Source: Nitrospirales bacterium
GTDB lineage: Bacteria; Nitrospirota; Nitrospiria; Nitrospirales; UBA8639
Assembly: GCA_029261275.1 (NCBI GenBank)
Contig: JAJDBR010000008.1
Location: 1-64,000 of the forward strand
Direction: 5' to 3'
DNA length: 64,000 bases
Shown: one piece after another, positions 1 through 64,000 of the stretch
Position numbering within the stretch: position 1 is the first letter of the stretch
Layout: each line of letters starts with the position of its first letter
Position numbers and translations under genes: made by a program
Notes under the pieces: generated by a model
Database searches by the model: none
Told to the model about the DNA's origin: nothing
Seen by the model: the letters and a program-made list of their open reading frames with translations, nothing else

Positions 1-1821
1 GCCTCGAAGTAAGAGATCGACGACCATCAGGCTTTTGGGGAATCCTCGCGGGACTTGCCCAATTTGTTGTCCGTACGCTCGGACGGCATTTGTCGCTGCC
101 GTACGAAAATCTTCGCGGTCAAAGTGGAATGACAAACGTGCGAGAACTGATGCCGCCACGGCATTGCCACTTGGTGTGGCGCCATCGGCCCCTTCTCGTC
201 CTCGAAGAATGAGCGTTTCGTGGTCAACGGCAGTGGTAAAGAATCCACCATGTTCCCGATTTTCAAAGTCTTCCACAATCCGTTCAGCTAAGCCGACGGC
301 TTCATAGAGATACCGTTCAATGCCCGTGGCTTCATAGACTTCCAACATGGCCTCGGCGGCATAGGCGTAATCTTCGAGGCACCCATTCAAGTGGGCTTTC
401 CCGGTGCGATAGGTTCGCCATAGGTGATTTCCTGGTCTGGACAAGGTCGTGAGGAGAAAATCAGCCGCTCGAATCGCACCATGAAGATAGGGTTGGTGAT
501 TGAATACCCGTCCGGCTTCCGCCATCGTACCAATCATCATGCCATTCCACGCCGTGATAATTTTGTCATCCAAGCCAGGTGGAATGCGTTTGAGACGGGT
601 TTGGTAAATGAGAGGACGAACGCGATCAATCGTGCCCTGGAGTTCTTCTGGAGTGCACCCTAATTCTTTAGTAACTGCTTCGAGGGATTTCGGGGTGCGA
701 GGAATGCTGTTCTTTTCCCAATTCCCGTCCTCGGTGATGTCGTAATAGGCACAAAATCTTTTCGCATCTTCTTCATCAGCAACGATTTCTCGAATCTGCT
801 CTGGTGTCCAAACAAAAAACTTGCCTTCCACGCCTTCGCTGTCCGCATCTGTGGCTGAATAGAAGCCACCCTCGGGATCCGTCATTTCCCGTAGAATATA
901 ATCCAAGGTTTCGGCCGCCACTTTGCGGTAGCGTTCTAAGCCTGTGGCTTGAAAGGCTTCGATGTAGGTGCGAGCCAGCAGGGCATTGTCGTACAGCATT
1001 TTTTCAAAGTGCGGAACGAGCCATTCATCGTCAGTGGAATAGCGAGCAAAGCCTCCACCCATATGATCGTACATGCCCCCTGTGGCCATGCCATCCAAGG
1101 TCTTGGTGACCATGGCGAGTATTTTGTCCTGTCGGCTCCAATGATATTGACGAAGCAGGAAGGACAGGCCTGTGGCAGGTGGGAATTTTGGCGCCCGCCC
1201 AAAACCGCCGTACCGTGCATCGAAATCTTGTGCGAACTGTTTCACCGCGCTCTCAATATCGGCTTCACCCACGGCCAGTGGCGAGGTCGGTTGTAATGCC
1301 GAACGCAGTTTTGAGGTAAACCGTTCGGCTTGTTGCACAATACTGGAATGGTCTTTGATCCAGGTCTCTCCAATATTTGTCACAATGGACCCAAAGCCCG
1401 GTCTTCCCCATTTATCGGTGGGTGGGAAATAGGTGCCGGCAAAAATCGGCTCTTGATCGGGAGTCAGAAACACAGTCATGGGCCATCCGCCATGTCCCTG
1501 GTTCATGGCCGTGGTGGCTTGCATATAAATTTCATCGATGTCGGGTCGTTCTTCACGATCGACTTTGATGTTGATGAAATATTTGTTCATGAGTTCTGCG
1601 ATGGCCTCATTTTCAAAGGATTCTCGCTCCATTACATGGCACCAGTGACAGGCCGAATAGCCAACTGACAACAGAATAGGCTTGTTGTGTTCTTTGGCCT
1701 GCTTGAGGGCTTCCTTGCCCCAGGGATGCCAATCCACAGGATTGTGTGCATGTTGCAATAGATAGGGGCTGGTTTCGTGAATCAGTCGGTTGGATTGGCC
1801 GTCGTGTGAAATATTAGTCAT
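1..1821 (-). CDS. Thioredoxin-domain protein, DUF255/YyaL (SSP411-like), partial at left edge
   Basis: Own minus-strand reading, absent from the ORF track because it runs off the edge: [75 protein letters not shown]...; hallmark [14 protein letters not shown] and ACHWCHVM motifs. Confidence 0.95.
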
Positions 1822-2094
1822 AGGAAAGGGATGTTCCCATCTCTAGAGTGATTGATTGTGCTTGCAAGCTTTCGATTGAGAAATTCGAAATGGTGATAGG
1901 GGGACTATGAAATATTTCACGATGATGGTCCGTACATCTTCATAGTCAGTCCAGGGTCATACACGGGAGGGAACGTTCAAAAAAGTCTGTGCAGGAAGGC
2001 GCAGCCATTTTGACGCCAGGATCGTACTGGTAATACGTGAGCACGGCAAAATTGCGAGAGCGCCGCTGGCGGATTTTTTCAGCATTCCCATAGG

Positions 2095-2592
2095 CTATTT
2101 CTTCTCGCCAAGGCTTCGCTCGTACAAGAGGACTTTCCAGCCATCGGTCTCAGAAATGAATCCATTCGGTTGAACAACTGGCAACATGCCTGTGCCGGGC
2201 ACTCGGCCGGTTTGCCCCATGCTGCCGTTTTTGAGGACCCACATCATTTCACCTGGCGTACGGTATTTGTTGAATTTTGGGTTGGTGAAATTTCGTGGTT
2301 GAATGGGCAAATTTTTGGCTCCAGCCCCATCTCCTTTGCCTTCGGCTCCATGACAACTGATACAGCCTCCTCGCCCAAGAAAAATTTCTTTCCCTTCGGC
2401 TAGGATCTCAGGAGTGGCCTCGAATGGTGATTTGGTCGCTTTGGCTTTCGCGCGTTCATTGGAGGGTACTCGGGAAATTTTAATATTGAATTCTCCACCG
2501 GCACTCCCGTATCCAGCAGGATTTACGGCTAAAGCCGGAAGAGCCGGTATCCATACGAGGAGGATTCCTATCAGATAAGCCTTGTGTGTCAT
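2095..2592 (-). CDS. Secreted c-type cytochrome (single CxxCH)
   Basis: Signal peptide-like N-terminus, GRGGCISCHGAEGKGDG haem motif. Confidence 0.85.
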   Translation of the reverse strand: MTHKAYLIGILLVWIPALPALAVNPAGYGSAGGEFNIKISRVPSNERAKAKATKSPFEATPEILAEGKEIFLGRGGCISCHGAEGKGDGAGAKNLPIQPRNFTNPKFNKYRTPGEMMWVLKNGSMGQTGRVPGTGMLPVVQPNGFISETDGWKVLLYERSLGEKK

Positions 2593-2848
2593 GGGTTTCT
2601 CCTTTAAGGGTCTTCGTGGTGAATGAATGAAAATAATGAAAAGTTTTCGCGTGGTAATTTTCTAAGTCTTGTGAGGCCACATTGAAGGGGCAAAGATAGG
2701 CAGGATACCAAGCCCTCTAAATATTGGGCAATGCCCTGATTCATTGTCCGAGTCGAGGCGTTGAAAGTAAAGACCCGCCTCATTCAAGATGGTAAGGTTA
2801 TGGTATACTGGCCCGTTTTTGTTCCAGGACGGCATTTGAGCAGAGGGT

Positions 2849-3463
2849 ATGGCACTAAATAATCATAACCGACGAAAGTTTGTCACCGGGATGACTCGCC
2901 GCATTGCCCAACTTCGTGCGCAGGCGGAACTAAGTTTAGATTTTGCCATTGAGACGATGTTTCAAGAGCGGATGGAAGCCTACTTGCGTGTAGAAGAGGG
3001 CTTGCTGGAAGTAGATCGAATGCTGGTTGTGGTTGAAGCGGATGTCGAGGGAATTTGTGAAGTGAACGCGGCTCAGCGACTGGAATCCCGTCTGGAATTT
3101 ATTGAGGATCGTTTTGAAGAATTTGAAAGTGAAATTCGCCAACGGCCACGGCGTCGACGGCGCAAGATTAATCTTTTTAATTTCTTTAAGGCAGCAACTG
3201 GTGGGGGTGGGGACCCGATGGAACCGGCGGGAGAAGTGCGATCCGCCATTCAAGCATTCGAAATTTTAGACATTGCATTTGGCTCATCATTGCCGGTGGT
3301 GACGCGAGCATTTCGTGAACGCGCCAAAAAACTTCATCCCGATAATCGGCAGGGCGATCGCAGTACGGAGCCGGAACTTCGTAAAATCATTGAAGCCTAC
3401 CAATATCTCAAAACCGAATATTTCGGGACAGGGGGGGAAGCCTCAGCCTCACGCCCCTTTTAA
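2849..3463 (+). CDS. C-terminal J-domain protein
   Basis: C-terminal AFRERAKKLHPDNRQGD (HPD motif); preceded by a helical charged N-terminal region. Confidence 0.75.
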   Translation: MALNNHNRRKFVTGMTRRIAQLRAQAELSLDFAIETMFQERMEAYLRVEEGLLEVDRMLVVVEADVEGICEVNAAQRLESRLEFIEDRFEEFESEIRQRPRRRRRKINLFNFFKAATGGGGDPMEPAGEVRSAIQAFEILDIAFGSSLPVVTRAFRERAKKLHPDNRQGDRSTEPELRKIIEAYQYLKTEYFGTGGEASASRPF

Positions 3464-3535
3464 GACAGAAAAAGGCGCTTTCTGGGGAAACCTACATTAA
3501 AAGCAGAAAACGCTGAAAAGGCATTGTACATTAGC

Positions 3536-3886
3536 CTATAGTAGCTGGTTGACGGTTTCTGGTGGGCGGGCGAGAATTACCTGGTCGCCTTTTTGGACAA
3601 GGGGACGTTGGATCAAATCTGGTTGTTTAATCAGAATGCCTAAGAGTTCATCATCTGTGAAATGAGATTGTGCAAGATTGAGCCGTTTATAGAGGTCTTC
3701 TTTCTTGCGGATGATGTCAGAGGATTTAAGCCCTGCTTTTTTCAGCAGTCCTTTGAGCTTGGACTTTGAAAACGGTTTTTCATAGTAATTGACTGTTGTA
3801 TAGGGTTGGCCGCTTTCCTCAACCAATTTGATGACAGTTCGGCAGGTTGAGCATGTGGGTTTTTGATAAATGGTGATTTTGGACAT
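3536..3886 (-). CDS. ArsC/Spx family (arsenate reductase-like) protein
   Basis: MSKITIYQKPTCSTCRT N-terminus, RPLVQKG C-terminal motif. Confidence 0.88.
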   Translation of the reverse strand: MSKITIYQKPTCSTCRTVIKLVEESGQPYTTVNYYEKPFSKSKLKGLLKKAGLKSSDIIRKKEDLYKRLNLAQSHFTDDELLGILIKQPDLIQRPLVQKGDQVILARPPETVNQLL

Positions 3887-4023
3887 GCGAGCATCTCCTT
3901 TTGACGATTAACGGGCATTCTTCGAGACCTTGACCTCCTTTTTGAGGCCATGCTACAAGCTGTTCCGCCTAGTTATGGAATGCGACTTTTTACAATTTAT
4001 TAAGTAGTTGGATACCCGATAGG

Positions 4024-4386
4024 ATGAGCGACGCGACATTACCTCAAGAATTTTCTTGTGCGACTCAAACCGAAAGAACCTTAAAGGATTTGCGTAACAA
4101 ACGTAAAGGCCAGCCGGTCTATGTGATTGGTCATGAGGATCGATATAAAGGGCAAGAGGGGGTTTTTGAGTTTTTCAATGTTCGCTTGGCTGTGGTGAAA
4201 TTTCCGGACGAAAAGACATTGGGTTATGATCCTCTGGATTTATTGCTACCCTGTGAAATCAACGAAGATGGCATCGCGTTCTTTGAGATCCGCTATTGTG
4301 AAATGTGCGACCAACTCTTTCCTTTGACCTCAGAAGAATTTCATATGGCGGATGAGCGGAATGAATGCCCTGAGTGTTCCCCGTAA
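4024..4386 (+). CDS. Hypothetical protein with two CxxC pairs (CEMC...CPEC)
   Basis: Intact 120-aa ORF; putative zinc ribbon at C-terminus. Confidence 0.65.
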   Translation: MSDATLPQEFSCATQTERTLKDLRNKRKGQPVYVIGHEDRYKGQEGVFEFFNVRLAVVKFPDEKTLGYDPLDLLLPCEINEDGIAFFEIRYCEMCDQLFPLTSEEFHMADERNECPECSP

Positions 4387-4535
4387 AAGGATAAGTGCCT
4401 ACCGTATTTTTTTTGGTATAAATTCATCCTGCCGCACTTTTTTAGAATCATTCCCACATGAATCACAGGTTCTTTGTGCGTGGCCGAAGTATCTTTAGGA
4501 CGTAGGCAGATCAGGTGCGGAGAAGCCTTTCGGTT

Positions 4536-5396
4536 CTACACTAGTCCATCGCCCCACCGGAGTTTTGTCCGAAGCACTTCGAAATAGCTTCGACCGGGAA
4601 AACGAATGAGCTGGGTGCGGTGCTCGGAAGCGTGAATCTCAACAATGTCACCTGTGAAAATTTCTTCTCCCTCTTGGCCGTCAACTGTCGCCAGGGCTCC
4701 TTCTTGGCTGGTGAGCTTAATGCTAATAGAGACACTGCTCGGCGATAGGAATGGCCGATGTGACAATGTGTGCGGACAGATAGGATTTATGAGGAGAGCC
4801 TCAAGGCTTGGATCTAAAATTGGCCCATTTGTGGAAAGCGAATAGGCTGTCGACCCAGTTGGGGTAGAGACAATGAGTCCGTCGCTTTGCATGTTGGTCA
4901 TAAACGCACCATTGACGGAAACCGTTGTGGCAATCATTCTTGCCAAATGTCCTTTGCTCACGACCACATCGTTTAATGCGGTATAGGTGCCGATGATGTG
5001 GTCAGCTCGCCGAATGCGAACGACTAGCATTAAGCGAGTATCTAATTGATAGGCTCCTGAGAAAATTTGCTCTAAGGCGTTTGGTAGATCGTCAAAGTTA
5101 ATTTCGGTAAGAAATCCCAATCCGCCCATATTGACTCCTAATATGGGAATGCCACGTTGTTCCACTAGACGTGCCCCACTGAGCATCGTACCGTCGCCTC
5201 CAAGGACAATGAGAAGATCTGCCTGTTTGGCAATGTGTTGTCGTTCGGGACAGGAGGGGGAGGGAGGGAGGTCTGTTGAGTCAAGAAGGACTGTTTTCTT
5301 ATGAATTCGAAGCCAATCTTGAACTTGCGCTACTCGCTGGCGCATGTTTGGCGCAGAAGGTTTAGTGAGGATGCCAATTGTTTGAAGAGGTGTCAT
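4536..5396 (-). CDS. nadK: NAD kinase
   Basis: LGGDGTMLSGAR, GVNMGGLGFLTEI, SDGLIVSTPTGSTAYSLS motifs. Confidence 0.95.
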   Translation of the reverse strand: MTPLQTIGILTKPSAPNMRQRVAQVQDWLRIHKKTVLLDSTDLPPSPSCPERQHIAKQADLLIVLGGDGTMLSGARLVEQRGIPILGVNMGGLGFLTEINFDDLPNALEQIFSGAYQLDTRLMLVVRIRRADHIIGTYTALNDVVVSKGHLARMIATTVSVNGAFMTNMQSDGLIVSTPTGSTAYSLSTNGPILDPSLEALLINPICPHTLSHRPFLSPSSVSISIKLTSQEGALATVDGQEGEEIFTGDIVEIHASEHRTQLIRFPGRSYFEVLRTKLRWGDGLV

Positions 5397-5706
5397 GACT
5401 TATGGGGGGTGGCCTAGCTGGGAAACCCGATGGTAGTCTCTTGGTGAAGCCGATAGCAAGCACCGAAATTTCTACAATTGACTAGGCAAAATTTTCCTCA
5501 TATCCAAGGCTTTCTTTGAAGCAATTTTGTTGGTAGAGTTTGTGATAACCTTCCTTGCTTTTTACCTGTGTATGCTAGTGTCTTGCTTGACAGTTTTAGG
5601 GGGTCACGGATAGACTGAAATCATGAGTTTTTCTGAAGTTTTTTGTTTGTTCTAAATGTATTGGTGAGCGAAAAGTTTCGCATATCATTCGGCTAGAGGA
5701 GGTACA

Positions 5707-8136
5707 ATGTTCGAACGATTTACGGATCGTGGTAGAAAAATTATCATCCTTGCCAGAGAAGAAGCGGAACGGCACCAAAACGATTATTTAGGTACCGAAC
5801 ACCTGGTTCTGGCCATTCTTCGAGAGTCAGATGGCATTGCTCTGATGATTATCAAAAAAATGGGGCTCTCGCCTGAACAAATCCGTTTAGAAATTGAACG
5901 TAATCTTCCCGGTGGTGGCACGACTGTCACATTCGGAGAAATTCCTTTTAGTCCTCGCGTTAAAAAGGTGATTGAATATGGTGTCGAGGAAGCTCGACTC
6001 TTGGGGCATAACCATATTGGCAGCGAACACTTGCTTCTTGGACTTCTTCGTGAAGAAGAAGGCATTGGTGGGAAAGTGTTGCGGAGTTTGGGAGCAAATC
6101 TCCTTACTGCCCGGCAATTAACCGTCACATTTTTACGGAAAACAGGGACGAGAGAACGGGATAAAAAAAGTAGCACCCCAGCACTAGATGAATTCGGGCG
6201 AGATCTCACCCAATTAGCTCAAGAAGGAACGCTAGATCCTGTCATTGGGCGGGCTGATGAGATTGAACGGGTTCTTCAGATTCTGAGTCGGCGAACCAAG
6301 AATAATCCAGCGCTCATTGGCGAGTCTGGTGTTGGGAAGACCGCCATTGTTGAAGGATTGGCGCAAAGGATTATTGGATTGGATGTTCCTGACAATTTGT
6401 TAAATCGTCGGGTCATTGCATTAGACCTTGGCTCTCTGGTGGCTGGCACAAAATACCGTGGCCAATTTGAAGAACGCCTGAAAGTTGTCATGAAAGAAAT
6501 TTCTCAGGCAGGAAATATTATTTTATTTATTGATGAGCTGCATACCTTGGTCGGTGCTGGTGCGGCTGAAGGCTCCATCGATGCCGCTAATATGTTGAAG
6601 CCAGCTTTGTCTCGTGGTGAAATTCAATGCATCGGCGCGACCACGCTTGATGAATATCGTAAGCATATTGAAAAAGATGGAGCTTTGAAACGGCGCTTTC
6701 AATCCATTCATGTGCAGCCACCGTCTGTAGAAGAGACGATTAGTATTATTCAAGGTCTGCGTGATCGCTACGAAGAACATCATGGTGTTGATTATACAGA
6801 TGAAGCGGTTGAAGAGGCTGTGAAGCTGACGGATCGTTACATCACTGATCGATTTTTGCCTGACAAAGCAATTGACTTGATTGATGAGGCCGGTTCTCGT
6901 GCGAAATTGTTGACTTATGCGCTTCCCCCGGAATTGAAATCACTAGATCAAGAACTGAAGCGGGTAGCACGTGAAAAAGAGGTCGCTATTGGCTTGCAGA
7001 ATTTTGAAGAAGCGGTAAAATTTCGTGAGGAAGAAGAAAAGTTTAGAAAATTATTAGACGATGCCAAACAAGATTGGAAGAAAAAACAAGAGAAAAATCG
7101 CCCCGTTATTTCTGGTGAAGATGTCGCCTATGTCGTCTCAAAAATCACGGGCATTCCTCTCTTTAGATTAGAAGAAGAGGAGTCGGAAAAACTCTTGCAT
7201 ATGGAAGACTATCTTCATAAACGCATTATTGGGCAGGATGAAGCGATTTCGGCTATTTGCCGCTCTATCCGACGGTCACGTGCTGGACTGAAGGATGCTA
7301 AAAAGCCGATTGGGTCTTTCATTTTCTTAGGACCTACCGGAGTTGGGAAAACGGAATTAGCTCGTGCGTTGGCGGAGTTTCTGTTTAACACCGACGATGC
7401 CTTGATTCGGGTAGATATGTCCGAATATCAAGAAAAATTTACCAGTTCAAGATTGTTCGGAGCCCCTCCTGGTTATGTGGGCTATGAAGAAGGAGGACAA
7501 TTAACTGAAAAGGTTAGACGTCGTCCTTATTCGGTGGTGTTGTTCGATGAAATAGAAAAAGCCCATCCCGATATTTTTAATGTGTTGTTGCAAGTACTTG
7601 ATGATGGGGTCCTGACCGATAGTTTAGGTCGAAAGGTGGATTTCAAAAATACGATTCTAGTCATGACTTCAAATATCGGGACTCGTTTTATTCAAAAGGG
7701 TGTGTCTCTCGGATTTCAGCGTGATGTGGAATCCGAAAATACCTCTCGAGTGAAGGGCGAAGTCTTGGGTGAGTTGAAAAAACATTTCAGTCCGGAATTC
7801 TTGAATCGTCTTGATGAAATGGTCGTTTTTCATCAACTTACCAAGGAACACTTATTCAGTATCATTGATATTCTTATTGGGGAATTGAATGCTCGATTAG
7901 TTGATCGAGGGGTACATTTAGATGTCAATGATGAAGTGAAACAGTGGCTCATTGATGAAGGCTTTGAATCGCAATACGGTGCTCGACCACTTCGGCGGAC
8001 GATTCAACGTTGTTTAGGAGATCCTCTTTCGGAAGAGCTCATTAAAGGCCGATTTAAAGAGGCCAAAAAAATAAAAGTTGTACTTGTCGATCAGACGCCA
8101 AATTTTATTGAGGAAGAAGTGTTAGCGAGTGTGTGA
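5707..8136 (+). CDS. clpC: ATP-dependent Clp protease ATP-binding subunit ClpC
   Basis: [40 protein letters not shown]; two AAA+ Walker motifs; UVR-like middle; RBS gaggaggtaca-ATG. Confidence 0.97.
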
Positions 8137-8163
8137 TTGGCAATAAGCGCAACGTAAGCTTAG

Positions 8164-8206
8164 ATAAGACCCTCAGGACGTCAAGTTTTGAGGGTCTTAT
8201 TGTTTT
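8164..8206 (+). terminator. Rho-independent terminator after clpC
   Basis: Perfect 12-bp stem ATAAGACCCTCA / TGAGGGTCTTAT (8164-8175 / 8189-8200) followed by TGTTTT. Confidence 0.85.
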
Positions 8207-8226
8207 GGAAAGGGTTTTCATTAGAA

Positions 8227-9273
8227 ATGCAGGCCTTGGTATTAGGCATTGAGACATCGTGTGATGAAACTGCTGTTGCCATATTGGATGGTACAGGAAA
8301 AATCCAGTCAAATGTTTTAGACTCCCAAACCGATATGCATGCACCCTTTGGCGGCGTTGTGCCAGAGTTAGCCTCTCGTCGTCATATGGAACGATTAGAG
8401 GTTCTAACAAAAGAGGCCTTGGCTTGCGCATCACTTTCTCTTGCTGATATCACAGGCATCGCGGTTACCAACAGACCTGGTCTGGTTGGAGCGTTGATTG
8501 TTGGAGTGAACTTCGCAAAAGCCTTAGCTTTTGCTCTCAATATTCCATATGTGACGGTGAATCATTTGGAGGGGCATCTTGCATCTGCCTGGTTAACCAA
8601 CCCTGAAATGCCAATTCCGGCGATGGTGCTGGTGGCTTCCGGGGGCCATACGCATTTGGCGTGGATTCCCAAACGAGGGGAGCCACAATTTATTGGTTGG
8701 ACTTTGGATGACGCGGCGGGGGAAGCCTTCGATAAGGGCGCAAAAATGTTAGGGCTGCCCTATCCAGGTGGTCCGGCTATTGATGCTTTAGCGAAAGAGG
8801 GCAACAGGCGAGCAGTTTTATTCCCACGGCCTCAATTGCGTAGTGGTGATTCTACTTTTAGTTTTAGTGGGTTAAAAACTTCACTCCTCTATTACCTGAA
8901 AAAATTAAAATCTCTCCCAGATACTCAGGTGTCCGTGGCAGATATTGCGGCGAGTTATCAGGAAGCCATCGTAGACGTCTTAGTCGAAAAACTCGGTCAT
9001 GCGGCACGGCAGCACAAAGCAAAAGCGATCTCGGTTGTAGGAGGGGTCGCAGCCAATTCCCGTTTGCGGGAGAAGCTTGAAGAACAGGTTGTTGCCAATG
9101 GTTTATCGTTGACTTTGCCGCCTCGGTCATTGTGTACCGATAATGCAGCTATGATTGCAGCAGCAGGACTGGAAAAATTACGACGACAGGAATTCGCCTC
9201 TTGGGATGAAGATGCCCTGTCAACTTGGCAATGCAAGAACGAGTTCGTTGCGAAAGTGGCTGCATCTACCTGA
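8227..9273 (+). CDS. tsaD: tRNA N6-adenosine threonylcarbamoyltransferase TsaD
   Basis: MQALVLGIETSCDETAVAILD; SGGHT motif. ORF-track start (8188) lies inside the terminator, so ATG 8227 preferred. Confidence 0.96.
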   Translation: MQALVLGIETSCDETAVAILDGTGKIQSNVLDSQTDMHAPFGGVVPELASRRHMERLEVLTKEALACASLSLADITGIAVTNRPGLVGALIVGVNFAKALAFALNIPYVTVNHLEGHLASAWLTNPEMPIPAMVLVASGGHTHLAWIPKRGEPQFIGWTLDDAAGEAFDKGAKMLGLPYPGGPAIDALAKEGNRRAVLFPRPQLRSGDSTFSFSGLKTSLLYYLKKLKSLPDTQVSVADIAASYQEAIVDVLVEKLGHAARQHKAKAISVVGGVAANSRLREKLEEQVVANGLSLTLPPRSLCTDNAAMIAAAGLEKLRRQEFASWDEDALSTWQCKNEFVAKVAAST

Positions 9274-9305
9274 GCGTGGAGGTCAGATAATGAGGGAGGT
9301 AGAAC

Positions 9306-11009
9306 ATTCCACAGGTACTCGGTAATCTTCAAGGATTAAAAGCCAATTTTGTGGGGCGCATCGAACGCCTGTATCGTCGACACATACCTCCTGAAAAAGT
9401 CGTGACGCTAGATGTCGCTCGTGAATGCGCCACTCTGACATTTGAAACTCGCCGACAAATTGGATTATTAGTGAATCGGCAGGGTCAAATCGAATCGGTT
9501 ATTATCGGCAATGATCATGAATTGGTGATCCCACATTTATCGAGAACTCGTTCCGGCCTTCGCTTGTTGCGTGGGGTGCGATTGGTCCACACCCACTTGA
9601 AAAATCAATCATTAACGCAGGATGATTTCACGGATTTAGCACTCCTTCGTTTGGATTTGATTGTGGCATTGGGTGTAGGCAATTCAGGTGACCTGCAGGA
9701 TGTTTTTGTCGCCCATAACGTCCCAAGCTCTGCAAAGGATCAGGGATATAAGCAATTGCAGCCTTGCTCCTTTCAGTCATTTTCGATGAACTGTCAGGAA
9801 TTTATTCTCTCCTTAGAGCAGGATATTCTGAAAGGCTGTCAGGTATCCAAAGAAGGAATTCGAGAAGGACGTGCCTTATTAGTCAGTGTAGGGATAGGCC
9901 ATATGGCTTTTCAACAAGAGCGGCTTGATGAACTTCAGGAATTAGTGCGGGCGCAAGATGTTGAAGTCTTAGGATGTGTGACGCAGCGTCCCTCCGCGAT
10001 TCATCCCAAGTATGTCCTTGGTTCTGGTAAGATGAAGGATTTGGCGATTCAGGCACTACAATCTGGAGCAGACATGTTGATTTTTGATCAAGATTTGACT
10101 CCAGCACAGGTTCGTGGAATTTCTGAAATTACGGATATCCGTGTGTTGGATCGCTCACAAGTCATTCTTGATATTTTCGCGAAGCGGGCACATTCTCACA
10201 TCGGGAATATCCAAGTGGAGTTGGCTCAATTGCGATATCGGCTGCCTAGATTGGCTCAGTCAAGTACGGCCTTCTCTCGTTTAGCTGGTGGGATCGGAAC
10301 TCGTGGACCTGGAGAAACAAAATTAGAAACGGATCGTCGACGTATTCGTGAACGTATTCAACATTTAGAACGAGCCCTTACGTCTATTGGGCAGGGTCGC
10401 CACGAGCAGCGGAAGCGCCGAATCAAACGTGGGTTACCCGTGGTTTCTCTTATCGGCTATACGAATGCCGGCAAATCAACCCTGTTCAATGCCTTAACGG
10501 ACAGTCAGGTGTCGGTGAACGATCGCGTCTTTGAAACCTTAGATACGGTGAGTCGAAGCTGGCGTTTTTCAAGTTTGGGAGAAATTATTCTTACGGATAC
10601 CGTCGGGTTTATCAGAGAATTACCCAAAGACTTGGTTGCGGCATTTCAAACCACGTTAAAAGAGTTGGAAGAAGCGGATGTTTTGGTGCATGTTATTGAT
10701 GCCCATGGGCAAAATCCTGATCAGCACATCACTGCCGTTGAACACATATTGACGGAATTAGGACTTCAAGATATCCCCTGCATCCGGTTTTTCAATAAAG
10801 GGGATCTTATTGACCTTGAAGTCATGCAGTATCTGTGTCAACGATATGAGGGAATTGGCGGCTCGGCGTTGGAGCAGACCTCTCTTCAGGTAATTCAACA
10901 AAAAATACACCATCTGCTCTTAACTCTCCAGGGGACAACTTCCCATTTTCGAGAAACCCATGCTGAAACGATGCACGAGGATGTGACCTCAGCTCATGGC
11001 ATTGGATGA
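9306..11009 (+). CDS. hflX: GTPase HflX; probable ATT start at 9306 (ORF-track start GTG 9351)
   Basis: GTPase motifs GYTNAGKSTLFNAL, DTVGFIRELP; HflX signature GGIGTRGPGETKLETDRR; N-terminal HflX-like LGNLQGLKAN lies upstream of GTG 9351 in frame. Confidence 0.93.
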   Translation: MPQVLGNLQGLKANFVGRIERLYRRHIPPEKVVTLDVARECATLTFETRRQIGLLVNRQGQIESVIIGNDHELVIPHLSRTRSGLRLLRGVRLVHTHLKNQSLTQDDFTDLALLRLDLIVALGVGNSGDLQDVFVAHNVPSSAKDQGYKQLQPCSFQSFSMNCQEFILSLEQDILKGCQVSKEGIREGRALLVSVGIGHMAFQQERLDELQELVRAQDVEVLGCVTQRPSAIHPKYVLGSGKMKDLAIQALQSGADMLIFDQDLTPAQVRGISEITDIRVLDRSQVILDIFAKRAHSHIGNIQVELAQLRYRLPRLAQSSTAFSRLAGGIGTRGPGETKLETDRRRIRERIQHLERALTSIGQGRHEQRKRRIKRGLPVVSLIGYTNAGKSTLFNALTDSQVSVNDRVFETLDTVSRSWRFSSLGEIILTDTVGFIRELPKDLVAAFQTTLKELEEADVLVHVIDAHGQNPDQHITAVEHILTELGLQDIPCIRFFNKGDLIDLEVMQYLCQRYEGIGGSALEQTSLQVIQQKIHHLLLTLQGTTSHFRETHAETMHEDVTSAHGIG

Positions 11010-11710
11010 GAATGATGGTGACTCCAAGAGTTTCACTGAAAAATGTTTCTCGACCCCAGAGGTCGAAGTCCGCTACGAAAAAACGTGTGACACGAATTTT
11101 AGCAGCGTTACAGAAATCTATTCCTGACCCCACCGTCGCGTTGGATTCGAATAATCCCTTAGAATTACTCGTAGCAACTATTCTGTCTGCACAATGTACC
11201 GATGAACGTGTGAACCAAGTGACGCCGAATCTTTTCGCACGGTATCGCACGGCCGAAGATTTTGCGAATGCTGATCAGGTAGAGGTAGAGTTGCTGATCA
11301 AGTCCACGGGATTTTTTAAAAGTAAAGCGCGACATCTCATTGGGTGTGGGAAATCCCTAGTCACACAATTTCAAGGTGAAATTCCTCAGTCGATGGATGA
11401 GTTGACGACCCTACCAGGGGTGGGACGTAAAACGGCCAATGTCATTTTGGGGAGTTATTTTGGCGAACCCGCTGTGGTTGTCGATACGCATGTCAAACGA
11501 GTAGCGAATCGGCTTGACTTGACGACAGACCAAGATCCAACAAAAATCGAAGAAGATCTTCAATGGCTAATGCCGAAATCTCAATGGACTCTAGGGACAC
11601 AACGAATCTTGTTGCATGGTCGGCATGTGTGCCAGGCCAGAACGCCACATTGTGGTCAGTGTTTACTGTATGACGATTGTGAGTGGGAAGGGAAACGAAC
11701 GCGCGTATGA
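11006..11710 (+). CDS. nth: Endonuclease III
   Basis: LLVATILSAQCTDERVN, LPGVGRKTANVILG, VDTHVKRVANRL, FeS cluster Cys motif CQARTPHCGQCLLYDDC. Confidence 0.95.
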   Translation: MRMMVTPRVSLKNVSRPQRSKSATKKRVTRILAALQKSIPDPTVALDSNNPLELLVATILSAQCTDERVNQVTPNLFARYRTAEDFANADQVEVELLIKSTGFFKSKARHLIGCGKSLVTQFQGEIPQSMDELTTLPGVGRKTANVILGSYFGEPAVVVDTHVKRVANRLDLTTDQDPTKIEEDLQWLMPKSQWTLGTQRILLHGRHVCQARTPHCGQCLLYDDCEWEGKRTRV

Positions 11711-12585
11711 AAAGTATGACCGGTTTTGGTAAACGAGAAATGCTTTCGCAGGGAACCATGGTAGGCGTAGAAATTCGATCAGTGAATCATCGATTTTGTG
11801 AAATTATGGCCCGTCTTCCGAAGACTCTCTCGAGTATGGAGCTGGATCTAAAAGAACAGATCAAGCAAGTGTGTGAAAGAGGGCGTGTTGAAGTGATGGT
11901 GACAGTCAATGGTGGCGGTTCTTCTACGAAAAGAATGGTTCAATTGGATCGAGACCTGGCTCGTCGGTACATTCATGGGTTAAAAGAGTTGCAGCGTGAA
12001 TGTCAATTGAGTGGAACCATTGATGTGAATGTCGTCGCTAGTTTTCGAGACCTGTTTTCGGTGAATGAAGAACCCGTTCCGATTAAAGACATGTCGAAAA
12101 TTGTAGTTGGGCTGACCCAAAAAGCCTTAGGTGATTTAGTGAAAATGCGGAAGAACGAAGGGGCGGTATTGCAAAAAGATTTGGTCCAACGTCTTCATGC
12201 AATTGAAGGGCGTCTGCGTACTGTTCAACATCGCATTCCTTTGGCTTTGCAAGGGTCTGGCATCCGTCTAAAGGGGCGAGTAACGAAATTATTAGAGGGC
12301 CAATCGATGAATATGGATCGGGTGGCTCAAGAAATTGCGATGTTGGCTGAACGAACCGATGTGACGGAAGAGCTCATCAGACTCAAGAGTCATGTGGCGC
12401 AATTCCGTTCTGCCCTGAAAGCGAAAGGGCCTGTTGGAAAACGACTTGATTTTCTACTGCAAGAAATGGGACGGGAAGTTAATACGATTGGGTCGAAAGC
12501 CAACGATGGGGAGATTTCCGCTGAGGTCGTAGAGTTAAAAAGTGAATTGGAAAAAATCCGAGAACAGGTTCAAAACATTGAATAA
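11707..12585 (+). CDS. yicC: YicC family endoribonuclease-like protein
   Basis: MKSMTGFGKRE N-terminus, QEMGREVNTIGSKA C-terminus; ATGA overlap with nth; upstream of gmk/rpoZ. Confidence 0.95.
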   Translation: MKSMTGFGKREMLSQGTMVGVEIRSVNHRFCEIMARLPKTLSSMELDLKEQIKQVCERGRVEVMVTVNGGGSSTKRMVQLDRDLARRYIHGLKELQRECQLSGTIDVNVVASFRDLFSVNEEPVPIKDMSKIVVGLTQKALGDLVKMRKNEGAVLQKDLVQRLHAIEGRLRTVQHRIPLALQGSGIRLKGRVTKLLEGQSMNMDRVAQEIAMLAERTDVTEELIRLKSHVAQFRSALKAKGPVGKRLDFLLQEMGREVNTIGSKANDGEISAEVVELKSELEKIREQVQNIE

Positions 12586-12618
12586 GATGTTCCAAATATT
12601 CTTGGCAGGTAAGTCGGC

Positions 12619-13224
12619 ATGACCGTAGAGGGGAAGAAACTCTTGTTTGTCGTTTCTGGGCCTTCCGGGGTTGGAAAATCGACGCTTTGCCGGCATATTT
12701 TACAGGACATTCCTGATATACGCCTATCCGTGTCTTGTACCACACGTCCTCCGCGTACCGGCGAAACCAATGGCCACGAGTATTGGTTTATTCATGAAAA
12801 TGAGTTTCGCAAAAAAATAGAAGAACATGCCTTTGCAGAATGGGCTGAAGTCTATGGGCGGTTATATGGGACTCCATGGAAAGAATTGGAAGAAGAGGCA
12901 GACATACAGACCGATATTTTATTGGATATCGATGTGCAGGGTGCTCGGCAGGTTATGAAAACCTTGCAGCAATCAGTGAGTATTTTTATTCTTCCGCCTT
13001 CATTGGAAACATTACGAACTCGGTTGGCGGGGCGAGGCACGGATTCTTTTGAAGAACAAAATCGGCGGTTCCAAAAAGCGCAAGAGGAAATGAGAAGCTA
13101 TTCTGAGTACCAATATACCATTCGTAATGAGACCTTAGAGCAGGCGATTCAGGAATTACGAGCTGTCATCATGGCTGAGCGAGTGAAAACCACACATGTG
13201 GAACCTGCGCAAGTTTTTCGGTAA
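12619..13224 (+). CDS. gmk: Guanylate kinase
   Basis: VSGPSGVGKSTLCRHIL, SCTTRPPRTGETNGHEYWF. Confidence 0.97.
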   Translation: MTVEGKKLLFVVSGPSGVGKSTLCRHILQDIPDIRLSVSCTTRPPRTGETNGHEYWFIHENEFRKKIEEHAFAEWAEVYGRLYGTPWKELEEEADIQTDILLDIDVQGARQVMKTLQQSVSIFILPPSLETLRTRLAGRGTDSFEEQNRRFQKAQEEMRSYSEYQYTIRNETLEQAIQELRAVIMAERVKTTHVEPAQVFR

Positions 13225-13302
13225 GAGCTGCAATGATGAGGTCTAGTACGCTACACTTAATAGGGAAATCGTTTATTGTCACAGAAAGGGTAAGGTGAGT
13301 CG

Positions 13303-13674
13303 ATGGATGCATTATCGTTATTACCGCAACATCATCAAAAAGACTTTGATTCTCGCTATCGAATTGTGTTGATTGCGGCTCAACGGGCCAAGCAATTAGT
13401 GCGAGGCGCAGAGTCCAATGGAGCCAGTAAATTTACTAAAGACACGTCAAAGGCTCTTGAAGAAGTTCTGGGAGGCAGTGTGCCCTATCTTATTGGAGAT
13501 GACGCTAAGCAGGCGATTCGTGACGCGAAAATGGCCAATCAACGGCCTATCGATCCAGCCCTCTATGCCCAGCCTGATGAAACCGCCCAAGAAATCAAAA
13601 AAGAGTTGAGTGTGTATATTGATGATACCGCTCAACATGGCATCGCTCAGGTTGAACCAACGCCTGAAGGATAG
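13303..13674 (+). CDS. rpoZ: DNA-directed RNA polymerase omega subunit
   Basis: SRYRIVLIAAQRAKQL and position between gmk and coaBC. Confidence 0.88.
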   Translation: MDALSLLPQHHQKDFDSRYRIVLIAAQRAKQLVRGAESNGASKFTKDTSKALEEVLGGSVPYLIGDDAKQAIRDAKMANQRPIDPALYAQPDETAQEIKKELSVYIDDTAQHGIAQVEPTPEG

Positions 13675-13687
13675 CGAGGGTTATCCA

Positions 13688-14935
13688 ATGCCAGGGGCAC
13701 ATTCTCAATTGGCTGGGAAGCGAGTGGTGCTTGCCGTGACCGGGAGTATTGCTGCGTACAAAGCAATAGGAATTCTTCGTCTTCTGACTCAGCAAGGGGC
13801 CTGCGTGCAAGTCGTGATGACGAATTCAGCCACGCGATTTGTCACACCCCTCACCTTTGAAGTGTTATCCGGTTCGCTCGTAACTTGTGACTTGTTTTCG
13901 GGTCGTCAGGACATGAAGCATCTTTCTTTGACTGAACAAGCCGATGTCATGCTTGTCGCTCCGTGCACGGCTAATACTCTGGCCAAGCTGGCATTGGGGC
14001 TTGCGGACAATGTCCTTGGAACGATGGCACTGACCCTGCAATGTCCTCTCGTGATTTGTCCGGCCATGGATGGAGAAATGTGGTCTCATCCAACGGTGCA
14101 AGCCCATGCAAAGACTTTGCAAAGCAGAGGGGCAACTATTGTTGAGCCTGAGAATGGAGAACTGGCCTCGGGGCAATGGGGGCAAGGGCGATTGGCTACA
14201 GAGGAAACCATCCTGACGACGGTGCACAATGTTCTTCAACCTCGAAGGGATTGGTTAGGAGAACGGGTTTTAATTTCGGCGGGTCCAACGCGGGAACCCA
14301 TTGACCCTGTTCGGTTTTTCAGTAATGGTTCATCCGGAAAAATGGGATATGCCATGGCCGAAGCAGCGGCGGTTCGAGGGGCCGAGGTGGTTTTAGTTTC
14401 CGGCCCGACGCATCTTGAGTGTCCTCAGGGAGTGACGAGAGTGTCTGTTGTCACAGCGCATGAGATGTTACAGGCTTTAACTGCTCGCTTTGATTGGGCT
14501 ACGACGCTAATCATGACGGCGGCGGTTGGGGATTTCCGAGCTAAAGAATCGCATTCCCACAAAATGAAAAAAGATCAGTGGAATGGTGAAGCGCTTGCAG
14601 TAGAACGGACGCCGGATATTTTGTTGGCGCTTTCTGCTCTACGCACGAACCAGCGCATGATAGGGTTTGCGGCTGAAACCGATGATCTCATCGAACATGG
14701 ACAAACCAAATTGCAGAATAAACAACTCAATATGTTGATCGTGAATCAAGTTGGCGGAGAACAATCTGCCTTTGGAAATGATTCCAATGAAGTCATTGTC
14801 CTCACGCCGAACTCTTCCCCTTGTCCCATTCAACGTATGCCAAAACGGGAGTTGGCCGATGTTCTTTTGGATCATATGAACAATCTTTCAGGATCTCCTC
14901 GACCGCAGCCACCCGTTTCACACCCGATCTCCTAA
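13688..14935 (+). CDS. coaBC: Bifunctional phosphopantothenoylcysteine decarboxylase/phosphopantothenate-cysteine ligase
   Basis: GKRVVLAVTGSIAAYKAI, ISAGPTREPIDPVRFFSNGSSGKMGYA, AAVGDFR motifs. Confidence 0.96.
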   Translation: MPGAHSQLAGKRVVLAVTGSIAAYKAIGILRLLTQQGACVQVVMTNSATRFVTPLTFEVLSGSLVTCDLFSGRQDMKHLSLTEQADVMLVAPCTANTLAKLALGLADNVLGTMALTLQCPLVICPAMDGEMWSHPTVQAHAKTLQSRGATIVEPENGELASGQWGQGRLATEETILTTVHNVLQPRRDWLGERVLISAGPTREPIDPVRFFSNGSSGKMGYAMAEAAAVRGAEVVLVSGPTHLECPQGVTRVSVVTAHEMLQALTARFDWATTLIMTAAVGDFRAKESHSHKMKKDQWNGEALAVERTPDILLALSALRTNQRMIGFAAETDDLIEHGQTKLQNKQLNMLIVNQVGGEQSAFGNDSNEVIVLTPNSSPCPIQRMPKRELADVLLDHMNNLSGSPRPQPPVSHPIS

Positions 14936-15581
14936 ATTCGTCTGGTTTTTCCATTCTCAGGTGCTTGTCAATCTGATGACACCAGAGCTCCGTGTTCATG
15001 GGATGCACAGATATTGGAGGTATTCCACGAAAAGGAAAGAGAACTAATCGCTGGCAACAAGAAAAAACTTAACTTAAGAAGCCAATCTACCGATAAAGAG
15101 AGAAATGGAGGGATTTTTCATGAATATTCTCTTTCTGGGCTGGCTCGGCACAATTATTGTGTTGGCCTTTAGAAAGATCTAGCCAAAATTCTTCGTTTGC
15201 TGTCTTCCGAAAAAAGGCCTGTCAATTCTTGAGTCTCAGTCGCTTCCTTTCATTGAGGAAGAGTTGTAACACTATAGAGCTCGAGATGGCATTGATCAGA
15301 TTTTCAAAACGTTCCTTGTCAAACCTACCCTATCCCTCGTCAGCACTCCGGTGACAATCGGTCTGTTCAAGAAACACACGGTCAATGAGCAGGTTCTGTA
15401 TCACGGGCTACTGTGTGAGTAAGAATTCGGTCAGAAATTGTGCTGTAGATGGAGGAGCTAAGTTGGCGCTGGAATTTCCTCGTCGCTTTGGGACGACCAC
15501 TGAATATTCAAAAATAAGTTGGTGAAAAATCTGTCAGGCTACGCCAGTTTCTCCTTTTATCTTCCATACAAGATGGATAAG

Positions 15582-16118
15582 TTAAAATTGAGTAGTCTTG
15601 GTCATTTGGGATTTTAGTAAGCTTTGTGCTGCAAATAATGTCAGAAATGGAATATACTCGGAATAAAGTTTTTGGCCTTGCAGATAGAAGGAAAGAAAAA
15701 AGGCTATCTGAGCCACAAGTAGTAAATAAAGAGAGAATAGGACAACTTTTTTCCTATCTTGGGACACGACGCCAATAAATCCTGCTGAACTCAATAGAAG
15801 ACTGCCTGTACCCGCAATAATAATCCAGGCCAGCATGGCTGAGGCTTCCATTTTCTCATAAAGCTGATTGAGCCAAACTTGGTTGGTCAAGAATCCTAAG
15901 CTCCCCGTGATGAGGTAGATATGAATGCCAATAAAAAGGCGATTCAATAGGATCTTGTTGAACAAAAAAAATAGAGTGATGAATAAAGCTGCCACACTAC
16001 TCACGACATAGGGACCTTGCCAGTTTTGGGATAGGCTCTGGTCAATGGAGGCAGCATATACAAGAAAAATAGAGAGAGGAATCGCTTCAATAAATCTCAA
16101 TATTAATGCGGTTTTCAT
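15582..16118 (-). CDS. Hypothetical polytopic membrane protein
   Basis: 178-aa ORF with several hydrophobic helices. Confidence 0.6.
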   Translation of the reverse strand: MKTALILRFIEAIPLSIFLVYAASIDQSLSQNWQGPYVVSSVAALFITLFFLFNKILLNRLFIGIHIYLITGSLGFLTNQVWLNQLYEKMEASAMLAWIIIAGTGSLLLSSAGFIGVVSQDRKKVVLFSLYLLLVAQIAFFLSFYLQGQKLYSEYIPFLTLFAAQSLLKSQMTKTTQF

Positions 16119-16269
16119 CGTGACCTTCGTGGGAGAAAATGCCGAGACATGTGTGTCACTATACCCAAATAGGCTTCCTTCTTGAAATGGGAGTCAATAA
16201 TTCCATTGCCCAGCATAGAAAAAGCATTTCTGTAGACACGGTAGGGCGTAGGAAAATTTACCGACGGTT

Positions 16270-16986
16270 ATGGATGCACTAGAAAAAAGCCAAACGGAAG
16301 AAAGGGAATGGGTTCGTGAATCACGATTTGGCCGGTGGTTTCTAACGACAAATATTTGGTTTCATTATGTTTTGCGCGAGGCTGTCGTTGATTTTAAACA
16401 GCTTCTCAATAACCGCCTTTCTGGGACAACTCAGATGTTGGATATTGGCTGTCATCAGGGATTAGCATTTGAACTCCTGGAACAACATTTCCAACCAAAG
16501 GCTATCATTGGCGTCGATATTGATAGAGAATTTGTGGTTCGCGCCCGAGAGATGGCTCAGCGTTGTCAATGCCAGGTAAAATGTGAAAATGGGACGGTCT
16601 ATAACCTAGATTTCCCAGATGCATCGATCGATGTCATTTTTTCCCATCAACTCCTTCATCATCTTTCCGATCAAGCCAGAGCTTTAGAAGAGTTTTATCG
16701 CGTACTCGTGCCTGGTGGCATTATACTTGTTGGAGAGTCGTGTCGGTCTTTTATTCACTCACTCCCTGTGCGCCTACTTTTTCGGCATCCGAAGAACGTC
16801 CAAAAGTCAGCCGACGAATATGTTGAGTTAGTCAAATCTTTTGGTTTCACGGTAGAGGATGAGGACATTAAAACCTCAAGACCCTGGTGGTCGCGTCCTG
16901 ACTACGGGTTCACTGAACTCTTAGGGTGGCCACAGAAACAACAAGAGCCGACAGAAGTACTGATGATTGCAAGAAAACCCGTTTGA
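16270..16986 (+). CDS. Class I SAM-dependent methyltransferase
   Basis: MLDIGCHQGLAFELLEQ, VPGGIILVGE. Confidence 0.85.
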   Translation: MDALEKSQTEEREWVRESRFGRWFLTTNIWFHYVLREAVVDFKQLLNNRLSGTTQMLDIGCHQGLAFELLEQHFQPKAIIGVDIDREFVVRAREMAQRCQCQVKCENGTVYNLDFPDASIDVIFSHQLLHHLSDQARALEEFYRVLVPGGIILVGESCRSFIHSLPVRLLFRHPKNVQKSADEYVELVKSFGFTVEDEDIKTSRPWWSRPDYGFTELLGWPQKQQEPTEVLMIARKPV

Positions 16987-17203
16987 AGGATTGAGATCAC
17001 GAAGTCATAGGCGGCTATGATGCTGACATTTCCAGTCATGCAAGGTGTGGTTTGCCTGTCCCTCAAAGTCATTTCCTCGAGTATCAACGAACGAAGTTTC
17101 GCCGGATGGTGGGACACGGAAATGTCACAATTGGTAAAAAGGGAAGGTATTGAGTGGTGGGACCCACCGCAACAAAATGACGGGTCTGCTGAGAGATGAA
17201 GGT

Positions 17204-17800
17204 TTACGCTTTTCCAATATTGGCTTGAATGACGATACGAATGTATTGAAAAAAATTAGGATGATCATGATCAGGAAAATGCCATTTTCGAAAAAGGAAT
17301 TCCCCCAGGAACACACTTCCTACCAAAATATAATTAATGACGTTTGAAAATAAGGACCAGAGTGAAGGCGAGCCTAACCAGGCTAATAAAATAGACCAAG
17401 TCACCATCACCCCAAAGAGCGATGCCCAAACAATGGTGACCGTTCGCGTATAGTGGCGCATGGCTTCAGTCAGGGGCCCGCGAGTTTTTTCGCCAATATC
17501 TGTAACCAAGGGGGTGTGGCCAGGGAACAGGGAATGAAAAAAAACAATAAATAAAAGGATGAGGATGATCATTGAGGAAGCATAGATCAGAATGTCACCC
17601 ATGTTGAGATAGCTCAACATAGCCACGGAAAGCGAAATAAGGCAGAGAAGTCCCCATGGCAATATTTGGCCATTGCACAACCATTTAAATAAAATTCCCG
17701 ACGAGAGAGATAGGATTGCCAGCATATGTAACATTGGCACCTGGGTCATCACCGCCAAATGCGCAAAAACTGGATAGCAAATGATCAATAAAAACTGCAT
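17204..17800 (-). CDS. Hypothetical polytopic membrane protein
   Basis: 198-aa ORF with multiple hydrophobic segments. Confidence 0.6.
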   Translation of the reverse strand: MQFLLIICYPVFAHLAVMTQVPMLHMLAILSLSSGILFKWLCNGQILPWGLLCLISLSVAMLSYLNMGDILIYASSMIILILLFIVFFHSLFPGHTPLVTDIGEKTRGPLTEAMRHYTRTVTIVWASLFGVMVTWSILLAWLGSPSLWSLFSNVINYILVGSVFLGEFLFRKWHFPDHDHPNFFQYIRIVIQANIGKA

Positions 17801-18328
17801 GAGCTAAGAGGGACCTCTAGATAGTCTTGGGGCATCATTTCCCAGAAATCTTTTCCATTCCTCCTGCGGATGGATCCCGATAGAGGAAGTTACGCCTGAA
17901 GAGATTGTAACCATTTTTTGGAGTGCTAGAGAAGCGGATGGGGCTGCCGAGTGGTTAGCGGAGAATGTGAGCATTCAATGAAGTGGCATTCTTCTAGTTT
18001 TACGGGATCATTGAGCTCAACCCCATAAAAGGGAAGCGTTTTCCCCAAAGGCGTGCGTAAACAAAGCCGATTCTCTTTTGGTACCGAGTTGGGGAAATGG
18101 CATGATCCTCTCAAAATTTATGGACTGCTCTGTGATGACGGTCATTGCGGTCTCTGTACCCAAGAATTTTAATACATTGTGACCTGTCATGTGGGTGAAG
18201 GTCGAGATAGGCGGTCGGTTTCCAGGAATCGGGTGGAATACCCTCGACTCTCGGGAGGGAGGAGGTCGTTGGAAAGAGATCTCAGGGAGGGGTCAGGAAA
18301 CTAGGTGACCGTCTTAGATGAGCTGAGC

Positions 18329-19255
18329 TTACTCGCATGATTCCTCTGTTTCTTGCACAAGGAGCGACAAGCCGCGCTCAAGGGAAGTGAAGTCCTGCGT
18401 ATTCAACACCTGACCCAACCGGTCATTATTCGAAGATGAGAAATGGATGTCTCCATGACGAGCAGCTTGGTGGACGACTTCTAGCGGTTGTCCTGTGCAT
18501 TTGGCTAAGGTTTGAACCATTTGTAAAAGACTACAACTTTTTCCCGTTGCCACGTTACATACTCCTGTCAGAGGGGATTGCAGGGCTGCGACATTTGCCC
18601 GCGCTATATCCTTGACGAAAATGAAATCCCGGGTTTGAGTTCCGTCACCAAAGATTGTGACAGATTGCTGCTGTTTCAATTGCGAGATGAATTTACTAAT
18701 GACTCCTGCGTAGGGAGAACGAGGATCTTGACGTGGCCCATAGACATTAAAATATCGAAGTCCCAACAATGGGAGGAAAAACTCTTGCTCAAATAACTTC
18801 CCATATTGATCATTGATACTTTTTTCTAACCCGTATGGGGACATGGGTTGGCAGGCATGGGTTTCATCAATAGGTAACGGTTGTGGGGGGCCATACACGG
18901 CCGCACTGGAGGCATACACGACTCTCTGGACATCAGAAGTTCGAGCGGCCTGAAGCACATTAACAAATCCCAGTACATTGATTGAGCAGGAGTTTGGAGG
19001 GTTTTCCAATGAAGCTTGGACGAACACCTGGGCGGCAAGATGTAACACATGTGAAACTCCCTCCAGAGCCAAGCGTACGGCATCGAAATCGCGAATATCT
19101 CCTTCGACAATCTCCAGAGCATCATGAGTCGGCAAATTTTTCCTTGCACCCGAGGAAAAATTGTCTAGAACCCGAACGTTCCATCCAGTTTCTAGCAGGC
19201 GTTCCACGGAATGAGATCCAATAAACCCTGCGCCACCAGTAACAAGAACCGTCAT
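18329..19255 (-). CDS. NAD-dependent epimerase/dehydratase (UDP-glucose 4-epimerase-like)
   Basis: MTVLVTGGAGFIGSHSVERLL Rossmann motif; short-chain dehydrogenase YGLEK motif. Confidence 0.92.
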   Translation of the reverse strand: MTVLVTGGAGFIGSHSVERLLETGWNVRVLDNFSSGARKNLPTHDALEIVEGDIRDFDAVRLALEGVSHVLHLAAQVFVQASLENPPNSCSINVLGFVNVLQAARTSDVQRVVYASSAAVYGPPQPLPIDETHACQPMSPYGLEKSINDQYGKLFEQEFFLPLLGLRYFNVYGPRQDPRSPYAGVISKFISQLKQQQSVTIFGDGTQTRDFIFVKDIARANVAALQSPLTGVCNVATGKSCSLLQMVQTLAKCTGQPLEVVHQAARHGDIHFSSSNNDRLGQVLNTQDFTSLERGLSLLVQETEESCE

Positions 19256-19500
19256 TCGTACCCTCCAAATATGTCTATACACCCAATTCCTAAAAGATGG
19301 TAAAAGCAAAAGAAAGACCAAAAATCAAAAGGCCAGGAATTCATAAGGGGCTTTTTAGGCGAGTAGGAAAATACAAAAAATGTGCTAGAACGGAACTGCC
19401 AAAACAGAGGACTCAGCATGAAGGCTAAGATTTTGTAAGAGAGTGTCAAACATGACCCAAAAGGAGTCTAACCGCCGACTTGTGAGGAGTATTTCGGCCA

Positions 19501-19812
19501 TGAAAGAGAGGCCGATTTTGTTGCAGACTGGCTGGCGGTGTGCGCAGTCACCGGCCAATTACTCTCACATGGAATATAACCCTACCTAGTAAATTCACCA
19601 GGGATCCCTTCCGTCTTTAACAGGGAAAATACAGGGAATTTTTGGCAATTGAAAGGACAAAATTCTGGTCGCAATAGAAGAACTATCTATGAGAACAAAG
19701 GATTTGGTTTTTTACACTTTCAAGGGAGGTTCCAATAACAGGGAATTAACAGGGAATTGGGTTACTGTAAATTATATTATGGAAAAGCCCAATGAGTTCT
19801 TTGCCCATACGG
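19501..19812. repeat. Dispersed repeat, copy A (matches copy B at ~54746-55085)
   Basis: Shared GACTGGCTGGCGGTGTGCGCAGTCA, AACCCTACCT, TTTAACAGGGAAA.TACAGGGAATTT, CCAATAACAGGGAATT, same order and orientation as copy B. Confidence 0.85.
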
Positions 19813-19849
19813 GTATGTGCGTAAAGGCTGGTGGCACCACATGGCAAAT

Positions 19850-20021
19850 CGGTTTCCTTTCTTCGAAGTCCCGGTAACTGAGGGAGTAGGCGAGATACCA
19901 ACGAACGCTTTGCACGATCATGTCTTGCTGAAAATGCGGGCCTTTGAAGGATATGGCTTCCATCATAGGCTCTCCTTCAAATAGCCCCAAGTTAACACAT
20001 CAAGCTATTTGCGACAGAACG
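19850..20021 (-). mobile_element. IS6-family transposase 5'-end remnant with terminal inverted repeat
   Basis: FKGPHFQQDMIVQSVRWYLAYSLSYRDFEE on minus strand; IR AGCTATTTGCGACAGAAC identical to the right end of the 56.5-57.3 kb element. Confidence 0.8.
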
Positions 20022-20256
20022 GTATATGACAGTATTGATAACTTTTTTTTAATGAGCAGCAACGGCATGCACCGATACAACAATCAAGGTCACTCCATGC
20101 TGACGGCAATGGATGTAGTTGAGGATGTTAAAAAACGGTGCTACAGATAGGGCGAACATATGGGCGGTGAATTCAGAAGTTGAGTATCCTGAGGAGAGTT
20201 GACGATACCGAATGATCGAGTCTGAATTTTCCTTGAACTACAGTGACGGGCTTGCA

Positions 20257-21477
20257 CTAAAAAGGATCCCTCACTACCTCGTCATAAATTTCCTCTAAAT
20301 GTGATCCTTGGATTTTCGCATCATATTCCTTTGTAATATGCTTGTGTGCGGCCATACCCATATCCAGCATTTGTTGCGGATTATTCATAAGGGTTAAAAG
20401 GCATTCAACCAGGGCATCACTATCCCGTTCAGGGGCTAACATACCGGTCACTCCATTTTGTATGACCTCAGGGATATCACAATGGTGAGTGGCAATAACA
20501 GGCATACCACTTGCCCCAGCTTCGATCAACGTGACAGGGGCCCCACCTTCGTTGTCTCCGCTTTCAGCCTGTACGCTGGGCGACAGAAAAACATGATGGT
20601 CATAGTAAGCTTTTACCAGAACATCATAGGGCTGAAGGCCTAATAGAGTTATCTTGTCGGCAAGGCCATTCTTTCTAATGGCATTCATAATCAGTTGCTT
20701 GGTGGCTTGAGATTCTTCGACATAGCCTGGATCACCGTCCGAAGCTGCGTCGCCGATAATCGTTAATTGGGTCTTCACGTGTTTGCCTACTAATTTCGCA
20801 AGAGCTTCAATAACGTAGAGCAACCCCTTTTTTTCCGTGAATCTAGCAGCAGCGAGAATCTTGAGGGGTTGATCTTTTTGTCGTTGTCGAGGCTTCAAGG
20901 GATATCGTGCCAAATCAATACCCAGATGCTGTACGCTAATTTTATGTTCGGGACATCCTAAGTGCATCAATTGGCGCCCCATGTGGTGACCTTCTACAAG
21001 AAAGCGTGTTCCATACTGAAATAGATCGCCATAATATTTTCCCCAGATCGGATATTTTTTGGGTAATTTAGAGGCGTCAACACCATAGAATGATGTAATT
21101 AGGGGGAGTCGGGTTCGTTTAACCAAAGGCAATACCCGATAGCCAGTAAAGCCAAAATGAGCATGGAGCAACTGTGCATTGTTTTGGCGGATCATCCTGC
21201 TAAATGAAGCGGGATAACCGACAATTCTTCCGGAAATCCAGTTCATCCAGCGTTCTACTCTAGGGCACTCTTCAAGGGCACAGTATTCTGGAAATTCATG
21301 GTCTCCTAAGTTGGCCGTCTTTTCGGTAAGTATAATCGGATGGTAGCGAGTCAGATGCTGCACTTGGGTATGAATCCAATTCGAACTGAGTTCATAGTAT
21401 TCATGGACCCGGTGTGCGACGACTGGAGGCTCCGATCTATTGATTTCTATGTTTTTCATAGGTTTCATCCGAATCAT
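20257..21477 (-). CDS. Glycosyltransferase family 4
   Basis: AAARFTEKKGLLYVIEALAKL; EGGAPVTLIEAGASGMPVIAT. Confidence 0.9.
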   Translation of the reverse strand: MIRMKPMKNIEINRSEPPVVAHRVHEYYELSSNWIHTQVQHLTRYHPIILTEKTANLGDHEFPEYCALEECPRVERWMNWISGRIVGYPASFSRMIRQNNAQLLHAHFGFTGYRVLPLVKRTRLPLITSFYGVDASKLPKKYPIWGKYYGDLFQYGTRFLVEGHHMGRQLMHLGCPEHKISVQHLGIDLARYPLKPRQRQKDQPLKILAAARFTEKKGLLYVIEALAKLVGKHVKTQLTIIGDAASDGDPGYVEESQATKQLIMNAIRKNGLADKITLLGLQPYDVLVKAYYDHHVFLSPSVQAESGDNEGGAPVTLIEAGASGMPVIATHHCDIPEVIQNGVTGMLAPERDSDALVECLLTLMNNPQQMLDMGMAAHKHITKEYDAKIQGSHLEEIYDEVVRDPF

Positions 21478-21666
21478 TCTTAATATGAGAGCTCCGACAC
21501 CTGTCTCTCCGGTGGATTTTCAATAAAAGACACATATGAATATTTTTTTTGCAATGCATAAAGTGCACAGGAGCGCATCATGCTCCATTGTCCGTTGCGA
21601 CTATACCTCGCATTCTTTCTCCCATATTTCCCCCAGACAAACATCCGCAAAATACTCAAGGGGGAA

Positions 21667-22359
21667 TCACAAAGGTTTCAAGCAGAAATAAATCGCTTCA
21701 TCTTCCATTAACCCGTATTTTTTGATCGACTGGACATCGAAGGTGCCTACAAAATCATCTACTTTTACAATAAATCCCTGTTCCTCGAGTTGTTCTTGGT
21801 AGTCGCGGCCGTAGATTCGCACATGATCATGCTGTCCGTAGAGTCTTTCACGGTCTTCAGGAGAAACAATCTCAGGATCTTCAAATGTTTTCTCTCTGTT
21901 GATATCAATGGGCGATTGAAGGATTGCCCAACCTCCGGGCTTCAGAACACGAAATAATTCGCTCATGGCCTTGCGGTCATCCATCACATGCTCCAAAACA
22001 TGATTGCATAGAATCGCATCAAAGAAATGGTCTGGAAAATCGATATCGGTAATGTCAATTTTTATCTCAGCCATAGGCGAATCTAAGTCCGCACTGACAT
22101 AATCGAGGTGACGAAGTGAACTCAATTTCTTTTGAAGAACAGCCTCCGGAGCAACATGGAGCAATGTAAGATGACCCGCCAGGAGACTCGTACGATGCTG
22201 GACATAAAGCCATAACAAGCGGTGCCTCTCTAGTGATCCGCATTTTGGGCACAGGGCGTTTAGTCTGAGATTGACACCAAACGGATCGAACTTCCGCAAT
22301 CGCCTCTCGCAGCAAGGGCAAAAGAACTGCTTGAAGGCATTTTCAAATAGCCTAAACAT
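21667..22359 (-). CDS. SAM-dependent methyltransferase with N-terminal Cys pairs
   Basis: CPCCERR/CPKCGSLERHRLLW; CNHVLEHV, LKPGGWAILQ. Confidence 0.88.
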   Translation of the reverse strand: MFRLFENAFKQFFCPCCERRLRKFDPFGVNLRLNALCPKCGSLERHRLLWLYVQHRTSLLAGHLTLLHVAPEAVLQKKLSSLRHLDYVSADLDSPMAEIKIDITDIDFPDHFFDAILCNHVLEHVMDDRKAMSELFRVLKPGGWAILQSPIDINREKTFEDPEIVSPEDRERLYGQHDHVRIYGRDYQEQLEEQGFIVKVDDFVGTFDVQSIKKYGLMEDEAIYFCLKPL

Positions 22360-22367
22360 CCCCCACC

Positions 22368-22760
22368 TTATTGAAGAAACGTTTGTAATCTCTTGGCAAA
22401 ATCTTCCATCACCAGATTTGTTGTCTTCTCATTTAAATGGCCATCTTTCGGTCCTACCCGCCAATTTTTAACGGTTACTGGAATCGTGTAAGCAGGAAAA
22501 TCTTGGTTAAGATAACGAATATTCTTCTTATACTGTGTCTTTGATATTCGGTAATACTTCCCATTCAACAGAAATACGTTTTCGCCTTCAGGTGGGAAGA
22601 CGTTCGGGTCATTCGCCGGTTTTCAGCATTGAAGAGGACATATTTACCATTAAAAATAGATGGACTGCGGTTGATTTATGGTCTTTGGATGTAATCATTG
22701 TCGTTTCCCATATTTACCCATGCGATTCGATAACTTCAAGAACTCTTCTTCATCTGTGGT
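22368..22760 (-). pseudogene. SGNH/GDSL hydrolase-like remnant (frameshifted)
   Basis: Minus-strand fragments PPEGENVFLLNGKYYRISKTQYKK...KDGHLNEKTTNLVMEDFAKRL interrupted by stops. Confidence 0.45.
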
Positions 22761-22781
22761 AGCCCATGCATGACTTACTCT

Positions 22782-24236
22782 TCACTGCATTGATCGGTTG
22801 TGATTACGAGTCTCCGCTAAGGTGTCTATAAGCTCTTGGAGTACTGTTGACGCGATCAGCTTCATTGATCCTAGATAGAATATCGCACCACCCATCAGAC
22901 ATCCGGCGAAGGTAACCCAATCCGGCAAGCCTTTCTGCAGCAACATAAACCTCACCAACCAGACGAAGGAACCCATCATCGCTGAAGCAACGGCCATCGG
23001 CACCAAGTTACTATAATAATCCCTTAAGCGGAGACCGATGATGCGTAATCCGACAAACTGGTTGGGAATTGCGCTCAGGACATTGGCAATAGCATAGGCA
23101 ATGGCAACACCTTCAATCCCCCAACGCACACCAATGAAGATGGCCGGCACGATTAAAGATACTGCTAGTATTTGCATATATAGCAAAATATCAGTGCGGC
23201 CTTGCGAGAGGTAGATGCTTCCAAAAAACCCTAGAGCCTGTAGGGCACCTACCGAGGCAAGAACCTGAAAGGGGAAGATGGCTGAGGTCCATTGTGGACC
23301 GTATAGCAAGATAATGAATTCCGGTGCGGTGACAATAGCTCCAACCGCCAAAGGGAAGACAATGAAGGCAATAAACCGTGTAGATAGAAGAAGGATCTTC
23401 CGGATTTTTTTGTGATCGTTCTGGAACTGCGAAAATGCAGGGAAAAATACGCGCCCAATTAAGGTCGTGACATGGAGTGCCGGCAATCGCATGAGCTGAT
23501 AGGCGCGGTCATAATATCCTAATGACGAGCTACCTAACATCGTACCGATGAGAATATTATCCATGTTTTGGTTTAGGTATTTGAAAAAACTCGATATTTG
23601 CAGATGTACACCGAATCCCAACATGTCATAAATGGAACGATAACGGAATAAAAGGCGAGGCCGCCAATCAGAAAGTACCCATAGGACGATGACCCTTGCG
23701 ACTTCTGTAATGATCCATTGCCAAACTAAACTCCAGACCCCAGCTCCCCGAAAAGCAAGAACGATAGCGATCACACCGCCGATAGCCGAACCGACAATAT
23801 CAGCGAGACTCAAAGCTTTAAAGTCCATTGCCTTTGTCAGGAGGGCAATGTGAACGGCGCCCAAAGAGGAAATGACAAAAACAATCGCCACCACACGGGC
23901 AATAGGAATCACCTGATCATTGTTGTAGAATTTGCCTATCCAGGGAGCGGTTCCATTCATGAGCAAAGCCAGGAAAATACCCATGGCAAGAGTCAGCCAG
24001 AATACGGAACTTTTGTGAGCTTCGGTGATGTTCTGTTTCTGAATCAACGCACTGGCAAACCCTTGCAACTGGAGCAATGCGACCACGCCTGAAAAGGTTG
24101 CAACCATGACCATGACGCCAAACTCGCTTGGAGCAATGAGACGCGCGAGAATCGCCCCAAATACAAATCGCTGAATCTGGATTATCCCTTGTGAAAGGGC
24201 TAACCACCTTAAACCTCTGACGATGAGGTGCTTCAA
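22782..24236 (-). CDS. Lipopolysaccharide/oligosaccharide flippase (Wzx-like)
   Basis: 484-aa polytopic protein; GLRWLALSQGIIQIQRFVFGAILARLIAPSEFGVMVMV typical of polysaccharide biosynthesis exporters. Confidence 0.9.
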   Translation of the reverse strand: MKHLIVRGLRWLALSQGIIQIQRFVFGAILARLIAPSEFGVMVMVATFSGVVALLQLQGFASALIQKQNITEAHKSSVFWLTLAMGIFLALLMNGTAPWIGKFYNNDQVIPIARVVAIVFVISSLGAVHIALLTKAMDFKALSLADIVGSAIGGVIAIVLAFRGAGVWSLVWQWIITEVARVIVLWVLSDWRPRLLFRYRSIYDMLGFGVHLQISSFFKYLNQNMDNILIGTMLGSSSLGYYDRAYQLMRLPALHVTTLIGRVFFPAFSQFQNDHKKIRKILLLSTRFIAFIVFPLAVGAIVTAPEFIILLYGPQWTSAIFPFQVLASVGALQALGFFGSIYLSQGRTDILLYMQILAVSLIVPAIFIGVRWGIEGVAIAYAIANVLSAIPNQFVGLRIIGLRLRDYYSNLVPMAVASAMMGSFVWLVRFMLLQKGLPDWVTFAGCLMGGAIFYLGSMKLIASTVLQELIDTLAETRNHNRSMQ

Positions 24237-24457
24237 GCAGGTTTGCCTTGCATAAATTGAACAAACGTGAAAGTCAGAATCATGAAATTTGTGAAGAGCT
24301 TGAAAGACAAAGAGAGAAAGAAACGTAAATTCAGGAAGTCAAAGCTAGAAAATTATTCCCGGGGACTATTTTAGATTGAGAGTTGGCACCGAGAACCCTG
24401 ATTTTCATTCAATCGAAACATGGCAATCTCCTCTAGTGCACGGCACTTTGAGAACGA

Positions 24458-25891
24458 TTATTTTCTTTGTAACAACACGGCAGTCTGTGGTGGAAGCCTA
24501 CCGTTTTCTGCACCGACAGACGCCTCGCTTCTCCACGTTGACTGATATTTCTGCATGATGGCCTTCTTCAAAACGATATCGCCGTCAGTAAAATTAATAA
24601 TCAAATATTGTCCAGACAAAAGTATCAGGATGTCGGCGGAACCGGTATTGATCTCAAACTCACGAAACATGGGGATTTCTTTAGTTAATCCACGATTGAT
24701 AACCAATGGGTCGTAGCCGAGAATTGCTGGTGTTGGGAGGGTTGTACGTCTTATGGATATGTACCGTTGTATCCATAACTCATTTAAAAGTTCCTCTCGC
24801 AGGAAAAAAGTAAAAAGAATTTCGCAGATGAGAATAGGATAGCCGGGGATAGATTGTGCAAAATAGTCTAAAAACTTCCGGTATTCTGGAGAGAAAACGT
24901 ATTGTAAGCCCGATAGAGCCATTTGGGTTGCTTTTTCCGCGAGATGTTTTCCATGCCCTGACCTTTCTAATTGGTTGGCTAATCTGGCCAAATCCCATGT
25001 GTTGACCAGATGATAGTTGAACCCCATTCCGGCGTATCCAATATCCCGCTCCAGATAACCGTCTTTGGACTGGAAACAGGGAAATCTCCCCTTCAGGAAA
25101 GGCCGCAGACGGTTAAAATAAACAGATCCAAACCCTCGGTTAATAAAGGGCCTGGATTGGGAATCATTTCCTTTTTGAAATAAGTGGTTTCTGGCAAGAC
25201 CGTCCAAAGACTGAAAAAGAGATGCTCCTAATCCGCCTTTAGGTTGTAGAACATACTCTAATGCCTTTAACCCAGCCTCTACATGCTGACTGAAATCTTG
25301 GGAATCACGAGTCGGTAGGTTTTCTACAGATCTCAAGACTTGCATAATAGTGATGAGGGTATACACATGAGTATTCAGAACTAGGGCATTTCCTTTTGAC
25401 GAGCCCCACGCGAAGTTATTGCATGGTTTCTGTGGATTGTCCGGTGCATGTTCGGAAGACTCAAATGAATCATGATAGAACCAAAGTCCGCCGTTCCCCA
25501 GCGGTTCGCTAAAGGACAAATGACGACGTACGGTAGATACGATGAAACCAACATCCTCAATGAGTCCATCCCGGTAACCCTCAACCAAGATAAGGATGCC
25601 ATCAGCAGTGGATCGAAGGCCGTTGCCTTCAGTTGAACCGGGCCATTGCCTATGTGCCCACAAGCCGCCACAGGCTTTAAGGCGATCCGTAACTCCTCTC
25701 ACAAGTCTTTTTCGTAGCGACCGATTGTCCGAACCCTCGACAATCTCTTGAGTTCTCAGTCCGAGGTATAAATTGTACACGTCGTTTTCTTTGGGAATCC
25801 CAACTTTGCGATTGATGGGTACTCCGTCCACAAAGAAGTGAGAAAAATCTTTTGGAATATCAGTTTCTACTCCAGAGATATTCATTTTCAT
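24458..25891 (-). CDS. Hypothetical protein, possible alpha/alpha-toroid carbohydrate-modifying enzyme
   Basis: Intact 477-aa ORF; no firm family assignment by eye. Confidence 0.5.
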   Translation of the reverse strand: MKMNISGVETDIPKDFSHFFVDGVPINRKVGIPKENDVYNLYLGLRTQEIVEGSDNRSLRKRLVRGVTDRLKACGGLWAHRQWPGSTEGNGLRSTADGILILVEGYRDGLIEDVGFIVSTVRRHLSFSEPLGNGGLWFYHDSFESSEHAPDNPQKPCNNFAWGSSKGNALVLNTHVYTLITIMQVLRSVENLPTRDSQDFSQHVEAGLKALEYVLQPKGGLGASLFQSLDGLARNHLFQKGNDSQSRPFINRGFGSVYFNRLRPFLKGRFPCFQSKDGYLERDIGYAGMGFNYHLVNTWDLARLANQLERSGHGKHLAEKATQMALSGLQYVFSPEYRKFLDYFAQSIPGYPILICEILFTFFLREELLNELWIQRYISIRRTTLPTPAILGYDPLVINRGLTKEIPMFREFEINTGSADILILLSGQYLIINFTDGDIVLKKAIMQKYQSTWRSEASVGAENGRLPPQTAVLLQRK

Positions 25892-26030
25892 TGTGCATGA
25901 CCGTCAAAACGGATTGTTAATTCTCGAAACAGCTAACAGTTCTCATCTCTAGAACCGTACCCCATAAACCACTCGAATCCGCCGGTTTTGTTCTCCACCA
26001 GGACAGCCCGGAGAGAGCTTCCAATTCAGT

Positions 26031-26864
26031 CTAACTCTTATTCGTTCTCCATTGGGTCGGAGCGCCAAATCGCTCACACAAAATATTGATGTCATTTCGG
26101 TGCATGTCTTCAAGAAACTCCCTGAAACTTTCTGGTAGCGGAAAATCTGGATTTTTGTTAGCGGCCTCTCCATAAGGAAAGGCATTCCAATCGACATCTC
26201 CTGAAACACCAATATGTGAGAAGATCTCCCGCAACAATGTTTTCGGACTTTTAACGATATCATCGAAATAACCAATGTATAATTGTTCACGAGGGAAAAT
26301 ACTCAACCAGTTGTCTAAGAGATTCACAACTTGCTTCGCATGATGTCCACGAATGTAATCACCCTCAGGGCCAACTTGACCTCTAAAAATAGCGTAGAAC
26401 TGAGCCTCATCAATATCATGAAGCTGTTTGTTGGGAATACGGGAGAGAATTCTTCGTGCCGTAGACCATTGTTGCTGAATGGGATTACGAACGAGAAGAA
26501 TCAATCTGACGTTCGGAATGATTTTTCGAATAAACTGGATACGTTCCGGAATTAAGCGGCTATAACCAGGCGTTATTTCTCCATGTATTCTGTCACTGCA
26601 AAGGTCGAATTGGCTTGAGTAAAATCGTAAGCTGCGATGAAATTGCCGGTCGAAATAGTGTAATTCTTTGGTACTCGGAAGATTTAAGTGAGGATGACAA
26701 CGAAGATTCTCATAGAGCCAAGTGGTTCCGGACTGGGGCAGACCTATGCCTAGGAAGTCTGGCAGGCATAGTCGTTTTACAGACCATGTGCCGTTCGTAT
26801 ATAAGGATTTTTCGCATCGACTATATGTGTTCCATAACCGTAGACCTAGCCTGCGAAACATCAT
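26031..26864 (-). CDS. Sulfotransferase
   Basis: FLGIGLPQSGTTWLYENLRCHPHL (5'-PSB loop), RLILLVRNPIQQQWS (3'-PB). Confidence 0.9.
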   Translation of the reverse strand: MMFRRLGLRLWNTYSRCEKSLYTNGTWSVKRLCLPDFLGIGLPQSGTTWLYENLRCHPHLNLPSTKELHYFDRQFHRSLRFYSSQFDLCSDRIHGEITPGYSRLIPERIQFIRKIIPNVRLILLVRNPIQQQWSTARRILSRIPNKQLHDIDEAQFYAIFRGQVGPEGDYIRGHHAKQVVNLLDNWLSIFPREQLYIGYFDDIVKSPKTLLREIFSHIGVSGDVDWNAFPYGEAANKNPDFPLPESFREFLEDMHRNDINILCERFGAPTQWRTNKS

Positions 26865-26897
26865 TATTCCCCAATTGGCTCTTGGAACTATCTTATT

Positions 26898-27698
26898 TTA
26901 GGTAATGGCACTTTCTTGAGACGGCAAGTACCCGAACTTCTTCATCTTACTCCCACAAATTCTCTCGATACGCATTAAGTTCTCTGTACCGTAAAATTCT
27001 TCCCAGGGAAGGTCACGATCTTTACCAAGAGGATGGTACAAAATATCTAACTTGTCAGTGATGTCGTTCTTTGGAGACAAGCCTAACTGTTTTGCCAATC
27101 CCCTAATTGCCTTAATCTTGTCTTCCATGAAATCCTCATAACGGATCATGGCTATATCGTCGGGATTCTCTACAACCACATTCGTGATCCGGTTCCATTG
27201 GCTAGCAAGGATATCAATGTAGTGGGTATCGTTGAACGGTAATATTGCCGGGTTGAAAATCTCTTTCCAACCGTTCGGCAATGGCCAATCTCCTGCTTCA
27301 AAGTGCTGGAGATTACCGGGCACACCCATCCGATTAAGAATGCTTCTTATATTGTCCCGCGGGTCGCGATTGATAAAAACGTACTTGGCGGCTGGAAAGA
27401 CTGCCTTAAGCTGATCATAAATCATGGATAGCCTAGGTTCTTTGATCAGATCTCTTGAAAACGGTTTGGGATGACTTTTGACAAAGGAAGAGAAATCAAT
27501 GATTCCTTGCATGCAATGCGCTGCGTTCGGATACCATAATTCCGAAATATCCAAAGTTTTGGATAATCCACACAATTCAGCTAAAAGATGTGTGATAGCG
27601 TTACTTCCTGATTTAGGATGGCACAAGATGATGACTGCGTGTGGATTGGGTTTGATCGTAAGTCGATCAAAATACAATTTCAATCTGGAAATGATCAC
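26898..27698 (-). CDS. Sulfotransferase domain protein
   Basis: VIILCHPKSGSNAITHLLAEL; YVFINRDPRDNIRSILN. Confidence 0.85.
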   Translation of the reverse strand: MIISRLKLYFDRLTIKPNPHAVIILCHPKSGSNAITHLLAELCGLSKTLDISELWYPNAAHCMQGIIDFSSFVKSHPKPFSRDLIKEPRLSMIYDQLKAVFPAAKYVFINRDPRDNIRSILNRMGVPGNLQHFEAGDWPLPNGWKEIFNPAILPFNDTHYIDILASQWNRITNVVVENPDDIAMIRYEDFMEDKIKAIRGLAKQLGLSPKNDITDKLDILYHPLGKDRDLPWEEFYGTENLMRIERICGSKMKKFGYLPSQESAIT

Positions 27699-27729
27699 CG
27701 TCTTTATTCGTTTCAGTTTTTCACTAAGC

Positions 27730-28734
27730 TCATTCGGATAGGGTCTTTCTACTTAGTTTGGATATCGTCCGTGAAATCCTAGTCAGTACACCCCCTGAAT
27801 GTTTTGTTATCCTGGTCAATGGCAATGTTTGGGTTCCAAAACCTGCTTTGTGCTTAACAACTCCGTTGCCCCCGCTACCGCTGGGGTTGAAATCAAACCA
27901 TCGATATTTGCCCTTACAGACGTCTTTGGTAATTTCATTCATTAAGAAGTGCCAAGGATGAAAGCTGAAAAATTCCTTTAGTGTTGCGCCGTGCCAGCCT
28001 ACAACATGCTTGTTATGAAAGAACACAAGCGCTCCGGAGACTATCTTACCATCCACGAGAGCAAGATAGAGCTTTATGTCCTCCGATTGGGTACGGAACA
28101 TGTTTTCAAATAGTCTGAGTGGATAGATATAATTGGCATTATCACCCCATCGTTTGGTTGAATCCTGGTATACACGGTAATACTCTTGCCAGTCCTCGAT
28201 GCATGTTGCGATCTTAAAGGTTACCCCTTTGCGCTGTGCTTGCTTAATATCCTTCCGATGGCTTCGCGATATTTTCCTCCAAATGGCGTCATAGCCTACC
28301 GATGTATCCATGCATTGCGTGAAGTCGTTTTTGATTTCCCCGACATCGGAAAGATCAACGCCAAGCAATGATTGGTCGTAAGGATTGGAAGACCAGATGA
28401 AGTTCTTTATGTTTTCATTGGTCCATTTTATGATATCTAGGTGTTGTTCAGTCACGAGTTGCTTGGCACATATCCAACCCCCGTATACATAGGCGGCGTT
28501 GCTTATGAAAGTGGGTGGTTGCAACAAACCCGTTGCTGCCATTTGAATCATTGGGAATACAACACACGTATTCTTTTCAAGAATAAATGTTTTGGTAGCA
28601 ACCTTAACGTGCGGGAAAGTATCCGAAAATATTTTCGACCACATGGGGGAATGAAAAAAAGTGGCATAATCACACTGGTCGGCCACCCTTTGCCATTCTT
28701 CATAATCGATTTCTTCTCGAACCTCAATTATCAT
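27730..28734 (-). CDS. FemAB-like GNAT acyl/aminoacyltransferase
   Basis: FHSPMWSKIF; SHRKDIKQAQRKGVTFK; WFDFNPSGSGGNGVVKHKAGFG. Confidence 0.8.
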   Translation of the reverse strand: MIIEVREEIDYEEWQRVADQCDYATFFHSPMWSKIFSDTFPHVKVATKTFILEKNTCVVFPMIQMAATGLLQPPTFISNAAYVYGGWICAKQLVTEQHLDIIKWTNENIKNFIWSSNPYDQSLLGVDLSDVGEIKNDFTQCMDTSVGYDAIWRKISRSHRKDIKQAQRKGVTFKIATCIEDWQEYYRVYQDSTKRWGDNANYIYPLRLFENMFRTQSEDIKLYLALVDGKIVSGALVFFHNKHVVGWHGATLKEFFSFHPWHFLMNEITKDVCKGKYRWFDFNPSGSGGNGVVKHKAGFGTQTLPLTRITKHSGGVLTRISRTISKLSRKTLSE

Positions 28735-28789
28735 ATAACTAAACCACAGTGCTCTTAAGATGGGCCTCTATAGAATCAAAGAGGAAATG

Positions 28790-28925
28790 TTGAAAAAATC
28801 CACCAGCGGCGTTCTCGCCATTTTTCCGTGCTCACGTACTGGAAGTACGCTCCGCGCGTCAAAAAGGCTGTGGCCTTGCTGGATGACTTTTTTGACCATT
28901 TCCGTCAGCTACTGATACGAGAAAT
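28790..28925. repeat. Long imperfect palindromic (REP-like) intergenic element
   Basis: Centre CGTACT-GGA-AGTACG (28835-28849); outer arms TTGAAAAAATCCACCAGCGGCG ... TTGCTGGATGACTTTTTTGAC pair imperfectly. Confidence 0.65.
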
Positions 28926-29280
28926 TTCCTAGAGCATAGAAGGGCTGTTTTCGAGAAATATTCAACGGGCCCAAAGACTATCTGACATTGACCATCCTAA
29001 TGACCGACACCCATAACCGGTTCCTAAGCATTCCGACTTGCATTTCACGAAATTTCTGCTCAAAGGCTTTGGTGAAACGAGGGACATCCAGTGGTGGCCC
29101 CAGTTTACTCCATCCATGAATATGACGAGGCGGGAGACGACCATTGCCGCTCCTAGCAGCATGGTCAAAGTGATGAATCCAACAACCGTGTTTAAGCATA
29201 TCCCCGCAGTTATGCGACAATACATCTGATTTTTTTAACCATCGAGCGCGCTTTCATTTCATTAGAGAATATCTGTTTCT

Positions 29281-30411
29281 TCAAGTAAGATACTTCGACT
29301 TAAAACGTTCCCATTTACTTCCAGAGGACTTCCCGCAGATCAACGCGCAGGTATGGTTTTTACCCTTTGCAAATGTTTCCTTTTTCCAGGATTCCGGAAT
29401 ATGACCTTGAAAGAAGGGGCCTTCGATAATCTTTTTAAGGTCGTGTTTTTTAGCATTGACCACATCCCATCCGCCCATTTCTTCTAAAATGGGTAGTATC
29501 TGCCGTTGCTTTTCCACCAGATTGTCATTATAAAAATGCGTCGCTAAATAACAGCACGGAACCACATAGCCAGTGGCCGTTATGTAAATCGATTTATCAA
29601 TTTGAGCCGCACAGCTAATTTTTTTTACGGTATCCAAGTAATCCCGAAACGAGGGGTAATGACTTTTAATGTATTCTATGTTTGTATTATTCTGGCCACG
29701 GAACTGCCCCAAGTTCTCGTTACGAAAATCAGGGTTTTCCGGCATTCCTAACCAATCAACAATTTCTCCATTGTTATTCTTGATTGGTGTCCGTTCCCGA
29801 TATTCCATGGTGTTCACATCGATAAATCTACGTGTCTTCTTAACGTTGAATTGCGAAAAACCAAGTTCTTTTGATAGGGCGCGTGCTTCTTCGACCTGGT
29901 GCTCATTGTGACGAAAAACGAGATAGTCCCATTGCGCACATCCGCCTGCGTTTATAAACGCTTGAACGTTTCGCATGATTACGGGCCATTCGGTATTTCG
30001 CCGATAGATATGATTGGTATCTCCCAAGCCATCAATAGCGAATGTCACTGATCCATTTTTATTGGTAAATACCTGAGCCAATTTTTCCCACCAATCTTCA
30101 GTACGAGCACTGCCATTGGTAAACATACTTAGAGTGATCTTGTCGTTGGAGTCTCTGAAATAGCGGAAAATTTCCAATGTCTCTTTTGCCATGATCGGGT
30201 CACCATAATTTCCGCACGCAATCATCGTATTCAATTGGGAAATAAATCGAGAAGAAAAAATTCCTTGAACTTCTGCTAAAGACATGGATACCAAAGGCAA
30301 GCGTGGGTTAGTTGTTCCGCCAGAGTCATTCCGTCCGCATTGGGGACAAGCCGCATTGCATTTATCGGTAATGGCCAACTGAACGGTTCTAATTTGGTCG
30401 TAGGAATACAT
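29281..30411 (-). CDS. Radical SAM protein with C-terminal Cys (SPASM-like) region
   Basis: AITDKCNAACPQCGR (CxxxCxxC); VPCCYLATHF. Confidence 0.88.
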   Translation of the reverse strand: MYSYDQIRTVQLAITDKCNAACPQCGRNDSGGTTNPRLPLVSMSLAEVQGIFSSRFISQLNTMIACGNYGDPIMAKETLEIFRYFRDSNDKITLSMFTNGSARTEDWWEKLAQVFTNKNGSVTFAIDGLGDTNHIYRRNTEWPVIMRNVQAFINAGGCAQWDYLVFRHNEHQVEEARALSKELGFSQFNVKKTRRFIDVNTMEYRERTPIKNNNGEIVDWLGMPENPDFRNENLGQFRGQNNTNIEYIKSHYPSFRDYLDTVKKISCAAQIDKSIYITATGYVVPCCYLATHFYNDNLVEKQRQILPILEEMGGWDVVNAKKHDLKKIIEGPFFQGHIPESWKKETFAKGKNHTCALICGKSSGSKWERFKSKYLT

Positions 30412-31052
30412 CTTTTGGGTCTAATTATAGTGAATTTGGCAAAGGAATAATCCCACGATCGGGCTTATACATTTACTCGGTTCAACATGAGATTAGCGCT
30501 AAATTCAATGCTAACACAGATTGGTTTTTATTACGTTGTACGAATCTAGTTGGAGCTCTCCGTTATTGATGGCTCCACTGGCTTATGTGGAATTGTCGAT
30601 GGAGTGTATGGAGACTCAGAAGCCGCGCTCTGAACTCTGCGCCGTCGTCCGGTGGCTATTGGACAAATAACCAACTCGTTAACCATACTGAGAACGCGAT
30701 TTAGTTTTTGTTGATCTGATGTCACTATACGGACAACCCTCTATATTCTGTCTCAAATACTCGACCAAGACCAATGCCCTTTGATGGATGACTTGCGCTA
30801 CATGGTTAGAATTGATCCACGCCGAGTAACCCACGAAGGACCTCGAAAGTGCGATAGGGAAGCCCCACGCACGACTCCACCAGTGTATCGAATGCTGGAA
30901 CGCAAGGGGAGCAGGGCAGGAGAGGGGAGCGCGGCCAGAACAATGGATGAATTGTGTACGCCGCGAGCGACTCGTCCTGAACGTCAATGGGCGCAGGTTC
31001 CGGTCGGAGGCAGTCTGCCATCTCATACCATCGAAGGGGCAAATGCCGTCTC

Positions 31053-34000
31053 ATGACTGACAAGCGATTGATCCTCATCAGTGCTCTCATAATCTTGTTG
31101 GTTGCAGTTTTTTGGGGCAGCTCACGCTATCCGGCTTTGAACGATAAAGCGATGATGGCGGGAGATACCTCACTCGCAGCCCTAGGATTTGATGCGTTGG
31201 TGACCGTCGATGACGATGAGGGTCTCGGTAAACGAATTCTCTACAATACGATAAACTGGATTTATACGAATCGGCAGGGAATGGCGTTTGGGCTGTTACT
31301 GGCCGCACTGCTGATGAGTTTGTTGCCTCTGCTGCGCAACCGGATCTCTCAAAACGGACTTGTTAATGCCACTCTCGGGGTAATAATTGGAGCACCTCTC
31401 GGTGTTTGCGTCAATTGCGCAGCCCCCATTGCCAAAGGGCTTTATTCGGCTGGGGCGCGTGTGGAAACTGCCCTTGCCACGATGATCAGTTCCCCAACGC
31501 TGAATGTCATGGTTTTGACGATGACCTTCTCCCTCTTTCCCTTGTACATGGCGACAATTAAAGTTGGCCTGACCCTTGCCTTTATCCTGCTGGTTATCCC
31601 CCTGCTCCCCAGACTCATGCCGGTAATGCCAGCGACGCCGCAAACCGAGTGTCGACTCGACAATTCGGCTAACACAGTGCCCCCGGCTTTTCTGGGAGTG
31701 GACGTATACAGCTCTGAGGGTGTCACCACCTGGTCGTGTGCAATCGTAGAAGTAGGCCAACAATTCGGCCGCAGTCTCTGGTTCATCCTGACCACCACGG
31801 TGCCGCTGATGGTGCTGGCTGGATTTCTTGGGTCCGCCCTGATCACTGTTTTACCGTTCGAGTCGTTCGCAGATAAAATCCCGAATTCTGGGCTGTTTCT
31901 GACAATCTTGTTTATCCTTCTGGTTGCCTTGATTGGCCTTTTTCTTCCAGTCCCAATGGCATTCGATGTCATAGTCGTCGCGGTCTTGTTCGAAGCCGGT
32001 CTCCCGACGCTGTACGCGATGGTCCTGTTGTTCACACTCGGGATATTCAGCATCTATTCCTTCTCCATCACCTGGCAGACCATTTCCAAACGAATTGCGG
32101 TGGTGATGTTTCTTATCTTGGCTGGATTAGGGATTGTCGCCGGCGGACTGGGGCATCAGATTGATCGATGGCAGGCAGCAAACCAAGTGCGACTTTTCGA
32201 TAACTGGCTGGATACGCGCATCACTAAGGCCGCAGCCTTGCCCGTCCACAATCCACCACTGGTGTCACCGGGAACGCCGGGGCGCAAGCTCGTGAGTCGA
32301 TTGGAGCCGGGTGCAATCTCACGCTCCACGCTCCTTGGAGAAAGCGGGGACAAAATCCTCGTGGAACGAATGTCCTTCAAGAGGCCAACGCACCGCCCAG
32401 GAACGGTTTTTACCCGCCTGGACGGGGCTGATATAGGTTTTGACGAGGCCAACACGTTTTTCATTACCGACCTCCTTGACTCCTCGTTTCAATTCCGGGG
32501 CATCGCTGCCGGGGACATCCACAACGACGGTTGGCCAGATATTGTTCTGACCACGAAATCGGGCCCTGCCCTGTATGCGAACCACCAGGGTACCCACTAC
32601 GTTCGCCAGCAGATTCCTATCTCGGAGCTGAACGGACTGCATGTGGTGAATGTCGCGTTGGTTGACCTCAACAACGATGGCTGGCTGGACATTTTTTTCT
32701 CAACCAATCAATCGGGGAATTTCGTGATATACAATCGTGACGGAGATTTTCCCGCGGACAATCTACGCCGAGTTTCCAATCGCGATGGAGCCTTCATGGC
32801 TGGCGCCATGACATTCGGGGATGTGGACCGGGATGGTGATCTGGACATTGCTCTTGGTAACTGGTCCATTGGTATGCTAACTCGCAATCAGTCCTTCGAT
32901 TCCTCACGCAACGTTCTTCTGGAAAATGATCGTGGAGACTTTCGGCTGAGGCCTCTGCCCGGCATCGCGGGCGAAACGTTGAGTGCTCTCTTCTCGGACT
33001 TCAACAACGACGGCTATCTGGACTTGCTGATCGGTAATGACTTTACGCCATCCGATACCTACTATCTGGGTGACGGAAAGGGCGGATTGAAACGGCTGGG
33101 CGAGGGCGACGGAGTCATTGATCACTCGACCTTCTATACAATGAGCCTCGTCACCGCAGACATTAACAATGATCTGGTGCCGGAGATCTACGCAGGCCAG
33201 GTGAGTGCCGGGGTAGACAACTACTCACCGGAGGAAATCTGTGCGGAGCTAGACGATACAGCGCGACGGAAGGAATGTGAGCGGAGGAGGGGAATACTGG
33301 ATCTCGTCAAGAGTATTTTTCGTGACAAGGATGCCTCACGATGTCTAGCGCTGCAGCGAGAGCATGACCGCGACGGTTGCTTGGCCTGGTACTATCTTTT
33401 CTCCGCCATACGTTGGGGAAATGATCCCACCCACTGTGGCCGATTTCCCGCAACCTGGGAGCGTTATGCCACACTCTGCCATCACTACTTCGAAACACGT
33501 GGAGACGCAACGGATCCGGAACAGGGGTCAGGCGAGATCGTCTCGTTTAAGAACTATAATGTCCTGCTACAATCAGATAGAGATGGTCGGTTCGTCGACC
33601 GTGCGAAAACTCTCAATCTGGATCGGGGAGGTTGGACATGGAACGCGAAATTCGCCGACGTTGACAACGACGAATGGCAGGACTTGCACATCGCCAACGG
33701 CATGCCTTTGTTCAGACGGAAACGGGGCGGAACGGGGCCGAACTACTTCTATCACAATGACCAGGGGCAGACGTTTACAGACAAATCGGCCATCTTCGGA
33801 CTCGACTCCTTACTGGATACTTTGTCTTTCACGTACATCGACTTCGATAACGATGGTGATCTCGATATTATCTCCGTGCCCGCGTTTGGTCCAGTCTGGG
33901 TATTTGTGAACAACGCAACTAACGGAAATGCGATCATGATTGAACTGCGCGACGAGCTCGGAAATCGATTCGGCATTGGCAGCAAAATCATCATTCGTTA

Positions 34001-34205
34001 CGGGTCGGGACGCCAGCAGATGCGTGAGATTCAGTCAGGTGGTGGGTTCCTGTCGTTTGACGCTCCTATCGCACATTTTGGCCTCGGCGACTTCGAACAG
34101 ATAGATAGCGTAGACGTTCTTTGGTCCACGGGAGCGCGCACCAGAATTGACGTGGATTTTACAGCTGGGGCCCGCTATGTTATCTCCCGCCGGAATCTCG
34201 AGTAA
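31053..34205 (+). CDS. Polytopic permease-like (DUF318/YraQ-like) domain fused to FG-GAP/VCBS repeats and ASPIC/UnbV domain
   Basis: N-terminal TM helices with GAPLGVCVNCAAPIAKGLYSAGARVETALATMISSPTLNVMVL; then DLNNDGWLDIFF, DVDRDGDLDIALGN, DFNNDGYLDLLIGN, DFDNDGDLDIISV; C-terminal GNRFGIGSKIIIRYGSGRQQMREIQSGGGFLS. Confidence 0.85.
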   Translation: MTDKRLILISALIILLVAVFWGSSRYPALNDKAMMAGDTSLAALGFDALVTVDDDEGLGKRILYNTINWIYTNRQGMAFGLLLAALLMSLLPLLRNRISQNGLVNATLGVIIGAPLGVCVNCAAPIAKGLYSAGARVETALATMISSPTLNVMVLTMTFSLFPLYMATIKVGLTLAFILLVIPLLPRLMPVMPATPQTECRLDNSANTVPPAFLGVDVYSSEGVTTWSCAIVEVGQQFGRSLWFILTTTVPLMVLAGFLGSALITVLPFESFADKIPNSGLFLTILFILLVALIGLFLPVPMAFDVIVVAVLFEAGLPTLYAMVLLFTLGIFSIYSFSITWQTISKRIAVVMFLILAGLGIVAGGLGHQIDRWQAANQVRLFDNWLDTRITKAAALPVHNPPLVSPGTPGRKLVSRLEPGAISRSTLLGESGDKILVERMSFKRPTHRPGTVFTRLDGADIGFDEANTFFITDLLDSSFQFRGIAAGDIHNDGWPDIVLTTKSGPALYANHQGTHYVRQQIPISELNGLHVVNVALVDLNNDGWLDIFFSTNQSGNFVIYNRDGDFPADNLRRVSNRDGAFMAGAMTFGDVDRDGDLDIALGNWSIGMLTRNQSFDSSRNVLLENDRGDFRLRPLPGIAGETLSALFSDFNNDGYLDLLIGNDFTPSDTYYLGDGKGGLKRLGEGDGVIDHSTFYTMSLVTADINNDLVPEIYAGQVSAGVDNYSPEEICAELDDTARRKECERRRGILDLVKSIFRDKDASRCLALQREHDRDGCLAWYYLFSAIRWGNDPTHCGRFPATWERYATLCHHYFETRGDATDPEQGSGEIVSFKNYNVLLQSDRDGRFVDRAKTLNLDRGGWTWNAKFADVDNDEWQDLHIANGMPLFRRKRGGTGPNYFYHNDQGQTFTDKSAIFGLDSLLDTLSFTYIDFDNDGDLDIISVPAFGPVWVFVNNATNGNAIMIELRDELGNRFGIGSKIIIRYGSGRQQMREIQSGGGFLSFDAPIAHFGLGDFEQIDSVDVLWSTGARTRIDVDFTAGARYVISRRNLE

Positions 34206-34258
34206 TCTGCCCGAATGCCCGTGGTGCAAGCCTCTAAAGGCACGGCTTCAAAAAATCT

Positions 34259-35611
34259 CTATTCTGTGTTGATTTCCGGCAATAGCTTAGATTGGCTTAA
34301 GTATTCTCTCAGTATATCCGCCACAAGTTTATGTCCCTCCTTGTTGAAATGCAGGTCATCCAAATACAATTTCGAGCTCTTTCTCGCTGCCATTTCCTTC
34401 TGGAACTCATAGAAGAAAAATCCCCCTTCATCGCTATAATCGGAGATCTGTCGACGCGAATTTTCTACGTATTTGTTGTAGATTTCATAAGACCGAAAAT
34501 CCATCTCGTAGGGCAAAAATATAACAACAGTTTTTGCGTTAGTACTCTTACCAACAGCCGCTATTTCCTTCAAAAGCCTTAAAGTAACGGCGATTGACAT
34601 CAAAAATTCTTCTTCTGACAAAACAATACGCTGGATTTTATTTAAATGTTCCTGCTCTTCTGTTTCTTTCTTATCTCGTTTTTGTTGCCCAAACCGATTG
34701 GCCATCATCCTGTCAACTACCCGGCTACCGATGTAGTAAATTTGGCTCATTTCCTGTAATCGTTTGTTGAATCGGGCCATAGAACCGAAATTGGAAACGG
34801 GCACGTTCGTTAAGCGCAAGACTTCTCCTTCTAGTTTAAACACTGGCTTTGAATAGCCGTTCCGCATGGTTTTGTTGATATTATCCGTTAAATCATGAGC
34901 ATTGATCACGACAATGATGAGATCGGGAGAGAATTTTATGCCTTTAGATTTTAGAGCCAGAAATTCCTGATCCGTTCCATACCCGATGACACCGGTATTT
35001 ATCGTCTTAACAGATTGGAGATTGTTTTCGAGAATTGAAGTTAAAATATGTTCTTCATCCACACCGATCCCGAACAACTGGGAATCGCCAAGAAAAAGGA
35101 TTCTGAATTCATCTTTTGGTTTTTGAAAGGGCACTATGCCACCTCTGAAACCGAGGCTGTTTGTTCGTACGTTGGCTCCTCTAGAGGAAAATGTTCTGTT
35201 GGGTTTATTAACCCAGCCCAGGAAATCGTCAAATTGAGCGTACGCTTGCCGAGCCGTATTAAAGTGGCGTTTTCTATCCACAAGGTTTAGAGTAATTTCT
35301 ACCATGAAAATTAATAGAATTAAGGAACACAATATAAGGCCGGAAATGGTAAGCAATTTCTCATTTCTAGGATTGTGAACACGGAGAATAAAAAAGAGAA
35401 GGATTAGACAGAGTCCGAGAGCCAATACACACGTTTTGATCCAAAAAATCACCCTAATAGTGTCTATTTCAATAGTGCTGGGGCTCGCCGAAAACTTTTC
35501 GACAAATGAGGGATTAATAAATAGGAAAGCCGCGAGAATCACGAGAATACCGGCAGCTATTGGAATGATCCGGATAGTGCTCCAATTTCGTTTTAACCAA
35601 CTTCTGTCCAT
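34259..35611 (-). CDS. Membrane-anchored SGNH/GDSL hydrolase
   Basis: RILFLGDSQLFGIGVDEE (block I), DLIIVVINAHDLTDN, LDDLHFNKEGHKLVADIL (DxxH). Confidence 0.85.
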   Translation of the reverse strand: MDRSWLKRNWSTIRIIPIAAGILVILAAFLFINPSFVEKFSASPSTIEIDTIRVIFWIKTCVLALGLCLILLFFILRVHNPRNEKLLTISGLILCSLILLIFMVEITLNLVDRKRHFNTARQAYAQFDDFLGWVNKPNRTFSSRGANVRTNSLGFRGGIVPFQKPKDEFRILFLGDSQLFGIGVDEEHILTSILENNLQSVKTINTGVIGYGTDQEFLALKSKGIKFSPDLIIVVINAHDLTDNINKTMRNGYSKPVFKLEGEVLRLTNVPVSNFGSMARFNKRLQEMSQIYYIGSRVVDRMMANRFGQQKRDKKETEEQEHLNKIQRIVLSEEEFLMSIAVTLRLLKEIAAVGKSTNAKTVVIFLPYEMDFRSYEIYNKYVENSRRQISDYSDEGGFFFYEFQKEMAARKSSKLYLDDLHFNKEGHKLVADILREYLSQSKLLPEINTE

Positions 35612-36287
35612 CAGGGTCTCCGCTTACACAACAACCAGAAAAATAGTCAATATACAGTGAGGTTAGCCGCCAGAAAACCCCACCAGGAGGTGCCCGGCGG
35701 ATTACAAAATATTACATTCGTTAATTTATCGCGAATGGGCGATAGGCAAAGCTGTTGTTCTGGGGTTGGGCCGATAGCACTGTATGAAGGATATACGATA
35801 AAACAGGTCCGAAGCTCTGAGGGTTATTGACTTTCGATAACATGAATCGTTAATGAAAAAATTCTGACGACCGTCCAATTCCCGTGCTTTAAATTCAATC
35901 TCCTCGTAGATTCCACTATCCGAGACTGCGATAAGAACACCCGAGAGTCCTGATTGCGGTCAAACCTAAATGTACTGACAACCAGACCAGGGGTCCCCAA
36001 GACCAGTGCAAGGGGACATACGGCCTTGTTTGAACTGTGGAAGGGCAGATGTCACTCGATCTGTTCCGTGCCAATTGGTTTGTGTTCTGCGACAACGTGT
36101 GTGCTATTGCAGTTACGTTTACTGGAAGGCCCCACATCACCGATGTTCCATTGCTGGTAGATGGGGGAAAGGGTGCTGTAATACTGGACCAGCTCGTGCA
36201 CCCCGTCAGTCAACAGGTCGGGAACTTTCTGGAGCGACAAGAAGTGCCAGCGCGAGATATCGAGAACTGATCCGTGCACTATACACG

Positions 36288-36419
36288 CTAGAATACTTGA
36301 TATTCAAAGGGAACGTTCTGCGGCGAACCGGCAAGCACGAAAAACAACAAGGTAACGACCAGATAGAACAAAATGAAGCCTATCAGGTACCATTTGTAAC
36401 GCCGTAAAAACTCAATCAT
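36288..36419 (-). CDS. 43-aa membrane microprotein, DUF5989-like, coupled to upstream SGNH gene
   Basis: Own translation: MIEFLRRYKWYLIGFILFYLVVTLLFFVLAGSPQNVPFEYQVF*; TAATG overlap with the SGNH stop codon. Confidence 0.7.
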   Translation of the reverse strand: MIEFLRRYKWYLIGFILFYLVVTLLFFVLAGSPQNVPFEYQVF

Positions 36420-37396
36420 TAGCGAATCTTTCTTTTGATAAAATCTTCACTGTGGTCTGCAATCAGACGATGGGCACGGGCATTTGGATGGGCATCGTCT
36501 AACGCGACCCACAGGGCGTGTGGGTCAGTCTGTTCGTTCAGCATGGGCGCCAGATTAAGCACCTCTATATCGTTTGCCTCCAGAAATCCAATGATTTGTT
36601 CATGCTGTTGCGCGAACGTATACTCGACCAGATTGTGGAGTTCGGGAAGAATCACCACTTGCAAATCGATATCTCTTTGACGGCTAATCTGAGCAAGCTT
36701 CAGAAGGGATTCCCGGGTTTCAATCCAGCCTGGCTGAGTATCATGATAGAGATCTGCGTAGTATTCCTTGAAGGTTTTGCCGGAAAACCACCGAGCTTGC
36801 AGCTTCTTGAACCGTGACCAATAGAATGTTGTCAGCCGGAAGTTTGCAAGAAAGGCAAACGCCGATTTCTTGGGTATCGGTTCTGCATCGTTAATGAAAT
36901 AGAAAAGGACCACGGCATCCGGGTTGTACTTCAAACCCTTATTCAGGAACAGACTGACTTCCTGGGTCGTATTGTAATTGCCGGTACCGAAGTTAATGAT
37001 TTCGGTTGGCCTATCTTTGCTAAGCCGTCGTTCGAGGATTGTCGCGAAAATTTCAGGTTCTTCAACACCCCATCCGAAGGTTAGGGAATCGCCCAGGAAA
37101 ATTATACGTCGACTGTGCCTGTCCCGTTCAATAGAATATTCCCGATCCCGCAATCCGTCTGCATTGATGTTCACCTGCACATTCATCAACCGTCCCTCGG
37201 CACCCGGTCGATGCACATGGCCAATTCGCGGGTTGGTCGATTTCATTTTGAAGGATTGCCCATATCGGGACATCTCTACATCATAAAATATATTGTGGCT
37301 AAGATAAACTCTAAGGACTAGCTCTATCAGAACGAGAGAGATCCCAATGGGAATCAGAAGCAGAGCGAGATACCGGAAAAATTTAATGCTTTTCAT
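36419..37396 (-). CDS. SGNH/GDSL hydrolase
   Basis: RIIFLGDSLTFGWGVEEPE; DDAHPNARAHRLIADH. Confidence 0.88.
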   Translation of the reverse strand: MKSIKFFRYLALLLIPIGISLVLIELVLRVYLSHNIFYDVEMSRYGQSFKMKSTNPRIGHVHRPGAEGRLMNVQVNINADGLRDREYSIERDRHSRRIIFLGDSLTFGWGVEEPEIFATILERRLSKDRPTEIINFGTGNYNTTQEVSLFLNKGLKYNPDAVVLFYFINDAEPIPKKSAFAFLANFRLTTFYWSRFKKLQARWFSGKTFKEYYADLYHDTQPGWIETRESLLKLAQISRQRDIDLQVVILPELHNLVEYTFAQQHEQIIGFLEANDIEVLNLAPMLNEQTDPHALWVALDDAHPNARAHRLIADHSEDFIKRKIR

Positions 37397-38384
37397 TGGT
37401 TGTCAGAGTTTTTTTGTCCAAGCAAATTGTTGCTCTCCAGATACTCGGCTAACACGGAGGCAAATACATTGTGAGCCGACGCGTTAGGATGCGAGTCGAG
37501 TCGATAAATCCTGAAGTCCAGTGCATTTGTATCGGCGAAGACTTCCCGCATATCCACCCAGTGAACCCCAGGATATTTTACGGAGCCCTCGTAACTCAGG
37601 GCAGGCTGGGTACTATCCCTTCCCCGAAACGCAAGATTAAGAATGACGATAGGAATATTGTACTCGCTCCAAATTTCCTGTAAAAGACCAGATGATATCT
37701 GGGACGGTTCAGGTACGCATTCCGGATTCGCGTCGAGCCTCAGCCTTTCGAGGAAAAAGCTTTTAAAGAAAGGATGTTCGACCTCGCGAGGTCGAAACTC
37801 CCTTACAAGGGAACCTGGCGGCTTAAACATAAACTTGGCGTTTCGCGGGGTTATTGAAAAATAATGAGGTTGGGATTAGCGGGCAGGGCGCGATGCCGTA
37901 GCGTAGCTAGTTGTTGATCTGGGTAATAACTCCCCACCGCATAGTTAATAAATTCGTACGGCAATGGTGTACCGCGATGATTCAGCTCGACCTCGATGCG
38001 GCTGTGATAGATATCTTCAATTTCGACACCCGTACCCATTGTGACTGAACTTCCCACAACAGTCACGCGAAAGGTGTTGATCGGTTTTTCCCGAGTATAC
38101 TTTTAATCGCGTAACCCCTCTGAGTTGGTTCGAAACTGCACGAGTTAAAAATACCCGTCAAGATTTGGCCGTAATTCGAAAAAAACACCGTCGTGCAATG
38201 ACGGCTGAACATAACCTGTTACGCCAAGACCTTTGGCGCTGTTCACGCGGACATAACTGAGTCCGGACCATCCGAAATAATAGACACTTGGGCTCAGCTC
38301 CAGAGCCAAAAACAGTCCCATGATAAAGATTAGTATGGGAAAGGTGATATGATCCGGACCGAAGCCTTTTCTCTTGTAAGTCAT
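37393..38384 (-). pseudogene. SGNH/GDSL hydrolase pseudogene (two in-frame TAA, one frameshift)
   Basis: ORFs 38145-38384 and 37851-38066 are in one frame separated by TAA at 38145-38147 and 38103-38105 (…FRTNSEGLRD*KYTREKPINTFRVTVVGSSVTMGTGVE); frame shifts at the A5/T5 run 37857-37861 into 37393-37830 (LDSHPNASAHNVFASVLAEYL). Confidence 0.82.
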
Positions 38385-39016
38385 TAGAGGATAGGTCTAT
38401 CGAGTTTATGCTCATTTTCAGTCCGAGCGTTTTGTAAGGCGCAGCGATTATCTGCCAATCTAGACAATTGGCTAAACGTATCCCCACGTGAACAATATTA
38501 CGTGGGTTTTTGGGAGGATTGTCCGAAAAAGAGGTTTCACGATATATTTAAGCACGTCAGTGTTTTAGTTGATATAGATTGAAGTATATTGCCTCTCAAA
38601 CAGGTCGCTCTTCCCCCCGATTCATGCCTTCAGAAAGATCAACTAATAGTCATAGATAGAGAATGCTCCATTACTCTGCCGAAAAGTATAGACATTTTTT
38701 GACGAAAATGTACCGCCATTCTGTTCGCTAGCAATGTATTCACGGGCAGCACGCTGGCCATGTTAACAGAGTTATTTCTGGTAGAATTCGGGATACGCGA
38801 ATCGCAGGAACTTTTTCTATATGCAAGGCGGCTCCCTTGTGCGCGAGTGCGGCTGAATAGTGACTTAACTGTTATCGCGTACCTGCGTCGCTGTTGAATT
38901 TAGGATCGATCCGGTGTGCCATTCCAGCCACTCATTGGTTCCAAAAGTGGGAGTGCCTTAGTAACTCAGAGATCGTTGTGGCGGTTAGAAACCAAAATCA
39001 TAAAGCGGGGCCGAAA

Positions 39017-41488
39017 ATGAATATCTACCACAAATCCTCGCTTAGACAAGTCCCGACTCGAAAAATCTTGGGCACCTTGATGATTTTATCTGGTGTTCTC
39101 CTGAATAAATGGGCCCTTGAATCTATCCTTGGCCCGTATGGTTCCATCGAAACTACATTCCGAATCTTCTTGATTCTTGTTGAACAGGGGTGTCTTGTAG
39201 GCATGGGGCTTTGGCTTGTTTTCCGTGATAAGAAAAAAGGCACCCTCCCTTTCCTTAAAGGTCGAAAGCCTTTCCCTCCTTATACCTCCGCTATTGTAGT
39301 TCTAGTGTGCTTCGCTGGAATCTCGATTGGCGCATATGGATCTGCGTATTATCTTTATGAGTTGAGTTTAACTCGGGGTCCGATTCAAACACCGATATAC
39401 GACGTGACGGAGTTATGCGAATGGTTGTCGCAAGATGACGTGCCACATATCGGTGTAGGAGTGGTGAAAAATACAGCCGCTAAGCTGGAAAAAGTAGCTA
39501 ATGAGCCCGGCACAGTAGATGAGAGGGTTCAATTAAAACTTCGGTTGGCTAATTATCTGTTGCGCCATAGTCAGATTGCAGAGACCATCGAACATTTGGA
39601 GTCTGCCTTTGATCTCGCGACGACGAACCAACTGCCGGATGAGGTGTTCAACAAGATTCGCCGTGCATTGGGTGTGGCTCACTTACGTAGCGGAGCAATC
39701 AAGCACTGCATACAGATGCACAATCCCGAGAGCTGCCTCTTTCCTATCCGGGGAAAGGGTGTGTGGGAAAATCCCCAATCAGCAATGAAGGCGATCGGAT
39801 ATTTTGATGCCTATCTCAAAGATCAACCAGATAACCCTGGAGTGCGGTGGTTACTGAATATCGCCCACATGGCAGCCGGAAGTTACCCGAGTGGTCTTTC
39901 ACCGGAACTGTTGATTCCGCTCTCCATCATTGAATCAATTCAAGAGGCTCCGCGATTTCGAAACATCGCTCCCACTCTTGGTCTGGATGCATTCAACCTA
40001 GCAGGCGGCGCGGTCATGGATGATTTTGATAACGACGGTTTCCTCGATGTTATTACCTCAACCTATCACCCGTGTGAATCGATGTCGTACTCCCATAACA
40101 ATAGTGATGGCACATTTTCTGACTGGTCGGAAAAATCTAAACTCGCTGAACAGTTGGGCGGATTCAATCTTGTGCATGCAGATTATAATAATGATGGCCT
40201 GCTGGACATTGCTGTGCTCCGGGGTGCTTGGAAAGGGCGGGGTAAATATAGGAAACAACGTAACTCTCTTCTGCGGCAGAATTCTGACGGAACGTTTTCT
40301 GACGTCACCAAAGACTCAGGCCTTGGAAGCTCCGCCTACCCTAGTTTGGCCGCGGCTTGGGGAGACTACGATAATGACGGCAATTTGGATCTCTACATCG
40401 GTAATGAGTGGTTTCCCTCTGAACTATACCGCAACAACGGTGACGGTACTTTCACCGATGTGGCAGAAGATGCGGGCGTTGAAAACAACGCCCATACCAA
40501 AGGAGTGACCTGGGGCGATTACGACAATGATGGTGACATTGACCTCTATGTTTCCAATGTCAAAGGGCTTAATCGCCTCTATCGAAATAACGGGAACGGT
40601 ACATTTACGGATGTCGCGAAGGATTTGGGGGTAGCTATCGATGAGTCGAAAAGTGAAACATTCGCGACCTGGTTCTGGGATGTCGATAACGACGGTTGGC
40701 TTGATTTGTTCGTTGCGGGATTCAATGTAAAAAGTGGTGTCAGGGAAGTTGCCGCAGACTATCTAGAGTTAGCGGCTACGGGGGAACGCCTGCGACTTTT
40801 CAAAAATGATAGAACAGGGGGTTTTGTTGATGTGACGAAAGAAATGAAACTTCACCATGTACGTCTGCCAATGGGTGCGAATTACGGAGATATCGACAAC
40901 GATGGTTTCCTGGATTTCTACCTAGGTACTGGTGCCCCTGGTTTCGATTTTCTTGTACCTAATCGGATGTATGGCAATGTGAACGGCAAATACTTTGTTG
41001 ACATTACGACAGCGGCCAATGTCGGGCACTTACAAAAAGGGCATGCCATCGCCTTCGGCGATTTGGATAACGATGGGGATCAAGACCTCTATGCCCAGAT
41101 GGGCGGCTGGTACCCGGATGACCGTTTTTTTAACGCGTTGTTTGAGAATCCAGGCACTGCTAATCACTGGATCACTGTGAAACTCATCGGCGTACAGACG
41201 AATCGCTTTGGGATGGGTGCCAGGATCAAAGTGGTCGTCGAGACCAAACAAGGGGACCGCGCGATCCATAGGGTTGTAGGGAGTGGAGGCAGCTTCGGAA
41301 GCTCAAGCCTTCAGCAGGAAATTGGTGTCGGTGAAGCCAATCTCATTAAAACATTGGAGATATTTTGGCCAACTAGCAATACTCGGCAAGTATTTACGAA
41401 TGTTGCGGTCGATCAATTCATAGAGATCACCGAAGGCGATTCCGATAGGCGTGCCCTGAGCCAAAAAATGATTCGATTTTCTCATTAA
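39017..41488 (+). CDS. FG-GAP/VCBS repeat CRTAC1-type protein (TM helices, TPR-like region, ASPIC/UnbV C-terminus)
   Basis: GDYDNDGNLDLYIGNEWFPSELYRNNGDGTFTDVAEDAGV / GDYDNDGDIDLYVSNVKGLNRLYRNNGNGTFTDVAKDLGV; C-terminal RFGMGARIKVVVETKQGDRAIHRVVGSGGSFGSSS. Confidence 0.9.
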   Translation: MNIYHKSSLRQVPTRKILGTLMILSGVLLNKWALESILGPYGSIETTFRIFLILVEQGCLVGMGLWLVFRDKKKGTLPFLKGRKPFPPYTSAIVVLVCFAGISIGAYGSAYYLYELSLTRGPIQTPIYDVTELCEWLSQDDVPHIGVGVVKNTAAKLEKVANEPGTVDERVQLKLRLANYLLRHSQIAETIEHLESAFDLATTNQLPDEVFNKIRRALGVAHLRSGAIKHCIQMHNPESCLFPIRGKGVWENPQSAMKAIGYFDAYLKDQPDNPGVRWLLNIAHMAAGSYPSGLSPELLIPLSIIESIQEAPRFRNIAPTLGLDAFNLAGGAVMDDFDNDGFLDVITSTYHPCESMSYSHNNSDGTFSDWSEKSKLAEQLGGFNLVHADYNNDGLLDIAVLRGAWKGRGKYRKQRNSLLRQNSDGTFSDVTKDSGLGSSAYPSLAAAWGDYDNDGNLDLYIGNEWFPSELYRNNGDGTFTDVAEDAGVENNAHTKGVTWGDYDNDGDIDLYVSNVKGLNRLYRNNGNGTFTDVAKDLGVAIDESKSETFATWFWDVDNDGWLDLFVAGFNVKSGVREVAADYLELAATGERLRLFKNDRTGGFVDVTKEMKLHHVRLPMGANYGDIDNDGFLDFYLGTGAPGFDFLVPNRMYGNVNGKYFVDITTAANVGHLQKGHAIAFGDLDNDGDQDLYAQMGGWYPDDRFFNALFENPGTANHWITVKLIGVQTNRFGMGARIKVVVETKQGDRAIHRVVGSGGSFGSSSLQQEIGVGEANLIKTLEIFWPTSNTRQVFTNVAVDQFIEITEGDSDRRALSQKMIRFSH

Positions 41489-42109
41489 GACTTCACCATC
41501 AGGACATCCCCGGCTTTGTTCACACACTACTTTCTTCCAGGGTCATTTGATAGTGAAATTGCCCAACCGCCATATTTACCCGCTGGATATTCCATTCAAT
41601 TGGAGATGCCAGTGTAAGTGTGTCCGCGGTTTATTTAATACGCATGCATTTATTAAGATGTTTGGCGAGGTTGAAAACTATGTTAGCGTAATCGATTATT
41701 ACAGCTCTTCTGTATCAAAACTCGTCTTTGATATTCAGGATATTGTTAACGATTCTGATCCACCAGTTAGTGGATTGGAATTGTTAGAATATCGCGCGAT
41801 GTTTCATGATCCGTGTGAAATCCTGAGTTGGTTATTCGTAAACGCTGAGTCTCAAAAGATCTGAGTGAAATTAGCCAATTTGAGCGGACGGAAATTAATT
41901 TGCCGATATATCACCTCATGCTAGGCATCAATTTTCTGGAACGCCATTTAGTCGCTATCCCCACCAGCCGAATCCTGACATTCAACTCAAATGTGCTAGA
42001 GACAACGCCGGAATTTGGAGGGATGAAGCATTCGCAACGCAATGTCAGGAAGGACGATCATCTTCCCAATCACACAGAACAGGGGAATTTTGTTAATGTT
42101 ATTTGCCAG

Positions 42110-43114
42110 CTAGTTTCCAGAAAGCTTGGACCGAAGAAGAGCCCAACGCAAAAACAACGCACTGATAATCCAACGGATTGGTTGTCGCAGTCTGAATTTC
42201 TGTAGGGCGCATCTGATCTGATTTTGGACGATCCATTTAAGACGCTCTGGGGTGGAGATGGATCTAATTTTCCCTTCCGTGCAGTAACCAAGCTGACTCA
42301 AGAGATCACCGGCGAGAGACTCAAAAAGGACGCGGTCATCAATTCCCATTTCGCGTTGAGACTTGTTTCTATTGTCAGCAATAATTGACATCCTTTTGTT
42401 AATCGCCTTCCCTGTCTTGTCAGAAAAACGCCTTTCCTGGCCCCCGATCCGCCTCGGAGTGAGCATCTCTTCGCAATACGTCTCTCCTAGAAACGAGCAG
42501 ACTCTCCGAAGTGCTTCTGACGGGTCCTGGAGCAAATGTTCATAGTGGATTTCTAGATACTGCTTAGCGGAGAGCATACCACCCTGGTTACGACCAGTCT
42601 CAACATAGCGTTTCCACTCTAGAGCCGCGGTATACACATTTTCAGGCCCAAATGTGGCACGAATCCAAGAGATTGCCACATCTCGACCATCTCGTAAAAT
42701 GTGTAAGATCTGACATGAGGGAAAAATCTCAACAAGAGTTTTGATTTCGAAGACATTCTGAGGGGTCTTGTCCCCCCATCGCCCCCTTCCATCTTTTATG
42801 GCCCAGGCCTCATACAGCGTGGTGACGATCTCGTTATAGCTCCGACAATCGGCGAAATCGGAAGGAACCAGGTCGAGGCCCCAGGGCTGGACCCAGTGGA
42901 GGTTGAGGACGATACTTGCCAGTCGAACAGCTTTAGGTTCAGAATCCGGGTTCCCATAGGCCTTATATAATTGGGGGATAAAATGAGATTCCTTCGGGAA
43001 TGTCAGGTTGGGATGGGATCGAAGAAGATCTCGAATTAGCGCGGTTCCACTTCTCGGACAGCCAACGATGAAGATGGGTGGTTTCTGGGAAAGTGCTGGC
43101 TGTGAGAAAGACAT
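42110..43114 (-). CDS. Sulfotransferase
   Basis: PIFIVGCPRSGTALIRDLLRSHPNLTFPKESHF; ILHILRDGRDVAISW. Confidence 0.9.
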   Translation of the reverse strand: MSFSQPALSQKPPIFIVGCPRSGTALIRDLLRSHPNLTFPKESHFIPQLYKAYGNPDSEPKAVRLASIVLNLHWVQPWGLDLVPSDFADCRSYNEIVTTLYEAWAIKDGRGRWGDKTPQNVFEIKTLVEIFPSCQILHILRDGRDVAISWIRATFGPENVYTAALEWKRYVETGRNQGGMLSAKQYLEIHYEHLLQDPSEALRRVCSFLGETYCEEMLTPRRIGGQERRFSDKTGKAINKRMSIIADNRNKSQREMGIDDRVLFESLAGDLLSQLGYCTEGKIRSISTPERLKWIVQNQIRCALQKFRLRQPIRWIISALFLRWALLRSKLSGN

Positions 43115-43437
43115 TCCTAAATGATTGCGAATTTGATTATTAAGCCGCAAATAAAAAAACTTATTGACGACAAAGTTAATTGATTGATGAGTAATTTTCA
43201 AGACAAAACCTCCTGATCGAGACCATCGCCTTGAACAGCTAGATTTCATATCTCTCCGTGCGGCTTTTGAACTTCGGTTAAATTGGAAAAGCGTTGCTTC
43301 GCGGAAAGCCCCCATCCAAGAATCTGTTAATATCCATATAGGAGCTTTCGGTAAATCCCTGGATCTTTCGACCGGTTCAGAGGTCGGTTATGGTATCCCA
43401 AAGCATTAATGAGATAGGGGGCCTTAAAATAGAGTGA

Positions 43438-43701
43438 ATGATCGTAGGAAAATGTATCCAATGCGTACCCAATCAAGCCTATCCTAATTTCGAACACCTT
43501 ATCATCGACGGAGGTTCTTCCGATGAAACTTTGGAGATACTCAATCAATATTCACACCTGAAATGGGTTTCTGAATCAGACCATGGCCAGGCACAAGGGA
43601 TCCACAAAGGAATCGTAATTGCGGAGGGAGAAATTTTGGCTTGGCTGAATTCAGGCGATGCCTATACAGCTGGCGCCTTCGTTGCAGTGGCCGAAGAGTA
43701 G
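43438..43701 (+). pseudogene. Truncated family 2 glycosyltransferase
   Basis: QAYPNFEHLIIDGGSSDETLEILNQYS...WLNSGDAYTAGAF then stop; homologous to N-terminal half of 44022-45071. Confidence 0.75.
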
Positions 43702-44021
43702 AAAAAGCCCAGAGACAAACGGTGGTGTTTGAAGGAGGAGAATTGTTTTACAAAGGAAGGCCATTGCGGATCATGAGGAATCGGTCTCCAACCTTTGTTC
43801 GTTTCCTATAGCCCTGGATACCCTACACAAATATATCCCAGCCTAAAGTGTTTACCCCGTCGAATATTTTTGAACGATAAGGCCTCTCCGTAAAGATCTG
43901 AATCAGGTATACTCTTAGTATCAAAAAGAAAGTATTTAGAATCGAATTACTAGGTATGGGAATACGTACTAAAGAACCGGCCACCAAACACTACAACCCT
44001 CTTGTGACAAGAGCCATGTAA

Positions 44022-45071
44022 ATGTCTTTCTTGAGTTTGACGGATCTTCCATCTCCTCGTAGGGGGAAATCTGGTTGGCCTTGGACTGAAGAAACACGGC
44101 ATGGTGAGGAGACCTCCGATGCGTCCAGTGATAGCCTCCCTACTCCTAACTGGCCGAAGGTTACCATCGTTACACCCTCATATAATCAGGGAGGATTCCT
44201 CGAAGAGACTATCCGGTCTGTTCTTCTCCAGGGGTACCCAAATCTGGAATACATCATTGTTGATGGCGGGAGCGATGACGGAAGTATCGAAATTATTCGC
44301 AAATACGAACAATACCTTTGCTCGTGGGTGAGTGAGAAGGATAATGGTCAGGGACATGCCATCAACAAAGGATTTCTCCAGGCTACCGGCGATATCCATG
44401 CGTATATCAACAGCGACGATATGTATGAGCCAGGTGCATTTCGCGCCTGTGCTCTAGCATTTTTAGATGGGCACCAATGGGTCGTTGGTAAGGTTCGTTA
44501 CTTGCAGAAAGGAGTAGGATCCTGGCCCGTACGCCAAGGACGCGGTAAGAGTAAGGCCGAATGGCTTGTGCCTTGTCCTATTTGTCAACCGGGAAGTTTT
44601 TGGAGCTCTAAATTGCATCGTGAAGTAGGGGAATTTCGGGAAGACCTGAGATACCTATTTGATTACGAGTTTTGGCTTCGTTTCAAATTCAATAAAAGTA
44701 TTACACCCACCATCATCGATCGCCCAATAGCGATCTACCGTCTTCACTCTCAATCCAAAACGGTGTTGGAAAATTCTGGATTCCGTCATGAAGGAAAGAT
44801 GATCCAGGAGGAATACCGTAGGCGGCTTACTATTTGGGAGCGTATTGTTGTGTGGTTTTGGCATCATCATCATAAGGCATGCAGGCATGGATCAAAAGCA
44901 ATTTTCCTGGCAAAAAAAGGGGACTGGGGCTGTGCAATGAAAGAGATTTTCATAGCCTTTTTAGTATGGCCTTTTTTTTGGTTGGATTTCAGCGGGGTCA
45001 TTTTAGCCATCGGGGAGTTAACTTCAAAAGAGAAAAAAGAATTCATCCCGCCTCAGATATGGCCGAATTAG
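44022..45071 (+). CDS. Family 2 glycosyltransferase
   Basis: [49 protein letters not shown]. Confidence 0.92.
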
Positions 45072-45164
45072 AACAGTTGGAATCAATGTTAAAACTTGTT
45101 GAGCATTACGTTAAACCAAGTTGTGAGCGGAAACAGCACACGGCATTTACATCACGATGATACG

Positions 45165-46049
45165 ATGGAATCCAATCAACCCTTCTTTAGTGTAATCGTC
45201 CCAACCTACCGCCGGCCCGATCAACTCAAAGAGTGTTTGTGCGTGCTCGCTGAAATGGATTATCCATATGACCGATTCGAAGTTATTATTGTTGATGACG
45301 GTGGTGGTGTTTCGATTGAGCCTGCCATCGCTTGTGTTAAAGAAAAAGGAATTACCATAAGTGTCGTTGCCCAAAAAAATGCTGGACCGGCAACCGCGCG
45401 AAACACGGGCGCCGTCCAAGCAAAGGGGGAGTTTCTTGCTTTTACCGATGACGATTGCCAGCCAGCCACCGATTGGCTACAAAAACTAGCATCCCGTTTT
45501 GTCGTTATAGACGATCATCTTATCGGTGGGCCTTCGAATACTTTACAGAACAATCTTTATTCAAGAGCCAGTCAGCTTATAACAGATGCGGTATATTCCT
45601 ACTATAATAATTCTTCCCGACCTCATTTTTTTGCTTCAAATAATATGGCGATACGGACGAAACTTTTTACCCATATAGGAGGTTTCGACACAACTTTCCC
45701 GTTGGCCGCGTCGGAAGATCGCGAATTCTGCGACCGCTGGTTACGGCATGGATATGAAATGACGTATGCTCCTGAAGTGGTGGTTGTTCATGCGCATCAA
45801 TTGACCTTTCTCAGTTATTGCCGTCAGCATTTTAATTACGGACGTGGTGCCTATCACCTGCATCAACTCAAGGCACAGAATGGCCATGATCCGATAAAAT
45901 TCGACATCAGTTTCTACTTAAACTTGTTCGAATATCCCTTCCGAACGGAATCTCTATGGAAGGCACTGCAATTCGAATTCTTAATATTCGTGCAGCAAAC
46001 CTGTAAGACATGTGGGTTTTTCTGGGGAAAGTTTTTTCAGAAATCATAG
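45165..46049 (+). CDS. Family 2 glycosyltransferase
   Basis: MESNQPFFSVIVPTYRRPDQLKECL; FEVIIVDDGGG; FLAFTDDDCQPATDWL. Confidence 0.92.
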   Translation: MESNQPFFSVIVPTYRRPDQLKECLCVLAEMDYPYDRFEVIIVDDGGGVSIEPAIACVKEKGITISVVAQKNAGPATARNTGAVQAKGEFLAFTDDDCQPATDWLQKLASRFVVIDDHLIGGPSNTLQNNLYSRASQLITDAVYSYYNNSSRPHFFASNNMAIRTKLFTHIGGFDTTFPLAASEDREFCDRWLRHGYEMTYAPEVVVVHAHQLTFLSYCRQHFNYGRGAYHLHQLKAQNGHDPIKFDISFYLNLFEYPFRTESLWKALQFEFLIFVQQTCKTCGFFWGKFFQKS

Positions 46050-46061
46050 AGAGTAGAAGAA

Positions 46062-47294
46062 ATGCGTTTTTGCATGGTCACTACGTTTTACCCACCCTAT
46101 AATTTCGGGGGTGATGGTATCTACGTTCAATTTCTCGCACGAGCCCTTTTCGAATTGGGTCACGAGGTAGAAGTTGTTCATTGTGAAGATGCTTATCGCT
46201 TAGGTGCAAAATCAAGCTCTGCGACTTCCAACGATTCTTCTTTCCATGATGGGATTATCGTTCACCGACTTCGTAGCCGTACTAAATTTGTTTCTCCATT
46301 TATTACGCAACAAACCGGGTTCCCGGGATTGAAGCACAGAAAGCTTCAGTCTATTTTCGAAAAGAACTTCGATGTTGTGAATTTTCACAATATTTCTCTT
46401 ATTGGCGGGCCTGGAATTCTTGCAATGAGTCCAGGAAGAATTAATCTTCTTACTCTTCATGAACACTGGCTAATTTGCCCAACACATATTCTCTGGAAAA
46501 ACAAGAAAAAGGCGTGTGAACGTCCTACCTGTTTTAGCTGTTCCATCCGGTCGGGCATACCGCCACAATTTTGGAGATACACGAATCTATTACAAAAAAG
46601 TCTTTTACAGGTTGACTGTCTTGTGTCTCCAAGCGATTACACGGCCAAACGTCATCGCGAAGCAGGGATTACAAGGCCCATCCATGTATTGCCCTCATCC
46701 TCTAGATTTTCACCGCCACCACCCAGTGATTACAACGGACCTGATCATCCTTCATTTCTGTATGTTGGACGTATTACAGCTTCTAAGGGTGTAATAGAAT
46801 TACTGAAAACGTTCGAATCTCTAGACAACTACGATCTAAATTTAGTCGGTAGTGGTGATTTATTCAACGAATTAAAATTTCGTTACCGAGATTTTCAGAA
46901 CATCAAATTTCTTGGAAAAGCATCTCAATGCAAGCTTGCCGTCTATTATCAGAAAGCCACCTGTCTAATTGTTCCTTCCTTGGCGCCTGAAGTATTGGGG
47001 CTCGTTATCCTTGAGGCTTTTGCACATGGGGTCCCTGCCATTGTTCGTGATGCGGGAGGTTGTAGAGAGCCAATTGATAGGACAGGTGCAGGATTTGTAT
47101 ATAATTCCACTACAGAATTCCGTGAGGCTTTGCACAACATTGCCACAGATAAGAGGCTGCGGGAATCCCTTGGGCGGTTGGCCCGAAAAGGTTACGAAAA
47201 GTATTATTCGAGAAAGAGATTTATTTCTTCTTATTTGAATTTAGTCCAGAATCTGCAAGATAACTGTAGGCCAGATGTGCTTACTAATTCTTAA
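46062..47294 (+). CDS. Family 4 glycosyltransferase
   Basis: FYPPYNFGGDGIYVQFLARAL; FLYVGRITASKGVIELLKTFE; PEVLGLVILEAFAHGVPAIV. Confidence 0.92.
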   Translation: MRFCMVTTFYPPYNFGGDGIYVQFLARALFELGHEVEVVHCEDAYRLGAKSSSATSNDSSFHDGIIVHRLRSRTKFVSPFITQQTGFPGLKHRKLQSIFEKNFDVVNFHNISLIGGPGILAMSPGRINLLTLHEHWLICPTHILWKNKKKACERPTCFSCSIRSGIPPQFWRYTNLLQKSLLQVDCLVSPSDYTAKRHREAGITRPIHVLPSSSRFSPPPPSDYNGPDHPSFLYVGRITASKGVIELLKTFESLDNYDLNLVGSGDLFNELKFRYRDFQNIKFLGKASQCKLAVYYQKATCLIVPSLAPEVLGLVILEAFAHGVPAIVRDAGGCREPIDRTGAGFVYNSTTEFREALHNIATDKRLRESLGRLARKGYEKYYSRKRFISSYLNLVQNLQDNCRPDVLTNS

Positions 47295-47436
47295 TTCTAA
47301 GCTTAATTCGATCAGGTTAAGGTGAGGAATTCTCCTAATTGCTAGGAAGCGTGACGCTCTCATGTTTACTGATTAAGATTATAATGGTGAGAAATACTAT
47401 TGAGATAAAGCCTATGCAAATAGGGACTAACGAAGA

Positions 47437-48801
47437 ATGGCTGCTAACCCTTTAGGACCTCCTGGATATCCTTTTCTGGGCCATCTCCCAGCATTTCTCA
47501 AGGATAAACTTGGGTTTCTTTTAGCGTGTGCCAATAATTACGGGGATGTAATTAAGTTAAGGATTGGCGAAACGACTTTTCTGCTCAACAATCCCCTCGA
47601 CATCGAACATGTGTTAATAAAAAATCCTCAAAACTACCGCAAGTCAAATAGAATGATAACGAGCAGAGGGAAAAAAATATCCGGGGATGGTCTGCTCACA
47701 ACAACTTCCGAGGCTCATTTAAGACAACGAAGAATGCTGCAGCCTATTTTCAGCAATACATCTATATCAAAATTTACGGAAACAATTGTCAATACGACGT
47801 TAAGCCAAATTAATATGTGGGAGGATGGGCAGATCCGGAACATTGCTGACGAAATGACGAATTTAACTCAACGAATTATGCTGAAATCCCTATTTGGCAA
47901 CGAAATTGAGGATGATCAAATTGAAGAACTTGCTGCGGCCATAAAAATACGACGGAGCTACATCCAGTATATATTCGGCTCGCTTCTTCCTTTTCCAGAA
48001 TATTTTCCTAATAGGATAAATTTTAAATATCGAAAAGCTATTAAAAAGATTGATGATTTTATTTATAGTCAGATTAGAAAAAGGTCGAAGAAAAGTAATA
48101 ATCCGAATGATTTTCTAAGCCTCTTAATGAATTCGTCCTACAAAGACGGTTCTTTCATGAATGAAAAGCTTTTAAGAGACGAAATCATTACCCTTTCCAT
48201 TACCGGTTACGAAACCATCGGCGAGGCTTTGTCTTGGACGCTATTGTTGATTTCTCAACACCCGGACGTAAGTATGAAAGTCGGAGCAGAAGTAGGAAAA
48301 GTGTTTCGGGAGCAACAACCGGCTTGTCATCACGTTGAAAGCTTTCCTTATCTTAAAATGGTATTTTACGAATCTATGCGCTTGTATCCGCCGACCTGGA
48401 TATTTATTAGGATGGCACTTGAACCCGATGTTCTTCCAAGCGGTTTCGAAATCAAGGGTGGGTCGAAACTGTATCTTTGTCAATATGTGATGCATCGCAA
48501 TCCGGCCTACTTCCCCGATCCAACTAAATTTAATCCCAACCGGTTTAGCAAGGATGCGATTAAATCACGGCCAAAGCTTGCCTACTTCCCCTTTGGTGAC
48601 GGTGCTCGTCGATGCATCGGAGAGTCGTTTGCATTATTGGAGGGGATTTTGGTTCTTGCCTGTATCCTCCGGCATTTCAACTTTGAGCTCATGCCCAATC
48701 AAGAAATAACACCAGAGCCCGGCATAACGTTAAGACCTAAAAATGGGATTATGATGCGTTTGAAGAAGCGAATTTCAGCTGAGAAGGTCTCGGTTCCATA
48801 A
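47437..48801 (+). CDS. Cytochrome P450
   Basis: PPGYPFLGHLPAF; I-helix GYETIGEALSWTL; ESMRLYPPTW (ExxR); FPFGDGARRCIGESFA haem loop. Confidence 0.95.
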   Translation: MAANPLGPPGYPFLGHLPAFLKDKLGFLLACANNYGDVIKLRIGETTFLLNNPLDIEHVLIKNPQNYRKSNRMITSRGKKISGDGLLTTTSEAHLRQRRMLQPIFSNTSISKFTETIVNTTLSQINMWEDGQIRNIADEMTNLTQRIMLKSLFGNEIEDDQIEELAAAIKIRRSYIQYIFGSLLPFPEYFPNRINFKYRKAIKKIDDFIYSQIRKRSKKSNNPNDFLSLLMNSSYKDGSFMNEKLLRDEIITLSITGYETIGEALSWTLLLISQHPDVSMKVGAEVGKVFREQQPACHHVESFPYLKMVFYESMRLYPPTWIFIRMALEPDVLPSGFEIKGGSKLYLCQYVMHRNPAYFPDPTKFNPNRFSKDAIKSRPKLAYFPFGDGARRCIGESFALLEGILVLACILRHFNFELMPNQEITPEPGITLRPKNGIMMRLKKRISAEKVSVP

Positions 48802-48813
48802 AGCCAAGCGAAG

Positions 48814-48959
48814 TTAATCCTTCGTGAATTGTAGTAGCTCCTCGTATAGCCGTTCGGCAAATAATTTTTGTTCAAAGTCTGACAAATGAACAGAATCCCA
48901 CCACAAAAAACCCTAACCCTGCTTTTTCTGGAGAGCATCATGCATTTCAATAACAGGTA
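48814..48959 (-). pseudogene. SGNH hydrolase C-terminal remnant
   Basis: Own minus-strand reading: VPVIEMHDALQKKQG*GFLWWDSVHLSDFEQKLFAERLYEELLQFTKD*, with DxxH-type motif. Confidence 0.55.
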
Positions 48960-49619
48960 CCTTGTGGGAGTTCCCGGATAACAACATTATCAATGAGAGC
49001 GTTTCGCAACCCTCCTCTAAACCCTAGTCGCCGCTGGTCAAAAAAAGATTCACAGAAGGCTCCAAGTTCTTCTTTATCAAGGAAAAAGGAAACCATTCCA
49101 TCCTCAAAATTTAATCGTACGTGATGCCAAAATTGCACTTGACGGGTGGGCATTGAGATCGGCTTATTCTTCTTAAATTCACCCAGCTCAGAGATAGCAA
49201 AATAGATATTTTCCAAGTGTTGGTTTACGCTGAAACGAAGCCCCGTGTAGCCTTTCTTACGTTTGTCAAGAATTACGTTCAAATAGGATCCGGATTCTAG
49301 GGAAAAGTCGAACTCGATTTCTTTTATATGCAACTCCTCTTTATACAACACCTCCTGGAATCCATGCCATGCGCCAAGATTCAAATGTCCCCCTAGCCAG
49401 GCTTTGACTCCAAATAAAAAAAGGTCGGACACCTATAACTTGCTTTTGGAGGTCCATCTTAGTAGAAAACCAATTTCCATTATTATGCGAGGTATTGTTA
49501 GACAGCAAATAAAGCTGGGAAAGAATACCTCCTAATATCAACTGCAATATCAGGCAAAGTGAAAATATTTTTCGGATATACTGCATCATGGATGTTTCAA
49601 AGCTGATGGAATTCACCAC
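48947..49619 (-). pseudogene. Membrane-anchored hypothetical (LamG-like C-terminal) protein split by a frameshift
   Basis: N-terminal TM ORF (49341-49619) and C-terminal ORF (48947-49432) meet at a 7-A run (49416-49422). Confidence 0.5.
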
Positions 49620-49669
49620 GGCTTACCGCGGGGTAAAACCTTTCCATTCAAAATAGAGAATATTCGCCC

Positions 49670-50863
49670 TTGAGAAAACCGATTCTCTCTCTACTGGTGG
49701 TAATGATACTCGTAGCAATTTCATCAGTTATAGGAATTTACTGTCGAACGAATGCATTCGTTTATATTTCTCTCGTGTGGTTTACGGTTTGTATCGTTAT
49801 TTCGGTGGCTTCAAGGGCAACGTTACGATTATTGGCGTTATATGCAGCTTCGGTCATACTCGCGTTTGGTCTATGTGAAGCGTATGTAGGAGGGTGGTTT
49901 TCAAAGCCACATCCTAGTTCGGGTAACATTTCATATTCTAATCGCACCTACTATCAAAACGATCCTACTTTAGGATATGTACCTCAAAAAAACACCTCGA
50001 CTTTAGCAACGAAACAGTATGAAAATGAGGTATTGTACGATGTGAAATACACCATCGATCCCTATGGTTTAAGAGTTGGTCTATCACGTTCAAAACATTC
50101 TAAATCAGCTGTATTATTCTTTGGTGGTTCCTTTACCTTTGGAGAAGGTGTGAATGATGAGGAAACACTTCCCTACCGATTTGAGATAAAATCTGACAAA
50201 AAGTTTGTTGCATTTAATTTCGGATTTCATGGGTATGGTCCCCACCAGATGCTTGCGGTCTTAGAAAATGAGATGGAACGATCAGCTGTCGGCGACAATC
50301 AGCCTCAATACGCGATATATCAAACTATTATTCCTTGGCACATTTACCGAGCTACAGGAAGGGTACATTGGGGCTCGTCGGGACCGAGATATAGATTGAA
50401 TGATAGTGGTGAAGCGGTTTCGTCGGGTCCATTTCAAAATTGGTTTGTGAGTAAATTAATCAAAGTTACCTCAAGATCGCGGCTTATACGAAGGTTGTTA
50501 TCTAAACGTGGAGAAATATCACCGTCCGATATCGAATTATTCGTGAGTATTCTTAAGAAATCCGAAAGGATTTTCAGGAATCGTTATGGCGGTAAGTTTT
50601 TCGTGCTACTATGGCCAGGAAAAAACACATTGAATACAAAAGTATTATCGAAACTGCGGGAAGCCCAGATTAATGTAATAGTAATCGAGAATATTTTATC
50701 TGACTATAAAAATAATATTGAGAAATATACAATACATTTTCCTTACGAAAAACATCCCAATGCATTGGCTTACGACATGATGGCAGAATATTTGGCAACG
50801 TTGCTAAAAACAGATGTTGCTGCCGATCACGATTTAAAGCATCGCTTCTCCCCTGTGAATTAA
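49670..50863 (+). CDS. Membrane-anchored SGNH hydrolase-like protein
   Basis: N-terminal TM helices; AVLFFGGSFTFGEGVNDEETLPYR; FNFGFHGYGPHQML; HPNALAYDMMAEYL. Confidence 0.8.
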   Translation: MRKPILSLLVVMILVAISSVIGIYCRTNAFVYISLVWFTVCIVISVASRATLRLLALYAASVILAFGLCEAYVGGWFSKPHPSSGNISYSNRTYYQNDPTLGYVPQKNTSTLATKQYENEVLYDVKYTIDPYGLRVGLSRSKHSKSAVLFFGGSFTFGEGVNDEETLPYRFEIKSDKKFVAFNFGFHGYGPHQMLAVLENEMERSAVGDNQPQYAIYQTIIPWHIYRATGRVHWGSSGPRYRLNDSGEAVSSGPFQNWFVSKLIKVTSRSRLIRRLLSKRGEISPSDIELFVSILKKSERIFRNRYGGKFFVLLWPGKNTLNTKVLSKLREAQINVIVIENILSDYKNNIEKYTIHFPYEKHPNALAYDMMAEYLATLLKTDVAADHDLKHRFSPVN

Positions 50864-50936
50864 TTATTCAAAATACTACTAAAAGAAGGTTATATTAACG
50901 TTAATCTGAAGTGTGTGAAATTAAAACACACTGTGT

Positions 50937-52082
50937 GTGCTGATGACTGAAACTCCCCTTATTAGTGTGGTTATGAATGTTCGTAATGGCGAGAAATACC
51001 TGGGAGAAGCCATTCGCAGCATCCTTGATCAATCTTATCGACATTTTGAATTTATCATTATCAATGATGGTTCGACAGATGGGACCCGTTCAATCCTAGA
51101 CCGCCTTCAGGCCGCAGACGAGCGTCTAGAAGTTTTCCACCAAAAACCAAAGGGTATCTATTATTCGGCAAACCGAGGCTGTCGTATTGCGAAAGGAAAA
51201 TACATCGCTCGCTTCGACGCTGATGATATTTCGTTTCCCGAACGGTTAGAACAGCAGGTGACATTTCTGGAAGCGCACCCGAAGATTGCAGTACTAGGTA
51301 CGGCCATCATTCGGATTGACGAGAGTGGGACCCCTTATAAAACCTATACTCCTCCCACGGAACCATCACAGGTTAAAGCCGCGATTTCCTGTTGGGATGC
51401 GATCGTTCAACCAACTGTGATGATGCGGAAAGACAACTTTCTGGCGGTGAACGGCTATCGGGAGATCTATGAACTTGCTGGGGATTGGGATTTATGGATC
51501 AGAATGTCAGAGCAATTCGAAATCGCGAACTTGCCAGAACCGTTGATTTACTGGCGAACGCATGCCAATGAAGTTACTAATTCCGATGTTCGCAAACATA
51601 CAATTTATAGCCTAATAGCGCAAAGGGCGGCGGGGATAAGAACAAAAACCGGTCGAGATCCTCTAGAAAACGTTGATGCGGTGTCGCCGGAATTATTAAG
51701 GCAACTGGGGATATCTGAACGACGAATCCAAAAAGGCCTGATCGAGGGATACTATTTGCGGGCGCACTCTATGCTGAACGCAGGTAAATCCGAAAATGCA
51801 CGATATTTTTTCGATCAAATGCTGGCAGAATGTAGCTCAAACATTCTGCGGAAACGGATCGCCTCATTATTCGGTGAGGCATACATAAACGCGTATAAAA
51901 ATAAAGGGCAGTTTGTACGCAATTGCATGATATTTTGTTGGGCAGTTTTTGCTAAATTAAGCTATGTTGGCGTGTTGTTACGAATGAAATCGCGGTTCTA
52001 TTATCTAAATAGAACCGCTATGCGCAACCAAAATCAATTAGGAAAAACTGAGAAACGGCCAACGCATTGTTCCCAGAAATAA
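50937..52082 (+). CDS. Family 2 glycosyltransferase
   Basis: PLISVVMNVRNGEKYLGEAIRSILDQSYRHFEFIIINDGSTDGTRSIL; RFDADDISFPERLEQQ. Confidence 0.93.
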   Translation: MLMTETPLISVVMNVRNGEKYLGEAIRSILDQSYRHFEFIIINDGSTDGTRSILDRLQAADERLEVFHQKPKGIYYSANRGCRIAKGKYIARFDADDISFPERLEQQVTFLEAHPKIAVLGTAIIRIDESGTPYKTYTPPTEPSQVKAAISCWDAIVQPTVMMRKDNFLAVNGYREIYELAGDWDLWIRMSEQFEIANLPEPLIYWRTHANEVTNSDVRKHTIYSLIAQRAAGIRTKTGRDPLENVDAVSPELLRQLGISERRIQKGLIEGYYLRAHSMLNAGKSENARYFFDQMLAECSSNILRKRIASLFGEAYINAYKNKGQFVRNCMIFCWAVFAKLSYVGVLLRMKSRFYYLNRTAMRNQNQLGKTEKRPTHCSQK

Positions 52083-52178
52083 TCAAAAACCAAAAATTGT
52101 TTTAACTCTGTCGGCGCAAATTCATGTTTCTGCCAATAGTACTATCTTCGAGGATTGGAAAATTTGAGGCAATACTAC

Positions 52179-52572
52179 GGTATTGCCCATAAAACTCGCA
52201 TCTGACCTACTGGGCCACATGAACGTCAATAAGCCCAGTGACCAACGCCCTTGGTTCCCGTCCGAAATTGTCAGCCACGCAATTAGGTTGTATCATCGCT
52301 TCTGCTTGAGCTTTCGTGACATCGAAGAACCCCTTGATGAACGCGGCATCCCAGCTCCCTATGAAAGGATTCGGTGAGGATGCCATAAGTTTGGTCCTGC
52401 CGCTGCACCCAGACTCAGGAAACAACAAGGTCATTAAACAAAGCCATCGCCACATCAAAAAACTGACCCGACCAATTCTGGGCCTCAAAAACTTTCCTAT
52501 GCCGCAACAGACGTTAGCTGAGAATGGAGTGATATTAAGGATTAGGTGAAGTCAGTTAAAAATATCGACAGC
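52179..52572 (+). mobile_element. Internally deleted, chimeric IS6-family remnant
   Basis: N-terminal FPSEIVSHAIRLYHRFCLSFRDIEEPLDERGI...KFGP..PRLRKQQ then C-terminal NNKVIKQSHRHIKKLTRPILGLKNFPMPQQTLAENG; DDE core missing. Confidence 0.75.
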
Positions 52573-52697
52573 AGCGGAAACTTTTCCCACCAAGCAAGTC
52601 TCGATCCCTGCCGCATAGTGCAGCAAGTTGTCCATAAAATGCTTTTCGTTTTGATCGAGTATTTTTAGCGACAGAGGTCTTAAGTCGCGTCATTGAG

Positions 52698-53852
52698 CTA
52701 TTGGATGATGAGATGCGTAACGGCCTGAATAACATTGTTGACGTCCTCATCCGTAAGCTTCGGGGATATGGGTAAACTTACCGTTTGTCGACCTATCTGC
52801 ATGGCATGGGGGTAGTCTTCAGGTCTCCACCCATAAGTTTCTTGGTAGTAGGGATGTTCGGGGATACTAAAATAATGCACACCAACACCGATGTTTGCCG
52901 CTGTCATAGCACGGAGGAAATCATCACGGCTCATATCGGTTTTTTGAGCATCAAGCAGGATGGTGTATAGATGATACGCATGTCGCGTATGGGGTGCAAT
53001 CGATTCAGGGATGGTGATGGGCAAGGTGTTGAATGCTTGATTGTATTGCTGCCATATGGCCTCCCGCCTCCTCCAACATTTTTCGATTCGTTTTAATTGG
53101 TGGATGCCCATAGCCGCTTGGATGTCCATCATGTTGTATTTGAAGCCGCATTCGGTCACGAAGTAGTGCGTGTATTCTGCATCGCGGAAGCGGCTCCAGG
53201 CATCTTGGGATAGGCCATGTAAAGCCAGGGTTTTAACCCGTGCGATGTCGTCGCTTTCTCGTGCGACTACCATTCCTCCTTCCCCAGTGACGATGTTCTT
53301 TGTGACATAAAAGGAGAAGCAACCAAAATCGCCGAAAGTCCCCGCCTTACGTCCTTGATATTCGGTTTCGATGGCGTGAGCACAATCTTCGATTACCTTG
53401 AGCCGATGACGTGCCGCGATTTTCATGATCAGATTCATGTCACAGGGGCGCCCGGCAAAATGCACAGGTACGATGGCGCGGGTTTGTGGTGTGATGCGCC
53501 GCTCGATGTCCTCTGGGTCAATATTCATGGTGTGCGGGTCCACATCTGCCAGCACGGGGGTTGCACCCGAATGGATTATGGCGTTGATGGTTGCGCAAAA
53601 AGTCAGGGCAGTGGTGATGACCTCATCGCCCCGTCCAAGCCCCGCTGCGAGTATACTGAGGTGCAAGGCGGCCGTGCAGGAATTAACGGCGGCTGTGAAC
53701 GGAATTCCCTTGTAGGCTGCGAAATCTGCTTCGAACCGAGCCACTTTTGGTCCCGTCCCTAGCCAGCCAGAACGCATGGAGGCAATGACCTCTGCTATCT
53801 CATCTTCTTCGATCTGGGGAGCACCGAAGACTAGGAAATTTTTTTCATGCAT
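52698..53852 (-). CDS. DegT/DnrJ/EryC1/StrS family aminotransferase (PLP-dependent, sugar)
   Basis: FGDFGCFSFYVTKNIVTGEGGMVV; ALHLSILAAGLGRGDEVITTALTF. Confidence 0.93.
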   Translation of the reverse strand: MHEKNFLVFGAPQIEEDEIAEVIASMRSGWLGTGPKVARFEADFAAYKGIPFTAAVNSCTAALHLSILAAGLGRGDEVITTALTFCATINAIIHSGATPVLADVDPHTMNIDPEDIERRITPQTRAIVPVHFAGRPCDMNLIMKIAARHRLKVIEDCAHAIETEYQGRKAGTFGDFGCFSFYVTKNIVTGEGGMVVARESDDIARVKTLALHGLSQDAWSRFRDAEYTHYFVTECGFKYNMMDIQAAMGIHQLKRIEKCWRRREAIWQQYNQAFNTLPITIPESIAPHTRHAYHLYTILLDAQKTDMSRDDFLRAMTAANIGVGVHYFSIPEHPYYQETYGWRPEDYPHAMQIGRQTVSLPISPKLTDEDVNNVIQAVTHLIIQ

Positions 53853-53936
53853 ATTTTGGAATATTACCTAACTGCGAAATTTGGGGTCTCCGTATTCGCA
53901 AAAAATGGACAAGATGAAATCAGGGACCATCAAAAT

Positions 53937-54726
53937 GGTATTGTCAAATTAACTCCCCTTTGGCAGCCTGGACGGCATGAAGAAACCAACACCCAGCTCC
54001 CAACGTCATCGGTTCCCCTCCGAAATTATCAGTCATGCCGTCTGGCTGTACCATCGTTTTTGTCTCAGTTTTCGTGAAATCGAAGATCTCTTAGCGGAAC
54101 GTGGCATCACGGTCACCTATGAAACGGTTCGCCAATGGTGTCAGAAGTTTGGGCCGGACTATGCTCGAAAACTCAAAAAACAGCAAGGCCGCTTGGGCGA
54201 TACGTGGCATATCGACGAAGTTTTTGTCACCATTCAAGGGCAGCGCCAGTATCTGTGGCGTGCGGTGGATCAAGACGGCGATTGTATTCATATTCTCGTA
54301 CAAAGCCGTCGCAATCAGCGTGCGGCTGAACGCTTCTTCCGCCGCTTACTCAAAGCGCAAGGCGGTGAACCTCGCTGGTTGGTCACCGATAAACTGAAGA
54401 GCTATGGTGTCGCACATCGGATGATGCCCACGGTGAATCATATCAATCAGGTCTATGCGAACAACCAGGCGGAAGTCTCCCACGAACCGACGCGCTAGCG
54501 CGAACGAGCGATGCGACGGTTCAAATCCCCACGGCAGGCCCAAGCATTTTTGACCCTCCATGGACTCACGTAAAATCTTTTTCGTCTTGGCCGCCATCTG
54601 ATGCAGGCGGTGAACTATCGTCTGTTGCGCGCTCGTGCGTTCCAGGTTTGGCCGGAGGCGGTGTGTGTATAAGGGATTATGCTCAGTGGTTTCCTTGCGC
54701 CCTTCGATAGTTAAATTGACAGTACT
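53937..54726 (+). mobile_element. IS6-family insertion sequence, transposase inactivated by two in-frame stops
   Basis: Transposase HRFPSEIISHAVWLYHRFCLSFREIEDLLAERGITVTYETVRQWCQKFGPDYARKL...; TAG at CGC-TAG-CGC and later TAA in the same frame; terminal IRs GGTATTGTCAAATTAACT (53937-53954) / AGTTAAATTGACAGTACT (54709-54726); ~790 bp. Confidence 0.88.
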
Positions 54727-54745
54727 GTACTTCTTTATTGTTGAA

Positions 54746-55085
54746 AGAGGCTGATTTTGCTGTTGACTGGCTGGCGGTGTGCGCAGTCAGCAGTGAATTT
54801 CTCTCCCATGTTATTTAACCCTACCTCGTAATTCCACCGGTTCTCGCTGACTTCACGCTGGTCGGGTAGTCAGGAACTTCCAATTATCCTATCTGCCTTT
54901 AACAGGGAAAGTACAGGGAATTTATTGCTTTTGAGCGGGAGACTTTTTGAAAGCAATGCCATAACAGTCAATGGAAACAAGGGGTTTAGCTTTTCAGACT
55001 TTCATGAGAGAATCCAATAACAGGGAATTGGGTTTCTTGAAATTATACGGTGGAAAGCCTGATGAGGTTTTTGACAATACGGGTT
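54746..55085. repeat. Dispersed repeat, copy B
   Basis: See copy A (19501-19812). Confidence 0.85.
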
Positions 55086-55255
55086 TTCAGCCAGGAGATA
55101 TTCGTTTCGCAACAACAGTTCTTGGCCTACCGTTTTGGTAATATAGGCGAGTAAGGTTTTCCACTCCATAATTTTTCTAAGAGGTTATGATGACATACCA
55201 ATCGAGGTGAAGTATGGAGTAAGGGCCGGATGAGAACATGGGTGAGGGAGAGCTG

Positions 55256-55522
55256 CGGCTACTTCGTAATTCCTATCAAAGCAGGGGGTTCGAGTTTATT
55301 GACCATACGGGCTATCAACTCCGAGATGATCAGGACGCGAGCCAGTCGATAGGCTTGGTGATGCTGATGACCTCGGAGATCGCGGTTTCGCCGGAGCTCT
55401 CGACTGATTGTGGTTTTATGCACATCCACTACCGTGGCAATTTGGAGTTGATTTTGCCCGGTGTTCAGAGGGGTCTGAATTTGATAGCGTTGTTCCTGGG
55501 GCAGCTGTGTGTAGCCTCTCAT
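55256..55522 (-). mobile_element. IS30-family transposase N-terminal fragment
   Basis: MRGYTQLPQEQRYQIQTPLNTGQNQLQIATVVDVHKTTISRELRRNRDLRG. Confidence 0.85.
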
Positions 55523-55682
55523 GCGTGCTCCTCTTGCTTGGGTCGGTGAGACAGCTCACGATGTTATCGCAGCTGTCCTGCTTAACCAAGACCTTGAGTT
55601 GCACTTACTAGTTGAATCCAAGTCTTTATTATTTACGACAGTCACAAAATTATCGGTCATCTCAATTTAGAATGGATATGTA

Positions 55683-55976
55683 ATGAGAGCTTGGGCTAAG
55701 AATCTTTTTTCTCTATTTTATGAGGCAAAAGGGTATTCCATGATTGACGATACAAAGGTCACTCTTTTGGATTGTGGCAAAGAATTCGTTTGTTCACGAA
55801 AACAGCTCTGGCTTCAAGAAGAGATGAATAAGCAGAAAGATGATTTGCCATTGGTTTCTTGTTTGATGATCACGAAAAATCGAGTGAATATTGCGAAATG
55901 TGCTCTTAGGAGTTTTATGAGTCAATCCTACCCACATAAGGAACTTATTATTCTCGATGATGGGGAAGATGAAGAG
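55683..55976 (+). pseudogene. Family 2 glycosyltransferase 5' fragment
   Basis: LPLVSCLMITKNRVNIAKCALRSFMSQSYPHKELIILDDGEDEE, then homology ends abruptly. Confidence 0.75.
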
Positions 55977-55984
55977 TTTGCAGA

Positions 55985-56267
55985 TTATACCGATCAGCAC
56001 AGCGATGGTGACGTTCATGACCTGAGTCAATGAAAACGAACGGGCGGATCGAGAATAGAAGGTCGTGATGGGTGCGACGACGAGCGCAATCAGAATAAAG
56101 GCTAAGGGGAGTTGCTCGGGCCCGAGGCTGACCAGAAAGAGACTGTCCCTCACAGGCTTAAGGAAATAATAGGTGATAAGAATTAGGTAATAGTAGGAAA
56201 ACATGAAGGTGACGAGTGCACCTTCACCTTTTCGAATGTCTACGACTGATGAAAGAAGACGTCGCAT
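55985..56267 (-). pseudogene. NTP/NDP exchange transporter (ATP:ADP antiporter-like) 5' fragment
   Basis: VDIRKGEGALVTFMFSYYYLILITYYFLKPVRDSLFLVSLGPEQLPLAFI; truncated at junction with GT2 fragment. Confidence 0.75.
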
Positions 56268-56501
56268 ATAACTACAGGTTATCCGAGTCGTAAGTTGTGT
56301 TCAGGTTGGCTTTTGTATGAATATTTTTTTAGGGGAACGAGGGAATTTTTGAGGCTGAGTTGCATCAAGCGTAGGTGGAATATTCGTTCGAGAAACTCGG
56401 TGCTGTTTTTATCCCTTTTCCCCGATTACCCATGGTGGGGATGATACAGGCTCTGGGAAATAGCAGCAAGATTCTCAAGCTTACTTCTATGATCAAAATT
56501 G

Positions 56502-57293
56502 GGTTCTGTCGCAAATACTGCACGAAGACGAAAATGTGTTTATGGGTTGTCTACTCTACGCGACGAGGGCATAGAATAGTTTGGCGGGAGATTGCTTGTT
56601 TCTTGCCGCCGTCTGCATCTGTTCTTTCTTGATCATCGCCATCACTTCAATCCCCGCTTACGTCTGTTGGGCGGCATGAACGTTTTTGAAACCCAGCATC
56701 GGCCGTGTCAATCTCTTGATACGTCGGTGGTCTTGTTCAATGATATTGTTGAGGTATTGGCTTTGGCGGATTTTGATGCGTGTATGATGGTGTCGGTTCA
56801 CCTAGTTCAGGCGCGCCTTGTTCACACAATTCTGAACGGTATTCACTAGGCTGGGTTTGCCGTGTTGCTCAATCGTGTTCATCAAAAAACGTAAAGGAGC
56901 GTTGTATCTCGTTTCGCGGCCGAAAAAAATCGATCGTCTGCCTTGTTTATCAACCACTCGATAATAATATCTCCAATGGGCTTTCACTTTAAGATACGTT
57001 TCATTCATTCTCCAGCATTTGCCAACTCGCTTTTTCTTTCGACAGAAGCGACCTTCCAGTTGCGGTAAATAATGAATGACTCAACGATGAATGGTGGAGT
57101 GATCCACGGAGAAACCCCGTTCGGCCATCATCTCTTCAATGTCTCGATAAATGAGTGCGTAAGCCAGATACCAACGCATGTTTTGCAGAATTATGTCAGG
57201 CTGAAAATGTAGGCCCTTGAAGATATCCTTGGCATGGAAGATCTCCCTTGAAAATGGCACATGCTACCACATCAAGCTATTTGCGACAGAACC
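56502..57293 (-). mobile_element. IS6-family insertion sequence (second type), transposase degenerate
   Basis: Terminal IRs GGTTCTGTCGCAAATA (56502-56517) / TATTTGCGACAGAACC (57278-57293), 792 bp; minus-strand MNETYLKVKAHWRYYYRVVDKQGRRSIFF and QYLNNIIEQDHRRIKRLTRPMLGFKNVHAAQQT*AGIEVMAMIKKEQ. Confidence 0.88.
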
Positions 57294-57311
57294 GGGCTTC
57301 GTTCAGCCTAG

Positions 57312-57338
57312 ATGGGCGGCGACTTGGTCGCCGCCCAT
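57312..57338. terminator. Strong hairpin between IS6 end and truncated haemoglobin gene (probable terminator)
   Basis: Perfect 12-bp stem ATGGGCGGCGAC-TTG-GTCGCCGCCCAT, followed on + by TTCGGTGTTTTC. Confidence 0.6.
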
Positions 57339-57382
57339 TTCGGTGTTTTCAAAGGATTTACATTATGATGACCTAGATAAGG

Positions 57383-57850
57383 TCACTCGACGATATCCTT
57401 CTTTAGTGAGCCGATAATTGCCAAGAGTTCTTGGCTCTCCTGTTTGGGGACCTTGAATTTTTTCAAGGTCTTCACCAGATGCCCTGCGACGATATTGAAT
57501 TCTTTCTCGGATATTCGCATTCCGTTATGCGTCGTCTTCATATCCTTACCGGAATATTGACAGGTGCCGCCAGTGGCCATGCAGACTAATTCTGCATTCA
57601 GCATTTTAAACCTTTTCAAGTCGGCCGATGCGAACCGGCCGCCTACTGTCTTATCGGCCACGAGCCGATTGGCGAAATCATCCACTACTGCCGTAATCGC
57701 GGGCATGCCGCCTAACCGGTCATGCAGAGACTTTGTCTGTTCAGCATGGACGAGATACAGGGTGCTGAATAGTCCTGTACTGACTATAGCCGCAGACAAT
57801 ACAAATAGCAGGGCAGCAATAGGGTTTGAATGTAAGGTTTGTTTGGACAT
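57383..57850 (-). CDS. Exported group 1 truncated haemoglobin-like protein
   Basis: Signal peptide-like N-terminus; SLHDRLGGMPAITAVVDDFANRLVADKTVGGRFASADLKRFKMLNAELVCMATGG. Confidence 0.9.
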   Translation of the reverse strand: MSKQTLHSNPIAALLFVLSAAIVSTGLFSTLYLVHAEQTKSLHDRLGGMPAITAVVDDFANRLVADKTVGGRFASADLKRFKMLNAELVCMATGGTCQYSGKDMKTTHNGMRISEKEFNIVAGHLVKTLKKFKVPKQESQELLAIIGSLKKDIVE

Positions 57851-57951
57851 GGTGTAATCCTCCATTGATTTGTGGTTGTGAGAAAACTTTTGCACCTCAA
57901 CTACAGTCTTGAGTTGTGGCCTCGCTTTTAACTCCAAACGTATCGCTTGTT

Positions 57952-58344
57952 TTATGGGATCTCGTAGCTTATCTTCTTTCCATTTTTCGCATGCACGAGG
58001 GTCGCCACGACTGCGTATTTTGACGAAACGAGGAAGTCCAGGTCATAGGGCGTCCCGTCTTCTGCTGTGAAATCGGCACAACTCACAAAATAGGGTGTGG
58101 TTCTCCCCATGATTTCCACGCTGTCGTGAAATTCTTTGAGCTTCAACTGGACTACTGTCTTTGCAGCAGGATCGAACACTGGATACAGTCCGTTGGCATT
58201 GCGTTCCGTAATCTCCTCGATGTGCGTCATCATGGCCTTTTGAATGGCGTCACGATGATTGGTCGCGACGCCAGGATGTTCGGCCCATGCCATGCCGGCC
58301 ATCAGAACGATTGTGGAGCATAATACTGATAGGATGATCTTCAT
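57952..58344 (-). CDS. Hypothetical secreted protein
   Basis: MKIILSVLCSTIVLMAGMAWAEHP signal peptide; intact ORF between trHb and P460 genes. Confidence 0.65.
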   Translation of the reverse strand: MKIILSVLCSTIVLMAGMAWAEHPGVATNHRDAIQKAMMTHIEEITERNANGLYPVFDPAAKTVVQLKLKEFHDSVEIMGRTTPYFVSCADFTAEDGTPYDLDFLVSSKYAVVATLVHAKNGKKISYEIP

Positions 58345-58428
58345 CTTGCTACCTCCGTGAATAAGCGAATGTATAGTTTTGTTTTTGAATATGACCTTGA
58401 GCAAAAGACGAATAACGCTGCATGGCTG

Positions 58429-59034
58429 TTACTTGCGACCCGGCTTGGCTGCTCTGAGTACAGGGTAATATTGCGTGAAGACCCAGTCATCTTTGGCAAA
58501 CGCTTGATGGCAAAAGTTGCACTTATCGGCCGGCATGGCCTTGGTTGTTTTTGTGGGTTTCTTGCCTTCTTGGGTGAAACTGAAGTACGCCCAAAATCCC
58601 GGCTCACTCTTGAACCGCTTGGAATCCTTGATTGTGGCCTCAAGGCCGATGAACTCTCCCATGAAGTAACCTGATCCACTGACGGCTTGCTTCGAGCCCA
58701 CGCTGACTAATTCCTTCATGAGTATCGTGCCATCGGGAAATGATCCTGTCTTTTTCCATTTCTTGTAATGATCCGGATGAATATAGACGTTGTGAAATTC
58801 GGGAAATGCCGCCTTCCCATTGTTCAGCTCATTTGGGGTCACGGGCGTTCCCACATACACCCATTCCCGATAGCCTTGAGGTTGAATGAGTTCCCCTTGC
58901 TCATTAAAGGAATAGACGCGCTCTCCTTTCTTCTCTGCGATGGAGGCAGTCGCCAGTATCCCTAAAATGAGAACGAGGCCTCCGGCTACCCCGAATACGG
59001 TTGGTAACGGTCGGATGAATGATGGTAGACGCAT
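58429..59034 (-). CDS. Cytochrome P460 family protein
   Basis: YREWVYVGTPVTPNELNNGKAAFPEFHNVYIHPDHYKKWKKTGSFPDGTILMKEL...CNFCHQAFAKDDWVFTQYYPVLR. Confidence 0.9.
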   Translation of the reverse strand: MRLPSFIRPLPTVFGVAGGLVLILGILATASIAEKKGERVYSFNEQGELIQPQGYREWVYVGTPVTPNELNNGKAAFPEFHNVYIHPDHYKKWKKTGSFPDGTILMKELVSVGSKQAVSGSGYFMGEFIGLEATIKDSKRFKSEPGFWAYFSFTQEGKKPTKTTKAMPADKCNFCHQAFAKDDWVFTQYYPVLRAAKPGRK

Positions 59035-59082
59035 AATGTTTCTCCTTTATCAAACCCTCTTTTGTTTCTTGCCAGGTTCTTT

Positions 59083-59152
59083 CAGACTCGTGAGGGTCTT
59101 CGAGTCTGCTGACAATCCTAGTTTCCGCGTGCAACCCAATTATGATGTTGCA
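59083..59152 (-). promoter_or_regulatory. Putative control region of the P460/trHb cluster: dyad TGCAAC-N11-GTTGCA and hairpin CAGACTCG-N10-CGAGTCTG
   Basis: 59130-59135/59147-59152 dyad; 59083-59090/59101-59108 perfect 8-bp stem; both upstream of P460 start (59034, minus strand). Confidence 0.4.
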
Positions 59153-59315
59153 AAAGTAGGCGCCTCAGTTGATGGTGAAGTTTTTACTTTTAGTGCAACA
59201 ATTTTCAAAATTTACACATTAGTGATTTAAAGAAAGATTTTGTTACAACATTTTTTTATTAGAAATGGGTTTTGTTCTAAAAATAAAAAATGAAATTGGA
59301 ATTTTTGTAGAGCCG

Positions 59316-60122
59316 TTATTCGTTTGACACCAAAGCCGACCATGCCGAAGGCGTTGTCGTCGTTTGTGAATTTCCTTGTCGGTACGAAGGAAGTGCACGT
59401 CGAACTTTCAAGCGGGCTCGGTGCAAAAGCACTCGTTGGTTGGTGGTGGAGATATTCAATAATTGGCAAATTTCTTCCGAATCGACGCCTTCGATATCTC
59501 GAAGGATAATGACTTGCCGCTGGTGAGATGGCAGCGTTTGTATTGTTTTTTCAATCTGGGCCAGAATTTCTTTGGACTCCAGCAATCGTTCAGGAGTTCT
59601 GGTGTCCCAAATTGTTGGTTGACTCATGCCAGGATTTCCTAGATCTTCACCTGTGGAAAACCCTTGTGGTGGAAGTATGGAATTGACTTTTTCTCTCGTG
59701 TTCGGACCTTCACTGATGAATGAAACATAGCGGTTTTCCCTTTTCCCTCGGGTTTTACCTATATTGGTAAGAATCCTAAATATCCAGGTTTTAAGTGATG
59801 AGCGACCCTCAAAACGATCGATGTTTTGTAAGACGGCCAACCAGGTGTCTTGAACCACCTCTTCAGCCACCGCTTGCGATTTCACAAAGCTTCGGGCCAG
59901 GCGAATCAGCCGAGAATGATAACGCTCTATGAGTGACCCAAACGCGGCCTCATTGCCATGGCGCAGAGCTTGAACCAATTCTCGTTCCTGTCTCCCAGTA
60001 TTAGAAGTTTCTTGCTCTCGATTGGTTTGGTTGGCTACAGGTGGTTTTGAAACATGATCCCACCATGGATTCGCGAGTGCCTGTATTTCTATTGGTATTG
60101 GCTGTAACAGTGTCATTGACAT
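59316..60122 (-). CDS. ECF-type RNA polymerase sigma-70 factor
   Basis: FGSLIERYHSRLIRLARSFVKSQAVAEEVVQDTWLAVLQNIDRFEGRSSLKTWIFRILTNIGK (region 2); LPSHQRQVIILRDIEGVDSEEICQLLNISTTNQRVLLHRAR (region 4). Confidence 0.93.
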   Translation of the reverse strand: MSMTLLQPIPIEIQALANPWWDHVSKPPVANQTNREQETSNTGRQERELVQALRHGNEAAFGSLIERYHSRLIRLARSFVKSQAVAEEVVQDTWLAVLQNIDRFEGRSSLKTWIFRILTNIGKTRGKRENRYVSFISEGPNTREKVNSILPPQGFSTGEDLGNPGMSQPTIWDTRTPERLLESKEILAQIEKTIQTLPSHQRQVIILRDIEGVDSEEICQLLNISTTNQRVLLHRARLKVRRALPSYRQGNSQTTTTPSAWSALVSNE

Positions 60123-60202
60123 CGGGCCGGCCCCCTTTTGATTGTTGAGTAAACGAAAGTTTTCTGTATAAGCGATTCTTCGCGCGGCCTCAGGGATTGT
60201 GT

Positions 60203-60577
60203 TTAAAACGTGAGAATGGTTGAGCCTTCCGCCGCCAATTTTTGTAGACTTGGCATTCCCAGTGTTCCAGGCACCGGGTTTTCTTTGATGAGGTCAAGGC
60301 CAGACTTCTCAGTCTCCTCTGCTCCTCCAAAGACATCAGCGCAGCCACAGGATATTCCAGCTACCTGATCTTTGACCGCTTCGAACAAATCATGGGCAGG
60401 ATGTTCCTTTTGAGCGAGTTCCCCAATCCATCGTGTTCCAGCACCTTGAAAGAGAATTGATACTTCCCCTCCGGCTTGCTTGAAGTCATAGGCTGTCGCT
60501 AAACCGTTCAAAACCCGTCCGAGCGCTTCTTCTGAACCATCTTTGGGATCCGACAAGATGACAATGGCTGTTTTCAT
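60203..60577 (-). CDS. DsrE family protein
   Basis: AIVILSDPKDGSEEALGRVLNGLATAYDFKQAGGEVSILFQGAGTRW; CGCADVFG. Confidence 0.8.
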   Translation of the reverse strand: MKTAIVILSDPKDGSEEALGRVLNGLATAYDFKQAGGEVSILFQGAGTRWIGELAQKEHPAHDLFEAVKDQVAGISCGCADVFGGAEETEKSGLDLIKENPVPGTLGMPSLQKLAAEGSTILTF

Positions 60578-60614
60578 GGCAAGACTTTCATTTGTCAGTT
60601 AAATTTTTTATTGA

Positions 60615-60977
60615 TTAATGAACGTGTGAAGACTCCCTCAAACCTTCCTGTCCTTCGCGGATTTGGCTACGTTTGGTGAGGACTTGAAAAAGCAAGATCT
60701 CGAGATATGACTCGCCTTTATCATTTTGAATATCTTCCAAAATCTTCTCCCCCATTTCTCGGACAACTTCTTCAGCCTCAGCTTCGTTTCGAACAAACAT
60801 CCTGGCGAGCTGTAGAAGTCTTGAATGATAGCGATCAATCAACGTTCCAAAAGTGATTTGGTTTCTTTGCACCGGGCCTTCAAAGAGTTCAAGCCTTTGG
60901 GTTGGTGCGTCAGAAGGGATACTCATGGGTTCTACAAACGATATTTCAATCCGGTTCATTACTCTGCTCCTTTCCAC
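60615..60977 (-). CDS. Sigma-70 region-2-only paralog (no region 4)
   Basis: FGTLIDRYHSRLLQLARMFVRNEAEAEEVVREMGEKILEDIQ... parallels 59316-60122 but ends after region 2. Confidence 0.7.
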   Translation of the reverse strand: MERSRVMNRIEISFVEPMSIPSDAPTQRLELFEGPVQRNQITFGTLIDRYHSRLLQLARMFVRNEAEAEEVVREMGEKILEDIQNDKGESYLEILLFQVLTKRSQIREGQEGLRESSHVH

Positions 60978-61412
60978 TAAAAGTTGCTTGTTCCATTTGG
61001 TGCCTTTTCCGATTCAAAATTGGTTTGTGGCCAAAATGTGCGTTCTTGATAGACGCTAATTCCAATTAACATGCCAATCACATTTTCATGCGTAACTATT
61101 TGAAATATTGATTGTTTTCTAATTTTCATCGTTGATTTTCTAAATGTGAAACTTCGTAGAATACAAAGACTCGTTGAATATCTACGAAATGTCGTATATC
61201 GTTGACTCGTTGATTTCGTCATCACAGATGGACATTTCATTAGCGTAGGCCGGAGAAGGGAAAAGTTGGGCGAAAAGTGGATCAGGGCAGGGGGTGGATG
61301 AGGAGACTTTCCCAATAATTGAAGCTTGGGAAGCTGTCTAGTAAGCCGTGTTTCACAGATCGGGTTTGTGGGAAGATTGAGAAGTCTCTTCACACTGCTG
61401 CTGGAGGAAAAA

Positions 61413-64000
61413 ATGCTCAAGGGCTACACGGTTCACGAGGAACTCTACAAGAGCCAGAGGCGAATCGTGCACCGAGGTGTGCGGGATAGCGATCAAGCAC
61501 CCGTGATCATTAAATCCTTCCTCGTGGGCATGGCCACTGAAGAAGACGTGGCTGCCGTCAAACACGAATTCGATATTTTGGCTGCACTCTCCGTCAACGG
61601 GGTTCCCCGTTCCTATGGGCTCATTCCTAATGCGAATGCGTTTGATCTCATCTTCGAAGATCGAGGTGGTTCGACGCTCCATGACTATATTCGCTCATCG
61701 AGTTTTGACCTCGAAGCTCGATTGCTAATCGCCCTTGGTATCGTCGATGTCTTGGAAGGGGTTCATGGGCAGCATGTTGTACACAGGGATATCAATCCCG
61801 CCAATGTGCTTGTGGACTCGACCGGCGGGGTGACGTTAATCGACTTCAGTATTGCGACGCGGCAAGCAGAAGACCATATCCCCGTATCCCACCCCAGAGG
61901 ATTAGAAGGTACCTTGCCTTATCTCTCCCCTGAACAAACGGGCCGGATGAACCGACCCGTCGATTATCGTAGCGACTTCTACTCACTCGGAATCACGCTG
62001 TTCGAGCTGTTCAGTGGCCGGCTTCCGTTCCAGGCTGTTGATCCAATGGAATTGGTTTACCACCACATCGCGATGCCTGCACCACAGCTTGCTGAGATAC
62101 GTCAAGATGTGCCGCATTCATTGAGTGAGGTCATTAGTAAGCTCCTCGAGAAGGCACCCGAGGATCGGTACCAGAGTGCGCTTGGCATCAAACATGACCT
62201 TCGTTCGTGTTCAGGGAGCCTCCAGGATGATTCAGAAGAATTCCGTCTAGGGCGGCAAGATGTCAGGGATCGCTTCTCAATTCCTAAAAAGCTTTATGGA
62301 CGGCAGATAGAGGTGCAGACGCTCATGACAGCCTTTGAGCGTGCAGGGCAAGGTGGCGTTGAACTCGTCCTTGTCTCTGGTCACTCTGGGATTGGAAAGT
62401 CTGCCTTAGTCCAAGCCGTGCAAGCGCCGGTTACAGAGCGACATGGCTACTTTATCTCAGGGAAGTTTGATCAGCTTCGCTTGACGGTACCCTATAGTGC
62501 CTTTGTTACGGCCCTCAAGGATCTCGTCGCGCAGTTGTTAACTGAATCCGACGAAGCACTCATGGCGTGGAAAGACAACCTCCTGCAAGCACTTGATGGC
62601 AACGGGCAGTTAGTGATCGATGTCATCCCGGAAGTAAAACACATCCTCGGGCCACAACCAGCAATTCCTGAGTTGAACCCCTCTGAAAGTCGAAACCGTT
62701 TCAAATTTGTGTTTCGAAACTTCATACGGGTCTTCTGTCAATTGGAACATCCCTTGGTCATTTTCCTTGATGACTTACAGTGGGTTGACCCAGCCTCCTT
62801 GGCACTGATTGACACCATTTTGACTGATGACGACAGCCACCATCTCTTACTCGTCGGTGCGTATCGGGACAACGAGGTTGATGCTTCGCATCCGCTCACC
62901 GCCGCCGTTAACGCCCTGGTGTCGGAAGAACGGCTTCGTGTGAGCCAACTCGCGATAGATCCTCTGAATTCGGACTCCCTCACCCAGTTGCTCTCGGACA
63001 CTCTCCATGGTGACCGTGAGGAAATCGATCGGCTTCAGCTGTTGTTGCTCGACAAAACCGCTGGTAACCCCTTTTTCCTCAAACAGGTTTTGACGACACT
63101 CTACCGTCAGGAAAGCATCACGTTTGATTACTCCCTCAATCGTTGGGTCTGGAACACTGAAGAGCTCGAGGCGATGAACATTACGAACAATGTTGTCGAT
63201 CTGATGGTTAACCGTTTGAATGAGTTACCGCAAGAGACCATTCAAGCTCTCAGGCTCGCAGCATGTATCGGCAGCCGTTTCGATCTAATCACGCTCGAAT
63301 TAATTTCAACTGGTAGAAAGAACAACGTCTTCGATCAGTTAAAACCCGCGCTCGAGGCTGGCCTGGTCATATGGGATCGTAACCAATCTAGTCGGCAGAA
63401 CTCCGCCAGCGCTAAGACCAAGCGCCAAAGGTTAGGCTTTTTGCATGATCGCGTTCAGCAGGCGGCCTACGAGATGCTTAGCGAAGAATTGAAAAAAGAG
63501 ATTCATCTCCAAATTGGTTTACAGCTTCAGGCGAGCATTCCTGACGTGGCCCAATCCGAACGTGTGTTCGAAGTTGTTGACCATCTCAATGTGGGGCATG
63601 ACCTACTTGTCGACCAATCGAAGCGCAGGGAACTCGCGACACTCAACCTTGAGGCGGCTCGTCGAGCGGTCTCTGCCACAGCGTATGGGGCAGGTTGCGA
63701 TTATGTCGTCGCAGGGATGGCCTTGCTTCCCAGTGACTGCTGGAAGACGGATTACGAACTCACGCGCGATCTCCACAGAGTGCAAGTGGACGCTGAATAT
63801 CTGCGTGGCGACTTTGAGTTATCTCAAGGGTTGATCAACACGATGCTTCAAAAATTGCACACACCGGCCGAGCAAGCTGAGGTACAGAGTGTGCTTGTCA
63901 TCCAGCAAACGATGGGTGGGCACTACCGGCAAGCCATCATGACGTGCTGCGAGGCGCTTGCGAAGCTGAACGTCAATATGCCAACAGGAGATCTAGGGGT
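61413..64000 (+). CDS. Ser/Thr protein kinase-AAA/ATPase signalling protein (probably kinase/ATPase/sensor histidine kinase type), partial at right edge
   Basis: Own reading, absent from the ORF track: MLKGYTVHEELYKSQRRIVHRGVRDSDQAPVIIKSF...HVVHRDINPANVLVD...LIDFSIATRQ...LEGTLPYLSPEQTGRMNRPVDYRSDFYSLGITLFELF...LVSGHSGIGKSALVQAVQ; RBS ggagg upstream. Confidence 0.93.
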   Translation, partial: MLKGYTVHEELYKSQRRIVHRGVRDSDQAPVIIKSFLVGMATEEDVAAVKHEFDILAALSVNGVPRSYGLIPNANAFDLIFEDRGGSTLHDYIRSSSFDLEARLLIALGIVDVLEGVHGQHVVHRDINPANVLVDSTGGVTLIDFSIATRQAEDHIPVSHPRGLEGTLPYLSPEQTGRMNRPVDYRSDFYSLGITLFELFSGRLPFQAVDPMELVYHHIAMPAPQLAEIRQDVPHSLSEVISKLLEKAPEDRYQSALGIKHDLRSCSGSLQDDSEEFRLGRQDVRDRFSIPKKLYGRQIEVQTLMTAFERAGQGGVELVLVSGHSGIGKSALVQAVQAPVTERHGYFISGKFDQLRLTVPYSAFVTALKDLVAQLLTESDEALMAWKDNLLQALDGNGQLVIDVIPEVKHILGPQPAIPELNPSESRNRFKFVFRNFIRVFCQLEHPLVIFLDDLQWVDPASLALIDTILTDDDSHHLLLVGAYRDNEVDASHPLTAAVNALVSEERLRVSQLAIDPLNSDSLTQLLSDTLHGDREEIDRLQLLLLDKTAGNPFFLKQVLTTLYRQESITFDYSLNRWVWNTEELEAMNITNNVVDLMVNRLNELPQETIQALRLAACIGSRFDLITLELISTGRKNNVFDQLKPALEAGLVIWDRNQSSRQNSASAKTKRQRLGFLHDRVQQAAYEMLSEELKKEIHLQIGLQLQASIPDVAQSERVFEVVDHLNVGHDLLVDQSKRRELATLNLEAARRAVSATAYGAGCDYVVAGMALLPSDCWKTDYELTRDLHRVQVDAEYLRGDFELSQGLINTMLQKLHTPAEQAEVQSVLVIQQTMGGHYRQAIMTCCEALAKLNVNMPTGDLG

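Follow-up and report, generated by a model that had tools for sequence, protein, structure and literature searches.

A YraQ-type permease joined in one frame to a CRTAC1-like propeller in a polysaccharide cluster of a Nitrospirales bacterium

The 64,000-nucleotide stretch of a Nitrospirales contig analyzed here (the window) carries an open reading frame in which a multi-span membrane domain is followed by a propeller of the CRTAC1/FG-GAP type. Proteins with such a propeller are often secreted or held by a single anchor. The locus raises the question of whether the fusion is genuine and what a permease and a propeller might do together. An earlier note had read the frame as an intact one of 1051, and this proved accurate, as 1051 codons (1050 residues and a stop) run from 31,053 to 34,205 on the plus strand without interruption. 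The longer start of the same frame lies at 30,987, and the alignments of homologs begin around 31,053.

Pfam was searched with the complete protein and with each of its two parts. As the earlier note had anticipated, the separate searches retrieved the permease family for the N-terminal part and FG-GAP/UnbV for the C-terminal part. ArsP_1 (PF03773, gathering cut-off 32.3 bits) matched residues 80-364 with 42.9 bits in the whole protein and 46.7 bits in the N-terminal part alone, and this was the single PF03773 match in the genome. FG-GAP_3 scored 113.7 bits and UnbV_ASPIC 57.6 bits, the latter over residues 974-1032. The gene is divided as follows:

31,053-34,205, plus strand: permease-propeller fusion, the whole reading frame (single frame; homologs aligned over the full length).
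31,053-32,156, plus strand: permease domain of the YraQ/ArsP_1 type, residues 1-368, with about nine predicted spans (PF03773, predicted helices, hydropathy and charge, alignment with a YraQ orthologue).
31,113-31,199, plus strand: putative extracytoplasmic segment after span 1, WxxSRYPxLxxKAxxxG, residues 21-49 (alignment with solo permeases).
31,407-31,418, plus strand: CVNC motif, C119-V-N-C122, whose cysteine pair is common to the YraQ orthologue (alignments).
31,491-31,505, plus strand: SSPTLN region, residues 147-151, a predicted broken helix (alignment, predicted helices).
31,947-31,967, plus strand: PVPMAFD region with invariant P299, P301, and D305 (alignment, predicted helices).
32,409-33,950, plus strand: FG-GAP propeller with DxDxDGxxD loops and a predicted CRTAC1-like fold (Pfam, profile match to 9etn, Foldseek).
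33,240-33,479, plus strand: helical insert specific to the fusion, with cysteine pairs C730/C742, C764/C776, and C795/C809 (alignment, predicted helices).
33,972-34,148, plus strand: ASPIC/UnbV domain, residues 974-1032 (PF07593).

A chimeric assembly was considered as the cause of the fusion and rejected, because ArsP_1 (E ≤ 0.001), FG-GAP_3, and UnbV_ASPIC are present together in all 19 full-length aligned members, the window protein included, and some of these members lie on complete plasmids. The same architecture was sought in other genomes, as had been proposed, and was found across several phyla: scanning contigs with the protein returned relatives in Myxococcota, Gammaproteobacteria, Alphaproteobacteria, Bacteroidota, Methylomirabilota, a Peregrinibacteria bin, and Pyrinomonadaceae (Acidobacteriota), with taxa taken from record titles or classification. 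Eight complete plasmids of marine Rhodobacterales carry it with at least 80% query cover. Marine isolates with a plasmid copy include Tateyamaria and Leisingera. The joining of permease and propeller in one frame is thus a real, ancient, and conserved fusion.

It is nevertheless rare in the sampled genomes. In the phylum of the window, the fusion occurs in one of 396 genomes, which is the window's own; four others have a solo permease, and one has a propeller match only. Matches were found in 11 of 379 Myxococcota genomes, one of them a solo permease, leaving the fusion in about 10, and in 3 of 385 genomes of the alphaproteobacterial class that includes Pontixanthobacter. Viral contigs gave propeller matches but no permease-propeller fusion. 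The 3-kb bin that holds the permease half has a G+C content of 51%, where neighboring bins have 43-47%, and this composition, together with the patchy spread, suggests horizontal transfer of the gene.

The strongest single result tying the two halves together comes from a Myxococcota genome (G503) that has a fused copy (L006), a solo permease, and a permease/propeller pair split into two genes. In this pair, the TAG stop of the permease gene overlaps the GTG start of the propeller gene. The split propeller, of 663 residues, begins with VLHRALLTLTLALAGPLPAPAAD, a stretch that reads by eye like a signal peptide, and it retains all six cysteines of the insert. This start supports a location of the propeller outside the membrane, and an outward C-terminus fits the distribution of charge along the window protein. 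A second candidate for a split form, the Parasedimentitalea marina plasmid copy (L053, 14,932-18,065), was set aside because it is broken into three frames, probably through a frameshift or sequencing error; the G503 pair was accepted owing to its overlapping start and signal-peptide-like stretch. The two halves also diverge together: pairwise divergences of permease and propeller correlate with a Pearson coefficient of 0.93 and a Spearman coefficient of 0.78. In the propeller tree, the fused forms group apart from two stand-alone propellers (100/100).

The calcium-site-like DxDxDGxxD repeats and ASPIC/UnbV end named in the earlier note were both recovered, the former as several loops, on a propeller of the CRTAC1 type. 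A profile built from the family hits murine CRTAC1 (9etn, E 1e-25) as well as integrin propellers, and Foldseek aligned the predicted full-length structure with 9etn at a TM-score of 0.69 by target length, so that the propeller is predicted to have the CRTAC1 fold. Calcium may be bound at the DxDxDG loops. What the earlier note overlooked is the insert that marks the fused family, as well as the polysaccharide and sulfotransferase setting of the gene. The insert, of about 90 residues, carries three cysteine pairs whose partners stand mostly 11 to 13 residues apart in all 20 fused proteins, the position of C776 being a cysteine in 19 of them; it is missing from the two stand-alone CRTAC1-like proteins aligned with the fused set. 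From their regular spacing, the pairs probably form disulfides. Two Myxococcota relatives (L112 and L114) have a linker of about 250 residues between permease and propeller, with about nine similar cysteine-pair repeats. Pfam has no significant model for the insert or for these linker stretches.

The permease half had been likened to DUF318/YraQ-type permeases on the strength of a VNCAAPIAKG...SSPTLNVMVL motif, and the likeness held, with PF03773 above its cut-off and the motif, at residues 120-155, conserved: C119, N121, C122, S147, P148, and N151 are invariant or nearly so in the relatives. The motifs common to these are FWxxSRYPxLxxKA after the first span, CxNC, SSPTxN, LPVPxxFD, and LGxxS, and C119, N121, C122, P148, N151, P299, P301, D305, and S333 are kept in both fused and solo forms. 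The Enterobacter YraQ orthologue, encoded beside dolP, is 27% identical, and its C125 and C128 align with C119 and C122. Residues 1-400 were modeled with a mean pLDDT of 83 and a pTM of 0.81. Nine spans with the N-terminus inside and the C-terminus outside best fit the hydropathy, the basic-residue counts, and the predicted helices, within the 8 to 10 helices estimated earlier, loop 262-280 being the one exception to the charge rule; we take this as the probable topology. Comparing the profiles of the two halves of the permease gave no support for an internal repeat. No significant match to a solved structure was found in the PDB, by sequence or by fold, and for this reason the substrate and direction proposed for transport are guesses.

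One could suppose that this membrane half does not transport at all and merely anchors the surface propeller. The absence of a known substrate and the habit of such propellers to be secreted or singly anchored would fit, but a single helix would be enough for this purpose, the permease is as conserved among relatives as the propeller (mean identity of 44% versus 39%), and its core motif is kept across phyla and common to solo permeases and YraQ. We consider a mere anchor improbable, as the conserved core argues for real transport; with this core intact, the permease half is probably transport-competent.

The fusion shares with YraQ/ArsP_1 (PF03773, DUF318, COG0701) the permease family, the position of the cysteine pair, and a PxxxKA-type segment after span 1; however, YraQ stops after the permease, where the fusion continues with a propeller of about 670 residues, predicted to be extracytoplasmic, and the cysteine motif is CSCC in YraQ and CxNC in the fusion. 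With CRTAC1 and the bacterial ASPIC/UnbV proteins it has in common the FG-GAP propeller, the C-terminal ASPIC/UnbV domain, and the predicted CRTAC1 fold (9etn), but these lack a multi-span permease, and the cysteine-paired helical insert is absent from the two stand-alone relatives. The SO_0444 Cu/Zn (NF033936) and SaoE (NF040736) efflux transporters belong to the same broad permease superfamily but have no propeller.

The main rival to our reading is that the permease exports a thiophilic metal, metalloid, or organometal that the propeller and its cysteine module catch or buffer outside. PF03773 membership, the weak similarity to the SO_0444 and SaoE models of NCBIfam, and a CxxC pair in the permease with six cysteines outside all point this way. 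Yet the scores are far under the equivalog cut-offs (22.2 bits against 300 for NF033936; for the solo form, 28 against 325), and the six cysteines are arranged as three regular pairs, more like disulfides than a metal site. Moreover, no metal-resistance neighbors were recognized in the window or around most relatives, although one (L005) has an RND-type pump nearby. Metal efflux thus seems unlikely to us, if still the most serious of the alternatives. In the libraries searched, no curated family spans the whole protein, and the NCBI label of the plasmid copies is just 'FG-GAP-like repeat-containing protein'. Nor did the permease-propeller architecture appear in the literature searched, of which the papers on UnbV, DUF318, and YraQ were covered by their titles; no paper came up that treats the two domains together, or UnbV/UnbU together with enediynes. 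Within these sources, the protein is not a well-documented common family; its parts are known, and their coupling defines a real, rare, and undescribed family of probable coupled transporters.

Around the fusion gene, the following neighbors were identified in the window:

22,782-30,411, minus strand: Wzx-type flippase, two sulfotransferases, FemAB-like transferase, and radical SAM/SPASM protein.
34,259-37,396, minus strand: two GDSL/SGNH hydrolases.
38,894-41,488, plus strand: stand-alone CRTAC1-like protein (FG-GAP and UnbV) without a permease.

A third sulfotransferase lies at 42,110-43,315, and glycosyltransferases were also read from translations. Five sulfotransferase loci were found in the genome, and three of them fall in the window. 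The fusion gene stands alone inside this polysaccharide cluster and is in no operon with glycan genes, as the genes on both sides are on the opposite strand. The stand-alone CRTAC1-like protein, about 4.7 kb from the fusion, has N-terminal membrane segments, and a similar stand-alone neighbor occurs in L010.

Comparable neighbors recur around the relatives. Sulfotransferases adjoin five of them (L013, L052, L053, L054, and L058), and reading L096 by eye gave two more. Enzymes of glycan metabolism adjoin L008, L010, L014, and L055-L057, and 2-oxoglutarate or Asp/Arg hydroxylases adjoin L007, L009, L013, and L053. Glycosyltransferases, a deacetylase, polysaccharide export genes, and giant Ig-like or S74 proteins are found among the neighbors, and the Rhodobacterales plasmid copies have S74-domain proteins, giant Ig-like proteins, and type II secretion or polysaccharide export genes nearby. 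No obvious glycan or surface-polymer neighbor was seen for L011, L012, and L015, and polymer loci, being variable, tend to gather genes of many kinds, which counts against the argument from context.

Several other features of these neighborhoods were observed. Phage-tail-collar proteins lie near the fusion in three lineages (L009, 3578-5374; L017, 5308-7280; L052, 18,242-20,188), beside GNAT acetyltransferases in L009 and L017 and with a DUF6916 protein in L017. Upstream of the fusion in L096 (385-7666), a row of genes was read by eye as asparagine-synthase-like, Asp-hydroxylase-like, two sulfotransferase-like, FkbM-like, and halogenase-like. On the Rhodobacterales plasmids (L051-L057), an unnamed protein of 130-180 residues and an S74-chaperone-type protein recur upstream of the fusion.

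One solo relative (L061) stands in a different context, third in an operon behind the end of a polyketide synthase and a 4HBT thioesterase. Enediyne cassettes comprise a polyketide synthase, a thioesterase, and UnbL/V/U, and the fusion could by analogy with their UnbV and membrane-protein genes be a unit for natural-product export or self-protection. This is the only solo relative in such an operon among those examined from the window's phylum, however, and no such genes were found near the fused forms examined or, for polyketide synthase and thioesterase, among the window neighbors scanned; we hold this explanation to be very improbable. At 1-2779 of L061, the synthase end contains a PS-DH and a phosphopantetheinyl-transferase-like region, and the thioesterase resembles the enediyne type.

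The earlier note had suggested that the propeller serves the permease as an extracytoplasmic sensor or scaffold. The covalent coupling was confirmed and the extracytoplasmic location supported, the latter through the signal-peptide-like N-terminus of the split relative. The sensor or scaffold role found no such support; the conserved core favors transport and the context favors surface polymers. A propeller that senses calcium or another ligand and controls the opening of the permease would accord with the covalent coupling, the outside location, and the relation of the fold to integrin and lectin propellers. On the other hand, no signaling domains or regulators are consistently nearby and nothing specific to gating was found, which makes this somewhat less probable in our view than metal efflux.

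We prefer, at about even chances, a transport-competent YraQ/ArsP-type permease with a CRTAC1/UnbV propeller on its outer face, working in surface-polymer loci. In this mechanism, an inner-membrane permease would carry the calcium-site propeller on the outer side of the membrane, where the cysteine-paired helical insert would stiffen it. The permease would move a small, possibly thiophilic substrate outward, a direction suggested by ArsP/SO_0444-type relatives. The ligand of the propeller at the exit might be a glycan, a secreted surface protein, or the product. The unit may act in gene clusters that serve to assemble and chemically modify surface polymers such as sulfated polysaccharide and giant secreted proteins. 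Slightly more tentative is the general statement that YraQ-type permease and cysteine-stapled CRTAC1-type propeller form an obligatory, undescribed, and scattered envelope transport unit, as a fusion or an overlapping gene pair, that supplies or exports a group for surface polymers.

YraQ/DUF318 permeases occur widely, and for most of them no substrate is known. The CRTAC1 (ASPIC/UnbV) proteins of bacteria are common and, to our knowledge, uncharacterized. The conserved fusion and the split pair tie these two dark families together and make both testable, as the ligand of the propeller and the substrate of the permease should be linked. The cysteine-pair helical module is in addition a defined element to seek in other surface proteins. 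If the obligatory permease-propeller unit is true, it would offer the first functional handle on the YraQ permeases and on the bacterial CRTAC1 proteins.
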